Assembly: GCA_017554105.1 (NCBI GenBank)
Contig: JAFZIY010000027.1
Coordinates: forward strand, 1 to 64,000
Reading direction: 5' to 3'
Origin: Prevotella sp.
GTDB taxonomy: Bacteria; Bacteroidota; Bacteroidia; Bacteroidales; Bacteroidaceae
DNA length: 64,000 nucleotides
The stretch's first letter is position 1. Each line of letters starts with the position of its first letter. The translations under genes and the position numbers were made by a program. The notes beneath the pieces were generated by a model, which was not told the origin of the DNA, ran no database searches, and worked only from the letters and a program-made list of their open reading frames with translations. This document shows positions 1 to 64,000 of this stretch, in pieces.

Positions 1-24
1 ACACGCCAATTTAGGGTATAAAAG

Positions 25-59
25 AAATCCAAACTACTGATAATCAGCGGTTTGGATTT
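25..59 (-). terminator. Terminator hairpin after tRNA-Pro
   Basis: A 10-bp perfect inverted repeat (AAATCCAAAC at 25-34 and GTTTGGATTT at 50-59) is followed by T-rich sequence on both strands. It lies just downstream of the tRNA on the minus strand. It could also stop transcripts entering from the left on the plus strand. Confidence 0.75.
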
Positions 60-67
60 TCTTTCAG

Positions 68-140
68 TCGGGATTACTGGACTCGAACCAGCGACCTCGC
101 GCCCCCCAGACGTGTGCGCTACCAACTGCGCTAAATCCCG
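68..140 (-). tRNA. tRNA-Pro (anticodon GGG)
   Basis: The minus strand folds as a complete cloverleaf. The acceptor stem is CGGGATT/AATCCCG with discriminator A, the D arm is GCGC-AGTTGGTA-GCGC, the anticodon loop CTGGGGG gives anticodon GGG, and the T arm carries TTCGAGT. The CGGG start is typical of proline tRNAs. CCA is not encoded. The anticodon stem has one A-C mismatch and one T-G wobble at its loop end, so isotype rests on the loop and acceptor sequence. It reads CCC/CCU codons. Confidence 0.93.
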
Positions 141-181
141 AACAATGGTTTTTTGCCAGCAGTACTGACTTTAACCGAATG

Positions 182-189
182 CAAAGGTA
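182..189 (-). promoter_or_regulatory. Bacteroidetes promoter of tRNA-Pro
   Basis: TACCTTTG (-7 type box) on the minus strand, with a T-run/TTTGG element about 20 bp upstream (plus 209-219). It is placed about 40 nt before the mature tRNA 5' end. Confidence 0.6.
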
Positions 190-249
190 TATACTTTTGG
201 CGAGATAACCAAAAAAAAACGAGTTTTTTTGGGCATTGCATTACTTTTA

Positions 250-287
250 TACCCCACCCCTTCCCCTCCCCTTAAGGGGCGGGGAGT
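250..287. repeat. C/G-rich dispersed repeat (copy 1)
   Basis: The imperfect palindrome CCCCTCCCC-TTAA-GGGGCGGGG lies in a C-rich block. The same block occurs in reverse complement at 8629-8667, and a shorter relative (CCCCCC-A-GGGGGG) at about 3998-4010, so it is a dispersed intergenic element. On the minus strand it could also act as a hairpin after folK. Confidence 0.6.
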
Positions 288-332
288 CGTTAGGAATGAT
301 ATAGTTAGGGCTTGCCTATTTGTCACCTGCCG

Positions 333-440
333 TTGGTAAAGTTGTTACCAGTGGCTGGTAAGGTTGTTACCCGTATCTGGTAACACGATTACCGATGCTT
401 GGTAGTGACATTACCAACGGCTGGTAACATGATTACCAAA
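333..440. repeat. 22-bp palindromic array 1 (GGTAA...TTACC)
   Basis: Five units occur. GGTA half-sites start at 335, 357, 379, 401 and 423, and TTACC half-sites at 345, 367, 389, 411 and 433, so the period is exactly 22 bp with the halves 10 and 12 bp apart. Flanking bases between half-sites vary. The array sits between the folK stop and the tRNA-Pro promoter. Two further GGTAA-like words near 457 are out of phase. Confidence 0.9.
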
Positions 441-469
441 ATTATGTGTGGGTTTTGGTAATCTGCCCA

Positions 470-907
470 TTATTTCAAACTCGTGTTTTTGCTATTCTCT
501 GCCTGCAATATCTCGCGCAGTGGTTTCATCACGAAATCGCGCTCGTGCATCAGTGGATGAGGTATTTTAAGGTCTGGTTCGTCCACGGATATGTCATCGA
601 ACAGAAGGATGTCGATGTCGATGATGCGGTCGTGATATTGTCCGCCAATGGATTTCTTGCCCCTTCCCATCTTCCGTTCTATCTTCTGGGTGAGTTGAAG
701 GACTTCCCTTGGGGTGTGCACTGTATGGCAGCAGATGGCAGCATTCGTGAAGAGATTCTCCGACTTGAAGCCCCATGGCTCAGTGACATAAAAAGTTGAC
801 TGGCGAACAACCTCACCAATCAACTTTCCTATCTCTGTTATAGCCGTGTGCAGGTTTTCCTCGCGATTGCCGAGGTTACTGCCGAGGCTCATATATACTG
901 TGTGCAT
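470..907 (-). CDS. folK: 2-amino-4-hydroxy-6-hydroxymethyldihydropteridine pyrophosphokinase
   Basis: FolK transfers pyrophosphate from ATP to 6-hydroxymethyl-dihydropterin in folate synthesis (cytosol). The 145-aa protein begins MHTVYMSLGSNLGN, the usual SLGSNLG start of HPPK. It carries the family signature RIIDIDILLFDD followed by IPHP and HERDFVMKPL. The frame is open further upstream, but the start at 907 gives the normal HPPK length and uses an ATG whose A is also the last base of the queA stop (TGATG), implying translational coupling. It is the last gene of a ftsX-to-folK minus-strand cluster. The partner folB lies far away at 39.5 kb. The palindrome array 1 begins just past its stop. 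Confidence 0.96.
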   Translation of the reverse strand: MHTVYMSLGSNLGNREENLHTAITEIGKLIGEVVRQSTFYVTEPWGFKSENLFTNAAICCHTVHTPREVLQLTQKIERKMGRGKKSIGGQYHDRIIDIDILLFDDISVDEPDLKIPHPLMHERDFVMKPLREILQAENSKNTSLK

Positions 908-2025
908 CAATCGTTCAGGATAAGCATTGCGTCGCCGTAGCAACCGAAGCGATAGCCGTTCTTGACTGCCAGGTCGTAAGCCTCCATCACCAGGTCGTAG
1001 CCACCGAATGCCGCTGTTGACATAAGAAGGGTGGAGTAGGGGTGATAGAAGTTGGCAATCATTGTGTCGGCAAGTGTCACGTCGTATGGTGGGAAGATGA
1101 ACTTGTTTGTCCATCCCTCATATTCTTTCAGCAGTCCGTCGGTGCCGACAGCAGTCTCGGTGGCCTTCAGTACACTTGTTCCGACAGCGCAGATGTGGCG
1201 GCCTTCTTTCTTGGTCTTGTTCACCAGTTCGCATGCCTCGGCATTGATGAACATCTGCTCAGAGTCCATCTTGTGCTTTGTCAGGTCTTCCACTTCTATG
1301 TCATGGAAGTTTCCAAGTGCGCAGTGCAGGGTGATGTATGCGAAGTTGATGCCTATTATCTCCATGCGCTTCATCATCTCGCGACTGAAGTGCAGTCCTG
1401 AGGCCGGTGCTGTTACGGCTCCCTCGTTCTTGGCATAGATGCACTGGAAGTCATCCATGTCTTCCTGCGTCGCTCCCCTGTGTTCCACGATATAGCGTGG
1501 CAGCGGTGCCTCTCCGAGTGCAAATAGTTCGCGCTTGAACTCGTCGTGAGGACAATCGTAGAGGAACCTGAGGGTGCGGCCGCGGCTTGTGGTGTTGTCA
1601 ATCACCTCGGCCACCATGGTGCCGCTCTCGTCGAAGAACAGTTTGTTGCCAATCCTTATCTTGCGGGCAGGCTCTACAAGTACGTCCCACAGTCGCATCT
1701 CCTCGTTCAGTTCGCGCAGGAGGAATACCTCGATCTTGGCGTCAGTCTTCTCTTTCGTTCCGAAGAGTCGCGCGGGGAACACCTTTGTGTCGTTGAAGAC
1801 AAAGGTGTCGCCTTCGTCGAAGTGTTCGAGTACGTTACGGAAGTCCAGGAACACAGGGTTGCCTTCCTCGTCCTTTAGAGGTTCTCCGTTCTCGTCAGTC
1901 TTGTACATGTCAATCTTGTTCGACTTGCGATGCAGGATCATTAGGCGGCATTCGTCACGATGATAGGTTGGCTGGAGCGCTATTTGCTCTTCTGGCAGTT
2001 TGAATTTGAATTGCGATAGTTTCAT
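907..2025 (-). CDS. queA: S-adenosylmethionine:tRNA ribosyltransferase-isomerase
   Basis: QueA makes epoxyqueuosine at the wobble base of tRNAs with GUN anticodons, using the ribosyl group of SAM. The 372-aa protein opens with MKLSQFKFKLPEEQIA and has the family signatures APASGLHFS near residue 207, FIFPPYDV and NFYHPYSTLLM in the C-terminal part, and YGDAMLI at the end. It is slightly longer than the usual ~345 aa because of an acidic insertion near residues 38-60 (DENGEPLKDEEGNPV), which Bacteroidetes QueA often shows. It overlaps folK by one base and follows truB by 56 bp, so two RNA-modification genes are adjacent. Confidence 0.97.
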   Translation of the reverse strand: MKLSQFKFKLPEEQIALQPTYHRDECRLMILHRKSNKIDMYKTDENGEPLKDEEGNPVFLDFRNVLEHFDEGDTFVFNDTKVFPARLFGTKEKTDAKIEVFLLRELNEEMRLWDVLVEPARKIRIGNKLFFDESGTMVAEVIDNTTSRGRTLRFLYDCPHDEFKRELFALGEAPLPRYIVEHRGATQEDMDDFQCIYAKNEGAVTAPASGLHFSREMMKRMEIIGINFAYITLHCALGNFHDIEVEDLTKHKMDSEQMFINAEACELVNKTKKEGRHICAVGTSVLKATETAVGTDGLLKEYEGWTNKFIFPPYDVTLADTMIANFYHPYSTLLMSTAAFGGYDLVMEAYDLAVKNGYRFGCYGDAMLILND

Positions 2026-2081
2026 ATTTGTTTTTAAGATATTATATTCAAAATGTTATATGTTTTGCCTGTTGACGGGGG

Positions 2082-2780
2082 CTATCCCTCCAGTGTCTGC
2101 TGGTCGAGCCATGGTTCGAACGTGTCGAAGGTATGACACATGTCTATTGTGACATCGCCCACACGGGTGCGGCGCAGCGAGGTGAGGTATGCGCCACTGT
2201 CAAGAGCCTCGCCGATGTCGCGTGCAAGCGAGCGGATGTAGGTTCCCTTGCCGCATACCACGCGGATGGTGGCTTGCATCTTCTCGGCGTCGAAGTCCTG
2301 AAGTTCTATCTCGTCAATGCGTACCGGCTTTGCCTCGAGTTTCACCTCACGTCCCTTGCGCATCAGGGTGTATGCCCGTTTTCCGTTGACGTTGCACGCA
2401 CTATATGCTGGCGGCACTTGTTCGATGTCGCCGACGAAGCGTGTCAGCACCTCCTTGAACTTCTCACGGGTGATGTGCTCAGTGGGGAAGGAGGCATCGA
2501 CGGGGTGTTCCATGTCGAAACTTGCGGTGGTGGCTCCCAACTGCAGCGTTGCGACATATTCCTTTGTGTGTTGCTGCAGTTCCTCTATCTTCTTCGTAGC
2601 ACGTCCCGTGCAGAGAATCAGCACACCCGTGGCAAGTGGGTCGAGCGTTCCCGCATGTCCCACCTTTACCTTATATCCCATCCTCTTCGTAAGCACATAG
2701 CGGATATGAGCCAATGCGCCGAAACTGCTCATGCGGTATGGCTTGTCAATGCCTAAAATAACACCTTCTCTGAAATTCAT
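2082..2780 (-). CDS. truB: tRNA pseudouridine-55 synthase
   Basis: TruB isomerises U55 in the T-loop of tRNAs. The 232-aa protein has the catalytic-aspartate motif GHAGTLDPLATGVL (Asp about residue 47), the N-terminal GVILGIDKPYRMSS motif and the RNA-binding segment QVPPAYSA. A short C-terminal extension follows VCGKGTYIRSLARDIG, and no full PUA domain is visible. The length fits Bacteroidetes TruB. Its ATG overlaps the uppP stop by one base (TGATG), so it should be translated together with uppP. Confidence 0.97.
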   Translation of the reverse strand: MNFREGVILGIDKPYRMSSFGALAHIRYVLTKRMGYKVKVGHAGTLDPLATGVLILCTGRATKKIEELQQHTKEYVATLQLGATTASFDMEHPVDASFPTEHITREKFKEVLTRFVGDIEQVPPAYSACNVNGKRAYTLMRKGREVKLEAKPVRIDEIELQDFDAEKMQATIRVVCGKGTYIRSLARDIGEALDSGAYLTSLRRTRVGDVTIDMCHTFDTFEPWLDQQTLEG

Positions 2781-3658
2781 CAGTCAACCATTGAGAGTGA
2801 ATGTCCCGTAAAGATGAGAATGAGGATTATGAGACCAACGATGATACGATAGATACCGAAGGCCTTGAATCCGTATTTTGACACAAAGTTCACGAACCAC
2901 TTCATGGCAAGCAAGGCAACGATGAAGGCCACCACACATCCCACTATGAGCATGGTGATGTTACTTGCAGTAGCCCATGCGCCACCCTCCTTGATCAGGT
3001 CGAAAAGATCAAGCACAGTAGCACCTGCCATTGTAGGAACGGCCAGGAAGAATGAGAACTCCGCAGCACGGCGGCGGGTAAGTCCCTGAGCCATACCGCC
3101 GACGATGGTCGCCATTGAGCGAGACACTCCGGGAATGACGGAGATACACTGGAAGAGACCGATGTTGAAGGCACTCCGTTCCGTCACCTTCCTGTTTTCG
3201 TCGGGCTTGTTGAATATCTTGTCGCAATAGAGCATGAAGACACCGCCTAACACAAGCATGATGGCTACCACGAGTACACTGTCGAGCAGCCAGTCGAGCA
3301 ATCCGGATTTCTTTGCTGCAAGTCCAATGACCACAGCGGGAATGACACCCACGATTAGCAGCCAGTAGAAATAGAACTTGTGTTTCAGCCGTCCAAATGC
3401 CGAGGCCCCTTTGGGAGCAGGTGAATGGTCTATGCGGAAGAAACGTTTCCAATAGAGACATACCACAGAGAGAATGGCTCCAAACTGTATGATGAACGTG
3501 AACGCATGAACAAAGGCGGCCATTGTGGGGTCGTCCTGCATACGTTCGGTGATACCCAGAAGGTTCTGGGTAATAATCATGTGTCCTGTGGAAGAGACGG
3601 GAAGGAATTCCGTCAGTCCTTCCACGATAGCGATGATGATAGTCTCAAGGAGTGTCAT
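2780..3658 (-). CDS. uppP: Undecaprenyl-diphosphatase
   Basis: UppP (BacA) removes one phosphate from undecaprenyl diphosphate so the lipid carrier of peptidoglycan and surface glycans can be reused; loss or excess alters bacitracin sensitivity. The 292-aa integral membrane protein has both family motifs: EGLTEFLPVSSTGH at residues ~14-27 and PGVSRSMATI near residue 176. About eight hydrophobic segments are visible, with a charged loop (KPDENRKVTER). It begins 19 bp after the DUF3098 gene and overlaps truB by one base. Confidence 0.97.
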   Translation of the reverse strand: MTLLETIIIAIVEGLTEFLPVSSTGHMIITQNLLGITERMQDDPTMAAFVHAFTFIIQFGAILSVVCLYWKRFFRIDHSPAPKGASAFGRLKHKFYFYWLLIVGVIPAVVIGLAAKKSGLLDWLLDSVLVVAIMLVLGGVFMLYCDKIFNKPDENRKVTERSAFNIGLFQCISVIPGVSRSMATIVGGMAQGLTRRRAAEFSFFLAVPTMAGATVLDLFDLIKEGGAWATASNITMLIVGCVVAFIVALLAMKWFVNFVSKYGFKAFGIYRIIVGLIILILIFTGHSLSMVD

Positions 3659-3677
3659 TTTCCTGCATCCTCATTGT

Positions 3678-3908
3678 TTAGTCCTTATCTTTCGGCTTAT
3701 ATATGATGGCCACAATAATGGAGACGAACCCAAGGAAGGTGACCACTGGGGCAACTTTTGTTTTCATCGCACTGAAAATGCCGGGGTTGAATGCCTCTTC
3801 TGTTGTGCCCGATCCGCTCATGAGCAGGAAACCGATGATGATTACTGCCACGCCGATGGCGAGGAGAATGAAATTCATTTTGCCAAAGGCAAGATTTCTT
3901 TTATCCAT
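3678..3908 (-). CDS. DUF3098 small membrane protein
   Basis: The 76-aa protein has two hydrophobic helices (about residues 11-30 and 51-69) joined by a short polar loop with the conserved-looking segment EEAFNPGIFS. It starts MDKRNLAFGKMNF and ends in a charged tail (KPKDKD). This is the DUF3098 pattern, a Bacteroidetes family normally found exactly here between ftsX and uppP. Function is unknown. Its place in a cell-division/envelope cluster suggests an inner-membrane accessory role, but that is inference only. Confidence 0.9.
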   Translation of the reverse strand: MDKRNLAFGKMNFILLAIGVAVIIIGFLLMSGSGTTEEAFNPGIFSAMKTKVAPVVTFLGFVSIIVAIIYKPKDKD

Positions 3909-3916
3909 TATTATAT

Positions 3917-4010
3917 TTATGAATTACAAATTACGAATTTTAAATTACGAGTGATTGCGCAAGCGCGATTATCAATTATCAATTGTCAATTATCAATCAT
4001 CCCCCCAGGG
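3917..4010. repeat. AT-rich dispersed repeat cluster
   Basis: Runs of ATTACGAATT/AATTGTCAATTATCAATT words with a GCGCAAGCGCGATT hairpin, followed by a C6-A-G6 palindrome. Related words recur at about 32060-32145 (AATTACGAATTATGAATG, then GCGCATCGCGC and GTCAATTATGAGTT). This looks like a dispersed non-coding element between ftsX and the DUF3098 gene, and it breaks the otherwise tight spacing of the cluster. Confidence 0.6.
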
Positions 4011-4026
4011 GGGATAAGAGGGGGGC

Positions 4027-4908
4027 CTAAACCTTGTATAGGTCTCCCGCCTTCATTCTGAGGAAACGGTTCACAGAAACGTAACTGCAGAATGTCGTTA
4101 TGATGATACCGAACAGCAGGATGACACCGCCAGTGATGGCAAGCACTTCCCACGTGATGATATTAAGGATGTCGGGAGTCTTGGTGTACCATGCATAGAC
4201 GCCGGCGCCGAGAACCAGGATGGCAATCAAGGCTGCCACGAGTCCGATGCAGATGGCACGCCAGATGAAAGGACGGCGGATGAATCCCCATGAGGCACCC
4301 ACCAGTTTCATCGTGTGTATGTTGAAGCGACTGGCATAGACGCCAAGTCGCACATGGTTGCTAATCAATGAGAACGAGATTATTGCCAACAGTACAGCCA
4401 AGACGATGAGCACGATGCTCGCCTTCTTGATGTTGTCGTTTACCTGATCCATTAAGTCTTCACGGAAATCCACCTCTTTCACCTTCTGGTGCTTCTTCAG
4501 TTCCGCTCCAATCCACTTCATCGAGTCGCGGTTGGCATAGTCGGACTTGAGGTTCATCTCAAGCGAGGCGGTGTAGAAATTGTTGTGGTCGGTGAACTCG
4601 GTGGGGTCATAGCCCATAGCCTTTGTCGCTTCTGCCAGAACCTGTTCCTTGCTTATATACTTCACCTGCTGAACATATCTCTTGCCTTCCAGCGCCTTTT
4701 TCATCTGTGCTATCTCCGGCTCGGTGATATCCTCAGAGAGTACCAGTGTCACGGTGAGGTTCTCTTTCACCACCTTCGAGAGGTTGCGCGCTGAGAGCAC
4801 AGACAAAACTACAAGTCCCACCAAAATGAGCACCAAAGCAGTGCTTATGCATAGAGTTATAACCTGCAAACTACTACGTTTGCCAGACTTTTTTCGTCTT
4901 TTTCCCAT
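4027..4908 (-). CDS. ftsX: Cell-division protein FtsX (permease-like)
   Basis: FtsX is the membrane partner of the FtsE ATPase and links septal constriction to peptidoglycan hydrolases. The protein (293 aa from ATG 4908) has a basic cytoplasmic N-terminus (MGKRRKKSGKRSS), TM1 near residues 20-40, a periplasmic domain of about 120 residues, and three C-terminal TMs with the family segment FNIHTMKLVGA. An in-frame GTG at 4929 would add seven residues; I prefer the ATG because the promoter box at 4941-4948 puts the transcript start almost on top of the GTG. ftsE is not in the window. It heads the ftsX-DUF3098-uppP-truB-queA-folK cluster. Confidence 0.94.
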   Translation of the reverse strand: MGKRRKKSGKRSSLQVITLCISTALVLILVGLVVLSVLSARNLSKVVKENLTVTLVLSEDITEPEIAQMKKALEGKRYVQQVKYISKEQVLAEATKAMGYDPTEFTDHNNFYTASLEMNLKSDYANRDSMKWIGAELKKHQKVKEVDFREDLMDQVNDNIKKASIVLIVLAVLLAIISFSLISNHVRLGVYASRFNIHTMKLVGASWGFIRRPFIWRAICIGLVAALIAILVLGAGVYAWYTKTPDILNIITWEVLAITGGVILLFGIIITTFCSYVSVNRFLRMKAGDLYKV

Positions 4909-4940
4909 TTCTTTTTGGCTATAATACACCTAATTTGGCG

Positions 4941-4948
4941 CAAAATTA
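4941..4948 (-). promoter_or_regulatory. Promoter of the ftsX cluster
   Basis: TAATTTTG (TAnnTTTG box) on the minus strand, with a T-rich stretch (TTTTTTTC) upstream. It lies 33 nt before the ATG of ftsX and probably drives the six-gene cluster. Confidence 0.6.
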
Positions 4949-5051
4949 CTGAAAAAAACGTGAAAAGGGAAATGTTTAACCACTCTTAACACTATTTCTC
5001 TTGTTTCATCACTTTTAATGCTTATTTGTCGTGATTCTCGAAGATTAGCCT

Positions 5052-5059
5052 TACCTTTG
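5052..5059 (+). promoter_or_regulatory. Promoter of tcdA
   Basis: TACCTTTG box with TTTG at 5025-5028 upstream (23-bp gap). It is 50 nt before the tcdA ATG. Confidence 0.6.
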
Positions 5060-5108
5060 CACTGGCAACAATCGAAAAAGGGTGTTGACCTCTCATATTT
5101 AGACTGTT

Positions 5109-5909
5109 ATGGCAATAGAACAAGCGATTTTCAGGCGTACGGAACTGCTGTTGGGCGAAGAGACGATGCAACGCATCGCCTCAAAACGCGTGATAATCTT
5201 CGGCGTCGGAGGCGTGGGGTCGTGGTGTGCCGAGAGTCTGGTGCGCTCGGGAATCAGACAACTCACCATCGTTGATTCCGACCGTGTGTGCATAACAAAC
5301 ATTAATCGCCAGTTGATGGCAACGGCAAAGACCGTGGGACAAGTAAAGGTGGAGGTACTTCGCGAGCGGTTGCTGACCATCAATCCCAGTGCTGAGATAA
5401 CGGCGATGCAGCAGATATTCTGTGAGGAAACGGCAGAGAGTTTTGAACTTGAGAGTTACGACTACGTCATTGATGCCATCGACTCACTCAAGGACAAGGC
5501 GTTGCTGATACTCATGGCATGTCAGAAAGAGGTGACGTTCTTCTCCTCAATGGGTGCCGCGCTGAAACTCGACCCTACGAGAATCAAGGTCACGGAGTTT
5601 TGGAAAGTGCAGGGCGACCCGTTGGCCCGTGCGTTGCGCAACCGTTTCAAGCGTAACAAGCAGTATCCGAGTCGTAAGTTCCAGTGTGTCTATTCCGACG
5701 AACTGTTAGAGAACAAGGGAACGAACGCCACCTGCGGTACGGAGCAGTGCGTGTGCCCTAAGGCAAAGAACGGTCCCGGCGACCCTTCGCTGCTCAATCA
5801 TGAATGGTGCTCTTCGAAGGCACAGATAAACGGTACGATGTCACATGTCACTGCTATCTTTGGCTTTATGCTCGCAGGACTTGTAATGCAGGATATCGTG
5901 AAAGAATGA
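5109..5909 (+). CDS. tcdA: tRNA threonylcarbamoyladenosine dehydratase (ThiF/MoeB fold)
   Basis: TcdA (CsdL/YgdL) uses ATP to cyclise t6A37 of tRNAs to ct6A. The 266-aa protein has the E1-like Rossmann motif GVGGVGSWCAESLVRSGI at residues ~33-50, the acidic loop VDSDRVCITNINRQLMA that binds ATP, and VIDAIDSLKDK. The start context (FRRTELLLGEETM) is typical of the family. A Cys-rich stretch near residues 205-220 (CGTEQCVC) stands where family members have conserved cysteines. It is 15 bp upstream of a radical SAM gene, probably co-transcribed. MoeB or ThiF proper is less likely because no thiamine or molybdopterin genes are adjacent. Confidence 0.92.
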   Translation: MAIEQAIFRRTELLLGEETMQRIASKRVIIFGVGGVGSWCAESLVRSGIRQLTIVDSDRVCITNINRQLMATAKTVGQVKVEVLRERLLTINPSAEITAMQQIFCEETAESFELESYDYVIDAIDSLKDKALLILMACQKEVTFFSSMGAALKLDPTRIKVTEFWKVQGDPLARALRNRFKRNKQYPSRKFQCVYSDELLENKGTNATCGTEQCVCPKAKNGPGDPSLLNHEWCSSKAQINGTMSHVTAIFGFMLAGLVMQDIVKE

Positions 5910-5924
5910 GTAATATAATGTAAG

Positions 5925-6704
5925 ATGAGTACAATCATATATCCGTCGCCCATCTTCGGGCCTGTTCATAGCCGCCGCTTAGGTGTCAGTCTGGGTATCA
6001 ATCTCTTGCCTGGCGATGGCAAGGTGTGTACGTTCGACTGCATCTACTGTGAGTGCGGCTTCAATAAAGACCACAAGCCAAAGCAACGCCATCCCTCACG
6101 CGAGGAGGTAGCTGAGGCACTCGAGGCACGTCTGAAGGAGATGTCGAAGAATGGTCCTGCGCCCGATGTGCTCACTTTTGCTGGCAATGGTGAGCCCACA
6201 TGTCATCCTCATTTCGCGGAGATTATCGATGACACACTACGGTTGCGCGACAAGTATTTCCCCAATGCAAAGGTAAGTGTTCTCTCGAACGCCACACTGC
6301 TGCACGTCAAGAAGGTACACGACGCGCTGATGCGCGTGGACAACAACATCGTGAAACTTGACACCATTGACGCTGATTATATCAGAAGGGTGGACCGTCC
6401 GAGTGGAGAATGGTATGATGTGGAACAAGTGATAGAGGGCATGAAGCGTTTCAATGGTCACGCAATCATACAGACGATGTTCATGCGCGGCACGAGTGGT
6501 GGAGTGAGTGTTGACAATACCGGTGACGAATATGTCGAACCGTGGCTGAAGGCGGTTAAGGAGATTGCGCCGCAAAGCGTGATGATATACACCATCGACA
6601 GGGAGACTCCCGACCACGGACTGTTGAAGGCTCCCCGCGAAGTGCTCGACAACATCCGTGACCGTGTCATCGCTGCTGGCATTCCGTGCACAGCCTCCTA
6701 TTGA
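5925..6704 (+). CDS. Radical SAM protein, COG0731-like
   Basis: The 259-aa protein carries the radical SAM cluster motif as C35-x3-C39-x2-C42 (VCTFDCIYC), followed by the SAM-binding GNGEPT segment (FAGNGEPTCHP) near residue 91 and the beta-strand motif SVLSNATLL. It begins IYPSPIFGPVHSRRLGVSLGIN, the opening seen in the COG0731 group (wybutosine-related Fe-S oxidoreductases, function unproven in bacteria). No SPASM or other extra domain is visible. It probably forms a two-gene unit with tcdA, hinting at RNA modification, but that is inference. Substrate is unknown. Confidence 0.85.
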   Translation: MSTIIYPSPIFGPVHSRRLGVSLGINLLPGDGKVCTFDCIYCECGFNKDHKPKQRHPSREEVAEALEARLKEMSKNGPAPDVLTFAGNGEPTCHPHFAEIIDDTLRLRDKYFPNAKVSVLSNATLLHVKKVHDALMRVDNNIVKLDTIDADYIRRVDRPSGEWYDVEQVIEGMKRFNGHAIIQTMFMRGTSGGVSVDNTGDEYVEPWLKAVKEIAPQSVMIYTIDRETPDHGLLKAPREVLDNIRDRVIAAGIPCTASY

Positions 6705-6846
6705 CCTGTCATCTCTCGATGTATGTTTTACTTAATCCTGCAATGTCCACTTTGCAAAATCAACTATTTTGTAATCTGAAATTATAAAAATGATTATAAA
6801 TTGAAAAAAATATAAGCGAAATGTTCATAATTGTCAACAAAAGTGT

Positions 6847-6854
6847 TACTTTTG
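6847..6854 (+). promoter_or_regulatory. Promoter of the sugar-porter gene
   Basis: TACTTTTG box with an upstream TTG (about 6833). The leader to the ATG at 6985 is long (about 125 nt) and A+T-rich, with no hairpin I can support. Confidence 0.55.
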
Positions 6855-6984
6855 CACCCGCAATCAGAATATAACGCAAAAATGATATAATAAGACAGCT
6901 TTTTATAAAAAGAAGAAAAACTTATTTTTTATAGTAATAGCATCTAATATCAGGTATTATTAATATATAAATTTAATTACTAAA

Positions 6985-8463
6985 ATGAAACAAAACGAAA
7001 CAGGTAGCAAAGCCTATCTCATCTCCATTGTGATGGTTGCTGTGTTAGGCGGTTTGCTCTTCGGTTACGACACAGCCGTAATCTCCGGTGCGGAGAAAGG
7101 TCTTCAGGCATTCTTCATGGGAGCCAAGGACTTCACCCATACCGACGGAATACACGGCTTCACCTCGTCTTCGGCTCTTATCGGCTGTATCATCGGTTCC
7201 GCCCTCTCGGGTTTCTTGGCTACGAACTTAGGCCGTAAGAAGTCTCTCATCATCGCAGGTATTCTTTTCTTCATCTCTGCCTTGGGCTCGATGGAACCAG
7301 AGTTCCTGTTCTTTAATCATGGCGAGCCTACTTTCTCTCTGCTCATCATGTTCAACATCTACCGTGTAATCGGTGGTATCGGTGTGGGTCTGGCATCTGC
7401 TATCTGTCCTATGTACATCGGTGAGGTGGCTCCCTCGAATATCCGCGGTATGCTGGTGTCATGGAACCAGTTCGCAATTATCTTCGGTCAGCTGGTGGTT
7501 TACTTCGTCAACTTCTTCATCCTTGGAGAGCACACCAATCCGATTATCGAGCAGATTGGTCAGGGCATTAACGCCGTAGCTCCAGGTAGCGACCCATGGA
7601 CTATCAGCACAGGCTGGCGCTATATGTTCGGTAGTGAGGCGGTGCCTGCAGGACTTTTCGCCCTGTTGATATGCTTCGTTCCCGAGACTCCACGTTATCT
7701 GGTAAGTATCGGTAAAGACCAGAAGGCACTTGGCATCCTGTCGAAGATCAATGGTACGGGCAAGGCTGCACAGATTCTTCAGGACATCAAGGACACAATG
7801 GTGGTGAAGACAGAGAAACTGATGACCTACGGTTTCATGTGTATCTTCATCGGTATCATGCTCAGTGTGTTCCAGCAGGCAGTGGGTATCAATGCCGTTC
7901 TTTATTACGCTCCGCGTATCTTCGGTGACATGGGTATGGACAACCCGATGATGATTACTGTCTTCATGGGTGTCATCAATATCCTCTTCACCCTCGTTGC
8001 CATCTTCACTGTTGAGAAATGGGGACGCAAGCCGTTGCTGGTTTGGGGTTCTTTGGGTATGGCTTTAGGTGCCTTCGGCGTTGCTGTTACCTTCGGACAT
8101 GCCGGCATGGAACTCTTCACTGCCGCCTCGTTGCTGATTTATTCTGCTTCGTTCATGTTCTCATGGGGTCCCATCACATGGGTACTCATCGCCGAGATAT
8201 TCCCGAACACCATCCGTGGCGGTGCGGTGGCTATCGCCGTTGCCTTCCAGTGGATATTCAACTTCATCGTGTCTTCTACCTTCGTGAAGATGTTCAACAT
8301 GCATCTGACAGAGGGCGACGACTTCGGTCACTGGTTCACCTACGGACTCTATGGCATCATCTGCGTCATCGCTGCAATCTTCGTATGGCGCCTTGTGCCT
8401 GAGACAAAGGGCAAGACTCTTGAGGATATGACAGCATTGTGGCGCAACCGCATGAAGAAATAA
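6985..8463 (+). CDS. xylE: Sugar:proton symporter, XylE-like (MFS sugar porter family)
   Basis: A 492-aa 12-TM inner-membrane symporter. Sugar-porter signatures are present in order: GGLLFGYDTAVISGA in TM1, NLGRKKSLI after TM2, PMYIGEVAP near residue 148, PETPRYL after TM6, QQAVGINAVLYYAP in TM7, EKWGRKPLL after TM8 and VPETKGKTLE after TM12. An expanded periplasmic loop (SDPWTISTGWRYMF) precedes TM6 as in E. coli XylE. Sugar specificity (xylose, arabinose or glucose) cannot be read from sequence, and no xylose-catabolic genes are adjacent. It is monocistronic, with its own promoter and a strong terminator. Confidence 0.88.
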   Translation: MKQNETGSKAYLISIVMVAVLGGLLFGYDTAVISGAEKGLQAFFMGAKDFTHTDGIHGFTSSSALIGCIIGSALSGFLATNLGRKKSLIIAGILFFISALGSMEPEFLFFNHGEPTFSLLIMFNIYRVIGGIGVGLASAICPMYIGEVAPSNIRGMLVSWNQFAIIFGQLVVYFVNFFILGEHTNPIIEQIGQGINAVAPGSDPWTISTGWRYMFGSEAVPAGLFALLICFVPETPRYLVSIGKDQKALGILSKINGTGKAAQILQDIKDTMVVKTEKLMTYGFMCIFIGIMLSVFQQAVGINAVLYYAPRIFGDMGMDNPMMITVFMGVINILFTLVAIFTVEKWGRKPLLVWGSLGMALGAFGVAVTFGHAGMELFTAASLLIYSASFMFSWGPITWVLIAEIFPNTIRGGAVAIAVAFQWIFNFIVSSTFVKMFNMHLTEGDDFGHWFTYGLYGIICVIAAIFVWRLVPETKGKTLEDMTALWRNRMKK

Positions 8464-8490
8464 GACACATTATATAATTATAATTAATAA

Positions 8491-8531
8491 AAACACAGGG
8501 CAGATGCTTAGTCATCGCCCTGTGTTTTTTT
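8491..8531 (+). terminator. Rho-independent terminator of the sugar porter
   Basis: AAACACAGGGC / GCCCTGTGTTT stem with a 15-base loop and a trailing run of seven T's. Confidence 0.9.
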
Positions 8532-8534
8532 AGA

Positions 8535-8670
8535 CTCCACCCAGACCCCTTGATGGGCGTGGAAACAACAGGTGTGACAATTCCCTTCCCTTCGGGAGGG
8601 GTTAGGGGTAGGTTATTCCTTTTCCTATTGACTCCTCGCCCCTCAAGGGGAGGGGTAGGGGTGGGGTCAG
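8535..8670. repeat. C/G-rich dispersed repeats in intergenic gap
   Basis: The gap between the sugar porter and the protease holds two hairpin-like blocks: CCCTTCCCTTCGGGAGGGG near 8581-8600, and 8629-8667, which is the reverse complement of the repeat at 250-287 (CGCCCCTCAAGGGGAGGGG core). No gene is visible. Confidence 0.6.
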
Positions 8671-8736
8671 AACCAACACTATAGTCAAATAACAAGAAAA
8701 AGGAGTCTTCTGTTTGTTTTTCTAAAGTGAATTACA

Positions 8737-8744
8737 TATCTTTG
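8737..8744 (+). promoter_or_regulatory. Promoter of the aspartic protease-like gene
   Basis: TATCTTTG box with TTTG at 8713-8716, a 20-bp spacer that fits the Bacteroidetes consensus well. Confidence 0.7.
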
Positions 8745-8781
8745 CACCGGGTTTTGTGTCTTTCATGAAGATTCTTTGAGT

Positions 8782-10101
8782 ATGAAATATCTGAATTTGG
8801 TACTTCTTGTTCTCGTTGCTCTCGTCTCAAAAGGAGAGCCGGCACAACAGGCAGACAAAAGAGTGGCAGAACTTGTCAACTCTGAGGACTGGTTCGTGCT
8901 TGAACAGGAGTATCCTTCCTTGAAAGACTCTATTCATGCCGACTTCATGAAACTGGTGGCGGAATCTATGATATGCTGGAAGTTCAATCAGAAAGACAAA
9001 GCCCTTGAAGCCATAGATAAGTTACTGGATAAGCACCAAAAGGAAATAGGGAGCCAGGCAGCGACAAACTATGCGATGATGCGACTCCGACTGTTGGGCG
9101 AGCAAGGAAGATATGCAGAGGCGGCAGATGGTGCCAAGAAAATGCTCGACCAGTTGAAGGCGACTGGTTCCGGTGGCTTGGAGACCTTGCAGTCGATGTA
9201 CAAACAGTATAATTCCCTGCGTGATATTCCTGCGATGTCGATAAGTCGTCCTAACAGGGACGCATACGTCCCGTTTACTATTCAGGGATTCAGGGCAAGG
9301 AATCGTGAGACTTGGATGGCGCCAGGTAAGAGGGGCTATCAGGGTTATCTGATGACCATTCCTGTGACTGTTCACGGTAAGCAGTTGCCTTTTATCTTCG
9401 ATACGGGCGCCAGCAGCACATTCATCATGGAGAAAACGGCAAGGGACTTAGGGCTCCGCATACTGCCTGACACCATTATACTTAATGGCAACCAGAAGGG
9501 ATTAAGGGCATACATAGACAGTCTGCAGGTGGGAGAGGTCACGGTCCGCAACATGATTGCCTACGTTGGTCTTCCCAATGCTTTGGATGGTGTGGTAAGT
9601 GGCATCGATGCTGTGTTGGGTATGGATTTCATTAATGCCATGGGAGAGACGCAGATATTGTTTGACCAATGGCAGTTGATGTTTCCTTATAAGCAGACGC
9701 CATTGCCGGAGACAGGGAGGAATATCACGAATGACATGCTGATGAAAGCCACAAAGGACGGACATCTGCTGCAGTTCACTCTCGATACGGGTGACACGAC
9801 AGCGGAACTGTATGCCTCTTATTACGAACGGTTCCGTAAAGAGGTGGATGCTGCCGCCGTGAAAGACCGAATCACCAAGGGTAGTTATGGCAATGTATCT
9901 ACTTTTGAGACGCTGTTCCTCCCTAATGGCATTTCTTTTAAGGTTGGCTCCACGCCTGTCATCATCGATGAAATCTATATCCTGCCGGAGACAGGCAACC
10001 GTTTGTATCATCACGACGGGCGCATGGGAATGGACCTTATCCGTCGTTTCCGTAAGACAACCATCAATATGCGGGATATGTTCGTGAAGTTTGAGAAGTG
10101 A
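8782..10101 (+). CDS. Secreted retropepsin-like aspartic protease with two DTG lobes
   Basis: The start is taken at ATG 8782 rather than the in-frame TTG at 8776; the first residues (MKYLNLVLLVLVALVSKG) form a signal peptide. A helical, TPR-like N-terminal part (residues ~20-150) is followed by two protease-like lobes. The first has FIFDTGASSTFI (Asp about 207) and the second FTLDTGDTTAELY (Asp about 335). In the first lobe LGMDFINAMGETQILFD matches the usual flap and strand after the DTG motif. In the second lobe GRMGMDLIRRFRKTTINM does the same. This could form an intramolecular pepsin-like pair. Export to the periplasm or outer membrane is likely. The substrate is unknown. Confidence 0.8.
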   Translation: MKYLNLVLLVLVALVSKGEPAQQADKRVAELVNSEDWFVLEQEYPSLKDSIHADFMKLVAESMICWKFNQKDKALEAIDKLLDKHQKEIGSQAATNYAMMRLRLLGEQGRYAEAADGAKKMLDQLKATGSGGLETLQSMYKQYNSLRDIPAMSISRPNRDAYVPFTIQGFRARNRETWMAPGKRGYQGYLMTIPVTVHGKQLPFIFDTGASSTFIMEKTARDLGLRILPDTIILNGNQKGLRAYIDSLQVGEVTVRNMIAYVGLPNALDGVVSGIDAVLGMDFINAMGETQILFDQWQLMFPYKQTPLPETGRNITNDMLMKATKDGHLLQFTLDTGDTTAELYASYYERFRKEVDAAAVKDRITKGSYGNVSTFETLFLPNGISFKVGSTPVIIDEIYILPETGNRLYHHDGRMGMDLIRRFRKTTINMRDMFVKFEK

Positions 10102-10142
10102 AAAAAGACTCTGTTGCTTCCCTTTCACGTTAATGACATAAA

Positions 10143-10176
10143 AAATCCCCGCTTCTCGGTGTGAGAAACGGGGTTT
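10143..10176. terminator. Bidirectional terminator between protease gene and rpsO
   Basis: AATCCCCG-c-TTCTC paired with GAGAA-a-CGGGGTT, flanked by A-run and T-run. It serves the convergent protease-like gene and rpsO. Confidence 0.85.
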
Positions 10177-10208
10177 TCTTGAAGCCTTTCGGCGTGACTG
10201 CCTTCTGA

Positions 10209-10478
10209 TTATCGACGAAGACCGAGTGCCTTAACGATGGCACGGTAGCGATTGATATCGCGCTCCTTCAGATAATCGAGCAATGCACGACGCTTACCTA
10301 CCAGCTTTGTCAGAGAACGTGCGGTAGTATGATCTTTACGGTTCTGCTTCAGGTGCTCCGTCAAGTGGGAAATACGGTATGAGAACAATGCTATCTGGCT
10401 CTCAGCTGAACCAGTATCAGTGTTAGACTTTCCGTACTGTCCAAAGATCTCTTCTTTCTTTGCTTTGTCTAAATACAT
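10209..10478 (-). CDS. rpsO: 30S ribosomal protein S15
   Basis: S15 binds the 16S rRNA central domain and bridge B4 of the ribosome. The 89-aa protein starts MYLDKAKKEEIFGQYG, the standard S15 opening, and contains the rRNA-binding stretch DTGSAESQIALFSYRI and the signature ending RALLDYLKERDINRYRAIV. The frame is open upstream to 10556, but those residues are not S15-like and contain the promoter, so the ATG at 10478 is the start. Monocistronic. Confidence 0.98.
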   Translation of the reverse strand: MYLDKAKKEEIFGQYGKSNTDTGSAESQIALFSYRISHLTEHLKQNRKDHTTARSLTKLVGKRRALLDYLKERDINRYRAIVKALGLRR

Positions 10479-10525
10479 AGCGATTAATGATGTGAATGAA
10501 TTAATTAAAACTTGAAAATCGGCTG

Positions 10526-10533
10526 CAAAGGTA
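10526..10533 (-). promoter_or_regulatory. Promoter of rpsO
   Basis: TACCTTTG box on the minus strand, 47 nt before the rpsO ATG; A/T-rich upstream sequence. The leader is short and could hold an S15-binding site, but I see no clear fold. Confidence 0.65.
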
Positions 10534-10610
10534 CTACTTTTTATTTTAACAGCCAAACTTTTGAACGGTTTATTTTTCTTAAAACTGTATTGCGGGCGAT
10601 TTTCTGTGCC

Positions 10611-13478
10611 TTAACTCCTGCTTATCTGCAATCCTTTGGTGCTTAGAGACATATCCACGAAGCGGGCATTGGCGCTCTTGTGATTCGAGGAGATAATCTG
10701 TCTTATCCTTGCGGCAGCCTCCGGGTCTTTTGCTATCATGTAGAGATAGCCGCCGCCTCCGGCACCAGGCAGTTTGTAGCCGAGGCATAGGTCGTCGACC
10801 ATTGATGTGAGGGCAGCCACCTCCTCGGGGTTGGTACCATTGTCGAGAGCCTGGTTCTGTGCCCATGTCTTACGTATCAAGGTACCCATAAGGTTGAAGT
10901 CATTGCGCAGGATGGCATCGCTCATGTCCTCTGCCTGCTGTTTCATTTGCCTCAACAACGCCAGTTGCTCGTGCTGGTTGAGGAACATTCGGCGTACTAT
11001 CTCTGCCAGAATCTTCTTCGCGGTACGAGTAATACCAGTATAATACAATAGGTGGCATGCCTGATATTCGGGCTGTGTGTATAGTGTATCGGGCAACCAA
11101 CTAACCGATGGCGACTGCATGAAACCGCTTTCGGTGCGTAGCAACTTTGCGCCATGTAGCAAACCGCCGAACTGGTCTTGCCATCCGCCACCCGTGGTGA
11201 GGAGTTGTTCCAGTGCCAGAGTGCGCCGTCCTATCTTGTTTTTGTCCCATGCCAGTGAACAGAAGTCACTCAACGTACCGAGAACGGTGGCTGCAAGGAT
11301 TGAACTTGTGCCCAAGCCACTGCCTGCAGGGATGGCTGAGAACATCGTAAGTTCTATTCCGCAGCCGAAGTCCTCAAGTTGTTGACGCAGCGTGGGGTAG
11401 GGCGTGAGGGAGTATTCGGGCAGGAATCCGGCCAGTGCCAGTGCTGCCTTGGGTATTGAGAACGGACTTCCCACGCGGTTGAACATCGCCAGTTGCTCGA
11501 ATGTCTCAACCGTCTCTACGGCGCCGAGGTCGATGCTCCGCAGTACGATGTGCGGTTCCTTGGATGGTCGTATATATGCCTGTAGTGGCGGTTGACCGTT
11601 AAGTTCGATGGCAATGTTCACTACCGAACCTCCTTCCATTAGGCAGTAGGGTGGTGTGTCGGTCCATCCGCCGGCGATATCGATGCGCACTGGCGACCTT
11701 CCCCATACTATCTGGTCATGGCATACCGCCATCTTTGGCTGTTGCTTCTCGCACAAAACGCTTTCCGTGATGCCTTTACCAAGCAAATCGAAAGCATTTT
11801 TCTCATATTCCTCAAATGGTTTATTCTCCTTGCGAAGAACCTCAGAGCGGAACATATTGTCACTGATTCGCTTCATAAGTGGAGCCTTGTCGTCAAGTGG
11901 TAGCGGTAACATGATATTGTCGTCGGCATAGTGTTGTGCGGCATCTGCTAAGTCGAGCTGGTAGAACACGCTATGTTCGTGGTTGCGTGCAAGTTCTCTC
12001 CAGTTCTCCCTTTGGTACTCCTTGCGCTGTGCAGTCAGTCTCTTGAGATTCGCATAGGCTGAGATCTCGTCCGCACTAAGTCGTCTGCTATCCAGCCATA
12101 TCGCCCTGCCACCCATCAGTTCGGGCTGTGATAGCATCCATCTGAGCACCAGTCCAATGTCGTGGACATTGTCAACAACGGGGAAGATGCGTGCCGACTG
12201 CAAGTCCTCTTTCCCTTCAATCTCCGATGTCTCGATGCCTCTCTCGGCAGCCCATTTAGTGAACGGCATTCCAATGAACGTCACTTTGTCATCGTTGATG
12301 TCACCTCTGAAGCGGTCGTCGTATCCGTATGGGCGCACAGCATATTCCTTTTCGCCTATTGGAACGATGTCAATACACTGTCCATCGCTGAGGCTGATAT
12401 TCCAGTTGTTCTCGGGAACGCCCGTGATAAAGTTGTTTTTAGCCAGTTTCCAACTCAGTCCCACCCAACTGTTCTCAATCCACAGGTTGCTGTTTTCTTC
12501 GGTTATCGTGGTCTCGATGAATGAGTTCTGCACGAACATTGCGGGATGTGGCTTGCGCGAACGGTGCATTATGCGTCGCTGGTCGGCAACAAGGTTCTGC
12601 ACGGAGAGTGTGGATGATATTATCTCGTGTGTCGTTCCGAAGTGGTAGAACTCACCTCCTGGCAGCGGCAATACTACGACCGAGAGTTTACTTATTTCCT
12701 CGTCTTGCATCGTAGGCTTCGTTCCCAGGCAGCAACCGAAGTCGGTATACATGTCATAGTTTCTGATATTGTCGGCAGAAAAGGCGTCACCCGACATGCT
12801 TTTCTTCATCAATAGCCTCACTGCGCGGTCGCTAAGCAACCATATTCCGATGTCTGTGAGGTAGTAGTGTGTCTGTTGCAGTTTTGCCAGAGTTTCCAAA
12901 GAAGGCTTCTGGAGCATACATTCCATCTTGTTAGGCGAATGGTGTGACGAAACAAATACTCCGTGGTCTTTCGCAATGTCAGCATCAAGCCAAAGCCCAT
13001 AGCACACGATGTCAGCCTCTGGAATGGGTTGCAGGGGTAGAGTAGAGCGGATAAGCACGTCGCCACTGACTATCATAGTGTGAAAGTTTTCGGGTGCGGC
13101 ATCCATTATCTGCTGATAGAATGGCACCTGAAGGTCGAGCAACGACTGTCCGAGTCGTTGTCCCCGTTCCCATCTGAAAACCGGAATCGGTGTGAGTATC
13201 TTTCCCGATGGAGCGTAGGCGGGCAGTCTTCGGCTCTGTCCACCAGCATGAAGCAATAGACGTTTCTCTTCGCTCAGCCATTCGTCGAACGGCTTCTCGT
13301 CACCATTTCCTTCTTTCTCGTTTGAGTAAGCCTCGTGCAGAAGCCATGTCGTTCCACCTCCTGAGCCCAGTTTTTTGCCTACGGGATCGTTGGTGCAGAA
13401 CCACTCTTTCGGGCAGAGACCGGTTATCTCGTGGAAGCAATTTGTAAGATTGGGAGGAAGTGAAAGTAGTTTTTTCAT
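10611..13478 (-). CDS. fkp: Bifunctional L-fucokinase / L-fucose-1-phosphate guanylyltransferase
   Basis: Fkp converts free L-fucose to GDP-fucose in two steps, feeding fucosylation of capsule and surface glycoproteins in Bacteroidetes. The 955-aa protein matches Bacteroides Fkp in length. The N-terminal guanylyltransferase half contains the nucleotide-binding loop LLHAGGQSRRLPAYAPSGK (residues ~75-93). The C-terminal GHMP kinase begins near residue 590 with RSPVRIDIAGGWTDTPPY, has the phosphate loop AIPAGSGLGTSSI near 715 and ends with KLPGAGGGGYL. It is divergent from fucP with a 112-bp shared promoter region, so import and activation of fucose are linked. Confidence 0.97.
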   Translation of the reverse strand: MKKLLSLPPNLTNCFHEITGLCPKEWFCTNDPVGKKLGSGGGTTWLLHEAYSNEKEGNGDEKPFDEWLSEEKRLLLHAGGQSRRLPAYAPSGKILTPIPVFRWERGQRLGQSLLDLQVPFYQQIMDAAPENFHTMIVSGDVLIRSTLPLQPIPEADIVCYGLWLDADIAKDHGVFVSSHHSPNKMECMLQKPSLETLAKLQQTHYYLTDIGIWLLSDRAVRLLMKKSMSGDAFSADNIRNYDMYTDFGCCLGTKPTMQDEEISKLSVVVLPLPGGEFYHFGTTHEIISSTLSVQNLVADQRRIMHRSRKPHPAMFVQNSFIETTITEENSNLWIENSWVGLSWKLAKNNFITGVPENNWNISLSDGQCIDIVPIGEKEYAVRPYGYDDRFRGDINDDKVTFIGMPFTKWAAERGIETSEIEGKEDLQSARIFPVVDNVHDIGLVLRWMLSQPELMGGRAIWLDSRRLSADEISAYANLKRLTAQRKEYQRENWRELARNHEHSVFYQLDLADAAQHYADDNIMLPLPLDDKAPLMKRISDNMFRSEVLRKENKPFEEYEKNAFDLLGKGITESVLCEKQQPKMAVCHDQIVWGRSPVRIDIAGGWTDTPPYCLMEGGSVVNIAIELNGQPPLQAYIRPSKEPHIVLRSIDLGAVETVETFEQLAMFNRVGSPFSIPKAALALAGFLPEYSLTPYPTLRQQLEDFGCGIELTMFSAIPAGSGLGTSSILAATVLGTLSDFCSLAWDKNKIGRRTLALEQLLTTGGGWQDQFGGLLHGAKLLRTESGFMQSPSVSWLPDTLYTQPEYQACHLLYYTGITRTAKKILAEIVRRMFLNQHEQLALLRQMKQQAEDMSDAILRNDFNLMGTLIRKTWAQNQALDNGTNPEEVAALTSMVDDLCLGYKLPGAGGGGYLYMIAKDPEAAARIRQIISSNHKSANARFVDMSLSTKGLQISRS

Positions 13479-13504
13479 CGTGTAATTGTTTATGTATACA
13501 ATGG

Positions 13505-13512
13505 CAAAGTTA
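13505..13512 (-). promoter_or_regulatory. Promoter of fkp
   Basis: TAACTTTG box on the minus strand, 27 nt before the fkp ATG. It is back to back with the fucP promoter, so one regulator could control both. Confidence 0.65.
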
Positions 13513-13554
13513 CGAATTATTCCTCAATTCTATTAATATTTCATCAAAAAATCA

Positions 13555-13562
13555 TATCTTTG
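13555..13562 (+). promoter_or_regulatory. Promoter of fucP
   Basis: TATCTTTG box 29 nt before the fucP ATG. A/T-rich upstream region shared with the divergent fkp promoter. Confidence 0.65.
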
Positions 13563-13590
13563 CATCCGAATTTTACACATACATAATTAT

Positions 13591-14907
13591 ATGAATACCG
13601 AAAAAGACGGACTACTACGCTTGAATGGTGTGAGTTTTATGGTGCCATTCATTATGATTACTATTTGTTTTGCAATGTGGGGCTTTGCCAATGACATCAC
13701 GAACCCGATGGTGAAGGCTTTCTCCAAGATTTTCCGTATGAGCGTCACCGAAGGCGCTCTGGTGCAGGTGGCCTTCTACGGAGGTTATTTCTGTATGGCC
13801 TTCCCCGCCGCGATGTTCATCCGCAAGTTCTCTTACAAGTCGGGAGTACTGATGGGCCTCGGACTCTATGCCACGGGCGCGCTGCTATTCTTCCCCGCGA
13901 AGATGGTGGGCGTGTATGGCTGTTTCCTCATCGCCTATTTCATCATGACCTGCGGACTCTCATTCCTCGAGACATCCTGCAACCCCTACATCCTTACGAT
14001 GGGAAGCGAGGAAACCTCCACGCGGCGCCTCAATATGGCCCAGTGCTTCAATCCCTGCGGCTCCATCATCGGCATGTACGTGGCAATGAACTTCATCCAG
14101 GCGCGGCTTAATCCCATGTCGTCGGCCGAGCGTGCCAATCTCTCTGGTGAACAGTTTGATGCGATGAAGGAAGCCGACCTCTCGGTGCTCATCTCGCCTT
14201 ATCTGGCTATTGGACTGGTCATCGTGGCCTTGTTCCTCGTCATCTTGTTCACCAAGATGCCGAAGAATGGCGACCAGAACAAGGAGATTCATTTCCTGCC
14301 CACGCTGAAGCGCATCTTCTCATTGAAATACTACCGCGAGGGTGTCATTGCCCAGTTCTTCTACGTCGGTGCCCAGATTATGTGCTGGACCTTCATAATC
14401 CAGTATGGTACCCGCGTGTTCATGGCCGAAGGCATGGGCGAGCAGGCCGCCGAAGTGCTCTCCCAGCGCTTCAACATTGCCGCCATGCTGATGTTCATCT
14501 GCTCGCGCTTCGTGGCCACCTTCCTGATGAAATACGTCAGTCCCGCACGTCTTTTGGCAGCCTTTGCCATCGGCGGCATGATCTGCACGCTGGGCGTCAT
14601 CGTCTTCCAGAATCGTCTCGGCATGTACTGCCTGGTGGCCACCAGCGGTTGCATGTCGCTCATGTTCCCCACCATCTACGGCATTGCCCTGAAGGGTCTC
14701 GGCGATGATGCCAAGTTCGGTGCTGCCGGACTCATCATGGCCATCCTCGGCGGCTCCGTGCTGCCCCCATTCCAGGCCGCCATCATCGACCAGGGCACGG
14801 TGTTCGGTTCATTCCCCGCCACCAACGCCTCGTTCATTCTGCCGTTCATCTGCTTTGCCATCATCGCTATATATGGATGGCGTACCTACGTCAGACTAAA
14901 GGCGTAG
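13591..14907 (+). CDS. fucP: L-fucose:H+ symporter
   Basis: A 438-aa MFS transporter of the FucP family. The TM1 region reads FMVPFIMITICFAMWGFANDITNPMV, with the FucP-type Trp-Gly-Phe-Ala-Asn-Asp stretch. Next come QVAFYGGYFCMAFPAAMFIRKFSYK (TM2 and loop) and LGLYATGALLFFPA (TM3), then LETSCNPYI. About 12 TM helices are visible. It is divergent from fkp, supporting L-fucose as the substrate, though related proteins carry glucose or galactose. Its third codon positions are notably C/G-rich compared with most neighbours, which could reflect high expression or a different history. Confidence 0.9.
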   Translation: MNTEKDGLLRLNGVSFMVPFIMITICFAMWGFANDITNPMVKAFSKIFRMSVTEGALVQVAFYGGYFCMAFPAAMFIRKFSYKSGVLMGLGLYATGALLFFPAKMVGVYGCFLIAYFIMTCGLSFLETSCNPYILTMGSEETSTRRLNMAQCFNPCGSIIGMYVAMNFIQARLNPMSSAERANLSGEQFDAMKEADLSVLISPYLAIGLVIVALFLVILFTKMPKNGDQNKEIHFLPTLKRIFSLKYYREGVIAQFFYVGAQIMCWTFIIQYGTRVFMAEGMGEQAAEVLSQRFNIAAMLMFICSRFVATFLMKYVSPARLLAAFAIGGMICTLGVIVFQNRLGMYCLVATSGCMSLMFPTIYGIALKGLGDDAKFGAAGLIMAILGGSVLPPFQAAIIDQGTVFGSFPATNASFILPFICFAIIAIYGWRTYVRLKA

Positions 14908-14967
14908 AATCATAGCCTATTACAAAAGGTGCCTGTTTGGATTGCAAAACATGGCTAATCAGATAAC

Positions 14968-15004
14968 GAAAGATGCCCTTTCAGCATGTGAAAGGGCATC
15001 TTTC
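14968..15004. terminator. Bidirectional terminator between fucP and the YfhO-like gene
   Basis: A long perfect stem, GAAAGATGCCCTTTCA / TGAAAGGGCATCTTTC, with a short loop, between convergent genes. Confidence 0.9.
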
Positions 15005-15030
15005 GTATTATAAACAATCATCTGTTATTG

Positions 15031-17547
15031 TCAGGCCTTTGCTTCCTCTGGTGCAGCCTTGCGTTTCCTGTGCTCCAGGAAGATACCGATGGCGATGACG
15101 ATAAAGAGCACTGCGTATGCGATGTATGCTATGGTCTCCGTGGTATTGACGGATTTCGGCTCGAATATCAGTTCCACCTTGTGGTTTCCTGCCGGCATCT
15201 GGAGGGCACGGAGGATATAGTCGGCACGTCCTACCTCGGCGGGTTTGCCGTCGATTGTTGCCGTCCATCCTGGATAATAAACCTCTGAGAACACCACGAT
15301 ACCTCCCGTTTCGGAGTTCACGTCATACGTCAGGCGATTCGGCTTGTATGAGGTGATGTTCACTGTTGCCTCGCCCGTCTGCTCTTTCGACTGTCCCAGT
15401 GTTTTCTCAAACTTCTTGTCGGCAACTGCCTCATGACGAAGGTTGAGTTTACCTATGCCATCCATCTCGTCGTTGGCATTGTCGGCATAGGTCACCTTGT
15501 CAACAAACCATCCGTTGCCATAGCCATACGGGTTCTTTATAGGCACTGTCTGACCACCCTGCACAGGCATTATGAAGTAGCGTGTGTTGAGCATGTTGAG
15601 CACGGGGAACAGACTGTCGCCGTTCAGTTTCGTCATATCGCCCATGGCATCGGCTATCGCCGGCATTGTCGCCTGCATCTGCGGAGCGATGTAGTTCTCA
15701 ATCAACTCTTGGTAACGGCGCAGTTTTGCAGCATGATAACCACCGATGCTCTTGTGGTAATAGGAGGTATTGTTCTCGTTGAAGGTGTTCGTTGCGAAGT
15801 TCAGCACGCGGAAATTGCCCATCGATGTCTTGTCGCCGAGTATCTGCTCGTCGGTCTGTGTCATCTCGATTGGTGCTTCGCGCTCCGACTCGCTCACAAA
15901 CATGTCGTTGTTAAGATAGCGTTTGTCTATCTGCCAAAGGTCGATAAGGCAGAGCGCAAGCAGAGAAAGTGTCATCACGGTGGCGTTGAGTTTCTTTGCC
16001 TTGAACAGCAAGAGAATCAGTGTTCCCACAACAATGATGAAGAACGAGCGCCAGCAGTCGGCGGTGAACATTGCCATACGCATCTGGCGGATGTTGGGAA
16101 GCAGCGAGTCGAGCACGTCTTTCGGGAAACTTGCCAGTGCCCTGTATTCAGCCGTCGAGATGAAGTCGCTGAAGAAAACGCTTGGAGCGATGGCGAAAAG
16201 GAAGCATATACCAGCCGTAAGACCAAAGCTCACATATACCCATTTCATGTATTTGCCCAGCGTCTCGCGCTCATCGACGAGTTTCTTCAGTGCCAGCATG
16301 GCAAGCAACGGGATGGTAAACTCCGCGATGACGAGTATCGACGCCACCGTTCGGAACTTCGAGTACATTGGGAAATGGTCGATGAAGAAATCGGTCAGTG
16401 GCATGAAGTTGTGTCCCCATGACAGCATAATAGACAATATCGTGGCTGCAAGCAGAGCCCATTTCACGGGACCTTTCACGATGAAAAGTCCGAGAATGAA
16501 GAGCATAAGCACGAAGGCGCCCACATATACAGGACCACTTGTGCCTGGCTGCTCGCCCCAGTACTGTGGCATCTGATTATAAAGGTTGTAGAACTGGCTG
16601 TCCGCCTTGGACATGGCTGTCTCGTTAAGGGCGAGCGGAATGGTTGCACCACCCTTGGTGTTAGGTATCAGCAGCGTCCATGTCTCATCGATGCCGTAGC
16701 TCCATTGCGTGATATACTCCCTGCCGAGACCGCTGTCTGTCTGGTCAGCCGATTCTGCTTTCACCAGTTCGCTCTTGCCTCTCATCGACTCGTTCTGGTA
16801 CTGCCATGTGTGGTAAAGGTTGGAGATGTTGACGCAGATGCCTATTAATGCAGCCACGGCACACACTGCTGTGGCCTTCACGAAGCGCATTATCTGTTTC
16901 TCCCGTATCGCTTCCACAAGGAAGGCAATGACAAGGAAGGCAATGATGAACAGATAGTAATAGGTCATCTGCACGTGGTTGGCCTTCACCTCGAATGCCG
17001 TGAATATCGCCGTGACGATGAATCCCCACAGCAGTTTACCGCGATAGGCGAGCACGATGCCCGCAATCATCGGCGGCAGATATGCCAGTGCCATCACTTT
17101 CCACAGGTGACCGGCGGCAATGATAATAAGGAAATAACTGCTGAAAGCCCATATCACAGCACCGAGTGCTGCCATCCACTGACGGAAATCGAATGCACGG
17201 AGCAGGATATAGAAGCCAAGCAGATAGGCGAAGATGAGCCATACATTCTCAGGAAGCCACAGGTGATAGGCATTGATGGCCTGATTCAGTCCGTCGGTAC
17301 TGTTATATGACGGTGCTATCTGATAGGTGGGCATGCCGCTGAACGCCGAGTTGGTCCATCGCGAGTGGTCACCCGTCTGCTCGTAGTATTCCGTCAGTTC
17401 GTGTCCCAGACCCTTTCCTGCCGATGAGTCGTGGCGATAGAGAATCTTTCCCTCGATGTCGGCGGGGAAGAAATATGCGAACGAGATGAGCGCAAACAGT
17501 ACCACGACGATGATGTCTGGCAGATATTGTTTCAGGTTTTTCTTCAT
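15031..17547 (-). CDS. YfhO-family polytopic membrane protein
   Basis: The 838-aa protein has a TM near the N-terminus (residues ~9-28), then the large loop typical of YfhO proteins with FSGMPTYQIAP and GQ-like polar segments. A dense block of about ten TM helices follows to about residue 520, then a periplasmic C-terminal domain of about 270 residues (RVLNFATNTFNENNTSYYHKS, VVFSEVYYPGWTATIDGK). A final TM (ETIAYIAYAVLFIVIAIGIFL) comes before a charged tail. YfhO relatives are thought to glycosylate envelope polymers with lipid-linked sugars; the Bacteroidetes members are uncharacterised. Monocistronic with its own promoter. Confidence 0.85.
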   Translation of the reverse strand: MKKNLKQYLPDIIVVVLFALISFAYFFPADIEGKILYRHDSSAGKGLGHELTEYYEQTGDHSRWTNSAFSGMPTYQIAPSYNSTDGLNQAINAYHLWLPENVWLIFAYLLGFYILLRAFDFRQWMAALGAVIWAFSSYFLIIIAAGHLWKVMALAYLPPMIAGIVLAYRGKLLWGFIVTAIFTAFEVKANHVQMTYYYLFIIAFLVIAFLVEAIREKQIMRFVKATAVCAVAALIGICVNISNLYHTWQYQNESMRGKSELVKAESADQTDSGLGREYITQWSYGIDETWTLLIPNTKGGATIPLALNETAMSKADSQFYNLYNQMPQYWGEQPGTSGPVYVGAFVLMLFILGLFIVKGPVKWALLAATILSIMLSWGHNFMPLTDFFIDHFPMYSKFRTVASILVIAEFTIPLLAMLALKKLVDERETLGKYMKWVYVSFGLTAGICFLFAIAPSVFFSDFISTAEYRALASFPKDVLDSLLPNIRQMRMAMFTADCWRSFFIIVVGTLILLLFKAKKLNATVMTLSLLALCLIDLWQIDKRYLNNDMFVSESEREAPIEMTQTDEQILGDKTSMGNFRVLNFATNTFNENNTSYYHKSIGGYHAAKLRRYQELIENYIAPQMQATMPAIADAMGDMTKLNGDSLFPVLNMLNTRYFIMPVQGGQTVPIKNPYGYGNGWFVDKVTYADNANDEMDGIGKLNLRHEAVADKKFEKTLGQSKEQTGEATVNITSYKPNRLTYDVNSETGGIVVFSEVYYPGWTATIDGKPAEVGRADYILRALQMPAGNHKVELIFEPKSVNTTETIAYIAYAVLFIVIAIGIFLEHRKRKAAPEEAKA

Positions 17548-17579
17548 TTTCTAATTTGAAATATAATCCTTATCGAGCG

Positions 17580-17587
17580 CAAAATTA
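17580..17587 (-). promoter_or_regulatory. Promoter of the YfhO-like gene
   Basis: TAATTTTG box on the minus strand, 33 nt before the ATG, with a T-rich upstream region. Confidence 0.6.
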
Positions 17588-17718
17588 ATTATTTTTTCCG
17601 AGATAATGCCCCAATCATAGAAAAAATAAGTATCTTTGAAGTATATTCTTCGAAGATAGGCTGCACCTCAACAATAAAAATAAACTACCATTTATTTTGT
17701 ATTGTATTTAGTTTGCAC

Positions 17719-17726
17719 TATCTTTG
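17719..17726 (+). promoter_or_regulatory. Promoter of mtnN-luxS
   Basis: TATCTTTG box with TTTG at 17696-17699 (19-bp spacer), 17 nt before the mtnN ATG. Among the best consensus matches in the window. Confidence 0.75.
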
Positions 17727-17743
17727 CAGCAAACTTTAGTGTT

Positions 17744-18439
17744 ATGAGAATAGGTGTTATAGTGGCGATGGAGAAGGAACTGGTGCAGTTGCGCGGTCTT
17801 CTCAAGGACGAAAAAGTGGAAAAAAAAGGTGTCATGGACTTCTTCCTTGGCACTATCGGGGGGAATGAGATTGTCCTGGAACAGTGCGGTATTGGCAAGG
17901 TGAACTCCGCTATAGGCACTGTCGAGATGATTGACAAGTACAATCCCGAACTCATTATATCTACTGGTGTGGCAGGAGGAGCCTCCACCGACCTTAACAT
18001 TACCGAGGTGGTGGTTGCCCGCGAGTGTGTTTATCACGACGCATACTGCGGCAAGGACTGCGAGTATGGTCAGTTGTTGGGCATGCCGTCACGCTTTGCC
18101 GCTCCCTCAGAACTTGTCGACAAGGCGCTGTCACTTAACGATACCAGTATCGGACTGCCCCGAATACATGCGGGACTGACGGTGAGCGGTGAGTGGTTTG
18201 TTGACTCCAAGGAGAAGATGCGCAGCATCCTCGACCACTTCCCAGAGGCGATGGCGGTTGACATGGAGAGTTGCTCGATAGCGCAGACATGCCATATCTA
18301 TGGTGTGCCCTTCCTCTCGTTCCGTATCATCAGCGACATTCCGCTGAAGGATGTCGATGCAGCGATGTATTTCCATTTCTGGGAGCGCATTGCGAATGGT
18401 TCGTTCGGAGTGACCAAGGCTTTCCTTGAGAGAATATAA
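17744..18439 (+). CDS. mtnN: 5'-methylthioadenosine/S-adenosylhomocysteine nucleosidase
   Basis: MtnN (Pfs) cleaves adenine from SAH and MTA; the SRH product is the substrate of LuxS. The 231-aa protein starts MRIGVIVAMEKELVQL, where the Glu after Met is the family's catalytic-loop acid. It contains IISTGVAGG (phosphorylase-fold phosphate/ribose site), VDMESCSIAQTCHIYGVP (the usual MExxxIAQ motif) and FRIISDIP with the catalytic Asp. The ATG at 17744 is chosen over an upstream TTG that would lie before the promoter box. It is 54 bp upstream of luxS, forming a complete SAH detoxification/AI-2 pair. Confidence 0.96.
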   Translation: MRIGVIVAMEKELVQLRGLLKDEKVEKKGVMDFFLGTIGGNEIVLEQCGIGKVNSAIGTVEMIDKYNPELIISTGVAGGASTDLNITEVVVARECVYHDAYCGKDCEYGQLLGMPSRFAAPSELVDKALSLNDTSIGLPRIHAGLTVSGEWFVDSKEKMRSILDHFPEAMAVDMESCSIAQTCHIYGVPFLSFRIISDIPLKDVDAAMYFHFWERIANGSFGVTKAFLERI

Positions 18440-18457
18440 TATCAAGGGAGTTTTGCT

Positions 18458-18480
18458 GATGTCTTAACTCCTAAACTCCT
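18458..18480. repeat. Short dispersed repeat in the mtnN-luxS spacer
   Basis: A 23-bp sequence beginning GATGTCTTAACTCC is identical to 24443-24465 in front of murF-alr. At the second site it is part of an inverted repeat of GGAGTTA words. Confidence 0.7.
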
Positions 18481-18493
18481 GAATATAGAAACA

Positions 18494-18973
18494 ATGGAAA
18501 AAATCCCATCTTTTACAATAAATCATGAGCGCCTGCTGCGTGGAATCTATGTCAGCAGGAAGGACTCGGTGGGCGGAGAGACCGTTACCACCTTCGACAT
18601 CCGCATGAAGGAACCCAACCGTGAGCCGGTATTGCACAACGGGGCGATACATACGATAGAGCATCTTGCTGCCACATTCCTCCGCAACGATGAGGAATGG
18701 AAGGACCGTGTGGTGTATTGGGGACCTATGGGATGCCTCACGGGAAACTATCTGTTGCTGAAGGGTGACCTCACGTCGCGCGACATCGTTGACCTTATGT
18801 GCCGCACCTTCCGTTTTATTGCCGACTATGAGGGTGAGATACCAGGTGCTTCGCCCCGCGACTGCGGTAACTGGCTGATGCAAGACCTTCCGATGGCACG
18901 CTATGAGGCGCGCAAGTATCTTGAGGAAGTGCTTGAGAACATCAGTGACGCAAACCTTTATTATCCTGAATAG
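18494..18973 (+). CDS. luxS: S-ribosylhomocysteine lyase
   Basis: LuxS splits S-ribosylhomocysteine into homocysteine and DPD, the precursor of AI-2. The 159-aa protein has the metal site HTIEHLAAT (His53, His57; catalytic Glu56), the third metal ligand Cys124 in SPRDCGNWL and the catalytic Cys81 in GPMGCLTGNY, all in expected places. It follows mtnN in the same unit. Its last 32 bp overlap the convergent MATE gene on the other strand. Confidence 0.98.
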   Translation: MEKIPSFTINHERLLRGIYVSRKDSVGGETVTTFDIRMKEPNREPVLHNGAIHTIEHLAATFLRNDEEWKDRVVYWGPMGCLTGNYLLLKGDLTSRDIVDLMCRTFRFIADYEGEIPGASPRDCGNWLMQDLPMARYEARKYLEEVLENISDANLYYPE

Positions 18974-20294
18974 AGGGATAAAGGAGTGTCTGGACCACAC
19001 TGCGCACAATCATATAGCATAGGAAAGCGAGCCACAGTCCATGATTGCCAAGTGGTCCGATGGTAGTGTAATAGACTATGAAAAACGTAACGGCGGCGGT
19101 GAACATCGACTGAAGCATCTGTCGGGATGCCGTGAGTCCGATGAAAATACCATCCCACATGAATGCTGCAACACTGCAGAAAGGAATGAGATAAGCCCAC
19201 CACACGTATGTGGTTGAGGCTTCCACCACTGACGACTCATTGGTGAGAAGTCCCAGAAACTGCTTTCCGCCAATGACATATACCACAGTGAACGCCACTG
19301 TTGTAACCATTCCCCAGAAGAATATACGGCTGACAGTTTGTTTGAGTGAAGCATTGTCGCCAGCGCCATAGAACTTCCCGCTCAATGCCTCGCCTGCATT
19401 GGCAAAACCATCCATAACGTAACTTACGAGAATAAACAGTTGCATGAGCAGTGTGTTCACTGCAAGCACCACCTCGCCTTGCCATGAGCCGGCACAGGTG
19501 AAGAACAACATGACGCACGCAATGCACAAAGTGCGAAAGAATATGTCACGGTTGATGGTGAAGAACTGGCGGTATGTGATGGGTGATGGGTGATGGGTGT
19601 TGGTTTTGGGAGATAGGTAATAGGTGATGGGTTGCAATTTCGGGGCTATCGGTTTCTTTCTGAAATACTTGCGCCAGCATAGGAGACAGCCCATAAGGAA
19701 GCCGCACCACTGCGCTATCAGTGTGCCTGATGCCACTCCTTCGACGCGCATGCCGATGCCGAAGACCAGTACCAGCGACACAAGTATGTTGACAATGTTC
19801 TGCGTTATGGCAATAGCCATCGGTATCTTGGAATTCTGCATGCCGATAAACCAGCCGTTCAGCGCGAAGAGTCCGAGTGACGCGGGTGCTCCCCATATAC
19901 ATATATTATAATAGGTGACGGTGAGTTGCCTCAACTCTTCGGTGGGTTGCATTATCAGAAGACTCAGTTCGCGCAGTGGAACCTGCAGCAACAGCAGTGC
20001 CACGGCAATGGCCATGGCGATGGCAAGGCTGCGTGCCAGCATGCGGATGATGTTGTCGGTGTCGCTGCGTCCTAACGACTGCGATGTCAGTCCGCTCGTA
20101 CCCATCCTCAGGAAAGAGAAGATCCAGTAGATGACATTGAACAGCATACCGCCCAAGGCGATTGCTCCGATGTAGGAGGCAGCGCCCAGATGCCCTGTGA
20201 TGGCAACATCGACCAGCCCCAGCAACGGCACGGTGATGTTGCTCACGATGCTGGGAATGGCGATGTCGAGTATCTGTCGGTCAATCTTCTTCAT
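18942..20294 (-). CDS. MATE-family efflux transporter (DinF-like)
   Basis: The 450-aa protein starts MKKIDRQILDIAIPSIVSNIT and has about 12 TM helices, with MATE landmarks VDVAITGHLGAASYIGAIALGG in TM1-2 and GMRVEGVASGTLIAQW in the middle. It probably exports a cationic drug or metabolite using Na+ or H+. The central loop (residues ~221-243) is encoded by a GATGGGT-type tandem repeat: the stretch KLQPITYYLSPKTNTHHP has no MATE character and looks like an in-frame repeat insertion. The 3' end overlaps luxS by 32 bp. It starts 58 bp after the typA stop, with a terminator between. Confidence 0.9.
   Translation of the reverse strand: MKKIDRQILDIAIPSIVSNITVPLLGLVDVAITGHLGAASYIGAIALGGMLFNVIYWIFSFLRMGTSGLTSQSLGRSDTDNIIRMLARSLAIAMAIAVALLLLQVPLRELSLLIMQPTEELRQLTVTYYNICIWGAPASLGLFALNGWFIGMQNSKIPMAIAITQNIVNILVSLVLVFGIGMRVEGVASGTLIAQWCGFLMGCLLCWRKYFRKKPIAPKLQPITYYLSPKTNTHHPSPITYRQFFTINRDIFFRTLCIACVMLFFTCAGSWQGEVVLAVNTLLMQLFILVSYVMDGFANAGEALSGKFYGAGDNASLKQTVSRIFFWGMVTTVAFTVVYVIGGKQFLGLLTNESSVVEASTTYVWWAYLIPFCSVAAFMWDGIFIGLTASRQMLQSMFTAAVTFFIVYYTTIGPLGNHGLWLAFLCYMIVRSVVQTLLYPSIQDNKGLRH
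19571..19635. repeat. GATGGGT-type minisatellite inside the MATE gene
   Basis: Degenerate 7-10 bp units (GTGATGGGTGATGGGTGATGG, GATAGGTAATAGGTGATGGG) lie in the sequence coding for the TM6-TM7 loop. The frame is kept open through the repeat. Confidence 0.75.
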
Positions 20295-20304
20295 GTCTCT
20301 TTCA

Positions 20305-20338
20305 AAAATCCCCGGGGGCTTTGATGCTCTCGGGGATT
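20305..20338 (-). terminator. Terminator after typA
   Basis: Minus-strand AATCCCCG...CGGGGATTTTTGA hairpin between the typA stop and the MATE start. Confidence 0.75.
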
Positions 20339-20352
20339 ATTCTTTATATTGC

Positions 20353-22158
20353 CTAAGCGTCTTTCATTGCTTTCTTTCTCTGGTCGTGGTCGAGGATAAT
20401 CTTGCGCATTCGCATCGACTTCGGCGTCACTTCAACGTACTCGTCTTCCTTGATATACTCCAGACATTCCTCAAGACTCATCACCGTCTTAGGTATCACG
20501 CGGGCCTTCTCGTCACTTCCCGAAGCACGCACGTTGGTGAGTTGCTTCGTCTTAGTGACGTTGATGACGAGGTCGTTGTCGTGAACATGCTCGCCAACCA
20601 CCTGACCTGCATAGACATCCTCACCTGGGTCGATGAAGAACTTGCCGCGGTCTTGCAGTTTGTCGATGGAGTAGGCCACTGCCGTTCCTGTCTCCATGGC
20701 AATCATCGAACCGTTGATGCGGCGCGTGATGTCACCCTTGTAGGGTTGGTATTCCTTGTATCGGTGAGCCATTATCGCCTCTCCCTGACTTGCGGTGAGC
20801 ACGTTGGTGCGTAGACCTATGATGCCTCTCGACGGTATGTCGAACTCAATGTTCACGCGTTCTGCCTGACTTTCCATCGATGTCATCTCGCCCTTGCGCT
20901 TTGTCACCATGTCAATCATCTTCGAAGCGAACTCCTCCGGCACGTTGATTGTCAGTTCCTCGATAGGCTCGCAGCGAACACCGTCAATCTCTTTATAGAT
21001 TACTTGCGGCTGTCCAACTTCCAGTTCATAGCCCTCGCGACGCATTGTCTCGATGAGAACGGAGAGGTGCAGCACACCGCGTCCGCTGACTATCCATGAG
21101 TCGGTGGAGTCTTGGAACGGCTCAACCCTCAGTGCGAGGTTCTTCTCCAGTTCCTTCTCCAGTCGTTCGTTGATATGTCTTGAGGTGCAATACTTGCCTT
21201 CCTTGCCGAAGAACGGTGAGTCGTTGATGGTGAAGAGCATCGACATCGTAGGCTCGTCAATGGCTATTGGCGGCAGTGCCTCTGGGTTCTCGAAGTCGCA
21301 TATGGTGTCACCAATCTCGAAATGCTCCAGTCCGATAACGGCACAGATGTCTCCTGAGCCCACTGCATCGGTCTTCACATGTCCCATTCCCTCAAAGGTA
21401 TGGAGTTCCTTTATCTTCGTCTTCTCTATCGAACCGTCACGATGTGCTATGCTGATGTTCATTCCACTGCGCAGTGTTCCACGATGAACGCGTCCCACGG
21501 CGATACGTCCAGTGTATGAAGAGTAGTCGAGACTCGTTATCAGCATCTGCGGAGTACCCTCCAGTTGCTCTGGTGCGGGAATCACCTCGATAATCTTATC
21601 CAGCAGATAAGTGATGTCCTCGGTGGGCTTCGAGTAGTCCTCGCCCATCCAACCATTCTTCGCTGAGCCATAGACTACAGGGAAGTCGAGTTGGTCCTCG
21701 GTGGCATCGAGAGAGAACATCAGGTCGAACACCATCTCATAAACCTCCTCAGGGCGGCAGTTAGGCTTGTCAACCTTGTTCACAACGACTATCGGTTTCA
21801 GTCCTATTTGCAATGCTTTCTGCAGCACGAAACGTGTCTGTGGCATCGGTCCCTCGAAGGCATCGACGAGCAACAGACAGCCGTCAGCCATGTTAAGCAC
21901 GCGCTCTACCTCACCACCGAAGTCCGAGTGTCCCGGAGTGTCGATGATGTTTATCTTTACACCTTTGTAGTTTATCGATACGTTCTTTGAAAGAATTGTT
22001 ATCCCTCGCTCGCGTTCCAGGTCGTTGCTGTCGAGCACTTGGTCGCTCAGGTTCTGTCCCTCGCGGAACAGGTGGCCGGCGAGCATCATCTTGTCCACGA
22101 GTGTCGTCTTTCCGTGGTCAACGTGAGCAATAATCGCGATGTTCCTAATGTCTTGCAT
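20353..22158 (-). CDS. typA: Ribosome-associated GTPase TypA/BipA
   Basis: TypA binds the 70S ribosome and helps 50S assembly and translation under stress. The 601-aa protein shows the GTPase motifs in order: [10 protein letters not shown] (P-loop, residues ~11-20), RERGITI (switch I), [15 protein letters not shown] (switch II) and NKVDKP (G4). EF-G-like domains III and V follow, with the TypA-specific [18 protein letters not shown]. The start at 22158 ([17 protein letters not shown]) is chosen over an upstream in-frame ATG at 22209 because the latter lies upstream of the promoter box and has no TypA similarity. Confidence 0.97.
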
Positions 22159-22184
22159 TCTTACCTTTCTCTTTAAATCGGGTG

Positions 22185-22192
22185 CAAAGTTA
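22185..22192 (-). promoter_or_regulatory. Promoter of typA
   Basis: TAACTTTG box within CGTTTTTTCGTAACTTTGC on the minus strand. The same promoter-like string recurs in the repeats at 22270-22362 and 23261-23353. Confidence 0.65.
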
Positions 22193-22207
22193 CGAAAAAA
22201 CGAAAGC

Positions 22208-22245
22208 AATGCAAAAGAAAAACAGTTTTTTATGTTGCATTGCTG
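22208..22245. repeat. 38-bp hairpin repeat, copy A
   Basis: AATGCAAAAGAAAAACAG...TTGCATTGCTG is repeated in the same orientation at 22378-22415. Each copy is itself a hairpin (AATGCAA / TTGCATT with A-run and T-run arms). Confidence 0.85.
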
Positions 22246-22269
22246 AGTGATAGTAACTTCGGCATAGCC

Positions 22270-22362
22270 AAAGTTACGAAAAAACGAGCGCAGAACAAAA
22301 CAAACTCGTTTGTTTTTTATGCCGAGTTAAAGTAAGTTCACCATCATTTGATGGCAAAGTTA
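22270..22362. repeat. 93-bp inverted repeat, left copy
   Basis: The reverse complement of this stretch matches 23261-23353 with two mismatches in 93 bp. It contains TAACTTTG boxes near both ends and the palindrome GCCATCAAATGATGGC. The pair brackets the Nudix gene and palindrome array 2. Confidence 0.95.
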
Positions 22363-22377
22363 CTGCAAACTGAGCAT

Positions 22378-22415
22378 AATGCAAAAGAAAAACAGTTTTT
22401 TATGTTGCATTGCTG
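22378..22415. repeat. 38-bp hairpin repeat, copy B
   Basis: Direct copy of 22208-22245. Downstream (22430-22520) is further repeat-like sequence with GCGTCGAGCGACGAAAAAACGAGC words and no gene. Confidence 0.85.
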
Positions 22416-22528
22416 GGTGTATATGATTCGAAACTTGTTTCGCTCGGCTCGTCCGAGAACTTCGCTGTAAGCAGAGTTCTTGCATAGGCAAGCGACGTAA
22501 GCGTCGAGCGACGAAAAAACGAGCGCTA

Positions 22529-22960
22529 TTATTTAGTGAACGCCAGTCGCTTTGCTGCTTCAAGTATCTCGGCATGGTCGAAGGCGAGGGCGGGAAGATT
22601 GTTTAGCGGGAACCATTTTGCCTGCTTCGCGTCATCCTGACCGACTGCCTCTGCCTCATGGTCGATAATGACAAAGTACGCCACAGTAATCACTCTGCCG
22701 CGAGGGTCGCGGTCAACCTTACTGAAAGCACCTATCTGTTCGGCTTTCGTCAGTTCTATTCCGGTCTCTTCCTTCAGTTCCCTGAGTGCAGCCTCCTCGG
22801 TGGTCTCGTCCATGTTCATGAACCCTCCGGGAATAGCCCACATCCCCTTGCACGGCTCATCCTTGCGCTCTATGAGCAGCACTTTTACCTGTTCTTTCAC
22901 TTGTGCGAACACAACGCAGTCGGCAGTCACCGCCGGACGTGGATATTTATACGTAAACAT
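22529..22960 (-). CDS. Nudix hydrolase
   Basis: The 143-aa cytosolic protein has a complete Nudix box GGFMNMDETTEEAALRELKEETGIEL (residues ~48-73: G-x5-E-x7-REUxEExGU) and a WAIPGG lead-in. The start MFTYKYPRPAVTADCVVF and the length resemble COG1051-type ADP-ribose/NADH-type pyrophosphatases, sometimes annotated as NUDIX family regulators. Substrate cannot be read from sequence. It stands alone inside the segment bracketed by the 93-bp inverted repeats, with its own promoter. Confidence 0.93.
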   Translation of the reverse strand: MFTYKYPRPAVTADCVVFAQVKEQVKVLLIERKDEPCKGMWAIPGGFMNMDETTEEAALRELKEETGIELTKAEQIGAFSKVDRDPRGRVITVAYFVIIDHEAEAVGQDDAKQAKWFPLNNLPALAFDHAEILEAAKRLAFTK

Positions 22961-22982
22961 AAGCCTTTGTTTTTATCTGTTG

Positions 22983-22990
22983 CAAAGGTA
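22983..22990 (-). promoter_or_regulatory. Promoter of the Nudix gene
   Basis: TACCTTTG box on the minus strand 23 nt before the ATG, with a T-run (AAAAAACTTTTTC) upstream. Confidence 0.6.
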
Positions 22991-23072
22991 AGAAAAAGTT
23001 TTTTAATAGCACAAAAAATACCATTCGATGTGTCATTAATATCAAATCGCTGTGCAACTCATATCAAATGAC

Positions 23073-23240
23073 GAGACAAAGTTAATAACTTTGTTCAACA
23101 ATCTTATTAACTTTGTTCAACAATGTTATTAACTTTGTTAGCCCATTTTTATGCCTTTTCTAACAGATTGATATTCAATGGGTTCCGAGAGGGGTGATTT
23201 TTGGCTTTTCAGGTGCCTATTTTTGTCTGTTTTTCGCTTG
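23073..23240. repeat. 22-bp palindromic array 2 and conserved flank
   Basis: AACTTTGTT starts at 23087, 23109 and 23131 (exact 22-bp period). The array alternates the palindromes AAAGTTAATAACTTT-like and TTGTTCAACAA. It is followed by a CCCATT...AATGGG hairpin and a TTTTTGGCT word. The same layout is found inverted at about 59500-59700. Confidence 0.9.
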
Positions 23241-23260
23241 TCTTTTTGGCATATTTCATG

Positions 23261-23353
23261 TAACTTTGCCATCAAATGATGGCGAACTTACTTTAACTCG
23301 GCATAAAAATCAAACGAGTTTGTTTTGTTCTGCGCTCGTTTTTTCGTAACTTT
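23261..23353. repeat. 93-bp inverted repeat, right copy
   Basis: Partner of 22270-22362. Its right end supplies the promoter box for the GSCFA gene. Confidence 0.95.
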
Positions 23354-23354
23354 G
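23347..23354 (+). promoter_or_regulatory. Promoter of the GSCFA gene
   Basis: TAACTTTG box after TCGTTTTTTCG. It lies at the edge of the right 93-bp repeat, so the repeat itself carries the promoter. Confidence 0.6.
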
Positions 23355-23469
23355 CAGCATCATTTATGTGATTCCAGAAATTGCATAAATATGAATATGC
23401 AGTAATTAAGACAACACTCCCGACTCCTTTGCGGGGTGCGGTCAGCAACTAAAACTAACAACAAGGGTA

Positions 23470-24351
23470 ATGGAATTCAGAACAGAGGTAGGCATTGAGC
23501 GTCCTGCGTGGCAGATAGAACCGTGCGCGAGGATGCTGTTTGTGGGCAGTTGCTTTGCCGACAGCATCGGCAGCCGTTTTCGGGAAGAACGGTTCCCGAC
23601 GGTGATGAACCCTTTTGGCACGATGTATAATCCCGTCAGTGTGTGGCATACGATAGAGAAAGTGCTGGAAAACCGCGCCGGCGACGAGGTGCAGGACGAG
23701 CAGTGGGTGTTCATCACGCTTGGCACCAACCACATATATATATTAAAGGAGACTGGCGAGGTGGTGGATAACTGCCAGAAACGTCCGCAGCGCCTTTTCG
23801 ACGAGCGACAGTTGTCGGTGGAGGAGTGCGCCGAGTGGCTGCAACGCTCGGTGGATGCACTGGTGGAAGCCAATCCTCTGACACGCATAGTGTTCACAGT
23901 CAGTCCCATACGTTACCGTAAGTACGGCTATCACGAGAGTCAGTTGTCGAAGGCGACACTACTGCTTGCCGTTGAGAAAGTGCTCAATGACAATGCACGT
24001 CGCACCGTTATGAAAGACGGTGAGAATGTTGCAGATGCCCGAATGCTGACATATTTCCCCGCATACGAGATTGTCAACGACGAACTTCGCGACTATCGCT
24101 TCTATGCACCCGACATGATTCACCCCTCGGAACAGGCGGTGGATTATATCTGGGAACGACTTGTTGACACCTATTTCTCCGACTCCGCGAAACAGTATCT
24201 TGAGGAATGGCGGCCACTGAAGGAGGCACTTGGTCACCGTCCGTTCAATGCTGATAGTGAGGAATATAGGCTTTTTATGCAAAAAACACAGGAGAAGATT
24301 GCTGCAATGTCGAAAAAATATCCTAATTTTGCACAAGAATTAAAAGGGTAG
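23470..24351 (+). CDS. GSCFA domain protein
   Basis: The 293-aa protein opens with the family signature FVGSCFADSIGSRF (residues ~24-37) that gives the GSCFA family its name, then NPFGTMYNPVSV and a C-terminal DMIHPSEQAVDYIW. The layout resembles SGNH-type hydrolases (Ser in GSCFAD, Asp-x-x-His in DMIHPS), so an esterase-like activity on a cell-envelope substrate is plausible. No member is characterised to my knowledge. No signal peptide is seen. It is 145 bp upstream of murF-alr on the same strand, a pairing that suggests an envelope role. Confidence 0.88.
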   Translation: MEFRTEVGIERPAWQIEPCARMLFVGSCFADSIGSRFREERFPTVMNPFGTMYNPVSVWHTIEKVLENRAGDEVQDEQWVFITLGTNHIYILKETGEVVDNCQKRPQRLFDERQLSVEECAEWLQRSVDALVEANPLTRIVFTVSPIRYRKYGYHESQLSKATLLLAVEKVLNDNARRTVMKDGENVADARMLTYFPAYEIVNDELRDYRFYAPDMIHPSEQAVDYIWERLVDTYFSDSAKQYLEEWRPLKEALGHRPFNADSEEYRLFMQKTQEKIAAMSKKYPNFAQELKG

Positions 24352-24480
24352 ATTTTTGGAGTTACGGAGTTAAAGGAGTTATGGAGTTAAGACAATACCT
24401 GTAATTCTGTACGCTCGGTACTATGCCAGTACAAAATATGCCGATGTCTTAACTCCTAAACTCCTAAACTTCTAAACTCC
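24352..24480. repeat. GGAGTTA inverted repeat between GSCFA and murF-alr
   Basis: Three GGAGTTA-type words on the left and three TAACTCC-type words on the right can pair over a spacer of about 60 bp. The right arm (24443-24465) is identical to the repeat before luxS (18458-18480). Confidence 0.75.
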
Positions 24481-24496
24481 CTCAAAATAGGAAACT

Positions 24497-26884
24497 ATGT
24501 ATTCGATAGTAAAAGTAACGACTCTTATAGGTGCCCGCAGATTCGGCGAGGCAGAAGCGAATATCGGATGGCTGCTTACCGACAGCCGCAGTCTTTGCTT
24601 CCCCGAGGCGACGCTCTTCTTTGCAATCAAGACAGAGAGAAACGATGGTCACAGGTATATCGACGACCTCTATCGCAGTGGGGTGCGCAACTTCGTTATC
24701 GAGAAACTGCCCGATAACTACAGCGAGACTTATCCCGATGCCAATTTCCTCATGGTGCCTTCTACGTTGAAAGCACTGCAGCGACTTGCCGAGAGACACC
24801 GTGACGAGTTCGACATCCCCGTCATCGGTATCACGGGAAGCAACGGAAAGACCATCGTCAAGGAGTGGCTATACCAGTTGCTGATGCCCACACGGGTGGT
24901 GACGCGCAGTCCGCGCTCATATAACTCGCAGATAGGCGTGCCGCTGTCGGTGTGGCTTCTCGACGAGCGTACAGAGATAGGAGTATTCGAGGCAGGTATA
25001 AGCATGCCGGGAGAGATGGCTGCACTGAGTGGTATCATACAGCCCACGATAGGCATAATCACAAATATCGGTCAGGCGCATCAGGAGAATTTCACTTCGA
25101 AAGACGAGAAATGTCGTGAGAAGATGAGGCTTTTCCACGATGCCAAGGTGGTGTTCTACAATGCCGATGACGAGACGATAAAGGCTAACATCGGCCTGCT
25201 GAAGTGCAAGACGGTGCCTTTCCATCCTTACGAGGGCGAGATGCCGTTCATCGACCGCGCGTCGAAGGAGAATGCCGGAGCATGTGCTGCGGTGGCAAGT
25301 TACTTAGGACTCACCGACGAGGAGATAGCCGATGGCATGCGCCGTCTGGAGCCAGTGGCAATGCGCCTGGAGGTAAAGCAGGGACAGCATGGGTGCATCC
25401 TCATCAACGACTCATATAATTCGGACATCAACTCTCTTGACATCGCTCTCGACTTCATGCAACGGCGTCAGGACACCAGCCATAACCAGCAACTCTCAGA
25501 GACGCTCATCCTGAGCGACATCTACCAAAGTGGTGTGGCTGTGGAGTCACTATATGAGGAGGTGTCAACACTTGCAAAGGAGCGTGGAGTACACAAGATA
25601 ATAGGCATCGGCGAGGAAATCAGTTCGCAGGAGGCGGTCTTCGATATTCCCGAGAAGCACTTCTTCAAGACCACTTCAGAGTTTGTCGGCAGTGAGGTGT
25701 TCGATGACTTACACGACGAGATAATACTTATCAAGGGTGCACGAAAGTTCGGTTTCGACCATATTACGGAACTGTTGGAGCAGAAGGTGCATGAGACGAT
25801 ACTCGAGGTGAACCTCAATGCGGTGGTGGACAACCTGAACTTCTACCGCTCGTTCCTGCGTCCCGAGACCAAGATGGTGTGTATGATAAAGGCTGACGGA
25901 TATGGCAGCGGTGCCGTGGAGATAGCGAAGACGCTGCAGGACCACCGTGTTGATTACCTTGCCGTTGCCGTTGCCGACGAGGGAGTGACGCTGCGCAATG
26001 CGGGAATAACGTCGAACATCATGATAATGAACCCCGAGATGACGTCGTTCAAGACGATGTTCGACTACGAACTGGAGCCTGAGGTTTATTCGTTCCGACT
26101 GCTCGAGGCACTCATTCGCGCCGCACGCAAGGAGGGAATAACGGGTTATCCAGTGCATATAAAACTCGACACAGGCATGCACCGCCTGGGATTCAATCCT
26201 CATGAGGATATGCCGCGGCTCATCGACCGTCTGCAGCACCAGCGTGCGCTGACACCGCGCTCGGTGTTCAGTCATTTTGTGGGCTCCGACAGTGACGACT
26301 TCGACAACTTCTCTGCGATGCAGTTCCGTGTCTTCGATGAGGCGAGCAGTAAGTTGCAGGCAGCCTTCCCGCACAAGATATTACGACATATCGACAACTC
26401 GGCAGGCATAGAGCATTTCCCCGAGCGTCAACTCGACATGTGTCGTCTGGGCATAGGACTCTATGGCGTTGACAGCCGTGACAATCGCATACTGCATAAT
26501 GTGTGTACGCTGAAGACCACAATACTTCAGTTGCGCAATGTTCCCAAGGAGGAGACCGTAGGCTACAGCCGTCGCGGAGTGCTCACACGCGACAGTGTGA
26601 TTGCCGCCATTCCTATAGGATATGCCGACGGACTGAACCGCCACCTCGGACGTGGCAACGGCTATTGTCTTGTCAACGGCAAGCCGGCACCATACGTCGG
26701 TAATATCTGCATGGACGTAACGATGATTGATGTCACTGGCATCGACTGCCGCGAGGGTGACACCGTGGAGATATTCGGTGACCATCTGCCTGTCACGGTG
26801 CTCAGCGATGCCATCGACACCATCCCATACGAGGTGCTCACAGGCATCAGTAACCGCGTGAAACGCGTGTATTTCCAGGATTAA
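24497..26884 (+). CDS. murF-alr: MurF-Alr fusion: UDP-MurNAc-tripeptide:D-Ala-D-Ala ligase / alanine racemase
   Basis: A 795-aa fusion doing two steps of D-alanine entry into peptidoglycan. The MurF half (residues ~1-430) has the Mur ligase P-loop IGITGSNGKTIVKEW near 112-126 and INDSYNSD. The racemase half (about 435-795) has the PLP lysine in MIKADGYGSG (Lys about 465), the HIDNSAG segment, VGYSRRGV with the catalytic tyrosine region near 690, and NICMDVTMIDV. This fusion is a known Bacteroidetes arrangement. Physical coupling of L-to-D alanine conversion with its use is the likely benefit; Ddl still has to act between the two. Confidence 0.96.
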   Translation: MYSIVKVTTLIGARRFGEAEANIGWLLTDSRSLCFPEATLFFAIKTERNDGHRYIDDLYRSGVRNFVIEKLPDNYSETYPDANFLMVPSTLKALQRLAERHRDEFDIPVIGITGSNGKTIVKEWLYQLLMPTRVVTRSPRSYNSQIGVPLSVWLLDERTEIGVFEAGISMPGEMAALSGIIQPTIGIITNIGQAHQENFTSKDEKCREKMRLFHDAKVVFYNADDETIKANIGLLKCKTVPFHPYEGEMPFIDRASKENAGACAAVASYLGLTDEEIADGMRRLEPVAMRLEVKQGQHGCILINDSYNSDINSLDIALDFMQRRQDTSHNQQLSETLILSDIYQSGVAVESLYEEVSTLAKERGVHKIIGIGEEISSQEAVFDIPEKHFFKTTSEFVGSEVFDDLHDEIILIKGARKFGFDHITELLEQKVHETILEVNLNAVVDNLNFYRSFLRPETKMVCMIKADGYGSGAVEIAKTLQDHRVDYLAVAVADEGVTLRNAGITSNIMIMNPEMTSFKTMFDYELEPEVYSFRLLEALIRAARKEGITGYPVHIKLDTGMHRLGFNPHEDMPRLIDRLQHQRALTPRSVFSHFVGSDSDDFDNFSAMQFRVFDEASSKLQAAFPHKILRHIDNSAGIEHFPERQLDMCRLGIGLYGVDSRDNRILHNVCTLKTTILQLRNVPKEETVGYSRRGVLTRDSVIAAIPIGYADGLNRHLGRGNGYCLVNGKPAPYVGNICMDVTMIDVTGIDCREGDTVEIFGDHLPVTVLSDAIDTIPYEVLTGISNRVKRVYFQD

Positions 26885-26910
26885 ATTCTTATAATCTAAT
26901 TAATCCTTTT

Positions 26911-27101
26911 AGCCCTGAAAGGGCATTTAGCACTCAGCCCAGGGCAGCGCCCTGGGTATTTTACGCATCAAAGAACAATCGCGCTGTAAGTGCAAAAGAT
27001 TTATAATGAGAGATTCTTTTGCCCCTGTAGGGCGTTTACTAATACTGTTATTTTACCCAGGGCGCTGCCCTGGGCTGAGGTCTATTGGCCTTTCAGGCTG
27101 C
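26911..27101. repeat. Inverted dispersed element with CCCAGGGC palindromes
   Basis: Two 19-bp palindromes (CCCAGGGCAGCGCCCTGGG at 26938-26956 and CCCAGGGCGCTGCCCTGGG at 27056-27074) sit in inverted arms that also share AGCC-CTGAAAGG and CTCAGCCC. The centre holds CCCCTGTAGGGCG and CGCTGTAAGTGC words. No gene is supported; the reading frames through it are repeat-derived. It borders the A+T-rich island on its left. Confidence 0.85.
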
Positions 27102-27258
27102 TAATTCTCACAGGTCAAATAATATGGTTCCCAATTTTTTCGTTGAACACACGTTATTTAAGAAGTTTATGCTGCAAAAGGGAGTTCTCCTTGTTTCTCT
27201 TTCATTTTAGTGATAAACTTTTTTCTTTCTAAAACTTGACGATTTCAAATAAAGTTTG

Positions 27259-27266
27259 TATATTTG
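27259..27266 (+). promoter_or_regulatory. Promoter of the structured RNA / nuclease-channel island
   Basis: TATATTTG box with TTG at 27236-27238 (20-bp spacer). The predicted transcript would begin just before the first hairpin at 27271. Confidence 0.65.
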
Positions 27267-27270
27267 CAGC

Positions 27271-27479
27271 GGATAGGGGGCTCGTGCGTTCCCATCCAAA
27301 TCTTTGTGGAAAAAATAGAAGCGTTATGCTCGTCTTGTATCTAGAAACCTGAGAAATTTCATAGTACGACAAGAGAACATGATGACTTCCACGTGTTAGC
27401 GTGGAATGTTATCCTATCTCCCGTACAAGGTTTCTCAGGACCTCTAGATGAAGATGTGGACATACAGTTCCACGCTTCT
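27271..27479 (+). ncRNA. Candidate structured RNA upstream of nuclease-channel genes
   Basis: The helices read by eye are nested. A 5' hairpin pairs GGATaGGG with CCCaTCC (27271-27297). Then P1 27317-27323/27473-27479 (AGAAGCG/CGCTTCT), P2 27339-27345/27443-27449 (ATCTAGA/TCTAGAT), P3 27348-27356/27431-27439 (CCTGAGAAA/TTTCTCAGG), P4 27364-27368/27422-27426 (GTACG/CGTAC), short GAG/CTC and AACA/TGTT helices, and the apical hairpin 27387-27406 (TTCCACG/CGTGGAA). A side hairpin GTGGA/TCCAC (27456-27473) competes with part of P1. No open reading frame of note and no terminator before the next gene, so it may be a 5' leader, a processed RNA or a separate sRNA. A 6S-like long hairpin is an alternative. 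Confidence 0.55.
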
Positions 27480-27540
27480 CTAATTAATATAGTTGTCTTC
27501 CGAGGGGCTGGGAGGATTGAACTTTATTAGAAATTAGATT

Positions 27541-28632
27541 ATGGACTTTAAAGATTCATTTTTTCAATTAGCTGAACGTGTATCAGCCCTGAAAGAATCT
27601 ATCCAAACGGAAGAGGCAACCAAGAATGCTTTTATTATGCCATTCATCCAGATGCTTGGATACGATGTTTTCAATCCATTAGAAGTGGTGCCAGAGATGG
27701 ATTGTGATATTGCCAAAAAGAAAGGAGAAAAGATAGATTACGCTATCATGAAGGATGGCTCCCCAATTATGTTAATTGAATGCAAGCATTGGAAACAGGA
27801 TTTGAACTTGCATGACAATCAGTTAAAGCGCTATTATGTTGCTTCTAAAGCAAAGTTTGGAGTATTGACAAATGGCATTGTTTACAGATTCTATGCAGAT
27901 TTAATAAAAGAGAATATCATGGATGATATCCCCTTCCTCGAAATTAATTTAGAGAAAACAAGAGAGGCACAAATTGAGGAAGTCAAAAAATTCTGTAAAG
28001 AGAACTTTGACCTTGACAATATTCTGAGCAGTGCCAATGAATTAAAATACATGTCGGAGGTCAAGAAGATTATTCGTTCTGAATTCAGTGAACCCTCACC
28101 TGAACTCGTCAAATTGCTAACAAAACGCGTGTATGAAGGCATTGTAACACAGAAAGTGTTGGATCAGTTTACTGACATAGTTGCACGAGCATTTAAGAGT
28201 CATATTAACGATGTTATGAGCGAGAAACTCGGTATTGCTATAAAAGCTACAGAGGCAGCTGGTGCTCCTGTTCAAACTTCTTCAGTAGCAACCGAGCAAA
28301 AAGATGAAGAACCCATCAAAGAGGAAGAAAAGCTATCTAAGATAAATACAACCGTTGAAGAGATGGAAGGATACTATATAGTAAAGAGTATTGTATGCGA
28401 GGTAATCTCTTCAGAACGTGTGACCTATCGCGATTCCCAATCTTATTTCGCAATCTTTGCTGACGATAATAATCGTAGACCTATATGCAGGTTGCATTTC
28501 AACAACACTAACAATAAGCGTATTGGATTTGTTGACGAAAACAGGAATGAGCAAATGGAATGCATCGATAAGTTGGATGACATCTACAATTATAAGAAGC
28601 AGCTGCTAGAAGCAGCAAAACGGTATATATAA
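27541..28632 (+). CDS. HsdR N-terminal-like PD-(D/E)XK nuclease protein (COG4748-like)
   Basis: The 363-aa protein has a nuclease-like N-terminal domain related to the type I restriction R-subunit N-terminus. Asp66 in EKIDYAIM and Glu80-x-Lys82 in LIECKHW form the PD-(D/E)XK triad, and Gln94-Tyr99 (NQLKRYYV) gives the accompanying QxxxY motif. A helical middle (residues ~130-245) and a charged linker (residues ~262-284, EQKDEEPIKEEEK) lead to a C-terminal beta-rich domain (SQSYFAIFADDNNRRPICRLHF). There is no helicase or methylase, so it is not a complete restriction system. It is A+T-rich unlike the flanking housekeeping genes. Its stop abuts the ion-channel ATG with no gap, a strong sign of coupling. 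Confidence 0.8.
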   Translation: MDFKDSFFQLAERVSALKESIQTEEATKNAFIMPFIQMLGYDVFNPLEVVPEMDCDIAKKKGEKIDYAIMKDGSPIMLIECKHWKQDLNLHDNQLKRYYVASKAKFGVLTNGIVYRFYADLIKENIMDDIPFLEINLEKTREAQIEEVKKFCKENFDLDNILSSANELKYMSEVKKIIRSEFSEPSPELVKLLTKRVYEGIVTQKVLDQFTDIVARAFKSHINDVMSEKLGIAIKATEAAGAPVQTSSVATEQKDEEPIKEEEKLSKINTTVEEMEGYYIVKSIVCEVISSERVTYRDSQSYFAIFADDNNRRPICRLHFNNTNNKRIGFVDENRNEQMECIDKLDDIYNYKKQLLEAAKRYI

Positions 28633-29406
28633 ATGGAGTCAGTAAAACGTTTTTTTACAAATGATAGTATAATGCTGGTGTTGGTGCTTATCAACACTGG
28701 CATTATATTTATTAGTGGTTTTTTGTCCAATCAAGGAGGAGTATTATTAATCATAGACAGTTTATTTACTCTGTTGTTTCTGTTTGAAGCAGTGGTAAAG
28801 ATTCATGTGCAAGGTTTCTCGAAATACTGGTCTGATGGATGGAATAGATTTGACTTTATTATTGTGTTGTTGGCACTCCCTGCCTGTGTTAACATCTTTG
28901 GACTCGATTTTCCAGGTACAAGTATTTTGTTGTCGTTAAGGACGATGCGTGCATTCAAGTCTTTCAGACTACTGAAATTCATTCCAAATATTGAGAACCT
29001 TATTAAAGGCATCAAATTGGCATTCAAGGCTTCATTCATAGTAGCTATCGGATTGATAGTTCTTTTATTAGTTTTCAGTATTATTACCACATTTCTTTTT
29101 GGTGATGTAGTTCCAGAGTACTTCGGCAATCCTGCTCTCAGTGTATATTCTATCTTCCGTTTATTCACTATCGAAGGGTGGTACGAAATGCCAGAAGCAA
29201 TTGCAGCAAATAGTGGAACGGCCATGGCAGTCTTTGCAAAAATATATTTCTCAATTCTTCTTTTCTTAGGTGGAATATTGGGCATGAGCCTTGTAAACAG
29301 CATTTTTGTTGATGCTATGGCAGAAGATAATAATGACGAAGTCCTTGATAAATTATCTCAACTAGAAAGGAAACTCGATAAAATGCAAAAAGAACAGGAA
29401 ACATAA
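28633..29406 (+). CDS. Voltage-gated-type cation channel (NaChBac-like ion transporter)
   Basis: A 257-aa one-repeat channel. S1-S3 lie in residues ~12-90, with NRFDF in S3 (Asp74). S4 carries a regular charge every third residue: Arg103, Arg106, Lys109, Arg112 and Lys115. S5 spans about 133-155, the pore loop has the filter-like FTIEGWYEM (Glu181) and S6 covers about 201-228. A C-terminal coiled coil (DKLSQLERKLDKMQKEQE) should tetramerise the channel. This is the voltage-gated Na+/Ca2+ channel superfamily pattern (TxE-W filter). Being translationally abutted to the nuclease-like gene, it may be the membrane effector of a two-protein module; that role is inference. Confidence 0.85.
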   Translation: MESVKRFFTNDSIMLVLVLINTGIIFISGFLSNQGGVLLIIDSLFTLLFLFEAVVKIHVQGFSKYWSDGWNRFDFIIVLLALPACVNIFGLDFPGTSILLSLRTMRAFKSFRLLKFIPNIENLIKGIKLAFKASFIVAIGLIVLLLVFSIITTFLFGDVVPEYFGNPALSVYSIFRLFTIEGWYEMPEAIAANSGTAMAVFAKIYFSILLFLGGILGMSLVNSIFVDAMAEDNNDEVLDKLSQLERKLDKMQKEQET

Positions 29407-29545
29407 CGCAGAATGGGGTTAAATAGAGATGCCAGTGGGAATTATCGAACGAAGTTCGGGAAAGATATAGTGAAATAACAGCTTGTTCCGTTAACGTTTG
29501 CGCTAAAAAAAGAATGAATTCTTTTGTTTTGCTCTCGACTTTTCG

Positions 29546-29553
29546 TATCTTTG
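29546..29553 (+). promoter_or_regulatory. Promoter of the MFS (ExuT-like) gene
   Basis: TATCTTTG box preceded by TTTTGCTC/ACTTTTCG; 37 nt before the ATG. Confidence 0.65.
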
Positions 29554-29590
29554 CCCTCAAAATCTAAATCAAAACAAATCAAAAAGAAAA

Positions 29591-31180
29591 ATGGCACCTG
29601 TAAAAACTGCTAAAATGTCCAATTTCCGTTGGGTTATCTGTGGACTACTATTCCTTGCAACGACAATCAATTACATGGACCGTCAGGTCCTTTCACTTAC
29701 TTGGAAAGACTTCATTGCACCAGAGTTCCACTGGACTGATGCAAACTATGGTACGATTACGGCGTATTTCTCTATTTTCTATGCCATCGCAAACCTCTTT
29801 GCTGGTAAGTTCATCGACTGGATGGGAACAAAGAAAGGTTATCTCATCGCTATCTTCGTGTGGTCGCTTGGCGCCTGTCTGCATGCAGGTTGCGGCTGGG
29901 CGGCAATGAATATGCAGGGATATAACTCCATTGCCCAATTGGGACAGTTAACTGGCGATGCAGCTGTGGCATTGGCAACCGTCTCGATGTACCTCTTCCT
30001 TAGTTGCCGCATGGTTCTGGCACTTGGTGAGGCAGGCAACTTCCCTGCTGCCATCAAGGTGACGGCAGAGTATTTCCCTAAGAAAGACCGTGCGTTTAGT
30101 ACTTCTATATTCAACAGCGGTGCGTCTGTGGGTGCTTTGGCAGCACCTGCCACTATTCCATTGCTCGCCCGTGCATGGGGCTGGGAGATGGCATTCATCA
30201 TCATCGGTGCTCTGGGTTTCATATGGATGGGCTTGTGGATGTGGCTGTATGAGAAACCACACAAGAGCAGCCGTGTTAATCAGGCTGAGTTGAACTACAT
30301 CGAACAAGACAGCGACATTGCGGAGGTGCAGGATAAGAAAGAGGTAAAGGAAGAGAAGACTATTTCTTTCTGGAAATGCTTCACCTACAAGCAGACATGG
30401 TCGTTCATCGTTGGCAAGCTGTTGACCGATGGCGTATGGTGGTTCTTCCTCTTCTGGGCACCGGCATATTTCTCCGATCAGTTCGGTTACACCAGTGACT
30501 CCAAGATGGGAATTCTCCTTATCTTTACCCTTTATGCCATCGTTACCGTCATCTCTATTGGCGGTGGTTATCTCCCCACATACTTCGTTGAGAAGAAAGG
30601 TATGAATCCTTATCAGGGACGTATGCGCGCGATGCTTATCTTCGCCTGTTTCCCACTGCTCGGTCTGCTTGCACAACCAATGGGAGCGTATAGCGCATGG
30701 TGGCCAGCCATCATTATCGGTCTGCTCGGTGCAGGTCATCAGGCATGGTCGGCAAACCTCTTCTCAACCATCGGTGACATGTTCCCGAAGAGCACCATAG
30801 CCACCATTACGGGTATCGGTGCAATGGCAGGTGGTATTGGTTCCTATCTGATTAACCTCGGTTCAGGTAACTTCTTCGACTGGGCAGCAGGCAGATTCTA
30901 TTTTAACAACGACTCGTTTGTCATGACGCGTGATAATATTGAGAAGGCCTTTGATTTGGCGAAGGGTACTATTGAACCAGGAACAACAGCGTCTGAGATG
31001 ATGCAGTATGTTACGGCTCATGGTGGTCAGGTCCTCCATGACTATTGGGCAGCCTTTGGTTTCGAAGGAAAACCTGCTGCTTATATGGTGGTGTTCAGCA
31101 TCTGTGCTGTCGCCTATCTTATCGGCTGGTGCATCATGAAGGCTCTCGTTCCGAAGTACAAGCCAATCGTTGTGGAATAA
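29591..31180 (+). CDS. MFS transporter, ACS family, hexuronate-type (ExuT-like)
   Basis: The 529-aa, 12-TM protein begins with SNFRWVICGLLFLATTINYMDRQV, the TM1 signature of anion:cation symporters such as ExuT. It continues with FAGKFIDWMGTKKGYL after TM2, ALGEAGNFPAAIKVTAEYFP around TM4-5, and NSGASVGALAAPATIPLLA. The family moves galacturonate, glucuronate or other sugar acids with H+. An extra segment near residues 435-490 (DNIEKAFDLAKGTIEPG) lengthens the TM11-12 loop. No uronate catabolism genes are adjacent, so the substrate remains open. A strong terminator follows. Confidence 0.85.
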   Translation: MAPVKTAKMSNFRWVICGLLFLATTINYMDRQVLSLTWKDFIAPEFHWTDANYGTITAYFSIFYAIANLFAGKFIDWMGTKKGYLIAIFVWSLGACLHAGCGWAAMNMQGYNSIAQLGQLTGDAAVALATVSMYLFLSCRMVLALGEAGNFPAAIKVTAEYFPKKDRAFSTSIFNSGASVGALAAPATIPLLARAWGWEMAFIIIGALGFIWMGLWMWLYEKPHKSSRVNQAELNYIEQDSDIAEVQDKKEVKEEKTISFWKCFTYKQTWSFIVGKLLTDGVWWFFLFWAPAYFSDQFGYTSDSKMGILLIFTLYAIVTVISIGGGYLPTYFVEKKGMNPYQGRMRAMLIFACFPLLGLLAQPMGAYSAWWPAIIIGLLGAGHQAWSANLFSTIGDMFPKSTIATITGIGAMAGGIGSYLINLGSGNFFDWAAGRFYFNNDSFVMTRDNIEKAFDLAKGTIEPGTTASEMMQYVTAHGGQVLHDYWAAFGFEGKPAAYMVVFSICAVAYLIGWCIMKALVPKYKPIVVE

Positions 31181-31201
31181 AATCTACTGAAATAAAGACA
31201 A

Positions 31202-31237
31202 CCCCCTTCGCCAGTTGTGGTGAAGGGGGCGTTTTTT
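31202..31237 (+). terminator. Rho-independent terminator of the ExuT-like gene
   Basis: CCCCCTTC (31202-31209) paired with GAAGGGGG (31222-31229), then a T-run. Confidence 0.9.
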
Positions 31238-31323
31238 ATCCGCTAATTGACGCAAATTAAACGATAATAAGAGATAAAAGAATCCGAGTATTTGCGTCTC
31301 ATTCTCGTCAATTCGCGGAGTTC

Positions 31324-32061
31324 TTACATGAATCCTTGATTCTTCAGTGCCTCGATGAAGCCTGCCGACATTGCCCCATTGTCCTTTTTCGTGTAGCGGA
31401 TGTCGGTGAAAACCTGTGCAAGTGTCTCCTTGTTGTTAATCTTCACAAACTCCTTGTTCTCAGGCAGTGACTCCTTTTCGGTGTAGAAGCGGTCGATGAG
31501 TTCTGGAGTATAGTCGTGATATGTCTCCTCATGGATGATGGACTCTACGGGAAGACGGTCGGAGAGCGGCGGGTTCTCGTCGGGCCAGCCCAGCGTTATC
31601 GTTGCAATAGGCATCACGAGACGCGGCAGTTCGAGTACGTCGATGATTTGTTGCGGCATATATATCGTGGTGCCAAGATAGCAATAGCCCAGTCCTTCCT
31701 CATCGGCGAGGTTGCAGAATGTCTGTGTGTAGAGCAGAGCATCGGATGCGGCGTTGATGAAAGAGAGGAAGTTGTCATAGCCAGGCACCGCCTTACGCTC
31801 CTCCGCCCATCGTGAGGTGCGGCGGAAGTCGGCACAGAACGTGAGCACAACGGGTGCTCCCATCACCATCGGTTGGTTGAAATGTGCCGGTGCCAGTTGT
31901 CGTTTCTTCTCCTCAGAGCGCGTCACCACGACACTGTATAGTTGCAGGTTGCCCATCGTCTGCGTGCGCTCTGCCTCTTTTAGCAGTCGTATCAGCAGTT
32001 CGTTGCTTACTTCCTTGTTGGCATATTTCCTTATGCTTCTTCTTTTGTTTAGTGAGTCCAT
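31324..32061 (-). CDS. Nitroreductase family protein
   Basis: The 245-aa FMN-binding oxidoreductase starts SLNKRRSIRKYANKEVS (the RRSIRxY phosphate-contact motif) and has RTQTMGNLQLYSVVVT, FINAASDALLYTQTFCNLADEEGLGYCYLG and the LPRLVMPIATITLGWPDE segment of the NfsA/FRP-like group. The C-terminal stretch is long as in NfsA. It lies 65 bp downstream of the NRPS gene on the same strand, so it may tailor or oxidise the NRPS product; alternatively it is a general flavin/nitro reductase. The spacer between them holds a dispersed AT-rich repeat, which weakens the operon case. Confidence 0.88.
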   Translation of the reverse strand: MDSLNKRRSIRKYANKEVSNELLIRLLKEAERTQTMGNLQLYSVVVTRSEEKKRQLAPAHFNQPMVMGAPVVLTFCADFRRTSRWAEERKAVPGYDNFLSFINAASDALLYTQTFCNLADEEGLGYCYLGTTIYMPQQIIDVLELPRLVMPIATITLGWPDENPPLSDRLPVESIIHEETYHDYTPELIDRFYTEKESLPENKEFVKINNKETLAQVFTDIRYTKKDNGAMSAGFIEALKNQGFM

Positions 32062-32126
32062 ATTGATAATTACGAATTATGAATGTTTAATTTTGAGTTG
32101 TCGCGCATCGCGCTATTATAGAACTG

Positions 32127-35100
32127 TCAATTATGAGTTGTTAGGAACCCGTTGTTTGACAGCGTTTCAATTAGTCTTTCAGCATATTGGTGTGATATGA
32201 CGGGCATGTTGTGACCTTGACGTGCCAGCACTTGCATCGTGAAGTCGTTGTCCCAGCAGAATGTCGGGGCACCGAACGATGCTGTCTCCTTTGCCACTGC
32301 GAGCGATTGTCCTGCGCTATCATCCTCGGAAAGGGCAAGAAGACGTTGTGCAAAGACTTCCTCTGGCACTGTCTCCACTTTTATTCCACAGTGGTCGAGA
32401 GCGTCAATAACATCGGCAACCCTGAGTTTCGGCGGACAGAAGACATGGAAAACATTGCCGTTGGCAGGAGTCTCGGAGAGCGTGATGACCGTTTTAGCTG
32501 CCTCGTCAACAGGCGTGAACTCTACGGGAGCATTGAGGTAACCCAGCGGACAGCACAGTGTGAGTGCCACGATGCGCAGCCAGTTCAGCGACGCATTCTG
32601 CTCATAGCCGTACTGAAGCATACCGTCCGCAAGTCGCGGTGACAGGTTGCCCATGCGCATTATTTTCATCCTCAATCTTTTCTCAGCCGCTTTCAGCAGC
32701 AGATGCTCGGCATTCCATTTCGTGGTTGTATATGGGTTTGCGGTTGCAGGAAGTGGAGAGAATGACGTTTCCGTCACTATCTGGTCTGTGCCAAGCCCGC
32801 TGTCACCCGTTGGCATGGCAGTGTTGAGCGTTGAGATATGTATCAGCAGTGCGTTGTGACGTGTGCAGAATATGCTGAGTCGGTTCACAGCCTCCACGTT
32901 TATGCGCTCCATGATGTCCTTCGGTGCGAAATGTTTCACTATCGCCGCACAGTTGATTACAGTCAGACGGTCACTTTCTATCGTCTCGATGCTGCGGAAT
33001 GTATCGGTGTTTGTCAGGTCACCCTCGATTATCTCCACAGCAGACTCAAAGCGACTGTCATGCTTAGTGCCGAAATAATGGTGCAACATATCAAGCAGTC
33101 TCTCGTGCGGAGTCTCGTCACCAGTGCGCCTTACCACGCACCATACCTTGTTAACACCACGTGAGAGCAGTTCTCCGAGAACATGAATGCCGAGGAACCC
33201 CGTGGCGCCAGTGAGCAGAACGTCGTGCAACTCATTGACCTCGTTACTGTCAAGGCATGCGGCATAGTTCGCCGCTATTCTCTCCTGCAACTGAGATGTG
33301 TCATCTACTCCGTTGTCGATGTCGTTTTCAGACTTCCCCGAGTCAACCCATTTGGCGAGTTGTCTTGCTGAAGGGTGGCGGAAAATGTCGGCGTATTCAA
33401 CCGTGATACCTTTCTTCTCCAACTGCATCAGCACATGAACGGCAGTGATGGAAGTGCCGCCAGCGATGAAGAAGTCGGCATCCGCGCTGACTCGTTCCTT
33501 GCCAAGCACATTGGCAAATACCTCGCATATCGTGCGCTCCGTCGGGTTCTCAGGCTCACAGAAAGTGTCATCGTCGGTCATATCGGGCTGTGGCAGAGAC
33601 CTGCGGTCAACCTTTCCGCTGTTCGTAAGCGGCAGACGGTCAATCTGTTGCATCGTCACCGGCACCATGGCGGCAGGCACTTTCTGAAGCATTTCCTGCC
33701 TTACCTTAGTGAGGTCGATGTCCTTTTGTGACACAAGGAATGCCGCTATCTGCAGTCCTCCGTGCCCATCGGGGAATGTTGTTGCCGCCGCCTCCTCGAC
33801 GTCGGTGCAGTTTCTGAGTGCCGTTTCCACAGCATTCAGTTCGACGCGGAAGCCGCGAATCTTCACCATTCCGTCGCGTCTGCCCAGGAACTCCAGCATT
33901 CCGTCGGGACGGTAGCGCACGATATCGCCAGTGCGGAACACACGATGGAAAGGCTTTTCATTGCAGAACGGATTGTCGGTGAATGCCGCTGCTGTCTCCT
34001 CCTGCCGCTTATGATAGCCCGCAGCCACCTGCCTGCCTGCTATCCATAACTCACCCGGCGCACCTATAGGCACGCGTCTGCCCATGCTATCGACAACATA
34101 CAGGTGCACACCGTTTATCGCCGTGCCTATCGGAACATGCTTCTCTTCGCCTGTGAGACGATAAACAGTCACGGCAACGGTGGTCTCCGTAGGACCGTAT
34201 TGATTGTAAATGCAATAGTCTTGGGCAGGTTTGAAAGGTGTTACTGCCTCGCCTCCCAGCACGATATGCCTCAGCGATGCACACCGCTCGTGCATTGCGA
34301 AGAGCCGTCCTATCTGAGTCGGCATGTCGATAATCTCGATATTGTTCTCCCTGATGTATTCAGCCAGTGCGCGTATGTCGTTTTTCATCTCCTCGGGAAC
34401 CATTACGAGCGTCGCCCCAGATGACAGGGTGGTGAATATATCGGAGATAGAGGCATCGAAGGAGAATGTGTTGTAAGCCCCGATAACGGTGCCTGTGTGG
34501 GGTTGGAAATAAGAATGATACCACTGACAGTATGCTGTCACGTTACTATGAGTTATCCTCACCGCCTTCGGTTTGCCCGTTGAACCGGAGGTGTAGAACA
34601 GTGCAAAGAGGTCATCTGGTGCGGTGCCGCTCTCTATTTCGGCAACTTCGGTGTCTGCATTGCTTACCATCGTATCGATGTCGAGTGACATCATGGGTCC
34701 CTTGATGCGCCCTGCCTGCTGAATCATGTCATCGGTGGTGATGATGAGAGATGCCTCGGAGTCTTCCCATTGCTCACGAGTAACCGCCTCGGGCTCTGTC
34801 GTCGGACAGGGCAGGTATGCTGCACCGCTCTTCAGTACGGCAAGTGTGGCAAGCGGTATTGTAGCGTCGCGCGGCAGCATCAGTGCCACCACGGAGCCTC
34901 TTCCCACTCCTGTAGTATGCAGGACGGCGGCAAGTCGGTCACTCGTGGCATCGAGTTGTGCGTATGACAACTGTCTCTTGCTGTCCTTGATGGCAATGGC
35001 ATCGGGTGTCGTCGCTGCCCAGTGGCGGAACATATCTATGACATTCGTCGAGACGTCGGGAACCTCTCCCGTGTCGTTCAGTGCATCGCGCCGTGCCGTC

Positions 35101-36398
35101 ATCTGCTCATCGACAAAGCGGATGTCGCCCACCGTCTCTGCCTTGACGATGCTGCCGAGCACTTGCTCCAGACATTTTATCATCCCAACCACCATCTCCC
35201 GCGAGTAGAGTGCGGCATCATACTCGGCGTAAAGGTCAAGACGGTCGCCTTCGAACCATAGTTCTATAGCGAGCGAAGTGCCCGAGACGTTTGGCATTAT
35301 GAACTTCTTCTTCAGTGGGAAACCGCAGAACGTGTGTTGCGGAGCGGTGTTTCCCTGATATATGAAACTCACTTCGCCAAAGCCACCGCAGTGCTTTCGC
35401 ACCTCGCTGAACGGATGGATGTCGTTCACCATGCACCGAGCCTGTTGCCAGCGCATGTCCCGCATCATGTCCTGAAGTCGTGTGTTGCTGTCCCAACGGG
35501 CACCGACGGGAATTGTCTGCACCATCATTCCCACCGTGTGTTGCATACTCTTGCCGTGTCGACCGTGGAAAACGGTGGAGAAACGCACCTCGTTCTCACC
35601 CGTGAAACAGCCGAGAAAGAGTGCGAAGGCAGTAAGACTGACTATGTTACCGCTATATCCTGTCTGTCGGCAGATGGTCTCCCATTGCTCTGTCGTTATG
35701 TTTGTGGGGAAAATCTCGAATGTAGTCTGCTGATCACCTGCGTCGTATCTGTCGGCAGGAGGCAGATTTCTTATCGGTGTGTTGGGGAAAGTGGTCTCGT
35801 GCCACTGGCGTGCCGCATCGTATTCGGCGGTCATTCGCCGTTCGCTTTCCTTACGTACCACGTCGAAGAGGTCGTCATCCTCCTGCTGCATGGACATTCC
35901 GGCGTATGCCGCGGAGATGTCGTTGAGCAGGATATTCATTGATATACCGTCGAAAATGGTATGGTGGAAATTGGCAAGCAGCGACACACCGCTCTCCGTT
36001 TTCAGTATTAGCAGATTGTAAAGTCTTCCCCCTTCGAAGTCGAGAGGCACGCAGAAACGGCGCCTTACCTCCTCTGTCTCGTCGTCGGTCGTCTCCAATG
36101 CCTCGACGACAGGTGGCATATCGTCGTGGCGAACCATCAGTGGCTCGCCCTCGTTGTCGGTGGTTAGGGTGGCTTTTACTATCGGGTGGTTGTTCACGGC
36201 ACGTTCCGTTGCCGTCTTAAGTCTCTGGATGTCAAGTCCTGGATAAGGTCCGAAGGACATGCAGATATGATAGGCTGGCGTATGAGGATGCAAATGGCAG
36301 TAGGTCCATACTGCCTTTTGTGTCTCGCTGAGCCTGCTTTTTAGTGTCTCATGAGATGTGTCTGTAGTTTGTGTGTTCCTTCTTTCCCTTTCGTTCAT
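32127..36398 (-). CDS. Single-module non-ribosomal peptide synthetase (C-A-T-R)
   Basis: The 1423-aa enzyme has four domains. Condensation (about 20-430) carries the intact active site HHTIFDG (His145, His146, Asp150). Adenylation (about 455-940) carries FYTSGSTGKPK near 601-611, FDAS, NQYGPTETT and RTGD. The carrier domain carries FIAGGTSI, with the phosphopantetheine Ser near 983. The terminal NAD(P)-dependent thioester reductase (about 1055-1423) carries LLTGATGFLG and NPYTTTK (Tyr about 1222, Lys 1226). A hand alignment to GrsA gives pocket residues D-A-S-I-V-G-Q-V-A (+Lys), which I cannot assign. The R domain should release an aldehyde or alcohol. One condensation domain at the N-terminus implies an acyl or aminoacyl donor from elsewhere. 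No PPTase, transporter or MbtH gene is adjacent. Confidence 0.93.
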   Translation of the reverse strand: MNERERRNTQTTDTSHETLKSRLSETQKAVWTYCHLHPHTPAYHICMSFGPYPGLDIQRLKTATERAVNNHPIVKATLTTDNEGEPLMVRHDDMPPVVEALETTDDETEEVRRRFCVPLDFEGGRLYNLLILKTESGVSLLANFHHTIFDGISMNILLNDISAAYAGMSMQQEDDDLFDVVRKESERRMTAEYDAARQWHETTFPNTPIRNLPPADRYDAGDQQTTFEIFPTNITTEQWETICRQTGYSGNIVSLTAFALFLGCFTGENEVRFSTVFHGRHGKSMQHTVGMMVQTIPVGARWDSNTRLQDMMRDMRWQQARCMVNDIHPFSEVRKHCGGFGEVSFIYQGNTAPQHTFCGFPLKKKFIMPNVSGTSLAIELWFEGDRLDLYAEYDAALYSREMVVGMIKCLEQVLGSIVKAETVGDIRFVDEQMTARRDALNDTGEVPDVSTNVIDMFRHWAATTPDAIAIKDSKRQLSYAQLDATSDRLAAVLHTTGVGRGSVVALMLPRDATIPLATLAVLKSGAAYLPCPTTEPEAVTREQWEDSEASLIITTDDMIQQAGRIKGPMMSLDIDTMVSNADTEVAEIESGTAPDDLFALFYTSGSTGKPKAVRITHSNVTAYCQWYHSYFQPHTGTVIGAYNTFSFDASISDIFTTLSSGATLVMVPEEMKNDIRALAEYIRENNIEIIDMPTQIGRLFAMHERCASLRHIVLGGEAVTPFKPAQDYCIYNQYGPTETTVAVTVYRLTGEEKHVPIGTAINGVHLYVVDSMGRRVPIGAPGELWIAGRQVAAGYHKRQEETAAAFTDNPFCNEKPFHRVFRTGDIVRYRPDGMLEFLGRRDGMVKIRGFRVELNAVETALRNCTDVEEAAATTFPDGHGGLQIAAFLVSQKDIDLTKVRQEMLQKVPAAMVPVTMQQIDRLPLTNSGKVDRRSLPQPDMTDDDTFCEPENPTERTICEVFANVLGKERVSADADFFIAGGTSITAVHVLMQLEKKGITVEYADIFRHPSARQLAKWVDSGKSENDIDNGVDDTSQLQERIAANYAACLDSNEVNELHDVLLTGATGFLGIHVLGELLSRGVNKVWCVVRRTGDETPHERLLDMLHHYFGTKHDSRFESAVEIIEGDLTNTDTFRSIETIESDRLTVINCAAIVKHFAPKDIMERINVEAVNRLSIFCTRHNALLIHISTLNTAMPTGDSGLGTDQIVTETSFSPLPATANPYTTTKWNAEHLLLKAAEKRLRMKIMRMGNLSPRLADGMLQYGYEQNASLNWLRIVALTLCCPLGYLNAPVEFTPVDEAAKTVITLSETPANGNVFHVFCPPKLRVADVIDALDHCGIKVETVPEEVFAQRLLALSEDDSAGQSLAVAKETASFGAPTFCWDNDFTMQVLARQGHNMPVISHQYAERLIETLSNNGFLTTHN

Positions 36399-36415
36399 TG
36401 TGCGGGATTTGTCTG

Positions 36416-36423
36416 CAAAAGTA
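36416..36423 (-). promoter_or_regulatory. Promoter of the NRPS gene
   Basis: TACTTTTG box on the minus strand only 18 nt before the ATG, implying a very short leader. Palindrome array 4 begins about 55 bp upstream. Confidence 0.6.
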
Positions 36424-36477
36424 CATAAATAATTTTGAAATGCAAAGTCGATATAATCTTTTATTTAGTCAGTTGCA

Positions 36478-36570
36478 CTCCGAAAGGTGGCCTTTCGCAT
36501 CATCAAAGGTGACCTTTTACACTCCGAAAGATGACCTTTCGCACTCTAAAAGGACATCTTTTGCAAACCG
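36478..36570. repeat. 22-bp palindromic array 4 (AAAGGTGACCTTT)
   Basis: Four units: AAAG cores start at 36483, 36505, 36527 and 36549 (exact 22-bp period). Units read GAAAGGTGGCCTTTCGCA, CAAAGGTGACCTTTTACA, GAAAGATGACCTTTCGCA and AAAAGGACATCTTTTGCA. It lies in the 444-bp divergent region between the NRPS and nrdJ. The rest of the gap (36600-36720) holds two TCCATTTTGGAAA palindromes and no gene. Confidence 0.9.
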
Positions 36571-36762
36571 ATTCCTGTCTTATCGTATCATGAAATACAC
36601 CTTTTAGTCACAAGGGAGCACGTCTTTTCCGCAGAGAGTTGTCCATTTTGGAAAACTTTGTGTCGTGATTCGTCGGAAAAGTTTTCCATTTTGGAAATTC
36701 TTTTGCGAAAAAAATATTATGAAATAATCCATAAAGTATTTCTTTGTTTCAAAAAAATAATT

Positions 36763-36770
36763 TATCTTTG
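36763..36770 (+). promoter_or_regulatory. Promoter of nrdJ
   Basis: TATCTTTG box 73 nt before the ATG, with TTTG/TTTC at 36743-36750. No B12 riboswitch motif is visible in the leader. Confidence 0.65.
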
Positions 36771-36842
36771 CACCATATTTTAGTACACGTAAAGTGTGGT
36801 CGTAACTAACCAACCACTGATAATCAATATCTTAAAACAATT

Positions 36843-39401
36843 ATGAAACAACTGAAGACATATTCTCAAGAGGAAGCATTCAATGAGTCCTTGAAATATT
36901 TTAACGGCGACGAACTTGCTGCCCGCGTATGGGTTAACAAGTATGCCATGAAGGACAGTTTCGGAAATATTTACGAACAGAGTCCTGAGGACATGCATTG
37001 GAGAATAGCAAACGAGGTGGCACGTATCGAAAAAAAATATTCTAATCCACTGAAAGCAGAAGAAATCTTCGAACTGCTCGACCACTTCCGTTACATCGTT
37101 CCTGCCGGTTCGCCGATGACAGGCATAGGAAACAACTTCCAGGTGGCATCGCTCAGCAACTGTTTTGTTATCGGTCTCGATGGCAATGCCGACTCTTACG
37201 GTGCTGTGATGCGCATCGACGAGGAGCAGGTTCAGTTGATGAAGCGTCGCGGTGGAGTAGGGCACGACCTCAGTCAGATACGTCCGAAGGGAACGCCGGT
37301 GAACAATTCCGCCCTTACTTCCACAGGACTTGTACCCTTCATGGAGCGTTACAGCAACTCAACCCGTGAGGTGGCTCAGGACGGAAGGCGCGGTGCGCTG
37401 ATGCTGTCGGTAAGCATCAAGCACCCTGACAGTGAGGCTTTCATCGATGCGAAGATGACCGAGGGCAAGGTGACTGGTGCCAATGTGTCGGTCAAGATAG
37501 ACGATGAGTTCATGAAGGCGGCCACCGAGGACAAGGAATATGTTCAGCAGTTCCCCATCGATGGCGATGACCCGATGGTGAAGAAGACCATCAGTGCCAA
37601 GGCACTTTGGGAGAAGATAGTGCACAACGCATGGAAGAGTGCCGAGCCGGGAGTGCTTTTCTGGGACACCATACTGCGCGAGAGCATCCCCGATTGCTAT
37701 GCAGACCTCGGCTTCCGCACCGTCTCCACCAATCCATGTGGTGAGATTCCGCTCTGTCCTTACGACTCATGCCGACTGTTGTCAATCAATCTTTTCAGTT
37801 ATGTAGTCAATCCTTTCACCAAGGAGGCGTACTTCGATTACGACTTGTTCCGCAAGCATGTGGCACTCGCCCAGCGTATAATGGACGACATCGTTGACCT
37901 CGAGATGGAGAAGATAGACCTCATAATGGACAAGATAAGGAAAGACCCGCAGAGCCAGGAGGTGAAGAGTGCCGAGTATCACCTGTGGGAAAAGATACAG
38001 GACAAGAGTTCAAAGGGACGCCGTACGGGTGTGGGTATCACAGCCGAAGGCGACATGATAGCCGCCATGGGATTGCGTTACGGCACGCAGGAGGCAACCG
38101 ACTTCGCGGTGAATGTGCATAAGACGCTTGCCCTCTCAGCATACGGTTCGTCGGTGGTGATGGCGAAGGAACGCGGTGCCTTTGGCGTTTACGATGCCAA
38201 GCGCGAGGAGAACAACCCGTTCATCAAGCGTATCAAGGAAGCCGCTCCAGAGCTTTACGAGGACATGAAGAAGTATGGCCGTCGCAATATCGCGTGTCTC
38301 ACCATCGCTCCTACAGGCACTACGTCGCTTATGACACAGACAACGAGCGGTATAGAACCCGTGTTCCTGCCGGTATATAAGCGTCGCCGCAAGGTGAATC
38401 CCGGCGATCAGGGTGCCCATGTGGATTTCGTTGACGAGGTGGGCGACTCTTTCGAGGAGTACATTGTATATCACAAGAAGTTCCTCGAGTGGATGAAGAT
38501 AAACGGAATAGACACCGAGAAGCGTTACACTCAGGAGGAAATAGACTCGCTGGTGGAGAAGTCGCCATACTATAAAGCCACCGCCAACGATGTCGACTGG
38601 CTGATGAAGGTGCGCATGCAGGGTGCTATTCAGAAGTGGGTTGACCACTCCATCAGTGTCACCGTGAACCTTCCCAACGATGTTGACGAGGAACTTGTAA
38701 ACCGTCTGTACGTCGAGGCGTGGCGCAGTGGTTGCAAGGGATGCACCATCTATCGTGACGGCTCGCGCTCGGGAGTGATGATTCAGGTTAACGAAAAAAA
38801 GAAGAAAACCGAGGAGAAGCCTGTAGAGGTGGTGCCATGCAAGCACCCTGAGGTTACAGAAGTACGCCCGCAGACACTCGAGTGCGACGTGGTTCGCTTC
38901 CAGAACAACAAGGAGAAATGGGTGGCTTTCGTGGGATTGCTCGACGGTTATCCCTATGAGATATTCACAGGACTACAGGATGACGAGGAGGGCATCATGC
39001 TTCCGAAGTCGGTTACCAAGGGAAAAATTATCAAACAGGTCAACGAGAATGGAACGAAACGATATGACTTCCAGTTCGAGAACAAGCGAGGCTATAAGAC
39101 AACGGTGGAGGGACTATCGGAGAAATTCAACCCCGAATACTGGAACTACGCCAAACTGATTTCAGGAGTGCTGCGCTATCGCATGCCTATCGACCACGTC
39201 ATCCGTCTTGTCAGTTCGCTGCAACTCAAGAGCGAGAGCATCAATACATGGAAGAACGGAGTGGAGCGTGCCTTGAAGAAGTATGTTTCCGACGGTACGG
39301 AGGCCAAGGGTCAGCGTTGTCCTAACTGTGGACAGGAGACCCTCGTCTATCAGGAGGGATGCTTGATTTGCACCAACTGCGGTGCATCGCGCTGCGGATG
39401 A
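36843..39401 (+). CDS. nrdJ: Adenosylcobalamin-dependent ribonucleoside-diphosphate reductase (class II)
   Basis: NrdJ reduces ribonucleotides using a radical from adenosylcobalamin and needs no oxygen. The 852-aa protein has the N-terminal active-site cysteine region SLSNCFVIG near residue 109, RRGGVGHDLSQIRPKG (radical-enzyme substrate loop), TNPCGEIPL with the radical Cys near 299, IAPTGTTSLM (phosphate binding) and MQGAIQKWVDHSIS. The C-terminus is a zinc-ribbon/cysteine-rich tail (CPNCGQ...CLICTNCG) with the redox cysteines. It heads a plus-strand run nrdJ-folB-amidase-mlaD-dnaA. Dependence on B12 implies import or salvage elsewhere in the genome. Confidence 0.96.
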   Translation: MKQLKTYSQEEAFNESLKYFNGDELAARVWVNKYAMKDSFGNIYEQSPEDMHWRIANEVARIEKKYSNPLKAEEIFELLDHFRYIVPAGSPMTGIGNNFQVASLSNCFVIGLDGNADSYGAVMRIDEEQVQLMKRRGGVGHDLSQIRPKGTPVNNSALTSTGLVPFMERYSNSTREVAQDGRRGALMLSVSIKHPDSEAFIDAKMTEGKVTGANVSVKIDDEFMKAATEDKEYVQQFPIDGDDPMVKKTISAKALWEKIVHNAWKSAEPGVLFWDTILRESIPDCYADLGFRTVSTNPCGEIPLCPYDSCRLLSINLFSYVVNPFTKEAYFDYDLFRKHVALAQRIMDDIVDLEMEKIDLIMDKIRKDPQSQEVKSAEYHLWEKIQDKSSKGRRTGVGITAEGDMIAAMGLRYGTQEATDFAVNVHKTLALSAYGSSVVMAKERGAFGVYDAKREENNPFIKRIKEAAPELYEDMKKYGRRNIACLTIAPTGTTSLMTQTTSGIEPVFLPVYKRRRKVNPGDQGAHVDFVDEVGDSFEEYIVYHKKFLEWMKINGIDTEKRYTQEEIDSLVEKSPYYKATANDVDWLMKVRMQGAIQKWVDHSISVTVNLPNDVDEELVNRLYVEAWRSGCKGCTIYRDGSRSGVMIQVNEKKKKTEEKPVEVVPCKHPEVTEVRPQTLECDVVRFQNNKEKWVAFVGLLDGYPYEIFTGLQDDEEGIMLPKSVTKGKIIKQVNENGTKRYDFQFENKRGYKTTVEGLSEKFNPEYWNYAKLISGVLRYRMPIDHVIRLVSSLQLKSESINTWKNGVERALKKYVSDGTEAKGQRCPNCGQETLVYQEGCLICTNCGASRCG

Positions 39402-39480
39402 TGTAGGCAGAGTCATAGGACTCCGATACTTACATGCCGCTTTACTCCTATAATTTCAAGACTCTTAAACTTCAAGAATA

Positions 39481-39861
39481 ATGGAACTAAAAGAAAGTTG
39501 GGTATCATTAGACGAGATGAGGTTCCACGCCCATCATGGAGTGTTGCCTCAGGAGCGTGTCACGGGTGGTGACTTCACCGTCTCTGTTGAGGTGAAATAC
39601 GATGTGTCCCGTGCCATCTCGTCGGATGATGTCGCTGATACCGTCAACTATGCAGTAATATTCAAAATCGTAAATAGAGAGATGCATCAGCCATCCTGCT
39701 TGCTGGAGCACCTGGCAGGCAGGATTGGCAAGAGCATTTTCCGTGAGATTGAAGGTATCAATGAAATGCGTATCAAGGTGTCGAAAGTCAATCCTCCGAT
39801 GGGCGGACAGTGCTATGGCGCCTCTGTTTCGCTTTACTTAATAAATGATAAAACTTTGTGA
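39481..39861 (+). CDS. folB: Dihydroneopterin aldolase
   Basis: FolB converts dihydroneopterin to 6-hydroxymethyl-dihydropterin, the substrate of FolK. The 126-aa protein begins LKESWVSLDEMRFHAHHGVLPQER (family F-x-HHGV-x-x-E motif) and has TVNYAVIFKIV, LLEHLAGRIGKSIF (the LIE-x-A-like motif) and VSKVNPPMGGQCYGASVSL with the catalytic Lys. Length is normal. It is 79 bp after nrdJ, possibly co-transcribed, and separated from folK by 39 kb. Confidence 0.95.
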   Translation: MELKESWVSLDEMRFHAHHGVLPQERVTGGDFTVSVEVKYDVSRAISSDDVADTVNYAVIFKIVNREMHQPSCLLEHLAGRIGKSIFREIEGINEMRIKVSKVNPPMGGQCYGASVSLYLINDKTL

Positions 39862-39889
39862 AAGTTAGCGTTTTATCGCTTATAATATA

Positions 39890-39897
39890 TAATTTTG
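39890..39897 (+). promoter_or_regulatory. Promoter of the amidase-mlaD pair
   Basis: TAATTTTG box 18 nt before the amidase ATG, with a TTTG/TTTTAT stretch about 20 bp upstream. Confidence 0.6.
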
Positions 39898-39914
39898 CAC
39901 CCAATAAATAAGGT

Positions 39915-41108
39915 ATGCGCAGGAAATTGACATTCGTGATAGTGCTTTTGTTCGGCATTATGGTAAGTGTTACCGGTGCCGGAAAGAAGACTTTCACCCT
40001 CGTCATCGATGCAGGACATGGCGGACATGATTCCGGTGCGGTTGGTGCTACTTCCAAGGAGAAGAACATAAACCTTAATGTCGCGTTGGCTTTCGGGCGT
40101 CTCGTCGAAGCCAACTGCCCCGATGTGAATGTCGTTTACACCAGAAAGACAGACATCTTCATACCACTTAACGAGCGTGCCAACATAGCAAACCGTAACA
40201 AGGCAGACCTTTTCATCTCGGTACATACCAACGCCTTGCCGAAGGGTAGGGTGGCAAGAGGCTTCGAGGTCTATACTTTGGGAATGCACCGCGCGGCAGA
40301 CAACCTTGCCGTTGCAAAGCGCGAGAACTCTGTTATATCGCTTGAGAAGGACTATAAGCAGCGGTATCAGGGCTTCGATCCCAACAGTAGCGAGAGCTAC
40401 ATCATGTTCGAGTTCATCCAGGACCGCAACATGTCGAAGAGTGTGGAACTGGCAAAGTTGATTCAGAAGGAAACATGTGCTTCGGCAGGTCGCAACAACA
40501 TGGGTGTTCATCAGGCTGGATTCCTTGTACTCAGAGCCACCTCAATGCCGAGTTGTCTTATAGAACTGGGATTTATCACCACACCCGACGAGGAGCGTTT
40601 CCTGAACTCCAAGGACGGAATCAACCGTCTGGCGCGTGGTATTTATAACGCTTTTGCAAAATATAAGAATAAGTACAATACAGGACTCTCGGTTCCTTAC
40701 ATAGAGGAAAAAGAGGAGGCGATGCCCGAAATGGCGGAGATTGTGGAGGCACCACAGCCCACTGTCGTTGCACAGGTGGAGGAAACAGTTCCCCAACCGG
40801 TTCCCGAGCAGGAGGATACGCAGGGACAGCCGGTTTTCAAGGTGCAGGTTCTGGCAAGCAGCAGGGCGCTGCGTGCGGACAACAGTCAGTTTAAGGGTAT
40901 GACGGGATTTGAAAGTTACGTTGAGGATAACCTCGTAAAATACACCTATGGGGCATCCACCGACTACAATAAGATAAGCCGTATGCGCCAGCATCTGCTC
41001 GAGAAGTTCCCTCAGGCGTTTGTCATCGCGTTCAAGGACGGGGTGAAGATGGATGTCAGGGAGGCAGTGCGAGAGTTCAAGGCAAATAAAAACAACAATC
41101 GATTATGA
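39915..41108 (+). CDS. N-acetylmuramoyl-L-alanine amidase (Amidase_3) with SPOR-like tail
   Basis: This enzyme cleaves the amide between MurNAc and the stem peptide, usually during daughter-cell separation. The 397-aa protein has an N-terminal signal peptide (residues 1-22). The Amidase_3 zinc site follows: VIDAGHGGHDSGAVG (His35), KEKNINL (Glu49), FISVHTNA (His about 99) and catalytic IELGFITT. A low-complexity Pro/Gln/Glu linker (about 258-300) leads to a SPOR-like domain (FKVQVLASSRAL...YTYGASTDYNKISRMRQHLLEKFPQAFVIAF) that should bind denuded septal glycan. It overlaps the mlaD-like gene by 4 bp. Confidence 0.95.
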   Translation: MRRKLTFVIVLLFGIMVSVTGAGKKTFTLVIDAGHGGHDSGAVGATSKEKNINLNVALAFGRLVEANCPDVNVVYTRKTDIFIPLNERANIANRNKADLFISVHTNALPKGRVARGFEVYTLGMHRAADNLAVAKRENSVISLEKDYKQRYQGFDPNSSESYIMFEFIQDRNMSKSVELAKLIQKETCASAGRNNMGVHQAGFLVLRATSMPSCLIELGFITTPDEERFLNSKDGINRLARGIYNAFAKYKNKYNTGLSVPYIEEKEEAMPEMAEIVEAPQPTVVAQVEETVPQPVPEQEDTQGQPVFKVQVLASSRALRADNSQFKGMTGFESYVEDNLVKYTYGASTDYNKISRMRQHLLEKFPQAFVIAFKDGVKMDVREAVREFKANKNNNRL

Positions 41109-42007
41109 AGTTTTTTACAAAAGAAGTGAAGATAGCAATAGTGGCTATCATCGGTCTTATAGTTCTCTTTTATGGTCTTAATTTTCTGAAAGGATTAAGT
41201 TTCCTGTCAGCAGAAAATATCTACTATATCAAGTTTAAGGATGTTAGTGGACTGGCACAGTCGAGTCCTATCTATGCGAATGGCTATCGTGTGGGTGTGG
41301 TGAAGGAAGTATTGTTCGACTATGACAATCCTCAGGATGTCAAGGTGGCGGTGGATATCGAGGAGAAACTGCAGATTCCCAACGGCACATCGGCAGAGAT
41401 TGTCAGTGACATGCTGGGCAACGTGCAGGTTAATCTTCTCATTGGCGACGACAGGTCGCACATGTTGCAGCCGGGTTCTACGCTTCCAGGAGAGGTCAGT
41501 GAAGGTGCTTTGGGACAGGTGAAGAAAATGATTCCGACGATAGAGAAGATGTTGCCGAAACTCGATTCAATAATGGCGAGCCTCAACACATTGATGGCTG
41601 ACCCCGCAATAGCACATTCGTTGCATAACGTGGAGCATGTAACGGCTAACCTCACAACATCGACGCGTGAGCTGAATACACTGATGGCACAGTTGAATCG
41701 TGAGGTACCATCGATGACTCAGCGCGCAAACAAACTGTTTGACAATGCTAATGTCGTGGCAGAAAACCTTAACAAGGTGGATGTGGAGCAGACAATGCGC
41801 AAGGTGAACACCACTCTCGAGAACGTGGAACAGTTCACTTCACAACTAAATAGCAACAATGGATCGCTCGGACTGCTCATGCGTGACCAGTCGCTATATA
41901 ACAATTTGAATAATACGATGCTCTCAGCCGACTCACTGTTGACCAACCTCCGCGAGCATCCTAAACGTTATGTCCACTTCTCAATCTTTGGAAAGAAGGA
42001 CAAATAG
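41105..42007 (+). CDS. MlaD/MCE-domain lipid transport protein
   Basis: The 300-aa protein has a TM at residues ~9-28 (VKIAIVAIIGLIVLFYGLNF) and a single MCE domain of about 85 residues (YYIKFKDVSGLAQSSPIYANG...YRVGVVKEV). A long helical, Leu/Asn-rich C-terminal region (about 135-290) follows. MCE proteins form periplasmic hexamers that shuttle phospholipids between inner and outer membrane with an ABC importer; the ABC partner genes (mlaE, mlaF) are not adjacent here. It overlaps the amidase by 4 bp (ATGA), so the two are co-translated. A weak CTCCTGT/ACAGGAG hairpin follows its stop. Confidence 0.93.
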   Translation: MKFFTKEVKIAIVAIIGLIVLFYGLNFLKGLSFLSAENIYYIKFKDVSGLAQSSPIYANGYRVGVVKEVLFDYDNPQDVKVAVDIEEKLQIPNGTSAEIVSDMLGNVQVNLLIGDDRSHMLQPGSTLPGEVSEGALGQVKKMIPTIEKMLPKLDSIMASLNTLMADPAIAHSLHNVEHVTANLTTSTRELNTLMAQLNREVPSMTQRANKLFDNANVVAENLNKVDVEQTMRKVNTTLENVEQFTSQLNSNNGSLGLLMRDQSLYNNLNNTMLSADSLLTNLREHPKRYVHFSIFGKKDK

Positions 42008-42579
42008 GATTTAGGCAGGCGCGCGAGAGTTCCTCCTTCTCCTGTGACGTTTTCATGACATTCAAATCGTGTGACAGGAGTCTTCAAGACACTTGCGGTT
42101 GAAATAATGCAAAAAATAGAATTTATGCGTTTTTTATTGACGGAAATTTAGTGTGAAAAAAGCCGTTAATTATAATTGGTCTAAATAGAAGGTCGTCTGT
42201 AAATACACTTTAGAAAAATCCTTGCAAGTGTTTATTATCAGTCGCTTCCACAATTTTTCTGAACTTCAGTCGCTATTATTCGCATTTTGCTTCTACTTGA
42301 TATAAGTATCACATTATCAGCAACTTTGATATATGCAAGTGTTTTTTATGGAGAATTTAAGGGCAAAATTCATAAAGGTATATAACTAAACGATTTATGA
42401 CATGTCGAATAAAAATTTATAAAAACACAGATTTGCCCGTTTCGATTAAATTTGCGAAATTTGCAGTCGTAAAACTTCAATATGCCTTTTGAGCAATGTA
42501 GCCAATACAACATTGTAAGTAAAAAAGAAGCAAGAAGACTAACCACGGAGGCTAACCTCCACCATTTAGAGTTTAATTA
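42008..42579. other. 572-bp gap before dnaA
   Basis: No gene. It holds an imperfect hairpin (CTCCTGT 42039-42045 / ACAGGAG 42074-42080), a short direct repeat GCAAGTGTTT (near 42225 and 42333), and A+T-rich sequence leading to a possible promoter box TAAATTTG (42447-42454). A GGAGGctaaCCTCC hairpin lies 24 bp before the dnaA ATG. I found no clear TTATCCACA DnaA boxes, so an origin here is not supported. Confidence 0.5.
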
Positions 42580-43989
42580 ATGACAAAGAGAACCCAAGCT
42601 CTCTGGGACGAAACGCTCCGATTGATAAAGGAGAATGTCTCGGAACAGCAATTCAGCGCACTGTTTAAGCCGATGATTCTCGAGAGTTTCGATGAAAACT
42701 CGAGGAGAATCTTGGTGAAGCTGCCCAGCATGTTCGTCTATGAATATGTTGAGGAGCACTATGCTGACTTGTTGTGCAAGGTTCTCACGCGCACCTTCGG
42801 TCCCGGTTTCCAACTCAACTACCGCATCCTTGCAGACAAGGAGCATGGCAAGACGAATGTCATAGAGTCGGAGCCAGTGGCTAATATAGACCAGCAGAGA
42901 CCGAGAACAGGCGTAAACCAGTCTCCGACATTGCTCGATTCCGTGCAACCGCAGCAGATAGACTCGCAACTTAATCCTCGCCTGACGTTCTCCAACTTCG
43001 TAGAAGGTGCAAGCAACAAGTTGCCCCGCACGGTGGGTCTTTCTATCGCAGAGCATCCGCGCACCACGTCATTCAATCCCATGTTTATCTTCGGTCCCAG
43101 CGGATGTGGTAAGACACACCTTATTAATGCAATAGGCGTGCGCACGAAGGAACTGTATCCTCAGAAACGTGTCCTGTATGTTTCGGCGCGTCTTTTCCAG
43201 GTGCAATACACCAATGCTGTGCTGAAGAACTCGCTCAACGACTTCATACGTTTCTATCAGACCATCGACATGCTCATCGTGGATGACATCCAGGAGTGGA
43301 TGAGTGCTGCGAAGACACAGGATACTTTCTTCCACATCTTCAATCATCTCTTCCGCAACGGCAAGCGTATTATACTTGCTTCCGACCGTCCACCAGTTGA
43401 CCTCAAGGGAATGCATGAGCGTCTGCTCACTCGTTTCGCTTGTGGACTGACTGCCGAACTGGAGAAGCCTAACGAGCAACTTTGCATCGATATACTACAC
43501 CGTAAGATAAAGCACGACGGACTGAACATACCCGAGGAGGTGGTGCGTTTCATAGCACAGACTGCCAACGGAAGTGTCCGTGACCTCGAGGGAGTGGTTA
43601 ACTCACTGATGGCTTATAGCATTGTCTATAACCGTGACATCGATATGACTCTCGCAGAGCGTGTAATCAAGCGTGCCGTAAAGGTTGACGACCACCCGCT
43701 CACTGTTGACGAGATAGTGGAAACGGTGTGCAGCCACTTCAACGTTTCAACCTCTGCAGTGAGCAGTCGCAGTCGTAAGCGCGAGCATGTAATGGCGCGT
43801 CAGGTGGCAATGTATCTCACTCAGAAATACACAAAGATGCCGGCAGCCCGTATTGGTCAGCTCGTTGGCGGTCGTGACCACAGCACAGTTATTCACAGTT
43901 GTGCGCAAGTGGAGAGACGACTCACTACCGATCACGGTTTTAATGACCAGGTTTCGGAGATAGAGAAATCCTTTAAACTGAAGAAATAA
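42580..43989 (+). CDS. dnaA: Chromosomal replication initiator DnaA
   Basis: DnaA melts the origin and loads the helicase. The 469-aa protein has the N-terminal DnaB-contact domain (residues ~1-80), a linker, the AAA+ core with Walker A GPSGCGKTHLINA and Walker B MLIVDDIQEW, and sensor I LASDRPP. The C-terminal helix-turn-helix has the DnaA signature VGGRDHSTVIHSCAQVE. The length fits Bacteroidetes. Start ATG 42580 follows a G+C hairpin. Its T-rich terminator overlaps the end of the convergent pnuT gene. Confidence 0.98.
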   Translation: MTKRTQALWDETLRLIKENVSEQQFSALFKPMILESFDENSRRILVKLPSMFVYEYVEEHYADLLCKVLTRTFGPGFQLNYRILADKEHGKTNVIESEPVANIDQQRPRTGVNQSPTLLDSVQPQQIDSQLNPRLTFSNFVEGASNKLPRTVGLSIAEHPRTTSFNPMFIFGPSGCGKTHLINAIGVRTKELYPQKRVLYVSARLFQVQYTNAVLKNSLNDFIRFYQTIDMLIVDDIQEWMSAAKTQDTFFHIFNHLFRNGKRIILASDRPPVDLKGMHERLLTRFACGLTAELEKPNEQLCIDILHRKIKHDGLNIPEEVVRFIAQTANGSVRDLEGVVNSLMAYSIVYNRDIDMTLAERVIKRAVKVDDHPLTVDEIVETVCSHFNVSTSAVSSRSRKREHVMARQVAMYLTQKYTKMPAARIGQLVGGRDHSTVIHSCAQVERRLTTDHGFNDQVSEIEKSFKLKK

Positions 43990-44021
43990 ATACTCATCCC
44001 TTACTTTACATTCCAATCTTT

Positions 44022-44060
44022 GGAGGAGGTTAGCAGTTGATGCCAGCCTCCTTTTCTTTT
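44022..44060 (+). terminator. dnaA terminator overlapping pnuT 3' end
   Basis: GGAGG (44022-44026) pairs with CCTCC (44047-44051), followed by TTTTCTTTT. The stem covers the last codons of the opposite-strand pnuT gene. Confidence 0.7.
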
Positions 44061-44668
44061 TCCTCGGTCATCATATTCCTCCATTTGAAGTAACCAAGAA
44101 TAGCGATTACCACATAGAGGGCATAAAGAGATGCCTTGAAGGGAATGTCTTTGTAGAAATAGAGTGCGCAGGTAACCACGTCAACTACAATCCAGATGAG
44201 CCATTGCTCCAGGTATTTCCTTGCCAGAGCCCATATCCCAACGACGCTGAGAGCCGTGGTGAACGAGTCGGCGAGGGGAACAGTTGAGTCGGTGCGGTAG
44301 GCGAGGAAGCAATAGATAGCACCCCAGATTACCAGTGTGGCTAACGTCCATGGAAGGATAAAACGTCTTTCAAAGTGTGTGGGAGCCGCCAGATTGTTTG
44401 CTTGTTCGTTCTTATCAGCCTGCTTGTCCTGATTTCTTTTCTTTCTTGTCCAGTTCCACCATCCATAGACAGTCATTGCAAGATAATAGAATTCCATGCC
44501 ACAGTCGGCATAGAGCCCTTTCTGATAATAGAGCACTATGCCGAGTACTTGCATGGCAAAGCCCACAGCCCACAGCCAGATGCTCGCCTTATATTCAAAG
44601 AAGATATAGGCGAGCCCCAGCGCTGTCGTAAGCATGTCGAGCCAGTGGGCAGAAAGAAAAACAGTCAT
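44030..44668 (-). CDS. pnuT: PnuC-family transporter, probable thiamine transporter PnuT
   Basis: The 212-aa protein has seven hydrophobic segments and the PnuC-type aromatic motif YGWWNWTRKK near residue 68, with a second set ALARKYLEQWLIWIVVDVV near 155. PnuC proteins move vitamin-like substrates by facilitated diffusion. Being 16 bp downstream of a TonB receptor under a TPP riboswitch points to thiamine rather than nicotinamide riboside. A thiamine kinase or pyrophosphokinase, often the third gene of such clusters in Bacteroides, is missing here. A charged insertion (residues ~72-95) separates the halves. Confidence 0.88.
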   Translation of the reverse strand: MTVFLSAHWLDMLTTALGLAYIFFEYKASIWLWAVGFAMQVLGIVLYYQKGLYADCGMEFYYLAMTVYGWWNWTRKKRNQDKQADKNEQANNLAAPTHFERRFILPWTLATLVIWGAIYCFLAYRTDSTVPLADSFTTALSVVGIWALARKYLEQWLIWIVVDVVTCALYFYKDIPFKASLYALYVVIAILGYFKWRNMMTEEKEKEAGINC

Positions 44669-44684
44669 TTTATAATTTGTCTAA

Positions 44685-47093
44685 TTAAAACCTTAGTGAG
44701 ACGCTTCCCATTGCAGTGAACCCTGCAGCAGGGATAAATCCTATTTGATAGTAACGGTTGTCGTTGGGATGACCGCCACTTTCGCATATTGCACTGTAAA
44801 CCCATCCGCTCTGTGCGTAGTGCTTGTTGAAGATATTGTTCAGATGAGCACCGAACACCACTTCCTTGAGTCCGAGGAACTTGCGACCAACATTCAGTGT
44901 GTATGTAATGTTAGCGTTCATTACCTGATAAGATGGCAGCGAGCGGTCTTTGTTCTCGGTATTGTCAAGATACTGGCGACTAACATATTGTGAGTGGAGC
45001 ACAGCCTGCAGTCCCTTGTAGTGGAAGTTGATGAAGGCATTGCTTATCTGCGATGGTGAGAAGGCGAGGGTGGAGTTGTCATAGTGTATGGTTGCTATGC
45101 CATACGAACCCTTGTCCCAGTCTTCAATCACCTCGTCGAAGTCCTTTATCTTGTTTATGCTCAGTGCAGTGTTCGCTTCCAGCGATAGCCATGAGGTAAT
45201 GTCATAGCCTATCGAAAGTTCCATACCCATGCGGTAGGAGTCTTTGATATTTGTGGTCAGGTTCTCGCCGATATCGCTTTTCAGTCCTGTCTGCACGAAC
45301 TGGTTCTTATAATCAATGTAATAGAGGTTGACGCCCAGGTGAAAGTCGGTATCGCTATAGTTGTATCCTAACTCGAAGTCGGTCAGGCTCTCAGCCTTAG
45401 GTGCCGGATAACTACCGTTGTCTGTGAAGTTGTTACGCTCTGGTTCGCGATGACTCAGTGCCACCGATGCGTATGCGCTGTGTCCGTTATTGTGGAAACT
45501 TACACCAGCCTTCGGATTGAAGAAATCGTACTTTTTGTCGATGTTGAGTTGCTGGTTATAGTATCCGTAGTATATTGTTTCTTCCTCGTAGAACTTGTCG
45601 TTTATACCGTCGGTCTTATATCCTACGTGGCGGTATTGCATGTCGGCAAAGACATCGAACATCGGGTTAATGCGATAAGCCGCTTTCAGATAAACGTTGC
45701 CGTCGAACTTCTTTGCGTCGGAGTCGTAGTACTGGTAATTGCCGTCTGTCAGTATGGCGTCACGCAGTTCATCGTTGGCAATGTATGTAATATAACCGAA
45801 ATGGTTGCCTTTGAACTGCTGTACCGAGAGTCCTCCGATGATGTCCCAGTCATTATCCTTATAGTTGATGTTCCAAACCGCACCGTATGTGTCCTGCGAC
45901 AGTCCTTTCTGCCTTACGAAGTCGGTTTTCTTCAGTTCTGAGCCGTCTGCTTTGATGAATGTCAGTCCGAACTTCGACAGTTTGTTTTTCGGGCGGAACT
46001 CATTGTAGTAGCCATAGCCATGTGTGTAGTGCAGCGAGCCGCTCATTGCCCAGTTGTCACTTATGTCCCATGCCGCAGACAGGATGTTGTGATTCTGCCA
46101 GAAGTTATCCGTAGTCTTTCGCCATAACGAGCCGTCGTTCATCTTGTATCTTTCGGTGATGTATTTGCCGTTGGCATCCTGTGCGAAACTGCCGCTTTCG
46201 TCGTAGGTAAGGCTCTCGTAGAGTGAGTTGAAGCGTCCGAGTCCTGCCTTGTACATGTCCTTATAGGTCTTGATGCCTGTGTTGGCACCCCATGTTCCGT
46301 CCATCAGGCTGAGGTCGTTGTCGCCTGCTGTCACACCGTTCCATGCCTGACCTGTCTTCTCGAAGTTACCGATGTTCTTGTATCGGATTACGAAGTTACG
46401 GTCATACCATGCCAGTCCGCCATAGTAAGAGCCCGAGCGTCCCTGTGTTCCGTGAATGTAACCATCGGTGTTGGTCTCGTTATATGCTCCGTCGAAGATG
46501 AAATGGTTCCATAGCATACCCGTTGAGAACGAGGCGCCTGCGTTGAATGTGTTGTAGGATCCGTATGATCCTTTCAGTTCGAATGATGGTGTCTGTGCTG
46601 GTATCTTCGAAGACAATGCTATCGTTCCGCCAAAGGCACCGTCGCCGTTGGTTGATGTTCCCACACCGCGCTGTATCTGCACCGAGCCGAGCAGTGAGGC
46701 GTATGAGTTCATGTTAGCCCAGAACACGCACTGGTCCTCGGGAGAGTTGAGTGGCACTCCGTCGAGGGTGACGTTGATGCGTGAGTCTCCTGCGCCGCGG
46801 ATGCGCATATATGTTGTACCCGTTCCTACTCCGTTCTCGCTCCATGCCAGCACTCCTGGCGTTTGTGCGAAGAGGAACGGCAGTTCTTTTCCTGTCTTTG
46901 CGAAGTCAGTCAGTTCCTTTCGCTTGATGTTTTCAACAGCGAACGGTGCGCCTTTTTGCGCTTTCACACCGCGTACCACCACCTCTTGCAGTTGTTCCAT
47001 GCGCAGCGAGTCGGCATTGTTCTGTGCGTGTGCCTTCTGCGTACCAAGGGCAATTACAGCAAACAATGCAGTAGTCAAAATAATCCTTTTCAT
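44685..47093 (-). CDS. TonB-dependent receptor, probable thiamine/TPP receptor
   Basis: An 802-aa outer-membrane receptor. The start at ATG 47093 gives a signal peptide MKRIILTTALFAVIALGTQKAHA. A TonB-box-like LQEVVVRG comes next (residues ~36-43), then the plug domain (TPGVLAWSENG, RIRGAGDSRINVTLDGVP, VQIQRGVGTSTNGDGAFGGTI) and a 22-strand-type barrel ending with TAMGSVSLRF, whose terminal Phe is the usual BAM signal. There is no N-terminal carboxypeptidase-like domain, so it is not SusC-type. It is preceded by a TPP riboswitch and followed by pnuT, which gives the substrate prediction. An in-frame ATG at 47168 is rejected because it lies inside the riboswitch. Confidence 0.93.
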   Translation of the reverse strand: MKRIILTTALFAVIALGTQKAHAQNNADSLRMEQLQEVVVRGVKAQKGAPFAVENIKRKELTDFAKTGKELPFLFAQTPGVLAWSENGVGTGTTYMRIRGAGDSRINVTLDGVPLNSPEDQCVFWANMNSYASLLGSVQIQRGVGTSTNGDGAFGGTIALSSKIPAQTPSFELKGSYGSYNTFNAGASFSTGMLWNHFIFDGAYNETNTDGYIHGTQGRSGSYYGGLAWYDRNFVIRYKNIGNFEKTGQAWNGVTAGDNDLSLMDGTWGANTGIKTYKDMYKAGLGRFNSLYESLTYDESGSFAQDANGKYITERYKMNDGSLWRKTTDNFWQNHNILSAAWDISDNWAMSGSLHYTHGYGYYNEFRPKNKLSKFGLTFIKADGSELKKTDFVRQKGLSQDTYGAVWNINYKDNDWDIIGGLSVQQFKGNHFGYITYIANDELRDAILTDGNYQYYDSDAKKFDGNVYLKAAYRINPMFDVFADMQYRHVGYKTDGINDKFYEEETIYYGYYNQQLNIDKKYDFFNPKAGVSFHNNGHSAYASVALSHREPERNNFTDNGSYPAPKAESLTDFELGYNYSDTDFHLGVNLYYIDYKNQFVQTGLKSDIGENLTTNIKDSYRMGMELSIGYDITSWLSLEANTALSINKIKDFDEVIEDWDKGSYGIATIHYDNSTLAFSPSQISNAFINFHYKGLQAVLHSQYVSRQYLDNTENKDRSLPSYQVMNANITYTLNVGRKFLGLKEVVFGAHLNNIFNKHYAQSGWVYSAICESGGHPNDNRYYQIGFIPAAGFTAMGSVSLRF

Positions 47094-47164
47094 CTTTACC
47101 TTAAACTTTAAATATAAATGTTTAAAGGGGGAGCGCCAATTGGAATACCAATTGAACTTGTCGT

Positions 47165-47238
47165 TCATTCCTACGCCGGCATTATCCGGATCAGGTTTGA
47201 GGGTCTAATCTCAGCCCGCCCACGGCGGACACCCCTTA
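47165..47238 (-). promoter_or_regulatory. TPP riboswitch (THI element)
   Basis: The minus strand reads AGGGGTGTCCGCC, then GGGCTGAGATTAGACCC, then ACCTGATCCGGATAATGCC and GGCGTAGGAATG, which is the full conserved THI-box core. The P2/P3 and P4/P5 stems are all present. Downstream an 18-nt hairpin CAATTGG-TATT-CCAATTG (47138-47155) could be part of the expression platform; no T-run follows, so translational or other control is more likely than termination. Confidence 0.96.
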
Positions 47239-47261
47239 ACTTACGCTTTGTAAATCGGGTG

Positions 47262-47269
47262 CAAAAGTA
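47262..47269 (-). promoter_or_regulatory. Promoter of the thiamine-uptake operon
   Basis: TACTTTTG box on the minus strand, about 25 nt before the riboswitch core. Confidence 0.65.
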
Positions 47270-47322
47270 TATAAAAAACTTAAATTATCCAAACAATTGC
47301 ATCGTAAAGATAAAAAAAAGTG

Positions 47323-47330
47323 TATATTTG
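47323..47330 (+). promoter_or_regulatory. Promoter of the kelch-AraC regulator gene
   Basis: TATATTTG box 45 nt before the ATG at 47375; it is back to back with the thiamine operon promoter. Confidence 0.6.
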
Positions 47331-47374
47331 TAACCATAATGTAAATGCAATGATATTGTAACACTTTATATGCC

Positions 47375-49063
47375 ATGATGCACGAAAACCTTTGCTTGAT
47401 AAGAAGGAGTGCGGCGACAGTCATTATCTGCCTTGTCTCTGTATTTTCCCTGATGGCTCAGTCATCGGGAACGGCTGATTGTCCCATGCAGAAGATGGAG
47501 TTGAAGAGACTTCCCGACCTTAACGTTCCGCGCGTCAGCCATGTCGTGTTCAGCGCAAACGGAGAGTTGGTCGTGGTTGGAGGTCACACTACAGGCTTTG
47601 TTCCCACAGCCACGGCAGAGTATCTGAAGGATGGCAAATGGCACCTTATGGAGTCTGCTTACGAGCATGACAATGGTTTCGGAGTGATGTTGAAGTCGGG
47701 AAAGCTTCTCATCATCGGCGGACATGAGAAGAGTCTGGGCATTGGCCAGACCTATCCAGCAGAACTCTACGACCCAGAGACCCATAGCTTTGAGGGCTTC
47801 GGCTGTCTTGACACTAAGCGGAGTCTTGCTCAGGTTATGCTTCTTGACAGTGGCAATGTGGTTATTGCAGGCAACTGGTATGCCGATGATGCCATAGAGG
47901 TATTCGACGGCAAGCAGTCGTTCTCCCATGTCAAGAAACTTGGCAAGGGCTTTGTGCGTCCATATATCTTCCAGACCTCCCCCGATAATGTTGTGATTTT
48001 CGGAAGCCAAGACACTTACGGAAAGGCACGAGACAACAACACCGCCTATCTACTGCGGGGTGATTCCATAGATGTGCCGTTGTTCTCAGAGTGGCATTCT
48101 GTCATGATGTTTAATCGCCCCAGCGACTCAGTGAGTTTTGTAGGCGATAAGAAGAAAGGTATTTATGCCTATCTGTTCCTTGTAAAAAATGATGATGGTC
48201 AAATTGCCATTACCAGAATGGAGAGCGACGGTCGGGGAGAGCCTCGTTTCTCGCTTCTATCCACTACACATCGTTTTCCGATGAAGGGAGTGAACGGACA
48301 GGAAATCATGTACTTCGGTTCGGTTCTTGTGAATCAGAATACCGGTAAAGGTTACATAACAGGGTACGACAAGGAAGGACGATTCTATACTCTTTGTATT
48401 AATAATGTACGTGCGAAGGAAAATGTCGGCATGACACTTTATTATACTGAGCCGCAGGAGAATGTCGGATATACTGAGCCTTTGCTGACTCCTGAAGGTA
48501 ATATCGTGGTCACTGGAGGCATTGGTGACTCCAATTTCCGACCTTTCTCATCGGTATATATGCTCTGTCTGGGCAGTAACGATGCCGAATTCTGTAGTTC
48601 TATGGGATTGCTTCCATGGATTTTGGCGGTTGTCTTCCTGATTATTGTTGCCTTACTATGTCTGTTCCTCTTCCGAAAGAGACGCAAATCTCATATAGAG
48701 GAAGAGCGGCAAACCATCGATGATACTGTGGAGAAGCAGCTGATGGATCGCATCTGCCAGATGATGGAGCAGGAGAAACTGTTCCTCAATAGTGACTTGA
48801 AGTTGTCAGACGTATCAGCAGTGCTTTCTACCAACAGCCGTTATGTCTCTGAGACGATAAGGAACCAGCGTCAGACCTCGTTCACGCAGTTTGTAAATGG
48901 CTATCGAGTTGAGCACGCAAAGAAACTTATGAAGGAGAATACCGACCGCAAAATTGCAGAGATTGCAACGCTGTCAGGTTTTTCCGGCGAGTCCTCTTTC
49001 TTCCGAACGTTCAAGAGTTTCACGGGTGTCACACCTAAGGAATGGATAGCGCAAAATGTCTAA
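47375..49063 (+). CDS. Membrane-spanning AraC-family regulator with kelch-like sensor
   Basis: A 562-aa one-protein sensor-regulator. It has an N-terminal signal/anchor (residues ~12-28), then a periplasmic beta-propeller-like region (about 40-405) with repeated kelch-type strands (GELVVVGGHTTG, GKLLIIGGHEKS, GNVVIAGNWYAD, NVVIFGSQ, GNIVVTGGIGDS). TM 412-437 (WILAVVFLIIVALLCLFLF) follows, then a basic juxtamembrane stretch and a C-terminal AraC HTH (about 470-562: LKLSDVSAVLSTNSRYVS, IAEIATLSGFSGESSFFRTF, FTGVTPKEW). There is no kinase or receiver, so it acts without phosphotransfer. It lies directly upstream of the surface-protein genes and is the obvious candidate to control them. Confidence 0.88.
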   Translation: MMHENLCLIRRSAATVIICLVSVFSLMAQSSGTADCPMQKMELKRLPDLNVPRVSHVVFSANGELVVVGGHTTGFVPTATAEYLKDGKWHLMESAYEHDNGFGVMLKSGKLLIIGGHEKSLGIGQTYPAELYDPETHSFEGFGCLDTKRSLAQVMLLDSGNVVIAGNWYADDAIEVFDGKQSFSHVKKLGKGFVRPYIFQTSPDNVVIFGSQDTYGKARDNNTAYLLRGDSIDVPLFSEWHSVMMFNRPSDSVSFVGDKKKGIYAYLFLVKNDDGQIAITRMESDGRGEPRFSLLSTTHRFPMKGVNGQEIMYFGSVLVNQNTGKGYITGYDKEGRFYTLCINNVRAKENVGMTLYYTEPQENVGYTEPLLTPEGNIVVTGGIGDSNFRPFSSVYMLCLGSNDAEFCSSMGLLPWILAVVFLIIVALLCLFLFRKRRKSHIEEERQTIDDTVEKQLMDRICQMMEQEKLFLNSDLKLSDVSAVLSTNSRYVSETIRNQRQTSFTQFVNGYRVEHAKKLMKENTDRKIAEIATLSGFSGESSFFRTFKSFTGVTPKEWIAQNV

Positions 49064-49142
49064 ATATCGACAAATCGACTACCAAAACATGAATTGGTAG
49101 TCGATTTTCAATTTATGGGAGTTGGGTGTTTGTTTTTTATTT

Positions 49143-49150
49143 TACCTTTG
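49143..49150 (+). promoter_or_regulatory. Promoter of the beta-helix paralogue operon
   Basis: TACCTTTG box 39 nt before ATG 49189. The gaps between the four paralogues are about 21-24 bp and hold no further promoter box, so the series should be one transcript. Confidence 0.6.
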
Positions 49151-49188
49151 TGAAATATAAGTCAAACACAATCTATCAACGCATATCT

Positions 49189-50169
49189 ATGAAAAAGATT
49201 CTTTTATCAATTATCGCGCTCTGCTGCTCAATGATGACAGGGGCGCAGACAACCGACCAGATTAGTGCCATACTGCAGAATGGTGAGGAGACAACCGTGT
49301 TCTATGGGGCAAGTGCTTTAAAGAATGCCATTGCTGCCGCACCTAACTCAGGTGGTGTAATCACGCTGACCTCAGGTCTTTTCAACGCGACAGATATCAT
49401 CAAGGATGTAAAGATTTTCGGTTCTGGCTTCCAGACCATTGATAGCTTGGATGTAGCAATGACCAATATAAATGGCGGCTTCAATGTGAATCTTCCTACT
49501 GATATAGCTGGTCCTCATGGCATTTCGATGGAAGGAATCTATGTGAATGGCGACATAACGGTAAAGTCGGCGGTGGATGGTTTCTCGCTGACAAAGTGTA
49601 GCTTTAGCCAACTCACTTTCCAGGCTGCTGCCACCCGTTGCGTGGTAACTCAGTCGTATATACGCTATGCCATCAATGGAGGTTATGACCTCTATGTACA
49701 GAACAGTTATGTAAATGGACATTCTATCAATGTTCTCAACGATGAAAGCAACATCCTCTTAAACCATTGCATTATAACAGACGGTTATAATTTTGATGGT
49801 AGGAATAGCCGCTTTAATTGTACAAACTGTATTGTCAATGTGGGCTATCGTAATACTATCCAGACTTATAACTACTGTATATTACCAAATATCAACAATT
49901 TAAATGGTTTCGTTGGCAGCGGTAATAACTGGTTCTCAATAGGCGAGGCCAATGTCTTTAAGGATGCATCGAACTTTAACTATACTGATGACCGCACGTT
50001 TGAATTAAAAAATCCTGATACCTACATTGGCAATGACAATACTCAAGTTGGTATTCATGGTGGTATTTTCCCATGGAACAAGGTCCCATCCACTCCTGTT
50101 GTGAAGAATCTCAATGCCACCGTGGACGGCATCAACCTCAATGTGGAATATGAGGCGGAAGTAAGATAA
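49189..50169 (+). CDS. Secreted beta-helix-like surface protein, paralogue 1
   Basis: A 326-aa secreted protein beginning at ATG 49189 with signal MKKILLSIIALCCSMMTGAQ. The middle shows short alternating strands with repeated Asn/Cys turns (VNGDITVKSAVDGFSLTKC), typical of right-handed parallel beta-helices. Near the end NPDTYIGNDNTQVGIHGG matches the closing motif common in Bacteroidetes beta-helix proteins, followed by a conserved tail VVKNLNATVDGINLNVEYEA. Signal peptide and tail are shared with the next three genes. No catalytic motif can be identified; adhesin or glycan-binding roles are guesses. Confidence 0.8.
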   Translation: MKKILLSIIALCCSMMTGAQTTDQISAILQNGEETTVFYGASALKNAIAAAPNSGGVITLTSGLFNATDIIKDVKIFGSGFQTIDSLDVAMTNINGGFNVNLPTDIAGPHGISMEGIYVNGDITVKSAVDGFSLTKCSFSQLTFQAAATRCVVTQSYIRYAINGGYDLYVQNSYVNGHSINVLNDESNILLNHCIITDGYNFDGRNSRFNCTNCIVNVGYRNTIQTYNYCILPNINNLNGFVGSGNNWFSIGEANVFKDASNFNYTDDRTFELKNPDTYIGNDNTQVGIHGGIFPWNKVPSTPVVKNLNATVDGINLNVEYEAEVR

Positions 50170-50190
50170 AACAAAAAAACAACAATAAGT

Positions 50191-51177
50191 ATGAAAAAGA
50201 CTCTATTATCAATCATCGCACTATGCTGGACGGTGGTCGCGGGAGCGCAGAATGAAATTATGACCGTTGTGCTTCAGCATGGTAATGATGTGAGCACTTT
50301 TACGGGTGTAAATGCCTTTATCAATGCAAATGCGGAGGCAGTTGACGGCGATGTTATTATTCTTTCCTCAGGCTCGTTTAATGTTTCACCTATCACGAAA
50401 TCTATTTCCGTCTATGGTGCAGGGTTTGAAAAGGACGAGAACTCTAATACTGACGTATCAAAAATTAATGGTCAGTTGAATCTTGGAGTCTCAGGAGGAG
50501 AAACCCTCGCAAATATTCACTTGGAAGGAATAAGTTTCAATGCTGCAGTCAACACGTATGTTCCGTTGGAGGGGTTCGTGATGGAAAAGTGCTATGTTAA
50601 CGGCAACGTCAATGTAGGTGCTAACTCGAACACGATGATTAGAAACTGTGTCATCACAGGTGCTATTGATGGTGGAAATAAATTAGCCGAGAACTGTATC
50701 ATGCAAAACTGTTATATAGGTGGTGCTATCAACACCTTTATCGCAGAGAGCAACGTTAAGATAGACCATTGCATCGCTTGCAATTTGGTGGGACCATACT
50801 ATTGTTCCAACAGTATTTTCCCGTATTATTGGGTTGGTGCTTATTATGACCGTGCAGCATTTGCCAATACAGAAGGAGCAGTTGTGCACAACTGTATCTT
50901 CAGGAATTTCAATTATAACAATCAGGATAAAAATGTTTTCCTGGATTGCTATGCTGTTGACATCCGAGACATTTTCTCTGATGCACAAAATGCTACCTAC
51001 TCTGCTTCTCGAACCTTCGAAATCCAACAACCCGGAATATGGGTGGGTACCGACGGCCAGGAAATAGGTATTCGCTACGGATGGAGCAAAGTGCCGAAAA
51101 CTCCTGTCGTGACGAACTTGAACACTACGGTTAACGGTGAAAACCTTGAAGTTGACTATGATGCGATAGTAAGATAA
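50191..51177 (+). CDS. Secreted beta-helix-like surface protein, paralogue 2
   Basis: A 328-aa paralogue with signal MKKTLLSIIALCWTVVAGAQ. The core is diverged from paralogue 1 (VYGAGFEKDENSNTDVSKIN, then short strand repeats with KNCYIGGAIN-type turns). The closing motif is QPGIWVGTDGQEIGIRYG and the tail VVTNLNTTVNGENLEVDYDA. Only the ends are strongly similar to the other copies; the middles differ greatly in sequence while keeping length. It lies 21 bp after paralogue 1. Confidence 0.8.
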   Translation: MKKTLLSIIALCWTVVAGAQNEIMTVVLQHGNDVSTFTGVNAFINANAEAVDGDVIILSSGSFNVSPITKSISVYGAGFEKDENSNTDVSKINGQLNLGVSGGETLANIHLEGISFNAAVNTYVPLEGFVMEKCYVNGNVNVGANSNTMIRNCVITGAIDGGNKLAENCIMQNCYIGGAINTFIAESNVKIDHCIACNLVGPYYCSNSIFPYYWVGAYYDRAAFANTEGAVVHNCIFRNFNYNNQDKNVFLDCYAVDIRDIFSDAQNATYSASRTFEIQQPGIWVGTDGQEIGIRYGWSKVPKTPVVTNLNTTVNGENLEVDYDAIVR

Positions 51178-51201
51178 GTATAATATAAAAACAACAATAA
51201 T

Positions 51202-52221
51202 ATGAAAAAGACTCTATTATTAATCATCGCGCTCTGCTGCACAGTGGTGGCTGGGGCGCAGAGCACAGATGAAATCAGTGCCATCCTTCAGCATGGGGAC
51301 GACGTGAGTGTTTACAAAGGCAGCACAGGATTAAAGCAAGCCCATGCCGCTGCATCTGATGGGGACGTGATAACCTTGAGCAGGGGTTCGTTTGATCCCG
51401 TAAACATTGAAAAGTCCTTGACTATCTACGGAGCGGGTTTCGAGGATAACGAGGAAACAAATACTGCCGTAACCACCATCAACGGTAACATTAATGTGGG
51501 TAAGGCCGATCCTGTCATCGACGGTTTACACATTGAGGGTGTTAAAATTAACGGCAATCTGGCCGGCACTCAAATACTGAAGAACTACACAGTACAGAGA
51601 TGTTACATTACGGGCAACCTGACTTTCGCAAACAATATAGAGAATGTGAAGGTGAAGCAGTGCCGGATAGGAGGTAATTTGGATGGTTCGAAGACTGTCG
51701 TTGCCACAGGCCTGCACATAACAAATTGCTATGTATGGGGTGAAATAAATTATTTCAGTAACGAAAGTATTGTGAATATAGACCATTCTTTCATAGGGTA
51801 TCAATACAATACTTACTATGATTATAATGATTATAACAATTTTGCACAGTTCTTATGGACGAACAGCATCATCTACAACCGTGGTCCAAACTATCGAATG
51901 GCAACCGGCAACTACGCTACGGTGAAAAACTGCATCGTAGTTAATGGTGGTGGAGGAATTCGCGACAATAATATAATTGAGAACTGCTACTATGTAGACC
52001 TCGCCAATCTTTTTGACGATGCTGAAGATGGAGTATATACTGAGAGCCGTACATTTAAACTTAAAGATGAAGATACATATAAAGGCACTGACGGAACTCC
52101 CATCGGTCCGTATGGTGGTGATGGCTGGAATAAGGTACCCTCAACGCCTTACGTGAAGAATCTTAATGCAACAGTCGATGGAGTTAGCCTCGATGTTGAC
52201 TATGATGCTGGAGTAAGATAA
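51202..52221 (+). CDS. Secreted beta-helix-like surface protein, paralogue 3
   Basis: A 339-aa paralogue with signal MKKTLLLIIALCCTVVAGAQ. The N-terminal block (SAILQHGDDVSVYKGSTGLK, SLTIYGAGFEDNEETNTA) aligns with paralogues 1, 2 and 4. The core has strand-turn repeats rich in Asn, Gly and Tyr, including a DYNDYNNFAQF stretch near residue 210. The closing motif is DTYKGTDGTPIGPYGG and the tail YVKNLNATVDGVSLDVDYDA. It lies 24 bp after paralogue 2 with the same AACAATAA-type spacer. Confidence 0.8.
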   Translation: MKKTLLLIIALCCTVVAGAQSTDEISAILQHGDDVSVYKGSTGLKQAHAAASDGDVITLSRGSFDPVNIEKSLTIYGAGFEDNEETNTAVTTINGNINVGKADPVIDGLHIEGVKINGNLAGTQILKNYTVQRCYITGNLTFANNIENVKVKQCRIGGNLDGSKTVVATGLHITNCYVWGEINYFSNESIVNIDHSFIGYQYNTYYDYNDYNNFAQFLWTNSIIYNRGPNYRMATGNYATVKNCIVVNGGGGIRDNNIIENCYYVDLANLFDDAEDGVYTESRTFKLKDEDTYKGTDGTPIGPYGGDGWNKVPSTPYVKNLNATVDGVSLDVDYDAGVR

Positions 52222-52242
52222 TAATATAAAACTGACAATAAC

Positions 52243-53262
52243 ATGAAAAAGATTCTATTTTCAATCGTTGCGCTCTGCTTCACAATGGTGGCGGGGGCGC
52301 AGAACAGTTCGCAAATTGTCAGTGCAGTCCTCCAGACTGGCGATGAGACAAAAGTGTTTTATGGCCAGGGTGCATTGACTAGTGCATATAATGCTGCTGA
52401 GAATGGTAGTGTGATAACGCTGACATCGGGAACGTTCACCTCACCAGGCAATATCAAGAAATCCGTGTCTATTTATGGTGTCGGTTTTGAGGACAATGTT
52501 ACTGAGGGTATGCAGAAGACATATATTACCGGTGAGTTGGTCTACGCTGCAGACAGCGATGGAAACCCTCTTAAAGATATAGTGCTTGAGGGTGTTCATG
52601 TTGAAAGTCATATCTGGATAAAAGAAATTAGTGGCATGACAATAGCCAAGTGTCGGTTCGCTTATTTGGAAATTAACGGTGCTGGCGTCGAAGCAATCCT
52701 AGTTCGTCAGTGCTATTTAAATGGTTTTGATGCAAGGAGTAATGTTGTTGCTGGTGTGACATTTAAGAATAGTATCCTATTAGAGCGTATTCTTGGCATA
52801 CCAGTTGGAAGTCAGGTATTGTTTGACCATTGTATTTTAACTTATTGGTATAGATATTCAAGCGCTGCTTATCATTATATCGCTTCTTATACCAATTGCA
52901 TTATTAATAACAATCATGGTTTGGAGGCGAACTCGTATGCAGAAAAGAATATTTTCCTCCAATTGTCAAGTCATGACAATATTATTTCTGTGGATAATTG
53001 GTTTAGTATAGATGTGAGTACTCTCTTCGGTGATGGTGTCAATGATCTTAGCTATACTACCACTCGCACGTTCATACTTGCCGCCCCTGATACTTACAAG
53101 GGAACTGACGGCACCCCAGTGGGAGTTACAGGTGGCGACTTTCCTTGGTATAAGGCACCATCAACGCCTTATGTGAAGAACCTGAACGCTACAGTCGATG
53201 GTATTAACCTCGACGTTGACTATGATGCTGGAGTTAGAAGTACTAATCCCCCAACAGAGTAA
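52243..53262 (+). CDS. Secreted beta-helix-like surface protein, paralogue 4
   Basis: A 339-aa paralogue with signal MKKILFSIVALCFTMVAGAQ. It aligns with the others at both ends (SIYGVGFEDNVTEG; closing motif DTYKGTDGTPVGVTGG; tail YVKNLNATVDGINLDVDYDA). It has a C-terminal extension of seven residues (STNPPTE) that the other three lack. Its stop lies 6 bp before the next gene, so it is the last of the paralogue block and joins it to the modular protein. Confidence 0.8.
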   Translation: MKKILFSIVALCFTMVAGAQNSSQIVSAVLQTGDETKVFYGQGALTSAYNAAENGSVITLTSGTFTSPGNIKKSVSIYGVGFEDNVTEGMQKTYITGELVYAADSDGNPLKDIVLEGVHVESHIWIKEISGMTIAKCRFAYLEINGAGVEAILVRQCYLNGFDARSNVVAGVTFKNSILLERILGIPVGSQVLFDHCILTYWYRYSSAAYHYIASYTNCIINNNHGLEANSYAEKNIFLQLSSHDNIISVDNWFSIDVSTLFGDGVNDLSYTTTRTFILAAPDTYKGTDGTPVGVTGGDFPWYKAPSTPYVKNLNATVDGINLDVDYDAGVRSTNPPTE

Positions 53263-53268
53263 AAGCTT

Positions 53269-55170
53269 ATGAAAAGAATAAGATATTTGCTGATAGCGGT
53301 GGCAGCAATGATAAACACTGCTGCGTCAGCACAGACAAAAAACATTGCCGAACGGAAATATTGGCTGGACGGAAACATCACCCAAGCACAAGACTTGACA
53401 GTGGGCCACGCCACCATAGACATATCTTCGCTGGAACCGGGACTGCACTCGCTTTCCGTGCGCGTGCAGGACACTGAAGGTTTGTGGAGTTCTCAGGTGG
53501 CCAAGTACTTTATCAAGCCGTTTGCTAACAACAGCGAAAGCCCCAATGGCATAGCGCAACACCAGTACTGGATTGATGGCAATCTGCAGACGGCGATTAC
53601 TTCTGGGTCGAAGCCCCAACCTATCGCTATCTCCTCGTTGACTCCTGGTCTCCACACGTTTACCGTGCGTGTGCAGGACTTGACCGGAGTATGGAGTTCA
53701 CAGGTGGCAAAATGCTTCATCGTTCCATATAAGGAAACCAGCGTTGGTAATAAGGAGATAGTGCAGCATCAATACTGGATTGATGGCAAGATAGAGGCAC
53801 GGGTGACTAAGAATAGTTCGATAGACATCATCGACATCGAGCCGTTGTCTACCGGTCTCCACTCATTCACAGTACGTGTGAAGGACAACACTGGCGTATG
53901 GAGTTCGCAGGTGGCAAAGTACTTCATCGTGCCGTACAAGGAAACCAGCGTTGATGACAAGGAGATTGTGCAGCATCAGTATTGGATTGATGGTAATCTG
54001 AATGCTATCGTCTCATCGGAGACACAGCCTGACATCATCGATATCGAGGCGCTGAAATCGGGCCTCCATTCGCTCACAGTCCGTGTGAAGGACAACACTG
54101 GAGTGTGGAGCTCGCAGGTGGCAAAGTATTTCATTGTGCCATACAGCGAGACAGCGGTTGGGGACAAGTCGATTGTACTCCATCAGTATTGGATTGATGG
54201 CAATCTGAATGCTATCGTCTCATCGGAGACCCAGCCTGACATCATCGATATCGAGACATTGACGCCAGGACTACACTCGCTTACCGTCCGCGTAAAAGAC
54301 AATACGGGTGTGTGGAGCAGTCAGGTAGCGAAATACTTCATAGTAAAAGACGAGGACACGATGGAGGACGTGACTATTTCGCGCTATATGTACTGGTTCG
54401 ACGATAATTCGAACGACTTCACCACTGGTTCTCTCTCTTCGGCAACGGGTACGATGAATATCGACATCAGCGAAGTGGAGGCAGGAACACACACATTGTG
54501 GTGGCGTTGCGGTGACTCTAAGGGTGCATGGAGCGAGCCACGCTCAGTGACCTTCGAGAGCCGTAGCTTCTACGACTATACCGTTCCGGCATCGGGAGTG
54601 GGAACATTCTCGGCTGATGTAAACCTCACATTACCCGACGGACTGCAGGCTCACTTCTGCACTTACCTGAAGGAAGTGGAAGAGGGACTGGCTATAAAGA
54701 TTATCAGCATCGACGGCAATGTCATTTCGGCAAATACCGGTATGTTGCTTAGTGGAACAGGTGGTGAGACCTATCGCCTCAGATATACCTCAGAGGCTGG
54801 TGCAACCAACGAGACCAACAAACTGGTGCCAGTTGTAGAGTCGGTACATGTTAATGCAACCGATGGAGAATACACCAACTTCATGATGCAAGGAGGTAAG
54901 TTCGTGAAGATTCTCGAAGAGGACGAGTCGGTTATGATGCCTGCTCATAGGGCTTATCTGCCGCTGCTTACTTCTGAGGTGGCTAATGCCAAATACATCG
55001 GCATTATCTGGGATGATGACACCGTGACTGGACTCGACGGTGTTCCTACCGACGACAACCGTGATAACCGCTATGGCGACGGCACCATCTATAACCTGCA
55101 GGGACAGAAGGTTGATAACCCGACACGCGGAATCTATATCATTAACGGAAAGAAAGTTGTAATAAAATAA
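53269..55170 (+). CDS. Secreted modular protein with six 68-residue repeats and shared C-terminal module
   Basis: The 633-aa protein has a signal peptide (MKRIRYLLIAVAAMINTAASA). Six tandem repeats of about 68 residues (residues ~22-430) follow. Each has a Tyr-Trp-x-Asp core (HQYWIDGNLNA) and a GLHSLTVRVKDNTGVWSSQV segment ending with an AKYFIV strand, an immunoglobulin-like sandwich pattern. Repeats 4 and 5 are nearly identical; repeat 6 is diverged. The C-terminal part (about 440-633) starts DYTVPASGVGTFSADVNLTL and ends NLQGQKVDNPTRGIYIINGK, resembling a Bacteroidetes sorting-tail module. It is shared with the 1243-aa protein. Surface display is likely; ligand unknown. Confidence 0.82.
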   Translation: MKRIRYLLIAVAAMINTAASAQTKNIAERKYWLDGNITQAQDLTVGHATIDISSLEPGLHSLSVRVQDTEGLWSSQVAKYFIKPFANNSESPNGIAQHQYWIDGNLQTAITSGSKPQPIAISSLTPGLHTFTVRVQDLTGVWSSQVAKCFIVPYKETSVGNKEIVQHQYWIDGKIEARVTKNSSIDIIDIEPLSTGLHSFTVRVKDNTGVWSSQVAKYFIVPYKETSVDDKEIVQHQYWIDGNLNAIVSSETQPDIIDIEALKSGLHSLTVRVKDNTGVWSSQVAKYFIVPYSETAVGDKSIVLHQYWIDGNLNAIVSSETQPDIIDIETLTPGLHSLTVRVKDNTGVWSSQVAKYFIVKDEDTMEDVTISRYMYWFDDNSNDFTTGSLSSATGTMNIDISEVEAGTHTLWWRCGDSKGAWSEPRSVTFESRSFYDYTVPASGVGTFSADVNLTLPDGLQAHFCTYLKEVEEGLAIKIISIDGNVISANTGMLLSGTGGETYRLRYTSEAGATNETNKLVPVVESVHVNATDGEYTNFMMQGGKFVKILEEDESVMMPAHRAYLPLLTSEVANAKYIGIIWDDDTVTGLDGVPTDDNRDNRYGDGTIYNLQGQKVDNPTRGIYIINGKKVVIK

Positions 55171-55405
55171 GCAATGAAAAAGAAATATATTTCACCGGAG
55201 ATAATAGAGGTTGTCGACTTTGGCAATCCGCTGCTCGACATCGGAACCACCATCCCAGTGGATACTGGCGGCAGCGGAGCAAGCCAGTCGGGTGCCGAGG
55301 CCAAGAGACACGATATGGATGACGATGACGAACTCGATGAGTTCAACGACAGTATCATCAAGTATCGTCGTGACCCAATGGACTTCATCCCAAGGACGTT
55401 CACCA
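54888..55405. repeat. Duplicated tract, copy 1 (C-terminal module + small protein gene)
   Basis: Aligned without gaps to 58934-59451 (constant offset 4046 bp). The small-protein part differs at three positions in about 230 bp; the upstream coding part differs somewhat more. The tract crosses the gene boundary. Confidence 0.92.
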
Positions 55406-55425
55406 AGCATTGGGCCGAGGAGTGA
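55174..55425 (+). CDS. Acidic small protein, copy 1
   Basis: The 83-aa protein starts MKKKYISPEIIEVVDFG and runs through a Gly/Ser/Thr linker (PVDTGGSGASQSG), an Asp-rich run (HDMDDDDELDEFND) and a C-terminal Arg/Pro/Phe/Trp part (DPMDFIPRTFTKHWAEE). There is no signal peptide or TM. The opening resembles small MKK-Y-x-P-x-I/V-E-V proteins that I have seen next to secreted proteins in Prevotella; no function is known to me. It starts 3 bp after the stop of the modular protein. A precursor-peptide role is possible but no maturation enzymes lie nearby. Confidence 0.7.
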   Translation: MKKKYISPEIIEVVDFGNPLLDIGTTIPVDTGGSGASQSGAEAKRHDMDDDDELDEFNDSIIKYRRDPMDFIPRTFTKHWAEE

Positions 55426-55484
55426 GAAATGATAAATGCTGCTTCTCCGAAGTTTGCAACAGAATATTTCATAACAAATATAAA

Positions 55485-58400
55485 ATGGAAACAATAAAAC
55501 GTTTATTCATTTTGCTAATTGTCTTCCTCGGCTGCTCCGCCGGGGCGTGGGCAATAGAACAGGATTCCGAAGGGTATTATCTCATCGGGTCAGTACAGGA
55601 CTGGGAAGACTTTTCCGCAATAGTTAAAACCACCAACAATGCTAATGCCAAGATGATTGCTGACGTTGACCTCGGCGACTGTCAGGCAAAATTAGGTCAT
55701 CCTAATGAGAATCGTCCTTCTTTTTATTTCAAAGGTGAGTTTGATGGTCAAGGATATACATTGACGGTACATTATATTCAAGATCTAACGAACAGCAATG
55801 CAATATCTTCCCCATTCCCGAATATATCAGGAGCCACCATTAAGAATTTGCATATTGACGGCACATTGGAAAATAGCACAAGCAGTCAGCCTGCGCCAAT
55901 TGGTATCTGCCGAAGCGGAACAAGCACCGTTGAAAATGTGTGGAGTTCCCTTGTCACGACAGACACCAGAACAGGTTGGGACGAAGCCGCGGCTTTAGTG
56001 GGGTGCGTTGATGGTTATACGGGTGGCAACCTCATCATGAAAAACTGCCTCTTCACGGGCACTGTCAATAGTAGCGGCAGTTATAATGGATGCTTTGTAG
56101 GATATATCAATAGTGGGGGTAGTGCTACAATAACCAACTGTCTGTCATTAGGAACGTTTAACTATACGGGTGGCAGTTATGGTTTTAGAGGTACCCATAC
56201 CAATTGCTATGTATCGTCATTCCCTGCAACATTCCCGTCGGGCGTGACAGAGGCTACTGATGAAAGTCTCGCCGACGGCACCATCGCTACAGCCCTCGGT
56301 GATGCATGGGTGCAAGACCCGGGAACTGGCCTGCCGATGCTGAAGATTTTCACTACGATGAGACAAGACGAGGATGGATATTATCTTATCGGTTCTGTAA
56401 CAGACTGGAGAAGATTTGCCGCTATCGTTGAAACTACACCGACAGCAAATGCAAAAATGATAAGAGATGTTGATTTGGGCGATGACCAGACGATGATTGG
56501 TACCTCTACTACGAAATATCAAGGTACATTCGATGGCCAAGCCTATACACTGACTGTTAATTATTCTGGTAGTTCCGAACAATTTATAGCACCATTCCAT
56601 CATGTTGATGGGGGAACTATCATTAATTTACGGATTGATGGAATCGTTTCATCTTCAAGCGTACACCTCTCAGGACTCATTGGCAAGGCCTATAATGAAG
56701 TTACTATAGAGAACTGCCTGGTTGCTGCAGAAATAAAGATGTACAGTGATTACGCTGGTGGTTTCGTGGGCAACGGTGGTTCACAAAGGTTTGACGATTC
56801 GTCAAAAGTTGTATTTAAGAACTGTTTGTTTGCAGGAACTTTTACCGGTGTAGGAGGTTCTCGTAATAATGCTGCTGGATTCTATGGATGGGGTGCAAGT
56901 ACTCCTGTGTTTATTAATTGCTTAGAGAACGGCACTTTTAATAATGTTTCAGATTATAATCCTTTCATGTATGAGGGTACAGATAGGGATAATACCGAAA
57001 CAACCGCCAACTCTTATTATAAACATGGAAGCATTAATTTAGAAGGAATAAGCGATGCTTCTGCCATGACTGACGGAGAGATTGTGAGCAACCTTGGCGA
57101 CGCTTGGGTGCAAGACGCAATATTGAACATGCCGATGCTGAAGATTTTCGCGAACCCTGCTATCGAATATTTCCTCATCGGTTCTTTACAAGACTGGAAG
57201 GACTTCGCCGAGTTAGTTGAAACCGTGCCAACGACTAACGGTAAGTTGATTGCTGATGTTGACTTGGGCGATGACCAGACAATGGTAGGAAGTATAGCAT
57301 CCCCCTATCAAGGCCTATTTGACGGACAGGGATACACGCTGACGGTTAACTATGATATGAGTTTGACAACATCGGCAGTTGCCCCCTTTACTGTTGTAGG
57401 CAATGCAACGATTCAAAAACTTCACGTGGATGGAAGCATAAAACAGCAATATTGTGCCGCCGGAGGTGTTGTTGGATCTATCATGGGCAACGTAACCATA
57501 AAAGAATGTTGGGTTTCCGCCTATATGTATGTACAGGGATCTGGGAATCTTCAAGGAACTATCGGCGGTATTGCGAGTTGCTGCGATAACTCAAATGCAA
57601 GGGATTGTAGCATTCTGATTGAAGACTGTGTGTTCTCAGGAGAAATGGCTACCGGTTACCATTGCGGCAGTATTATGTCGCATGTGAACGGAGACTATGG
57701 AAATTCTGCAACCATTAAGAATTGCCTCTCCATAGGCACCTACGCTTCTGCCATTGGAAGCACAGGAACCTTTATTAGGACTGGAGTACAAGGAGATCCT
57801 TATACTATTGAAAATTGTTATTATGAGACTCCATGGGGAGCCGTGCAAGGTACGCAAGCCACAGCAGAAGAACTCGCCGATGGCACTACCGCTGCCTCTC
57901 TTGGCAACGCCTGGATGCAAGACCCGAACAAAAACCTGCCTCTGCCGAAAATCTTCGTAAAACCAAATGCAGAAGCACTGGATGGACTTTTCACTATCAA
58001 TGCTAGTGGAGAAGAAGTTGTATTCGCACAAGGAAATTTGCAGAAATTAGGTAACATGTACCAATTTGCAAAGAACCAATATGATTACTTCGGTACAGAT
58101 CAGTCTGATACGCATCGTGATATGTTTGCATTCTTAGATTACAACAATCCCGCTGTTGATGAGCCTTGGTCCATGCTGTCCCATGATGAATGGAAATACC
58201 TGTTAATCACTCGCAGTGTCACAAACACCCTTTCTGCTGATGCCAGATTCACCATGGCCACACTTGGTGACACATACAAAGGCTTGATTATCTTCCCTGA
58301 TTACTATGAGCATCCCGAAGGAACTGGATTCATAGCAGGTGTATTCAATAGCAATTCCAATTACACGGCCCAAGTCAGTCTTGAAGGCTGGGCATTGATG

Positions 58401-59216
58401 GAGGCTGCTGGTTGTGTGTTCCTGCCTGCCGCAGGTTATCGTTCTTATACGGGAACTTGGTATGGTGTAGGTGAAGAGATAGGCTATATGAGTTGCACTG
58501 AACATCCCAAATACATTTCCACCTATTTTACTCCTTATATCACGCCAGATGGAGTTTATGTGGACGAGACAAGTAATAAACGAACATGGACTTCCATTCG
58601 TTTGGTATTGCGAAAGCAGCCGATAACTTACACTGTACCCGCAAGCGGTGTAGGCACATTCAGTTCCACGGAGAATATCCTTTTGCCCGAAGGACTCAAT
58701 GCTCACTACTGCAAGACCTATTATGCAGAAAGAAGTGCCATAAGTGTGGTGAATATCAGCGGTAGCGTGGTGCCTGCCAATACTGGCGTTCTACTTTCGG
58801 GCACGCCGGGTGAGGCGTTCGTGCTGTATCCTACCAATGAACCAGCCGACGACTTGGAAGGAAATGCCTTGGTAGCCGTGACAGAGTCGAAGCATATTAA
58901 TGCTGTGGATGGCGACTATACCAACTTCATTATGAAGGGAGGTAAGTTCGAGAAGGTTCTTGATGAGGACGAGTCGGTTATGATGCCTGCTCATAGGGCT
59001 TATCTGCCGCTGCTCACTTCAGAGGTGGCTAATGCCAAGTTCGTGGGCATTATCTGGGACGACGACACCGTGACAGGACTTGACGGTGTTCCTACTGACG
59101 ACAACCGTGAGAACCGCTATGGCGACGGCACCATCTATAACCTGCAGGGACAGAAGGTGGATAACCCGACTCGCGGAATCTATATCATTAACGGAATGAA
59201 AGTTGTAATAAAATAA
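55485..59216 (+). CDS. Large secreted GLUG-like / Fib_succ_major-like modular protein
   Basis: A 1243-aa protein from ATG 55485 (signal METIKRLFILLIVFLGCSAGAWA); the frame is open to 55410 but the earlier residues overlap the small gene. Three modules of about 260 residues follow (start ~25, ~296, ~560). Each begins YYLIGSVQDW, contains MIADVDLGD and FDGQGYTLTV, and ends LGDAWVQDP...LPMLKIF; the interior resembles GLUG-type repeats. From ~832 comes a domain with WSMLSHDEWKYLL, FLPAAGYRSYTGT and GYMSCTEHP, resembling the Fib_succ_major/formylglycine-like fold. The last ~195 residues are the C-terminal module shared with the 633-aa protein. Probably exported and surface-bound. Confidence 0.8.
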   Translation: METIKRLFILLIVFLGCSAGAWAIEQDSEGYYLIGSVQDWEDFSAIVKTTNNANAKMIADVDLGDCQAKLGHPNENRPSFYFKGEFDGQGYTLTVHYIQDLTNSNAISSPFPNISGATIKNLHIDGTLENSTSSQPAPIGICRSGTSTVENVWSSLVTTDTRTGWDEAAALVGCVDGYTGGNLIMKNCLFTGTVNSSGSYNGCFVGYINSGGSATITNCLSLGTFNYTGGSYGFRGTHTNCYVSSFPATFPSGVTEATDESLADGTIATALGDAWVQDPGTGLPMLKIFTTMRQDEDGYYLIGSVTDWRRFAAIVETTPTANAKMIRDVDLGDDQTMIGTSTTKYQGTFDGQAYTLTVNYSGSSEQFIAPFHHVDGGTIINLRIDGIVSSSSVHLSGLIGKAYNEVTIENCLVAAEIKMYSDYAGGFVGNGGSQRFDDSSKVVFKNCLFAGTFTGVGGSRNNAAGFYGWGASTPVFINCLENGTFNNVSDYNPFMYEGTDRDNTETTANSYYKHGSINLEGISDASAMTDGEIVSNLGDAWVQDAILNMPMLKIFANPAIEYFLIGSLQDWKDFAELVETVPTTNGKLIADVDLGDDQTMVGSIASPYQGLFDGQGYTLTVNYDMSLTTSAVAPFTVVGNATIQKLHVDGSIKQQYCAAGGVVGSIMGNVTIKECWVSAYMYVQGSGNLQGTIGGIASCCDNSNARDCSILIEDCVFSGEMATGYHCGSIMSHVNGDYGNSATIKNCLSIGTYASAIGSTGTFIRTGVQGDPYTIENCYYETPWGAVQGTQATAEELADGTTAASLGNAWMQDPNKNLPLPKIFVKPNAEALDGLFTINASGEEVVFAQGNLQKLGNMYQFAKNQYDYFGTDQSDTHRDMFAFLDYNNPAVDEPWSMLSHDEWKYLLITRSVTNTLSADARFTMATLGDTYKGLIIFPDYYEHPEGTGFIAGVFNSNSNYTAQVSLEGWALMEAAGCVFLPAAGYRSYTGTWYGVGEEIGYMSCTEHPKYISTYFTPYITPDGVYVDETSNKRTWTSIRLVLRKQPITYTVPASGVGTFSSTENILLPEGLNAHYCKTYYAERSAISVVNISGSVVPANTGVLLSGTPGEAFVLYPTNEPADDLEGNALVAVTESKHINAVDGDYTNFIMKGGKFEKVLDEDESVMMPAHRAYLPLLTSEVANAKFVGIIWDDDTVTGLDGVPTDDNRENRYGDGTIYNLQGQKVDNPTRGIYIINGMKVVIK

Positions 59217-59451
59217 GCAATGAAAAAGAAATATATTTCACCGGAGATAATAGAGGTTGTCGACTTTGGCAATCCGCTACTCGACATCGGAACCACCATC
59301 CCAGTGGATACTGGCGGCAGCGGAGCAAGCCAATCGGGTGCCGAGGCCAAGAGACACGATATGGATGACGATGACGAACTCGGTGAGTTCAACGACAGTA
59401 TCATCAAGTATCGTCGTGACCCAATGGACTTCATCCCAAGGACGTTCACAA
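58934..59451. repeat. Duplicated tract, copy 2
   Basis: Partner of 54888-55405, covering the end of the 1243-aa protein and nearly all of the second small protein gene. Similarity ends within the last codons, where HWAEE changes to MWED. Confidence 0.92.
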
Positions 59452-59468
59452 AAATGTGGGAAGACTGA
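59220..59468 (+). CDS. Acidic small protein, copy 2
   Basis: The 82-aa twin of the protein at 55174. It differs by one residue in the shared part (DDDELGEFND instead of DDDELDEFND) plus the C-terminus (FTKMWED). It sits 3 bp after the stop of the 1243-aa protein, exactly as copy 1 sits after the 633-aa protein, so the pairing modular-protein + small-protein is a repeating unit. It is the last gene of the surface-protein block. Confidence 0.7.
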   Translation: MKKKYISPEIIEVVDFGNPLLDIGTTIPVDTGGSGASQSGAEAKRHDMDDDDELGEFNDSIIKYRRDPMDFIPRTFTKMWED

Positions 59469-59499
59469 CACAGTCTGAATTCTTAATAAGTGTAAACGC

Positions 59500-59720
59500 T
59501 GCTGCAATCTGATATTTGCAGGACAGCCAAAAATATGCGTTGATTATGCCATTTGTAACTTCTTGGTTTTCAAGGGGTAGCAAATGGCATAACAATGTTA
59601 ATAACTTTGTTGAACAATCTTATTAACTTTGTTGAACAAAGTTATTAACATTGTCTCGCGATTTGGCATCAATTGGAACCTCGTTTGATATCTCTTGCAT
59701 TCTCACTAATATTTTGTGGT
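59500..59720. repeat. 22-bp palindromic array 3 and conserved flanks
   Basis: AACTTTGTT-type words start at 59603, 59625 and 59647 (exact 22-bp period), with TTGTTGAACAA palindromes between them. The left flank has GCCATTTG...CAAATGGC, and the right has TCTCGCGATTTGG then TCGTTTGATAT. It is an inverted copy of the element at 23000-23240. The gap between the small protein gene and the fumarase gene holds nothing else but the terminator. Confidence 0.9.
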
Positions 59721-59765
59721 TTTTCTATTAACGTCTTTTTGCTATTCTTTTCGTGTTTTTATAAA

Positions 59766-59803
59766 AATATTACGGGCGCACTTTGATGGTGCGCCCGTAA
59801 TAT
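59766..59803. terminator. Bidirectional terminator upstream of fumarase 3' end
   Basis: TATTACGGGCGCAC / GTGCGCCCGTAATA perfect stem with a 7-base loop, A/T-rich on both sides, between convergent transcripts. Confidence 0.9.
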
Positions 59804-59828
59804 ATAAAGTTGATGAGTAAGCAAGTAA

Positions 59829-61475
59829 TTAGCATTTACAAGGCCAGGGCTTCAGTTGTTTGAAGAAGTCGTTGCCCTTGTCATCTACAAGGATGAAAGC
59901 AGGGAAGTCCTCAACGGTAATCTTCCATATTGCTTCCATGCCGAGTTCAGGATATTCCACGCACTCGATAGACTTGATGCTCGACTGTGAGAGCACTGCT
60001 GCCACACCGCCGATAGTACCGAGATAGAATCCGCCATGCTTCTTACATGCGTCGGTGACATCCTGTGTGCGGTTGCCCTTGGCAATCATCACGAGCGATG
60101 CTCCGTGATCTTGGAACTCGTCAACGTATGGGTCCATACGGTTGGCAGTGGTTGGTCCCATCGAACCGCATGGATAACCCTCCGGAGTCTTTGCCGGTCC
60201 AGCATAGAGGATTGGGTGGTCCTTGAAGTATGCTGGCATTTCTTCGCCGGCGTCAAGACGTGCCTTGAGTTTTGCATGAGCGATGTCACGGGCCACGATG
60301 ATGGTTCCCTTCAGGTTTACACGTGTGCTTACAGGATACTTCGTGAGTTCGGCACGTACCGCATCGATGCCCTTGTCGAGGTCAATCTCAATGCCCTTGC
60401 CGCCTTCTCCAGGATTGCGGAACTCCTCTGGGATAAGTTCTGTTGGGTTGTCGTCCATCTTCTCGAGCCAGATACCATCGGCATTGATCTTCGCCTTGAT
60501 GTTACGGTCGGCAGAACAGCTGACGCCCATTCCGATAGGACATGACGCACCGTGACGTGGCAGACGTACCACGCGGATGTCGTGGGCAAGAGCCTTACCG
60601 CCGAACTGTGCGCCGAGACCAATCTTGTGTGCCTCTGCGAGCAGTTTGTTCTCAAGGTCGATGTCGCGGAAAGCACGTCCTGTCTCGTCGCCTGTGGTAG
60701 GCAGTGAGTCGTAGTATTTGATGCTTGCGAGTTTCACTGTGAGCAGGTTCTTCTCTGCTGATGTGCCGCCGATGACGAAAGCGATGTGATATGGAGGACA
60801 AGCCGCTGTTCCGAGGCTCTTCATCTTCTCCACGAGGAACGGCAGCAGTGTGCCTTCGTTCTGGATGGTAGCCTTTGTCATGGGATAGAAGTATGTCTTG
60901 TTGGCTGAGCCGCCGCCCTTGGCAACCATCACGAAACGGTACTCGTCACCCTCAACAGCCTCGATGTCAATCTGTGCAGGGAGGTTACAGCGGGTGTTCA
61001 CCTCGTCATACATGTTGAGCGGAGCGTTCTGCGAGTAGCGCAGGTTGTCCTCGGTGAAAGTGTTGTAAACGCCCAGTGACAGTGCTTCCTCATCCTCGAA
61101 GCCAGTCCACACCTGCTGTCCCTTCTCGCCGTGGATGATGGCTGTGCCGGTGTCCTGGCAGAAAGGCAGAATGCCCTTACATGCAGTCTCTGCGTTGCGG
61201 AGGAACTGCAGTGCCACATACTTGTCGTTCTCAGAAGCCTCAGGGTCGTTGAGTATTGCTGCCACCTGCAGGTTGTGTTCGCGGCGGAGCATGAACTCTA
61301 CGTCGTGGAATGCCTGCTGTGCAAGCAGTGTCAGTGCTTCTTTGCTTACTTTCAGAATCTTGTGTCCTTCAAATTCGCCAACGCTGACTCCCTCTTTGGA
61401 GAGCAGGCGATACTCCGTTGTGTCCTTTCCGAGTTGGAACATTGGAGCGTACTTAAATTCAGGTTTATTTGCCAT
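59829..61475 (-). CDS. fum: Fumarate hydratase, class I ([4Fe-4S])
   Basis: This enzyme interconverts fumarate and malate and is oxygen-sensitive. The 548-aa protein matches FumA/FumB in length and layout. The N-terminal alpha domain has [12 protein letters not shown] (first cluster Cys) and [10 protein letters not shown]. The centre has [18 protein letters not shown] with further cluster Cys. The C-terminal beta domain (after about residue 365) has [14 protein letters not shown] and [12 protein letters not shown]. In anaerobic Bacteroidetes it works in the reductive branch to succinate. It is 25 bp downstream of the M16 peptidase gene on the same strand, so it may be co-transcribed with it. 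Confidence 0.96.
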
Positions 61476-61500
61476 AATGTTTTTTATTTAGTGATTGTTT

Positions 61501-64000
61501 TTAATATCCGAAGATTTCCTCGAGCGTGAGGCGTTTCACTGGTGCTATCTTGCCGATGGCATCCATGTCAAGTTCCTTCTCGTCGCCGAGGATGATATAG
61601 CGGTATGGCTTGTGTCCCATGTTCTGCTGCTCAAAGTCGACGATATCCTGCAGACGGAGACTTGGCAAGAGGTCGTAAATCTTCTTGTAAATGTCATAGT
61701 CGAGTCCCAGACGCTGTGCATTGATATATGCATTGAGGATGCTGAACTTGGTGGTTCGCTGGCTGGCAATCTGCTTTATTGCTGCATCCTTTGCTATCTG
61801 GAATGCTGCTTCACTCTGCGGCATGTTGTTGAGAATCTCGTGGAACTGTCTTACACAGTCCATCATCTTGTCGTTCTGCGTGATGATATGGGTGAAGAAA
61901 CTCTCTGTCTCGCCAGTCCTGCCGGGACGGCTGTATATCGCGTATGCGTTGTATGCCAGTCCTCGTGCTTCACGAAGTTCCTGGAATACGATGCCGTTCA
62001 TGCCACCGCCATAGTATTCATTGAATAGGGTAGTGATGCCTTGCTTCTCAGGATTCCATGCCCGTCCTTCGTTATGGAACATACGCATATAGATATTCTT
62101 TGCTTCGTATGGCGCAATCCATATCTCGTTGCTGGGTGTCAACTGCATAGCGAAGGGTTGTCCCTGCGGTGTGGCAGCCAGTTTCTTTTCGGTCTTATGG
62201 TATTTCCCAATCACGTCGGACAGTTCTTTCTCGCTGAGTGGACCATAATATAATACGGTGTGTTCGTAACGCGAGATGTTCTTAAGCAGGTCGGTGAATA
62301 CCTGTGGATTAGTCTGTCGCAGTTGCTCGGCAGTCATGTCGTCGCGGCGCATGTTGTGCGGACCATATACGGCATAGTAATAGAGGTAGTCGAAACAGGT
62401 GCGCTGGTCTTTCTTTGCATCTTCGCGGTCTTTCAGTATGAGGTCGACGTATTGGTCGTAAGCGTTCTGGTCAACCTTTGCATTGGCAAGCACATCCTCG
62501 AGAAGAGCCAAAGCCTCAGGCATGTTCTCGCTAAGTCCACTTAGCGAGATGTTTATTGCATCGCTACCCACGCCTACGTTCATATTGCATGCCAACTTAT
62601 AGAACTGCTGTTTCACCTCAGCGGCAGTCAGTTTGTCGGTTCCCAGATAGTTGAGATAGCCCGATGCCACATCGTAGCGGTTGTCGTCTTCGTGGCCGAA
62701 GTCATAGCGGAATGCCAGGTTGAACAACCCGTCAGTGGTGTTCTTCTTATAAAGCAGAGGCAGTCCGCGCTTGGTCTTGCTGACGGAAAGGTCTTTCTTG
62801 AAATCGAGGAATACCGGCTGAATAGGATCCACTTTGGTGTCCTGAATGTCTTTCACGAACTGACTTACCTGGTCACGGTTTGTGGGGATGGCGGTGATGG
62901 CAGGCTTGTCGATTTTCTTTTGCAACGAGTCAACGCCCTGAAGTTTGAACACTGTCACATAACCATCGGTGAAGAAGCGGTTGGCAAAGGCAACCACCTG
63001 TTCCTTGGTGATACCACTCATGCGGTCGAGTTTCTTCACTTCCTGTTCCCATTCAATGCCGTTGATGAAGGCATCGAGGAAATGTGATACACGGCTGCGG
63101 TTATTGTCGAGTGAACGGAAATAGTTGAGTTTCTTGTTGTTCACTACCGAAGGCAGCAGGTCATCGGAGAAGTCGCCACGTTTTAGTCTGTCGATTTCGC
63201 CGAGCATCAGTTGTCGCACCTCCTTTAGGTCTTGTCCTTGCTTGGGAGTTCCCATAAGGAAGAATCCAGAATAGTCCTGTAGGGTTTCCAGTCCAGCGTT
63301 TGCACTCTGCACCTTCATGCTCTGGTTCAGGTTGAGGTCGAACAGTCCAGCCTTTCCATTGCTGAGGATATCACCGATAATGTCGAGAGTGTCGCACTGG
63401 AGCGAGGCACCTTTCTCGGCAACCCATGCCATCCATACTGTTTCTGCCTGCTGTCCGATAACTGTGGTGTCAACGGGAGCGGTGAGGGGCTGGAACTTTG
63501 AGAACACTGGCTGACGCACATCATCACCTGGCTTCCACTGACCGAAATATTGGTCAATCAAGGCTATGGTTTTGTCTGGGTCGAAATCACCCGCCATACA
63601 TATAGCCACATTGTTTGGAACGTACCATTTCTTGAAATAGTTCTGAATGTTGACTATTGACGGGTTTTTCAGGTGGTCCTGTGTACCTATGACTGTCTGT
63701 GTGCCGTAGGGATGATTTGGAAAAGCCTTTGCCATGAGTGCTTCGAGACACTTGTTCATGTCGTTGGACAGTCCGATGTTATATTCCTCATAGACAGCCT
63801 CCAGTTCGGTATGGAAACCGCGTATCACCATGTTCTGGAACCTGTCGCTCTGAATCTTAGCCCAGTTCTCTATTTCATTGCTGGGAATGTCTTCGGTGTA
63901 GCATGTCACGTCATAGCTGGTGAACGCATTAGTACCCTCTGCTCCGATGGTAGCCATCAGTTTGTCATATTCGTTCGGAATGAAATACTGGGCTGCAACC
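61501..64000 (-). CDS. M16-family zinc metallopeptidase (partial, 5' end outside window)
   Basis: Frame is open to the window edge (codons before the first in-window Met read VAAQYFIPNEYDKL), so at least 832 residues are present and the start is missing. The segment shows the M16 distal zinc-ligand helix ELEAVYEEYNIGL. It has GTQDHLKNPSIVNIQNYFKKWYVPNN and a second M16 half with the R/Y-type motif ELREARGLAYNAYAIYS. The HxxEH zinc-binding motif should lie upstream, outside this window. Length and two-half layout fit a secreted or periplasmic insulinase-type processing protease. Its last codons lie 25 bp before the fumarase start. Confidence 0.93.
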   Translation of the reverse strand, partial: VAAQYFIPNEYDKLMATIGAEGTNAFTSYDVTCYTEDIPSNEIENWAKIQSDRFQNMVIRGFHTELEAVYEEYNIGLSNDMNKCLEALMAKAFPNHPYGTQTVIGTQDHLKNPSIVNIQNYFKKWYVPNNVAICMAGDFDPDKTIALIDQYFGQWKPGDDVRQPVFSKFQPLTAPVDTTVIGQQAETVWMAWVAEKGASLQCDTLDIIGDILSNGKAGLFDLNLNQSMKVQSANAGLETLQDYSGFFLMGTPKQGQDLKEVRQLMLGEIDRLKRGDFSDDLLPSVVNNKKLNYFRSLDNNRSRVSHFLDAFINGIEWEQEVKKLDRMSGITKEQVVAFANRFFTDGYVTVFKLQGVDSLQKKIDKPAITAIPTNRDQVSQFVKDIQDTKVDPIQPVFLDFKKDLSVSKTKRGLPLLYKKNTTDGLFNLAFRYDFGHEDDNRYDVASGYLNYLGTDKLTAAEVKQQFYKLACNMNVGVGSDAINISLSGLSENMPEALALLEDVLANAKVDQNAYDQYVDLILKDREDAKKDQRTCFDYLYYYAVYGPHNMRRDDMTAEQLRQTNPQVFTDLLKNISRYEHTVLYYGPLSEKELSDVIGKYHKTEKKLAATPQGQPFAMQLTPSNEIWIAPYEAKNIYMRMFHNEGRAWNPEKQGITTLFNEYYGGGMNGIVFQELREARGLAYNAYAIYSRPGRTGETESFFTHIITQNDKMMDCVRQFHEILNNMPQSEAAFQIAKDAAIKQIASQRTTKFSILNAYINAQRLGLDYDIYKKIYDLLPSLRLQDIVDFEQQNMGHKPYRYIILGDEKELDMDAIGKIAPVKRLTLEEIFGY

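Follow-up and report, generated by a model that had tools for sequence, protein, structure and literature searches.

A Promoter, a Folded RNA and Two Abutting Genes

The window, i.e., the whole stretch of DNA analysed (64,000 nt of contig JAFZIY010000027.1 from Prevotella sp., assembly GCA_017554105.1), carries on its forward strand a promoter, a folded RNA, an HSDR_N gene and an Ion_trans gene, in that order. The promoter (27236–27266), recognised by sequence and by a promoter scan, is composed of TTGACG, beginning at 27236, and the box TATATTTG (27259–27266). The latter is of the −7 promoter type of Bacteroidota, TAnnTTTG, so that the promoter which a preliminary description of this DNA had placed ahead of the RNA is indeed there.

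The first gene (27541–28632), delimited by its ORF, Pfam matches and an alignment of homologues, specifies a PD-(D/E)XK-type protein of 363 amino acids that matches HSDR_N (1.9e-14) and HSDR_N_2 (5.4e-10). Residues D66, E80, K82, Q94 and Y98 are invariant across its 15 close homologues, in agreement with the nuclease-like protein with an intact triad and QxxxY motif described earlier. The domains and the triad are shared with the type I restriction R subunit, but, unlike the latter, the 363-aa protein has no helicase match in Pfam; neither the channel nor the four neighbouring proteins scanned matched a helicase, HsdM or HsdS, in line with the earlier view that this is not a restriction system. 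The AlphaFold model of the protein, with a mean pLDDT of 36, is too poor to be of use. With phmmer, the C-terminal part of the protein hit Musashi (E 0.009), which we regarded as a chance match.

The second gene (28633–29406) abuts the first with zero bases in between, as had been noticed. It encodes a single-domain voltage-sensor-type cation channel of 257 amino acids (ORF, Pfam and structure-chain matches: Ion_trans, 2.9e-29; solved chains of calcium channels, sodium channels and bacterial “ion transport proteins”). Its translation includes an S4-like segment with R or K at every third residue and the filter TIEGW, just as expected for the one-repeat channel with S4 and TxEGW filter first proposed. 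Judged on the translation, it resembles NavMs and NavAb, which we take to be the bacterial channel types fit for comparison, in the Ion_trans domain, the S4-like segment and the TxExW-type filter; unlike them, several of its Prevotella relatives (L041–L043, L045–L047 and L053) lie near thyA- and folA-like genes (named by appearance), with no HSDR gene adjoining.

With G+C contents of 37% (HSDR_N gene) and 36% (channel gene), the pair is A+T-rich against murF-alr (54%), the MFS gene (49%) and the window at large (48%), confirming an earlier remark, and the dispersed repeat reported beside the genes (26905–27105) gives 11 matches at seven places in the genome, its own place counted.

Anatomy and Covariation of the RNA Fold

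The sequence from 27268 to 27535 folds at −97.1 kcal/mol (z −5.70), with none of 200 shuffled sequences folding as well. Its anatomy was resolved on an alignment of 39 high-scoring leaders. At the 5′ end, hairpin P0 (27271–27297), variable in sequence, corresponds to helices 1 and 2 of that alignment, in which six of six pairs show two-sided changes and 79–87% of the cells are paired. The family core (27316–27479) scores 166 bits with the covariance model R1, built from 33 copies. Within the core, covariation counts delineate a nest of stems (27318–27478): the closing stem P1 (27318–27324 with 27472–27478), P2 (27339–27344 with 27444–27449) and P3 (27348–27356 with 27431–27439), followed by an inner stem and a terminal hairpin. 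The element CAGTTCC (27465–27471), just 5′ of the 3′ strand of P1, is predicted by a pairing test and covariation to form a pseudoknot with a motif some 24 nt past the core, namely GGGGCTG (27504–27510), carried by a 3′ hairpin (27495–27518). The stem of this hairpin is weak (helices 11 and 12; 52–68% of cells paired in the 39 leaders).

Over the full fold, 86.9% of the cells in the 39 leaders are paired, dropping to 40–44% when the partners are slid. Two-sided changes occur at 36 of 62 pairs (29.8 after shuffling) and in 238 cells (98.8 after shuffling). One P3 pair is C-G in 23 leaders and G-C in 15, another is G-C in 24 and A-U in 15. RNAalifold, run on a 33-copy alignment, found two-sided changes at 15 of 30 pairs. 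The pseudoknot was assessed in a set of 92 copies (defined below), where the pairing score was 12.3 for a copy's own partners, 9.6 for swapped and 7.4 for shuffled ones; at least six of the seven bases pair in 71 copies. The partners vary together, e.g., AAGTCCC/GGGACTT (L149), CAGTGCC/GGCACTG (L131) and AAACCC/GGGTTT (L159). We conclude from the alignments that the predicted fold, pseudoknot included, is conserved with covariation. The structured RNA claimed to follow the promoter is thus more than a chance fold, since it recurs in other genomes and covaries.

An eight-codon mini-ORF (27326–27352), found by an ORF scan of the aligned copies, ends on a TGA located in P3, and 38 of the 39 copies include such a mini-ORF of at most ten codons. 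It could be a leader peptide, but the TGA or TAG in P3 is retained even where it is out of frame, and the ATG is missing from the majority of the divergent copies examined.

The middle segment of the core, which pairs with the 3′ arm in the nested fold, may alternatively pair with the 5′ arm. In 84 copies, the energy of this competing helix was −10.8 kcal/mol for a copy's own partners, −7.4 after swaps between groups of dissimilar copies and −6.0 with a shuffled partner, while the same test gave −17.3, −9.1 and −9.7, respectively, for the main inner stem. After unrestricted swaps, the value for the competing helix was −8.6, and a copy's own pairing ranked in the best 5% in 13% of the 84 copies, versus 77% for the inner stem. 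In the 39-leader alignment, 86% of the cells of the competing helix are paired and 13 cells show two-sided changes, versus 4.9 after shuffling; these changes fall at just four of 13 pairs, a number that 45 of 500 shuffles also reach, and at one of the pairs 20 of the 39 leaders fail to pair. An all-nested fold would require the 5′ arm to pair with the joining segment on the 3′ side, and this pairing was barely better than swaps (−6.2 versus −5.9). Taken together, these figures lend the competing helix moderate support, short of proof. With a middle segment that may pair with either arm, the RNA could switch between two folds.

Part of the 5′ arm, TATGC, is invariant in all 39 leaders and belongs to the competing helix. 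This bears on the idea of a passive leader that stabilises or insulates the mRNA of acquired genes without any switching. The tight fold, the 5′ hairpin, the promoter of its own and the unrelated genes behind the copies (see below) would all suit such a leader, but stability alone would not need an invariant motif in a partly supported competing helix, and we consider this account improbable.

Spread of the RNA Family

A DNA search returned matches to the RNA in 40 of 199 relatives, in three of them (G015, G030 and G032) only at the promoter end; the matches often adjoin quite different genes. With R1, three copies were found in the source genome at E up to 0.01. Across the order, 149 genomes were searched with the model (up to 18 candidates scored per genome), of which 53 gave matches. 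Among 118 genomes sampled from the phylum (up to 23 candidates scored per genome), R1 matched 10, namely the source's own and nine marked as the same class. When R1 was scored more fully in eight rich genomes, these had 6–20 copies each.

For further analysis, a set of 92 copies was assembled from the better matches of the DNA search and of the two model surveys (84 forward matches) and from nine HSDR-type or near-identical loci, minus one near-duplicate. Plasmid, phage and viral records contributed 18 more, of which 17 are full matches and one, L196, was placed by BLAST, bringing the set to 110. Its members are not independent: 14 precede the HSDR gene, and there are near copies among them (L182/L191 and L176/L180/L188). 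Palindrome matches on the reverse strand (nine in the main set, 11 in the plasmid, phage and viral set) and three cut-off matches in the latter set were excluded.

The promoter is shared by the family. Among the 65 high-scoring copies, 62 have a TAnnTTTG box 30–110 nt 5′ of the core, mostly some 45–57 nt ahead of it, where shuffles predict 5.0; among the 43 low-scoring copies, 26 have the box, where shuffles predict 2.1.

Rfam 15 (4227 families) gave no match over the RNA in the window, either at the gathering score or relaxed to E up to 5, nor over the RNA in 14 loci scanned. A housekeeping RNA unrelated to the genes had initially been allowed for. The first part of that proviso was ruled out, given that the RNA site has no Rfam match and that the Bacteroidales-1 match lies elsewhere in the genome; the second part stands, the RNA not being tied to the genes behind it. 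We also set aside a ToxI-like antitoxin or retron RNA, as the downstream genes differ and no reverse transcriptase was present among six proteins scanned. Literature searches over titles and abstract openings returned no paper describing the RNA. It appears, from sequence comparison, to be one copy of a widespread family of structured leaders of Bacteroidia outside Rfam 15, where the names Bacteroidales and Bacteroidia for its range rest on named relatives, the searches having been made within the phylum.

Position of the RNA Copies and the Genes behind Them

An ATG-initiated ORF of at least 60 aa begins on the same strand within 140 nt of the 3′ side in 101 of the 110 copies, compared to 17 of 110 for the 5′ side and 44% for random positions. 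Such an ORF follows 83 copies in the set of 92, with a median distance to the start codon of 55 nt. For comparison, leaders in Bacteroidota are usually short, with medians of 24 and 32 bp in two species (PMC9723704). An upstream gene is present for 89 copies, and for 52 of these the nearest one shares the strand of the RNA. In one locus (L143), two copies of the RNA occur in tandem ahead of one gene. Lying just before same-strand ORFs, the RNA would, by position, form the 5′ leader of these genes.

A run of at least five Ts directly after P1 is found in 36 of 43 low-scoring copies versus nine of 67 high-scoring ones; the window copy is without. The corresponding U-run suggests that the low-scoring copies are under termination control or are free RNAs, and it is the main evidence against one mechanism for all copies. 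A trans-acting RNA that stands on its own and stops at P1 and the U-run, with the genes merely adjoining, would also account for the nine of 92 copies in which no ATG ORF begins within 140 nt, three of which (L160, L163 and L165) belong to other genomes of the class. The scarcity of the T-run in high-scoring copies, the pseudoknot partner lying past P1 and the 101 copies just ahead of a same-strand ORF nevertheless make it fairly unlikely as an explanation of the family.

What follows the RNA varies. Pfam and PADLOC were applied to 74 of the 101 first downstream proteins, a selection that leaves out near copies and some others and contains the HSDR protein once (of 14) and the HxsD-like protein once (of five). 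In these 74 proteins, Pfam recognised 113 families, none of them in more than three proteins; PADLOC gave single-member matches, e.g., ZorA (4.5e-180) and DarT (3.6e-14), taken to belong to L064 and L195. The recurrent cargoes are the HSDR gene behind 14 copies and an HxsD-like gene behind five, and some copies precede operons resembling His-Xaa-Ser radical SAM systems. A crude rule based on hydrophobicity classes 57 of the 83 following proteins with 60 aa or more as export-like; at 150 aa or more, this applies to 45 of 58 following proteins versus 237 of 819 all-frame ORFs of the same loci.

On the upstream side, 31 hand-picked proteins (of 89) were scanned, three of which match Mob_Pre, that of L117 among them; the upstream proteins of L182 and L191 start like that of L117, and for L072, L179 and L195 it is the setting that makes the upstream protein resemble a mobilization protein. 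Where the RNA follows a mobilization-type gene, it does so at a distance of 86–133 nt. Three near-identical contigs from a viral collection carry the RNA after a terminase-like gene (identity by reading). The following genes thus seem to be accessory genes without relation to one another, most of them exported or mobile. They share no pathway, unlike those of most metabolite riboswitches, which counts against reading the RNA as a switch.

The Gene Pair behind the Window Copy

In 14 of the 15 close HSDR homologues, the RNA lies ahead of the gene (the exception is L035), and in 12, the channel gene lies behind it (exceptions: L175, L178 and L181). The neighbourhoods of the pair vary from genome to genome, suggesting that the cassette moves and substantiating its initial description as an acquired island. 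Each of the two genes is also found alone: 16 of 23 channel loci, most of them more distant, have no HSDR match (L034 has only 632 nt upstream). The RNA is absent from all four distant full-length HSDR homologues (~48–56% identity). In one of these four, from G158, the order is swapped, with a channel homologue preceding the HSDR homologue by 44 nt.

As originally suspected, then, the two genes are usually linked across genomes, but they are separable, and the RNA mostly precedes other genes. The preliminary description had gone further in proposing that the RNA, a nuclease-like sensor and a channel effector act jointly against phage. The frequent linkage, the swapped-order pair in G158 and the character of an acquired island speak for this. 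The bulk of the RNA family is found with other genes, so that an RNA specific to this pair was ruled out; the four distant HSDR loci are without the RNA, both genes exist alone, and PADLOC, searched at E up to 1, matched neither protein to a known defence system. We therefore hold the joint system to be highly improbable. Since the pair is usually linked and the distant loci lack the RNA, the two proteins could well have a task in common, of which the RNA is no fixed part; anti-phage defence is a possible one. The pair would rather be one acquired cargo of the RNA leader.

Signs of Exchange between Loci

Several pairs of copies share blastn blocks that end at or within ~10 nt of the core ends: L004 and the window copy (94.8% identity), L115/L117 (93.5%), L115/L127 (92.8%) and L115/L116 (91.7%). 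These cores are 91–95% identical, while their flanks yield no blastn alignment; the end of a blastn block is no proof of a junction. In L117/L130 and L058/L062, the alignment extends over the upstream side as well and breaks off at the core 3′ end, beyond which the genes differ. Both kinds of pair point to an exchange, by transfer or gene conversion, of either the core or the cargo behind it.

These blocks, the change of cargo at the core 3′ end and the position of some copies between a mobilization-type gene and the cargo could also mean that the RNA is mainly a mobile or recombining unit exchanged between loci, e.g., a homology platform for cargo swapping, with regulation being secondary. 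Against this, the promoter, P0 and the pseudoknot element, all outside the core, recur with it, by which the whole leader looks like a working unit. Moreover, no precise empty site was found (the 5′ region of L035 differs almost up to the ATG), and no recombinase consistently adjoins the RNA in the loci viewed. We deem this explanation unlikely.

Discussion

We consider it probable, on positional and covariation evidence, that the RNA is a cis-regulatory leader, and most likely a switch. Transcribed from its own promoter, the leader would fold into P0, the nested core closed by P1 and the pseudoknot to the 3′ element, and the middle segment of the core would pair with either the 5′ or the 3′ arm to form two alternative folds. 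In response to some signal, the change of fold would gate the expression of the downstream gene, whichever it is, acting on translation in most copies and possibly on termination in those divergent copies that have a U-run after P1. At the locus described here, it would control the acquired operon for the HSDR_N protein and the channel. More tentatively, the family may constitute a Bacteroidia-wide, gene-agnostic switch which mobile elements carry before their cargo, which is exchanged between loci and by which one common cue gates a broad and rapidly changing set of exported and mobile genes; we would not yet favour this wider reading.

Structured leaders as such are known, but a multi-copy one that stands ahead of unrelated genes and bears signs of exchange is unusual. 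One close parallel is the cyclic di-GMP class of riboswitches, which are present in multiple copies and serve many unrelated genes. The RNA resembles them in its 5′ leader position, its conserved fold, its many copies per genome, its putative competing helices and the genes that it precedes, which are unrelated and often surface-related; it differs in having no Rfam match and in that its genes are accessory or mobile, with no common pathway. Bacteroidales-1 (RF01693), possibly a 6S RNA, is likewise a structured Bacteroidales RNA of similar length (179 positions). By contrast, the RNA described here occurs in many copies and as a leader; RF01693 has a single match in the genome, on contig C22, and neither the 6S nor the Bacteroidales-1 model matched at the RNA site in the search with all of Rfam (E up to 5).

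Flavo-1 is also a dispersed structured motif of Bacteroidota that has no assigned function, but it reportedly lies sense or antisense to genes (PMC9723704), whereas the new RNA is oriented to the gene; Flavo-1 had no match in the 14 RNA loci scanned (E up to 1). The candidate structured RNA HMP2_1881 is reported to be 108 bp long, expressed, mostly from Bacteroidetes and located near radical SAM domains (PMC8040213), which recalls the copies that precede His-Xaa-Ser radical SAM-like operons. Compared by description alone, HMP2_1881 is possibly a partial earlier sighting of the same RNA.

A structured leader of ~250–270 nt that reaches 20 copies per genome in a dominant group of gut bacteria, yet is missing from Rfam, would represent a sizeable gap in the RNA catalogue. 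The locus also illustrates that an RNA adjoining a candidate defence pair need not belong to that pair. If the leader is a switch, it would offer a control element for the engineering of gut Bacteroidales, and its signal would show how gut bacteria control exported and horizontally acquired genes. Should the gene-agnostic switch be real, new cargo would be wired into the same control on arrival.

A conserved mini-ORF in the leader

The structured RNA, which we read as a cis-regulatory leader, carries a mini-ORF of at most 10 codons that is conserved in 38 of the 39 high-scoring leaders aligned (A6); the window copy lies at 27326–27352. It frequently reads ML[IVF]L followed by a stop codon, either immediately or with a further four codons in between. 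All 39 leaders have a TGA or TAG at P3, a stem inside the core (27348–27356 paired with 27431–27439 in the window), out-of-frame cases included.

Genomic surroundings of the RNA and of the gene pair

Upstream of the window's leader lies a dispersed inverted repeat (26905–27105), for which 11 matches were found at seven genomic places, its own included. Its arms, one on each of the opposite strands, resemble the Acido-Lenti-1 RNA with 27.4 and 25.4 bits, both below the gathering score of 37. The window also contains a tRNA (68–140, minus strand, 56.5 bits) and a TPP riboswitch (47150–47246, minus strand, 63 bits).

Locus L207 (genome G158, contig C99) has the two genes in the opposite order to the window, with a channel homologue (46%) placed 44 nt 5′ of the HSDR homologue (51%), and no copy of the RNA was found there.

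Paired copies, possibly free-standing copies and other cargo

Some copies of the RNA are close neighbours: at L143 (G188, contig C706), one gene is preceded by two copies spaced by approximately 50 nt, and another pair with similar spacing (~50 nt) occurs in G271 (contig C817). Two further copies, L068 and L020 (G147, contig C18), are separated by approximately 1.3 kb; the first part of their cores is identical and the remainder different, a pattern such as gene conversion might leave behind. Three copies in other genomes of the class (L160, L163 and L165) have no ATG ORF within 140 nt; these may represent related RNAs that are free-standing.

In Parabacteroides distasonis plasmid 78 (L195), Toprim-domain and hypothetical genes are followed by the RNA, an annotated DUF4433 (DarT-like) gene and more cargo, including one protein that looks MotB/ZorB-like. 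At five other loci (L055, L114, L121, L182 and L191), the translations of the genes behind the RNA suggest a radical SAM operon of the His-Xaa-Ser type.
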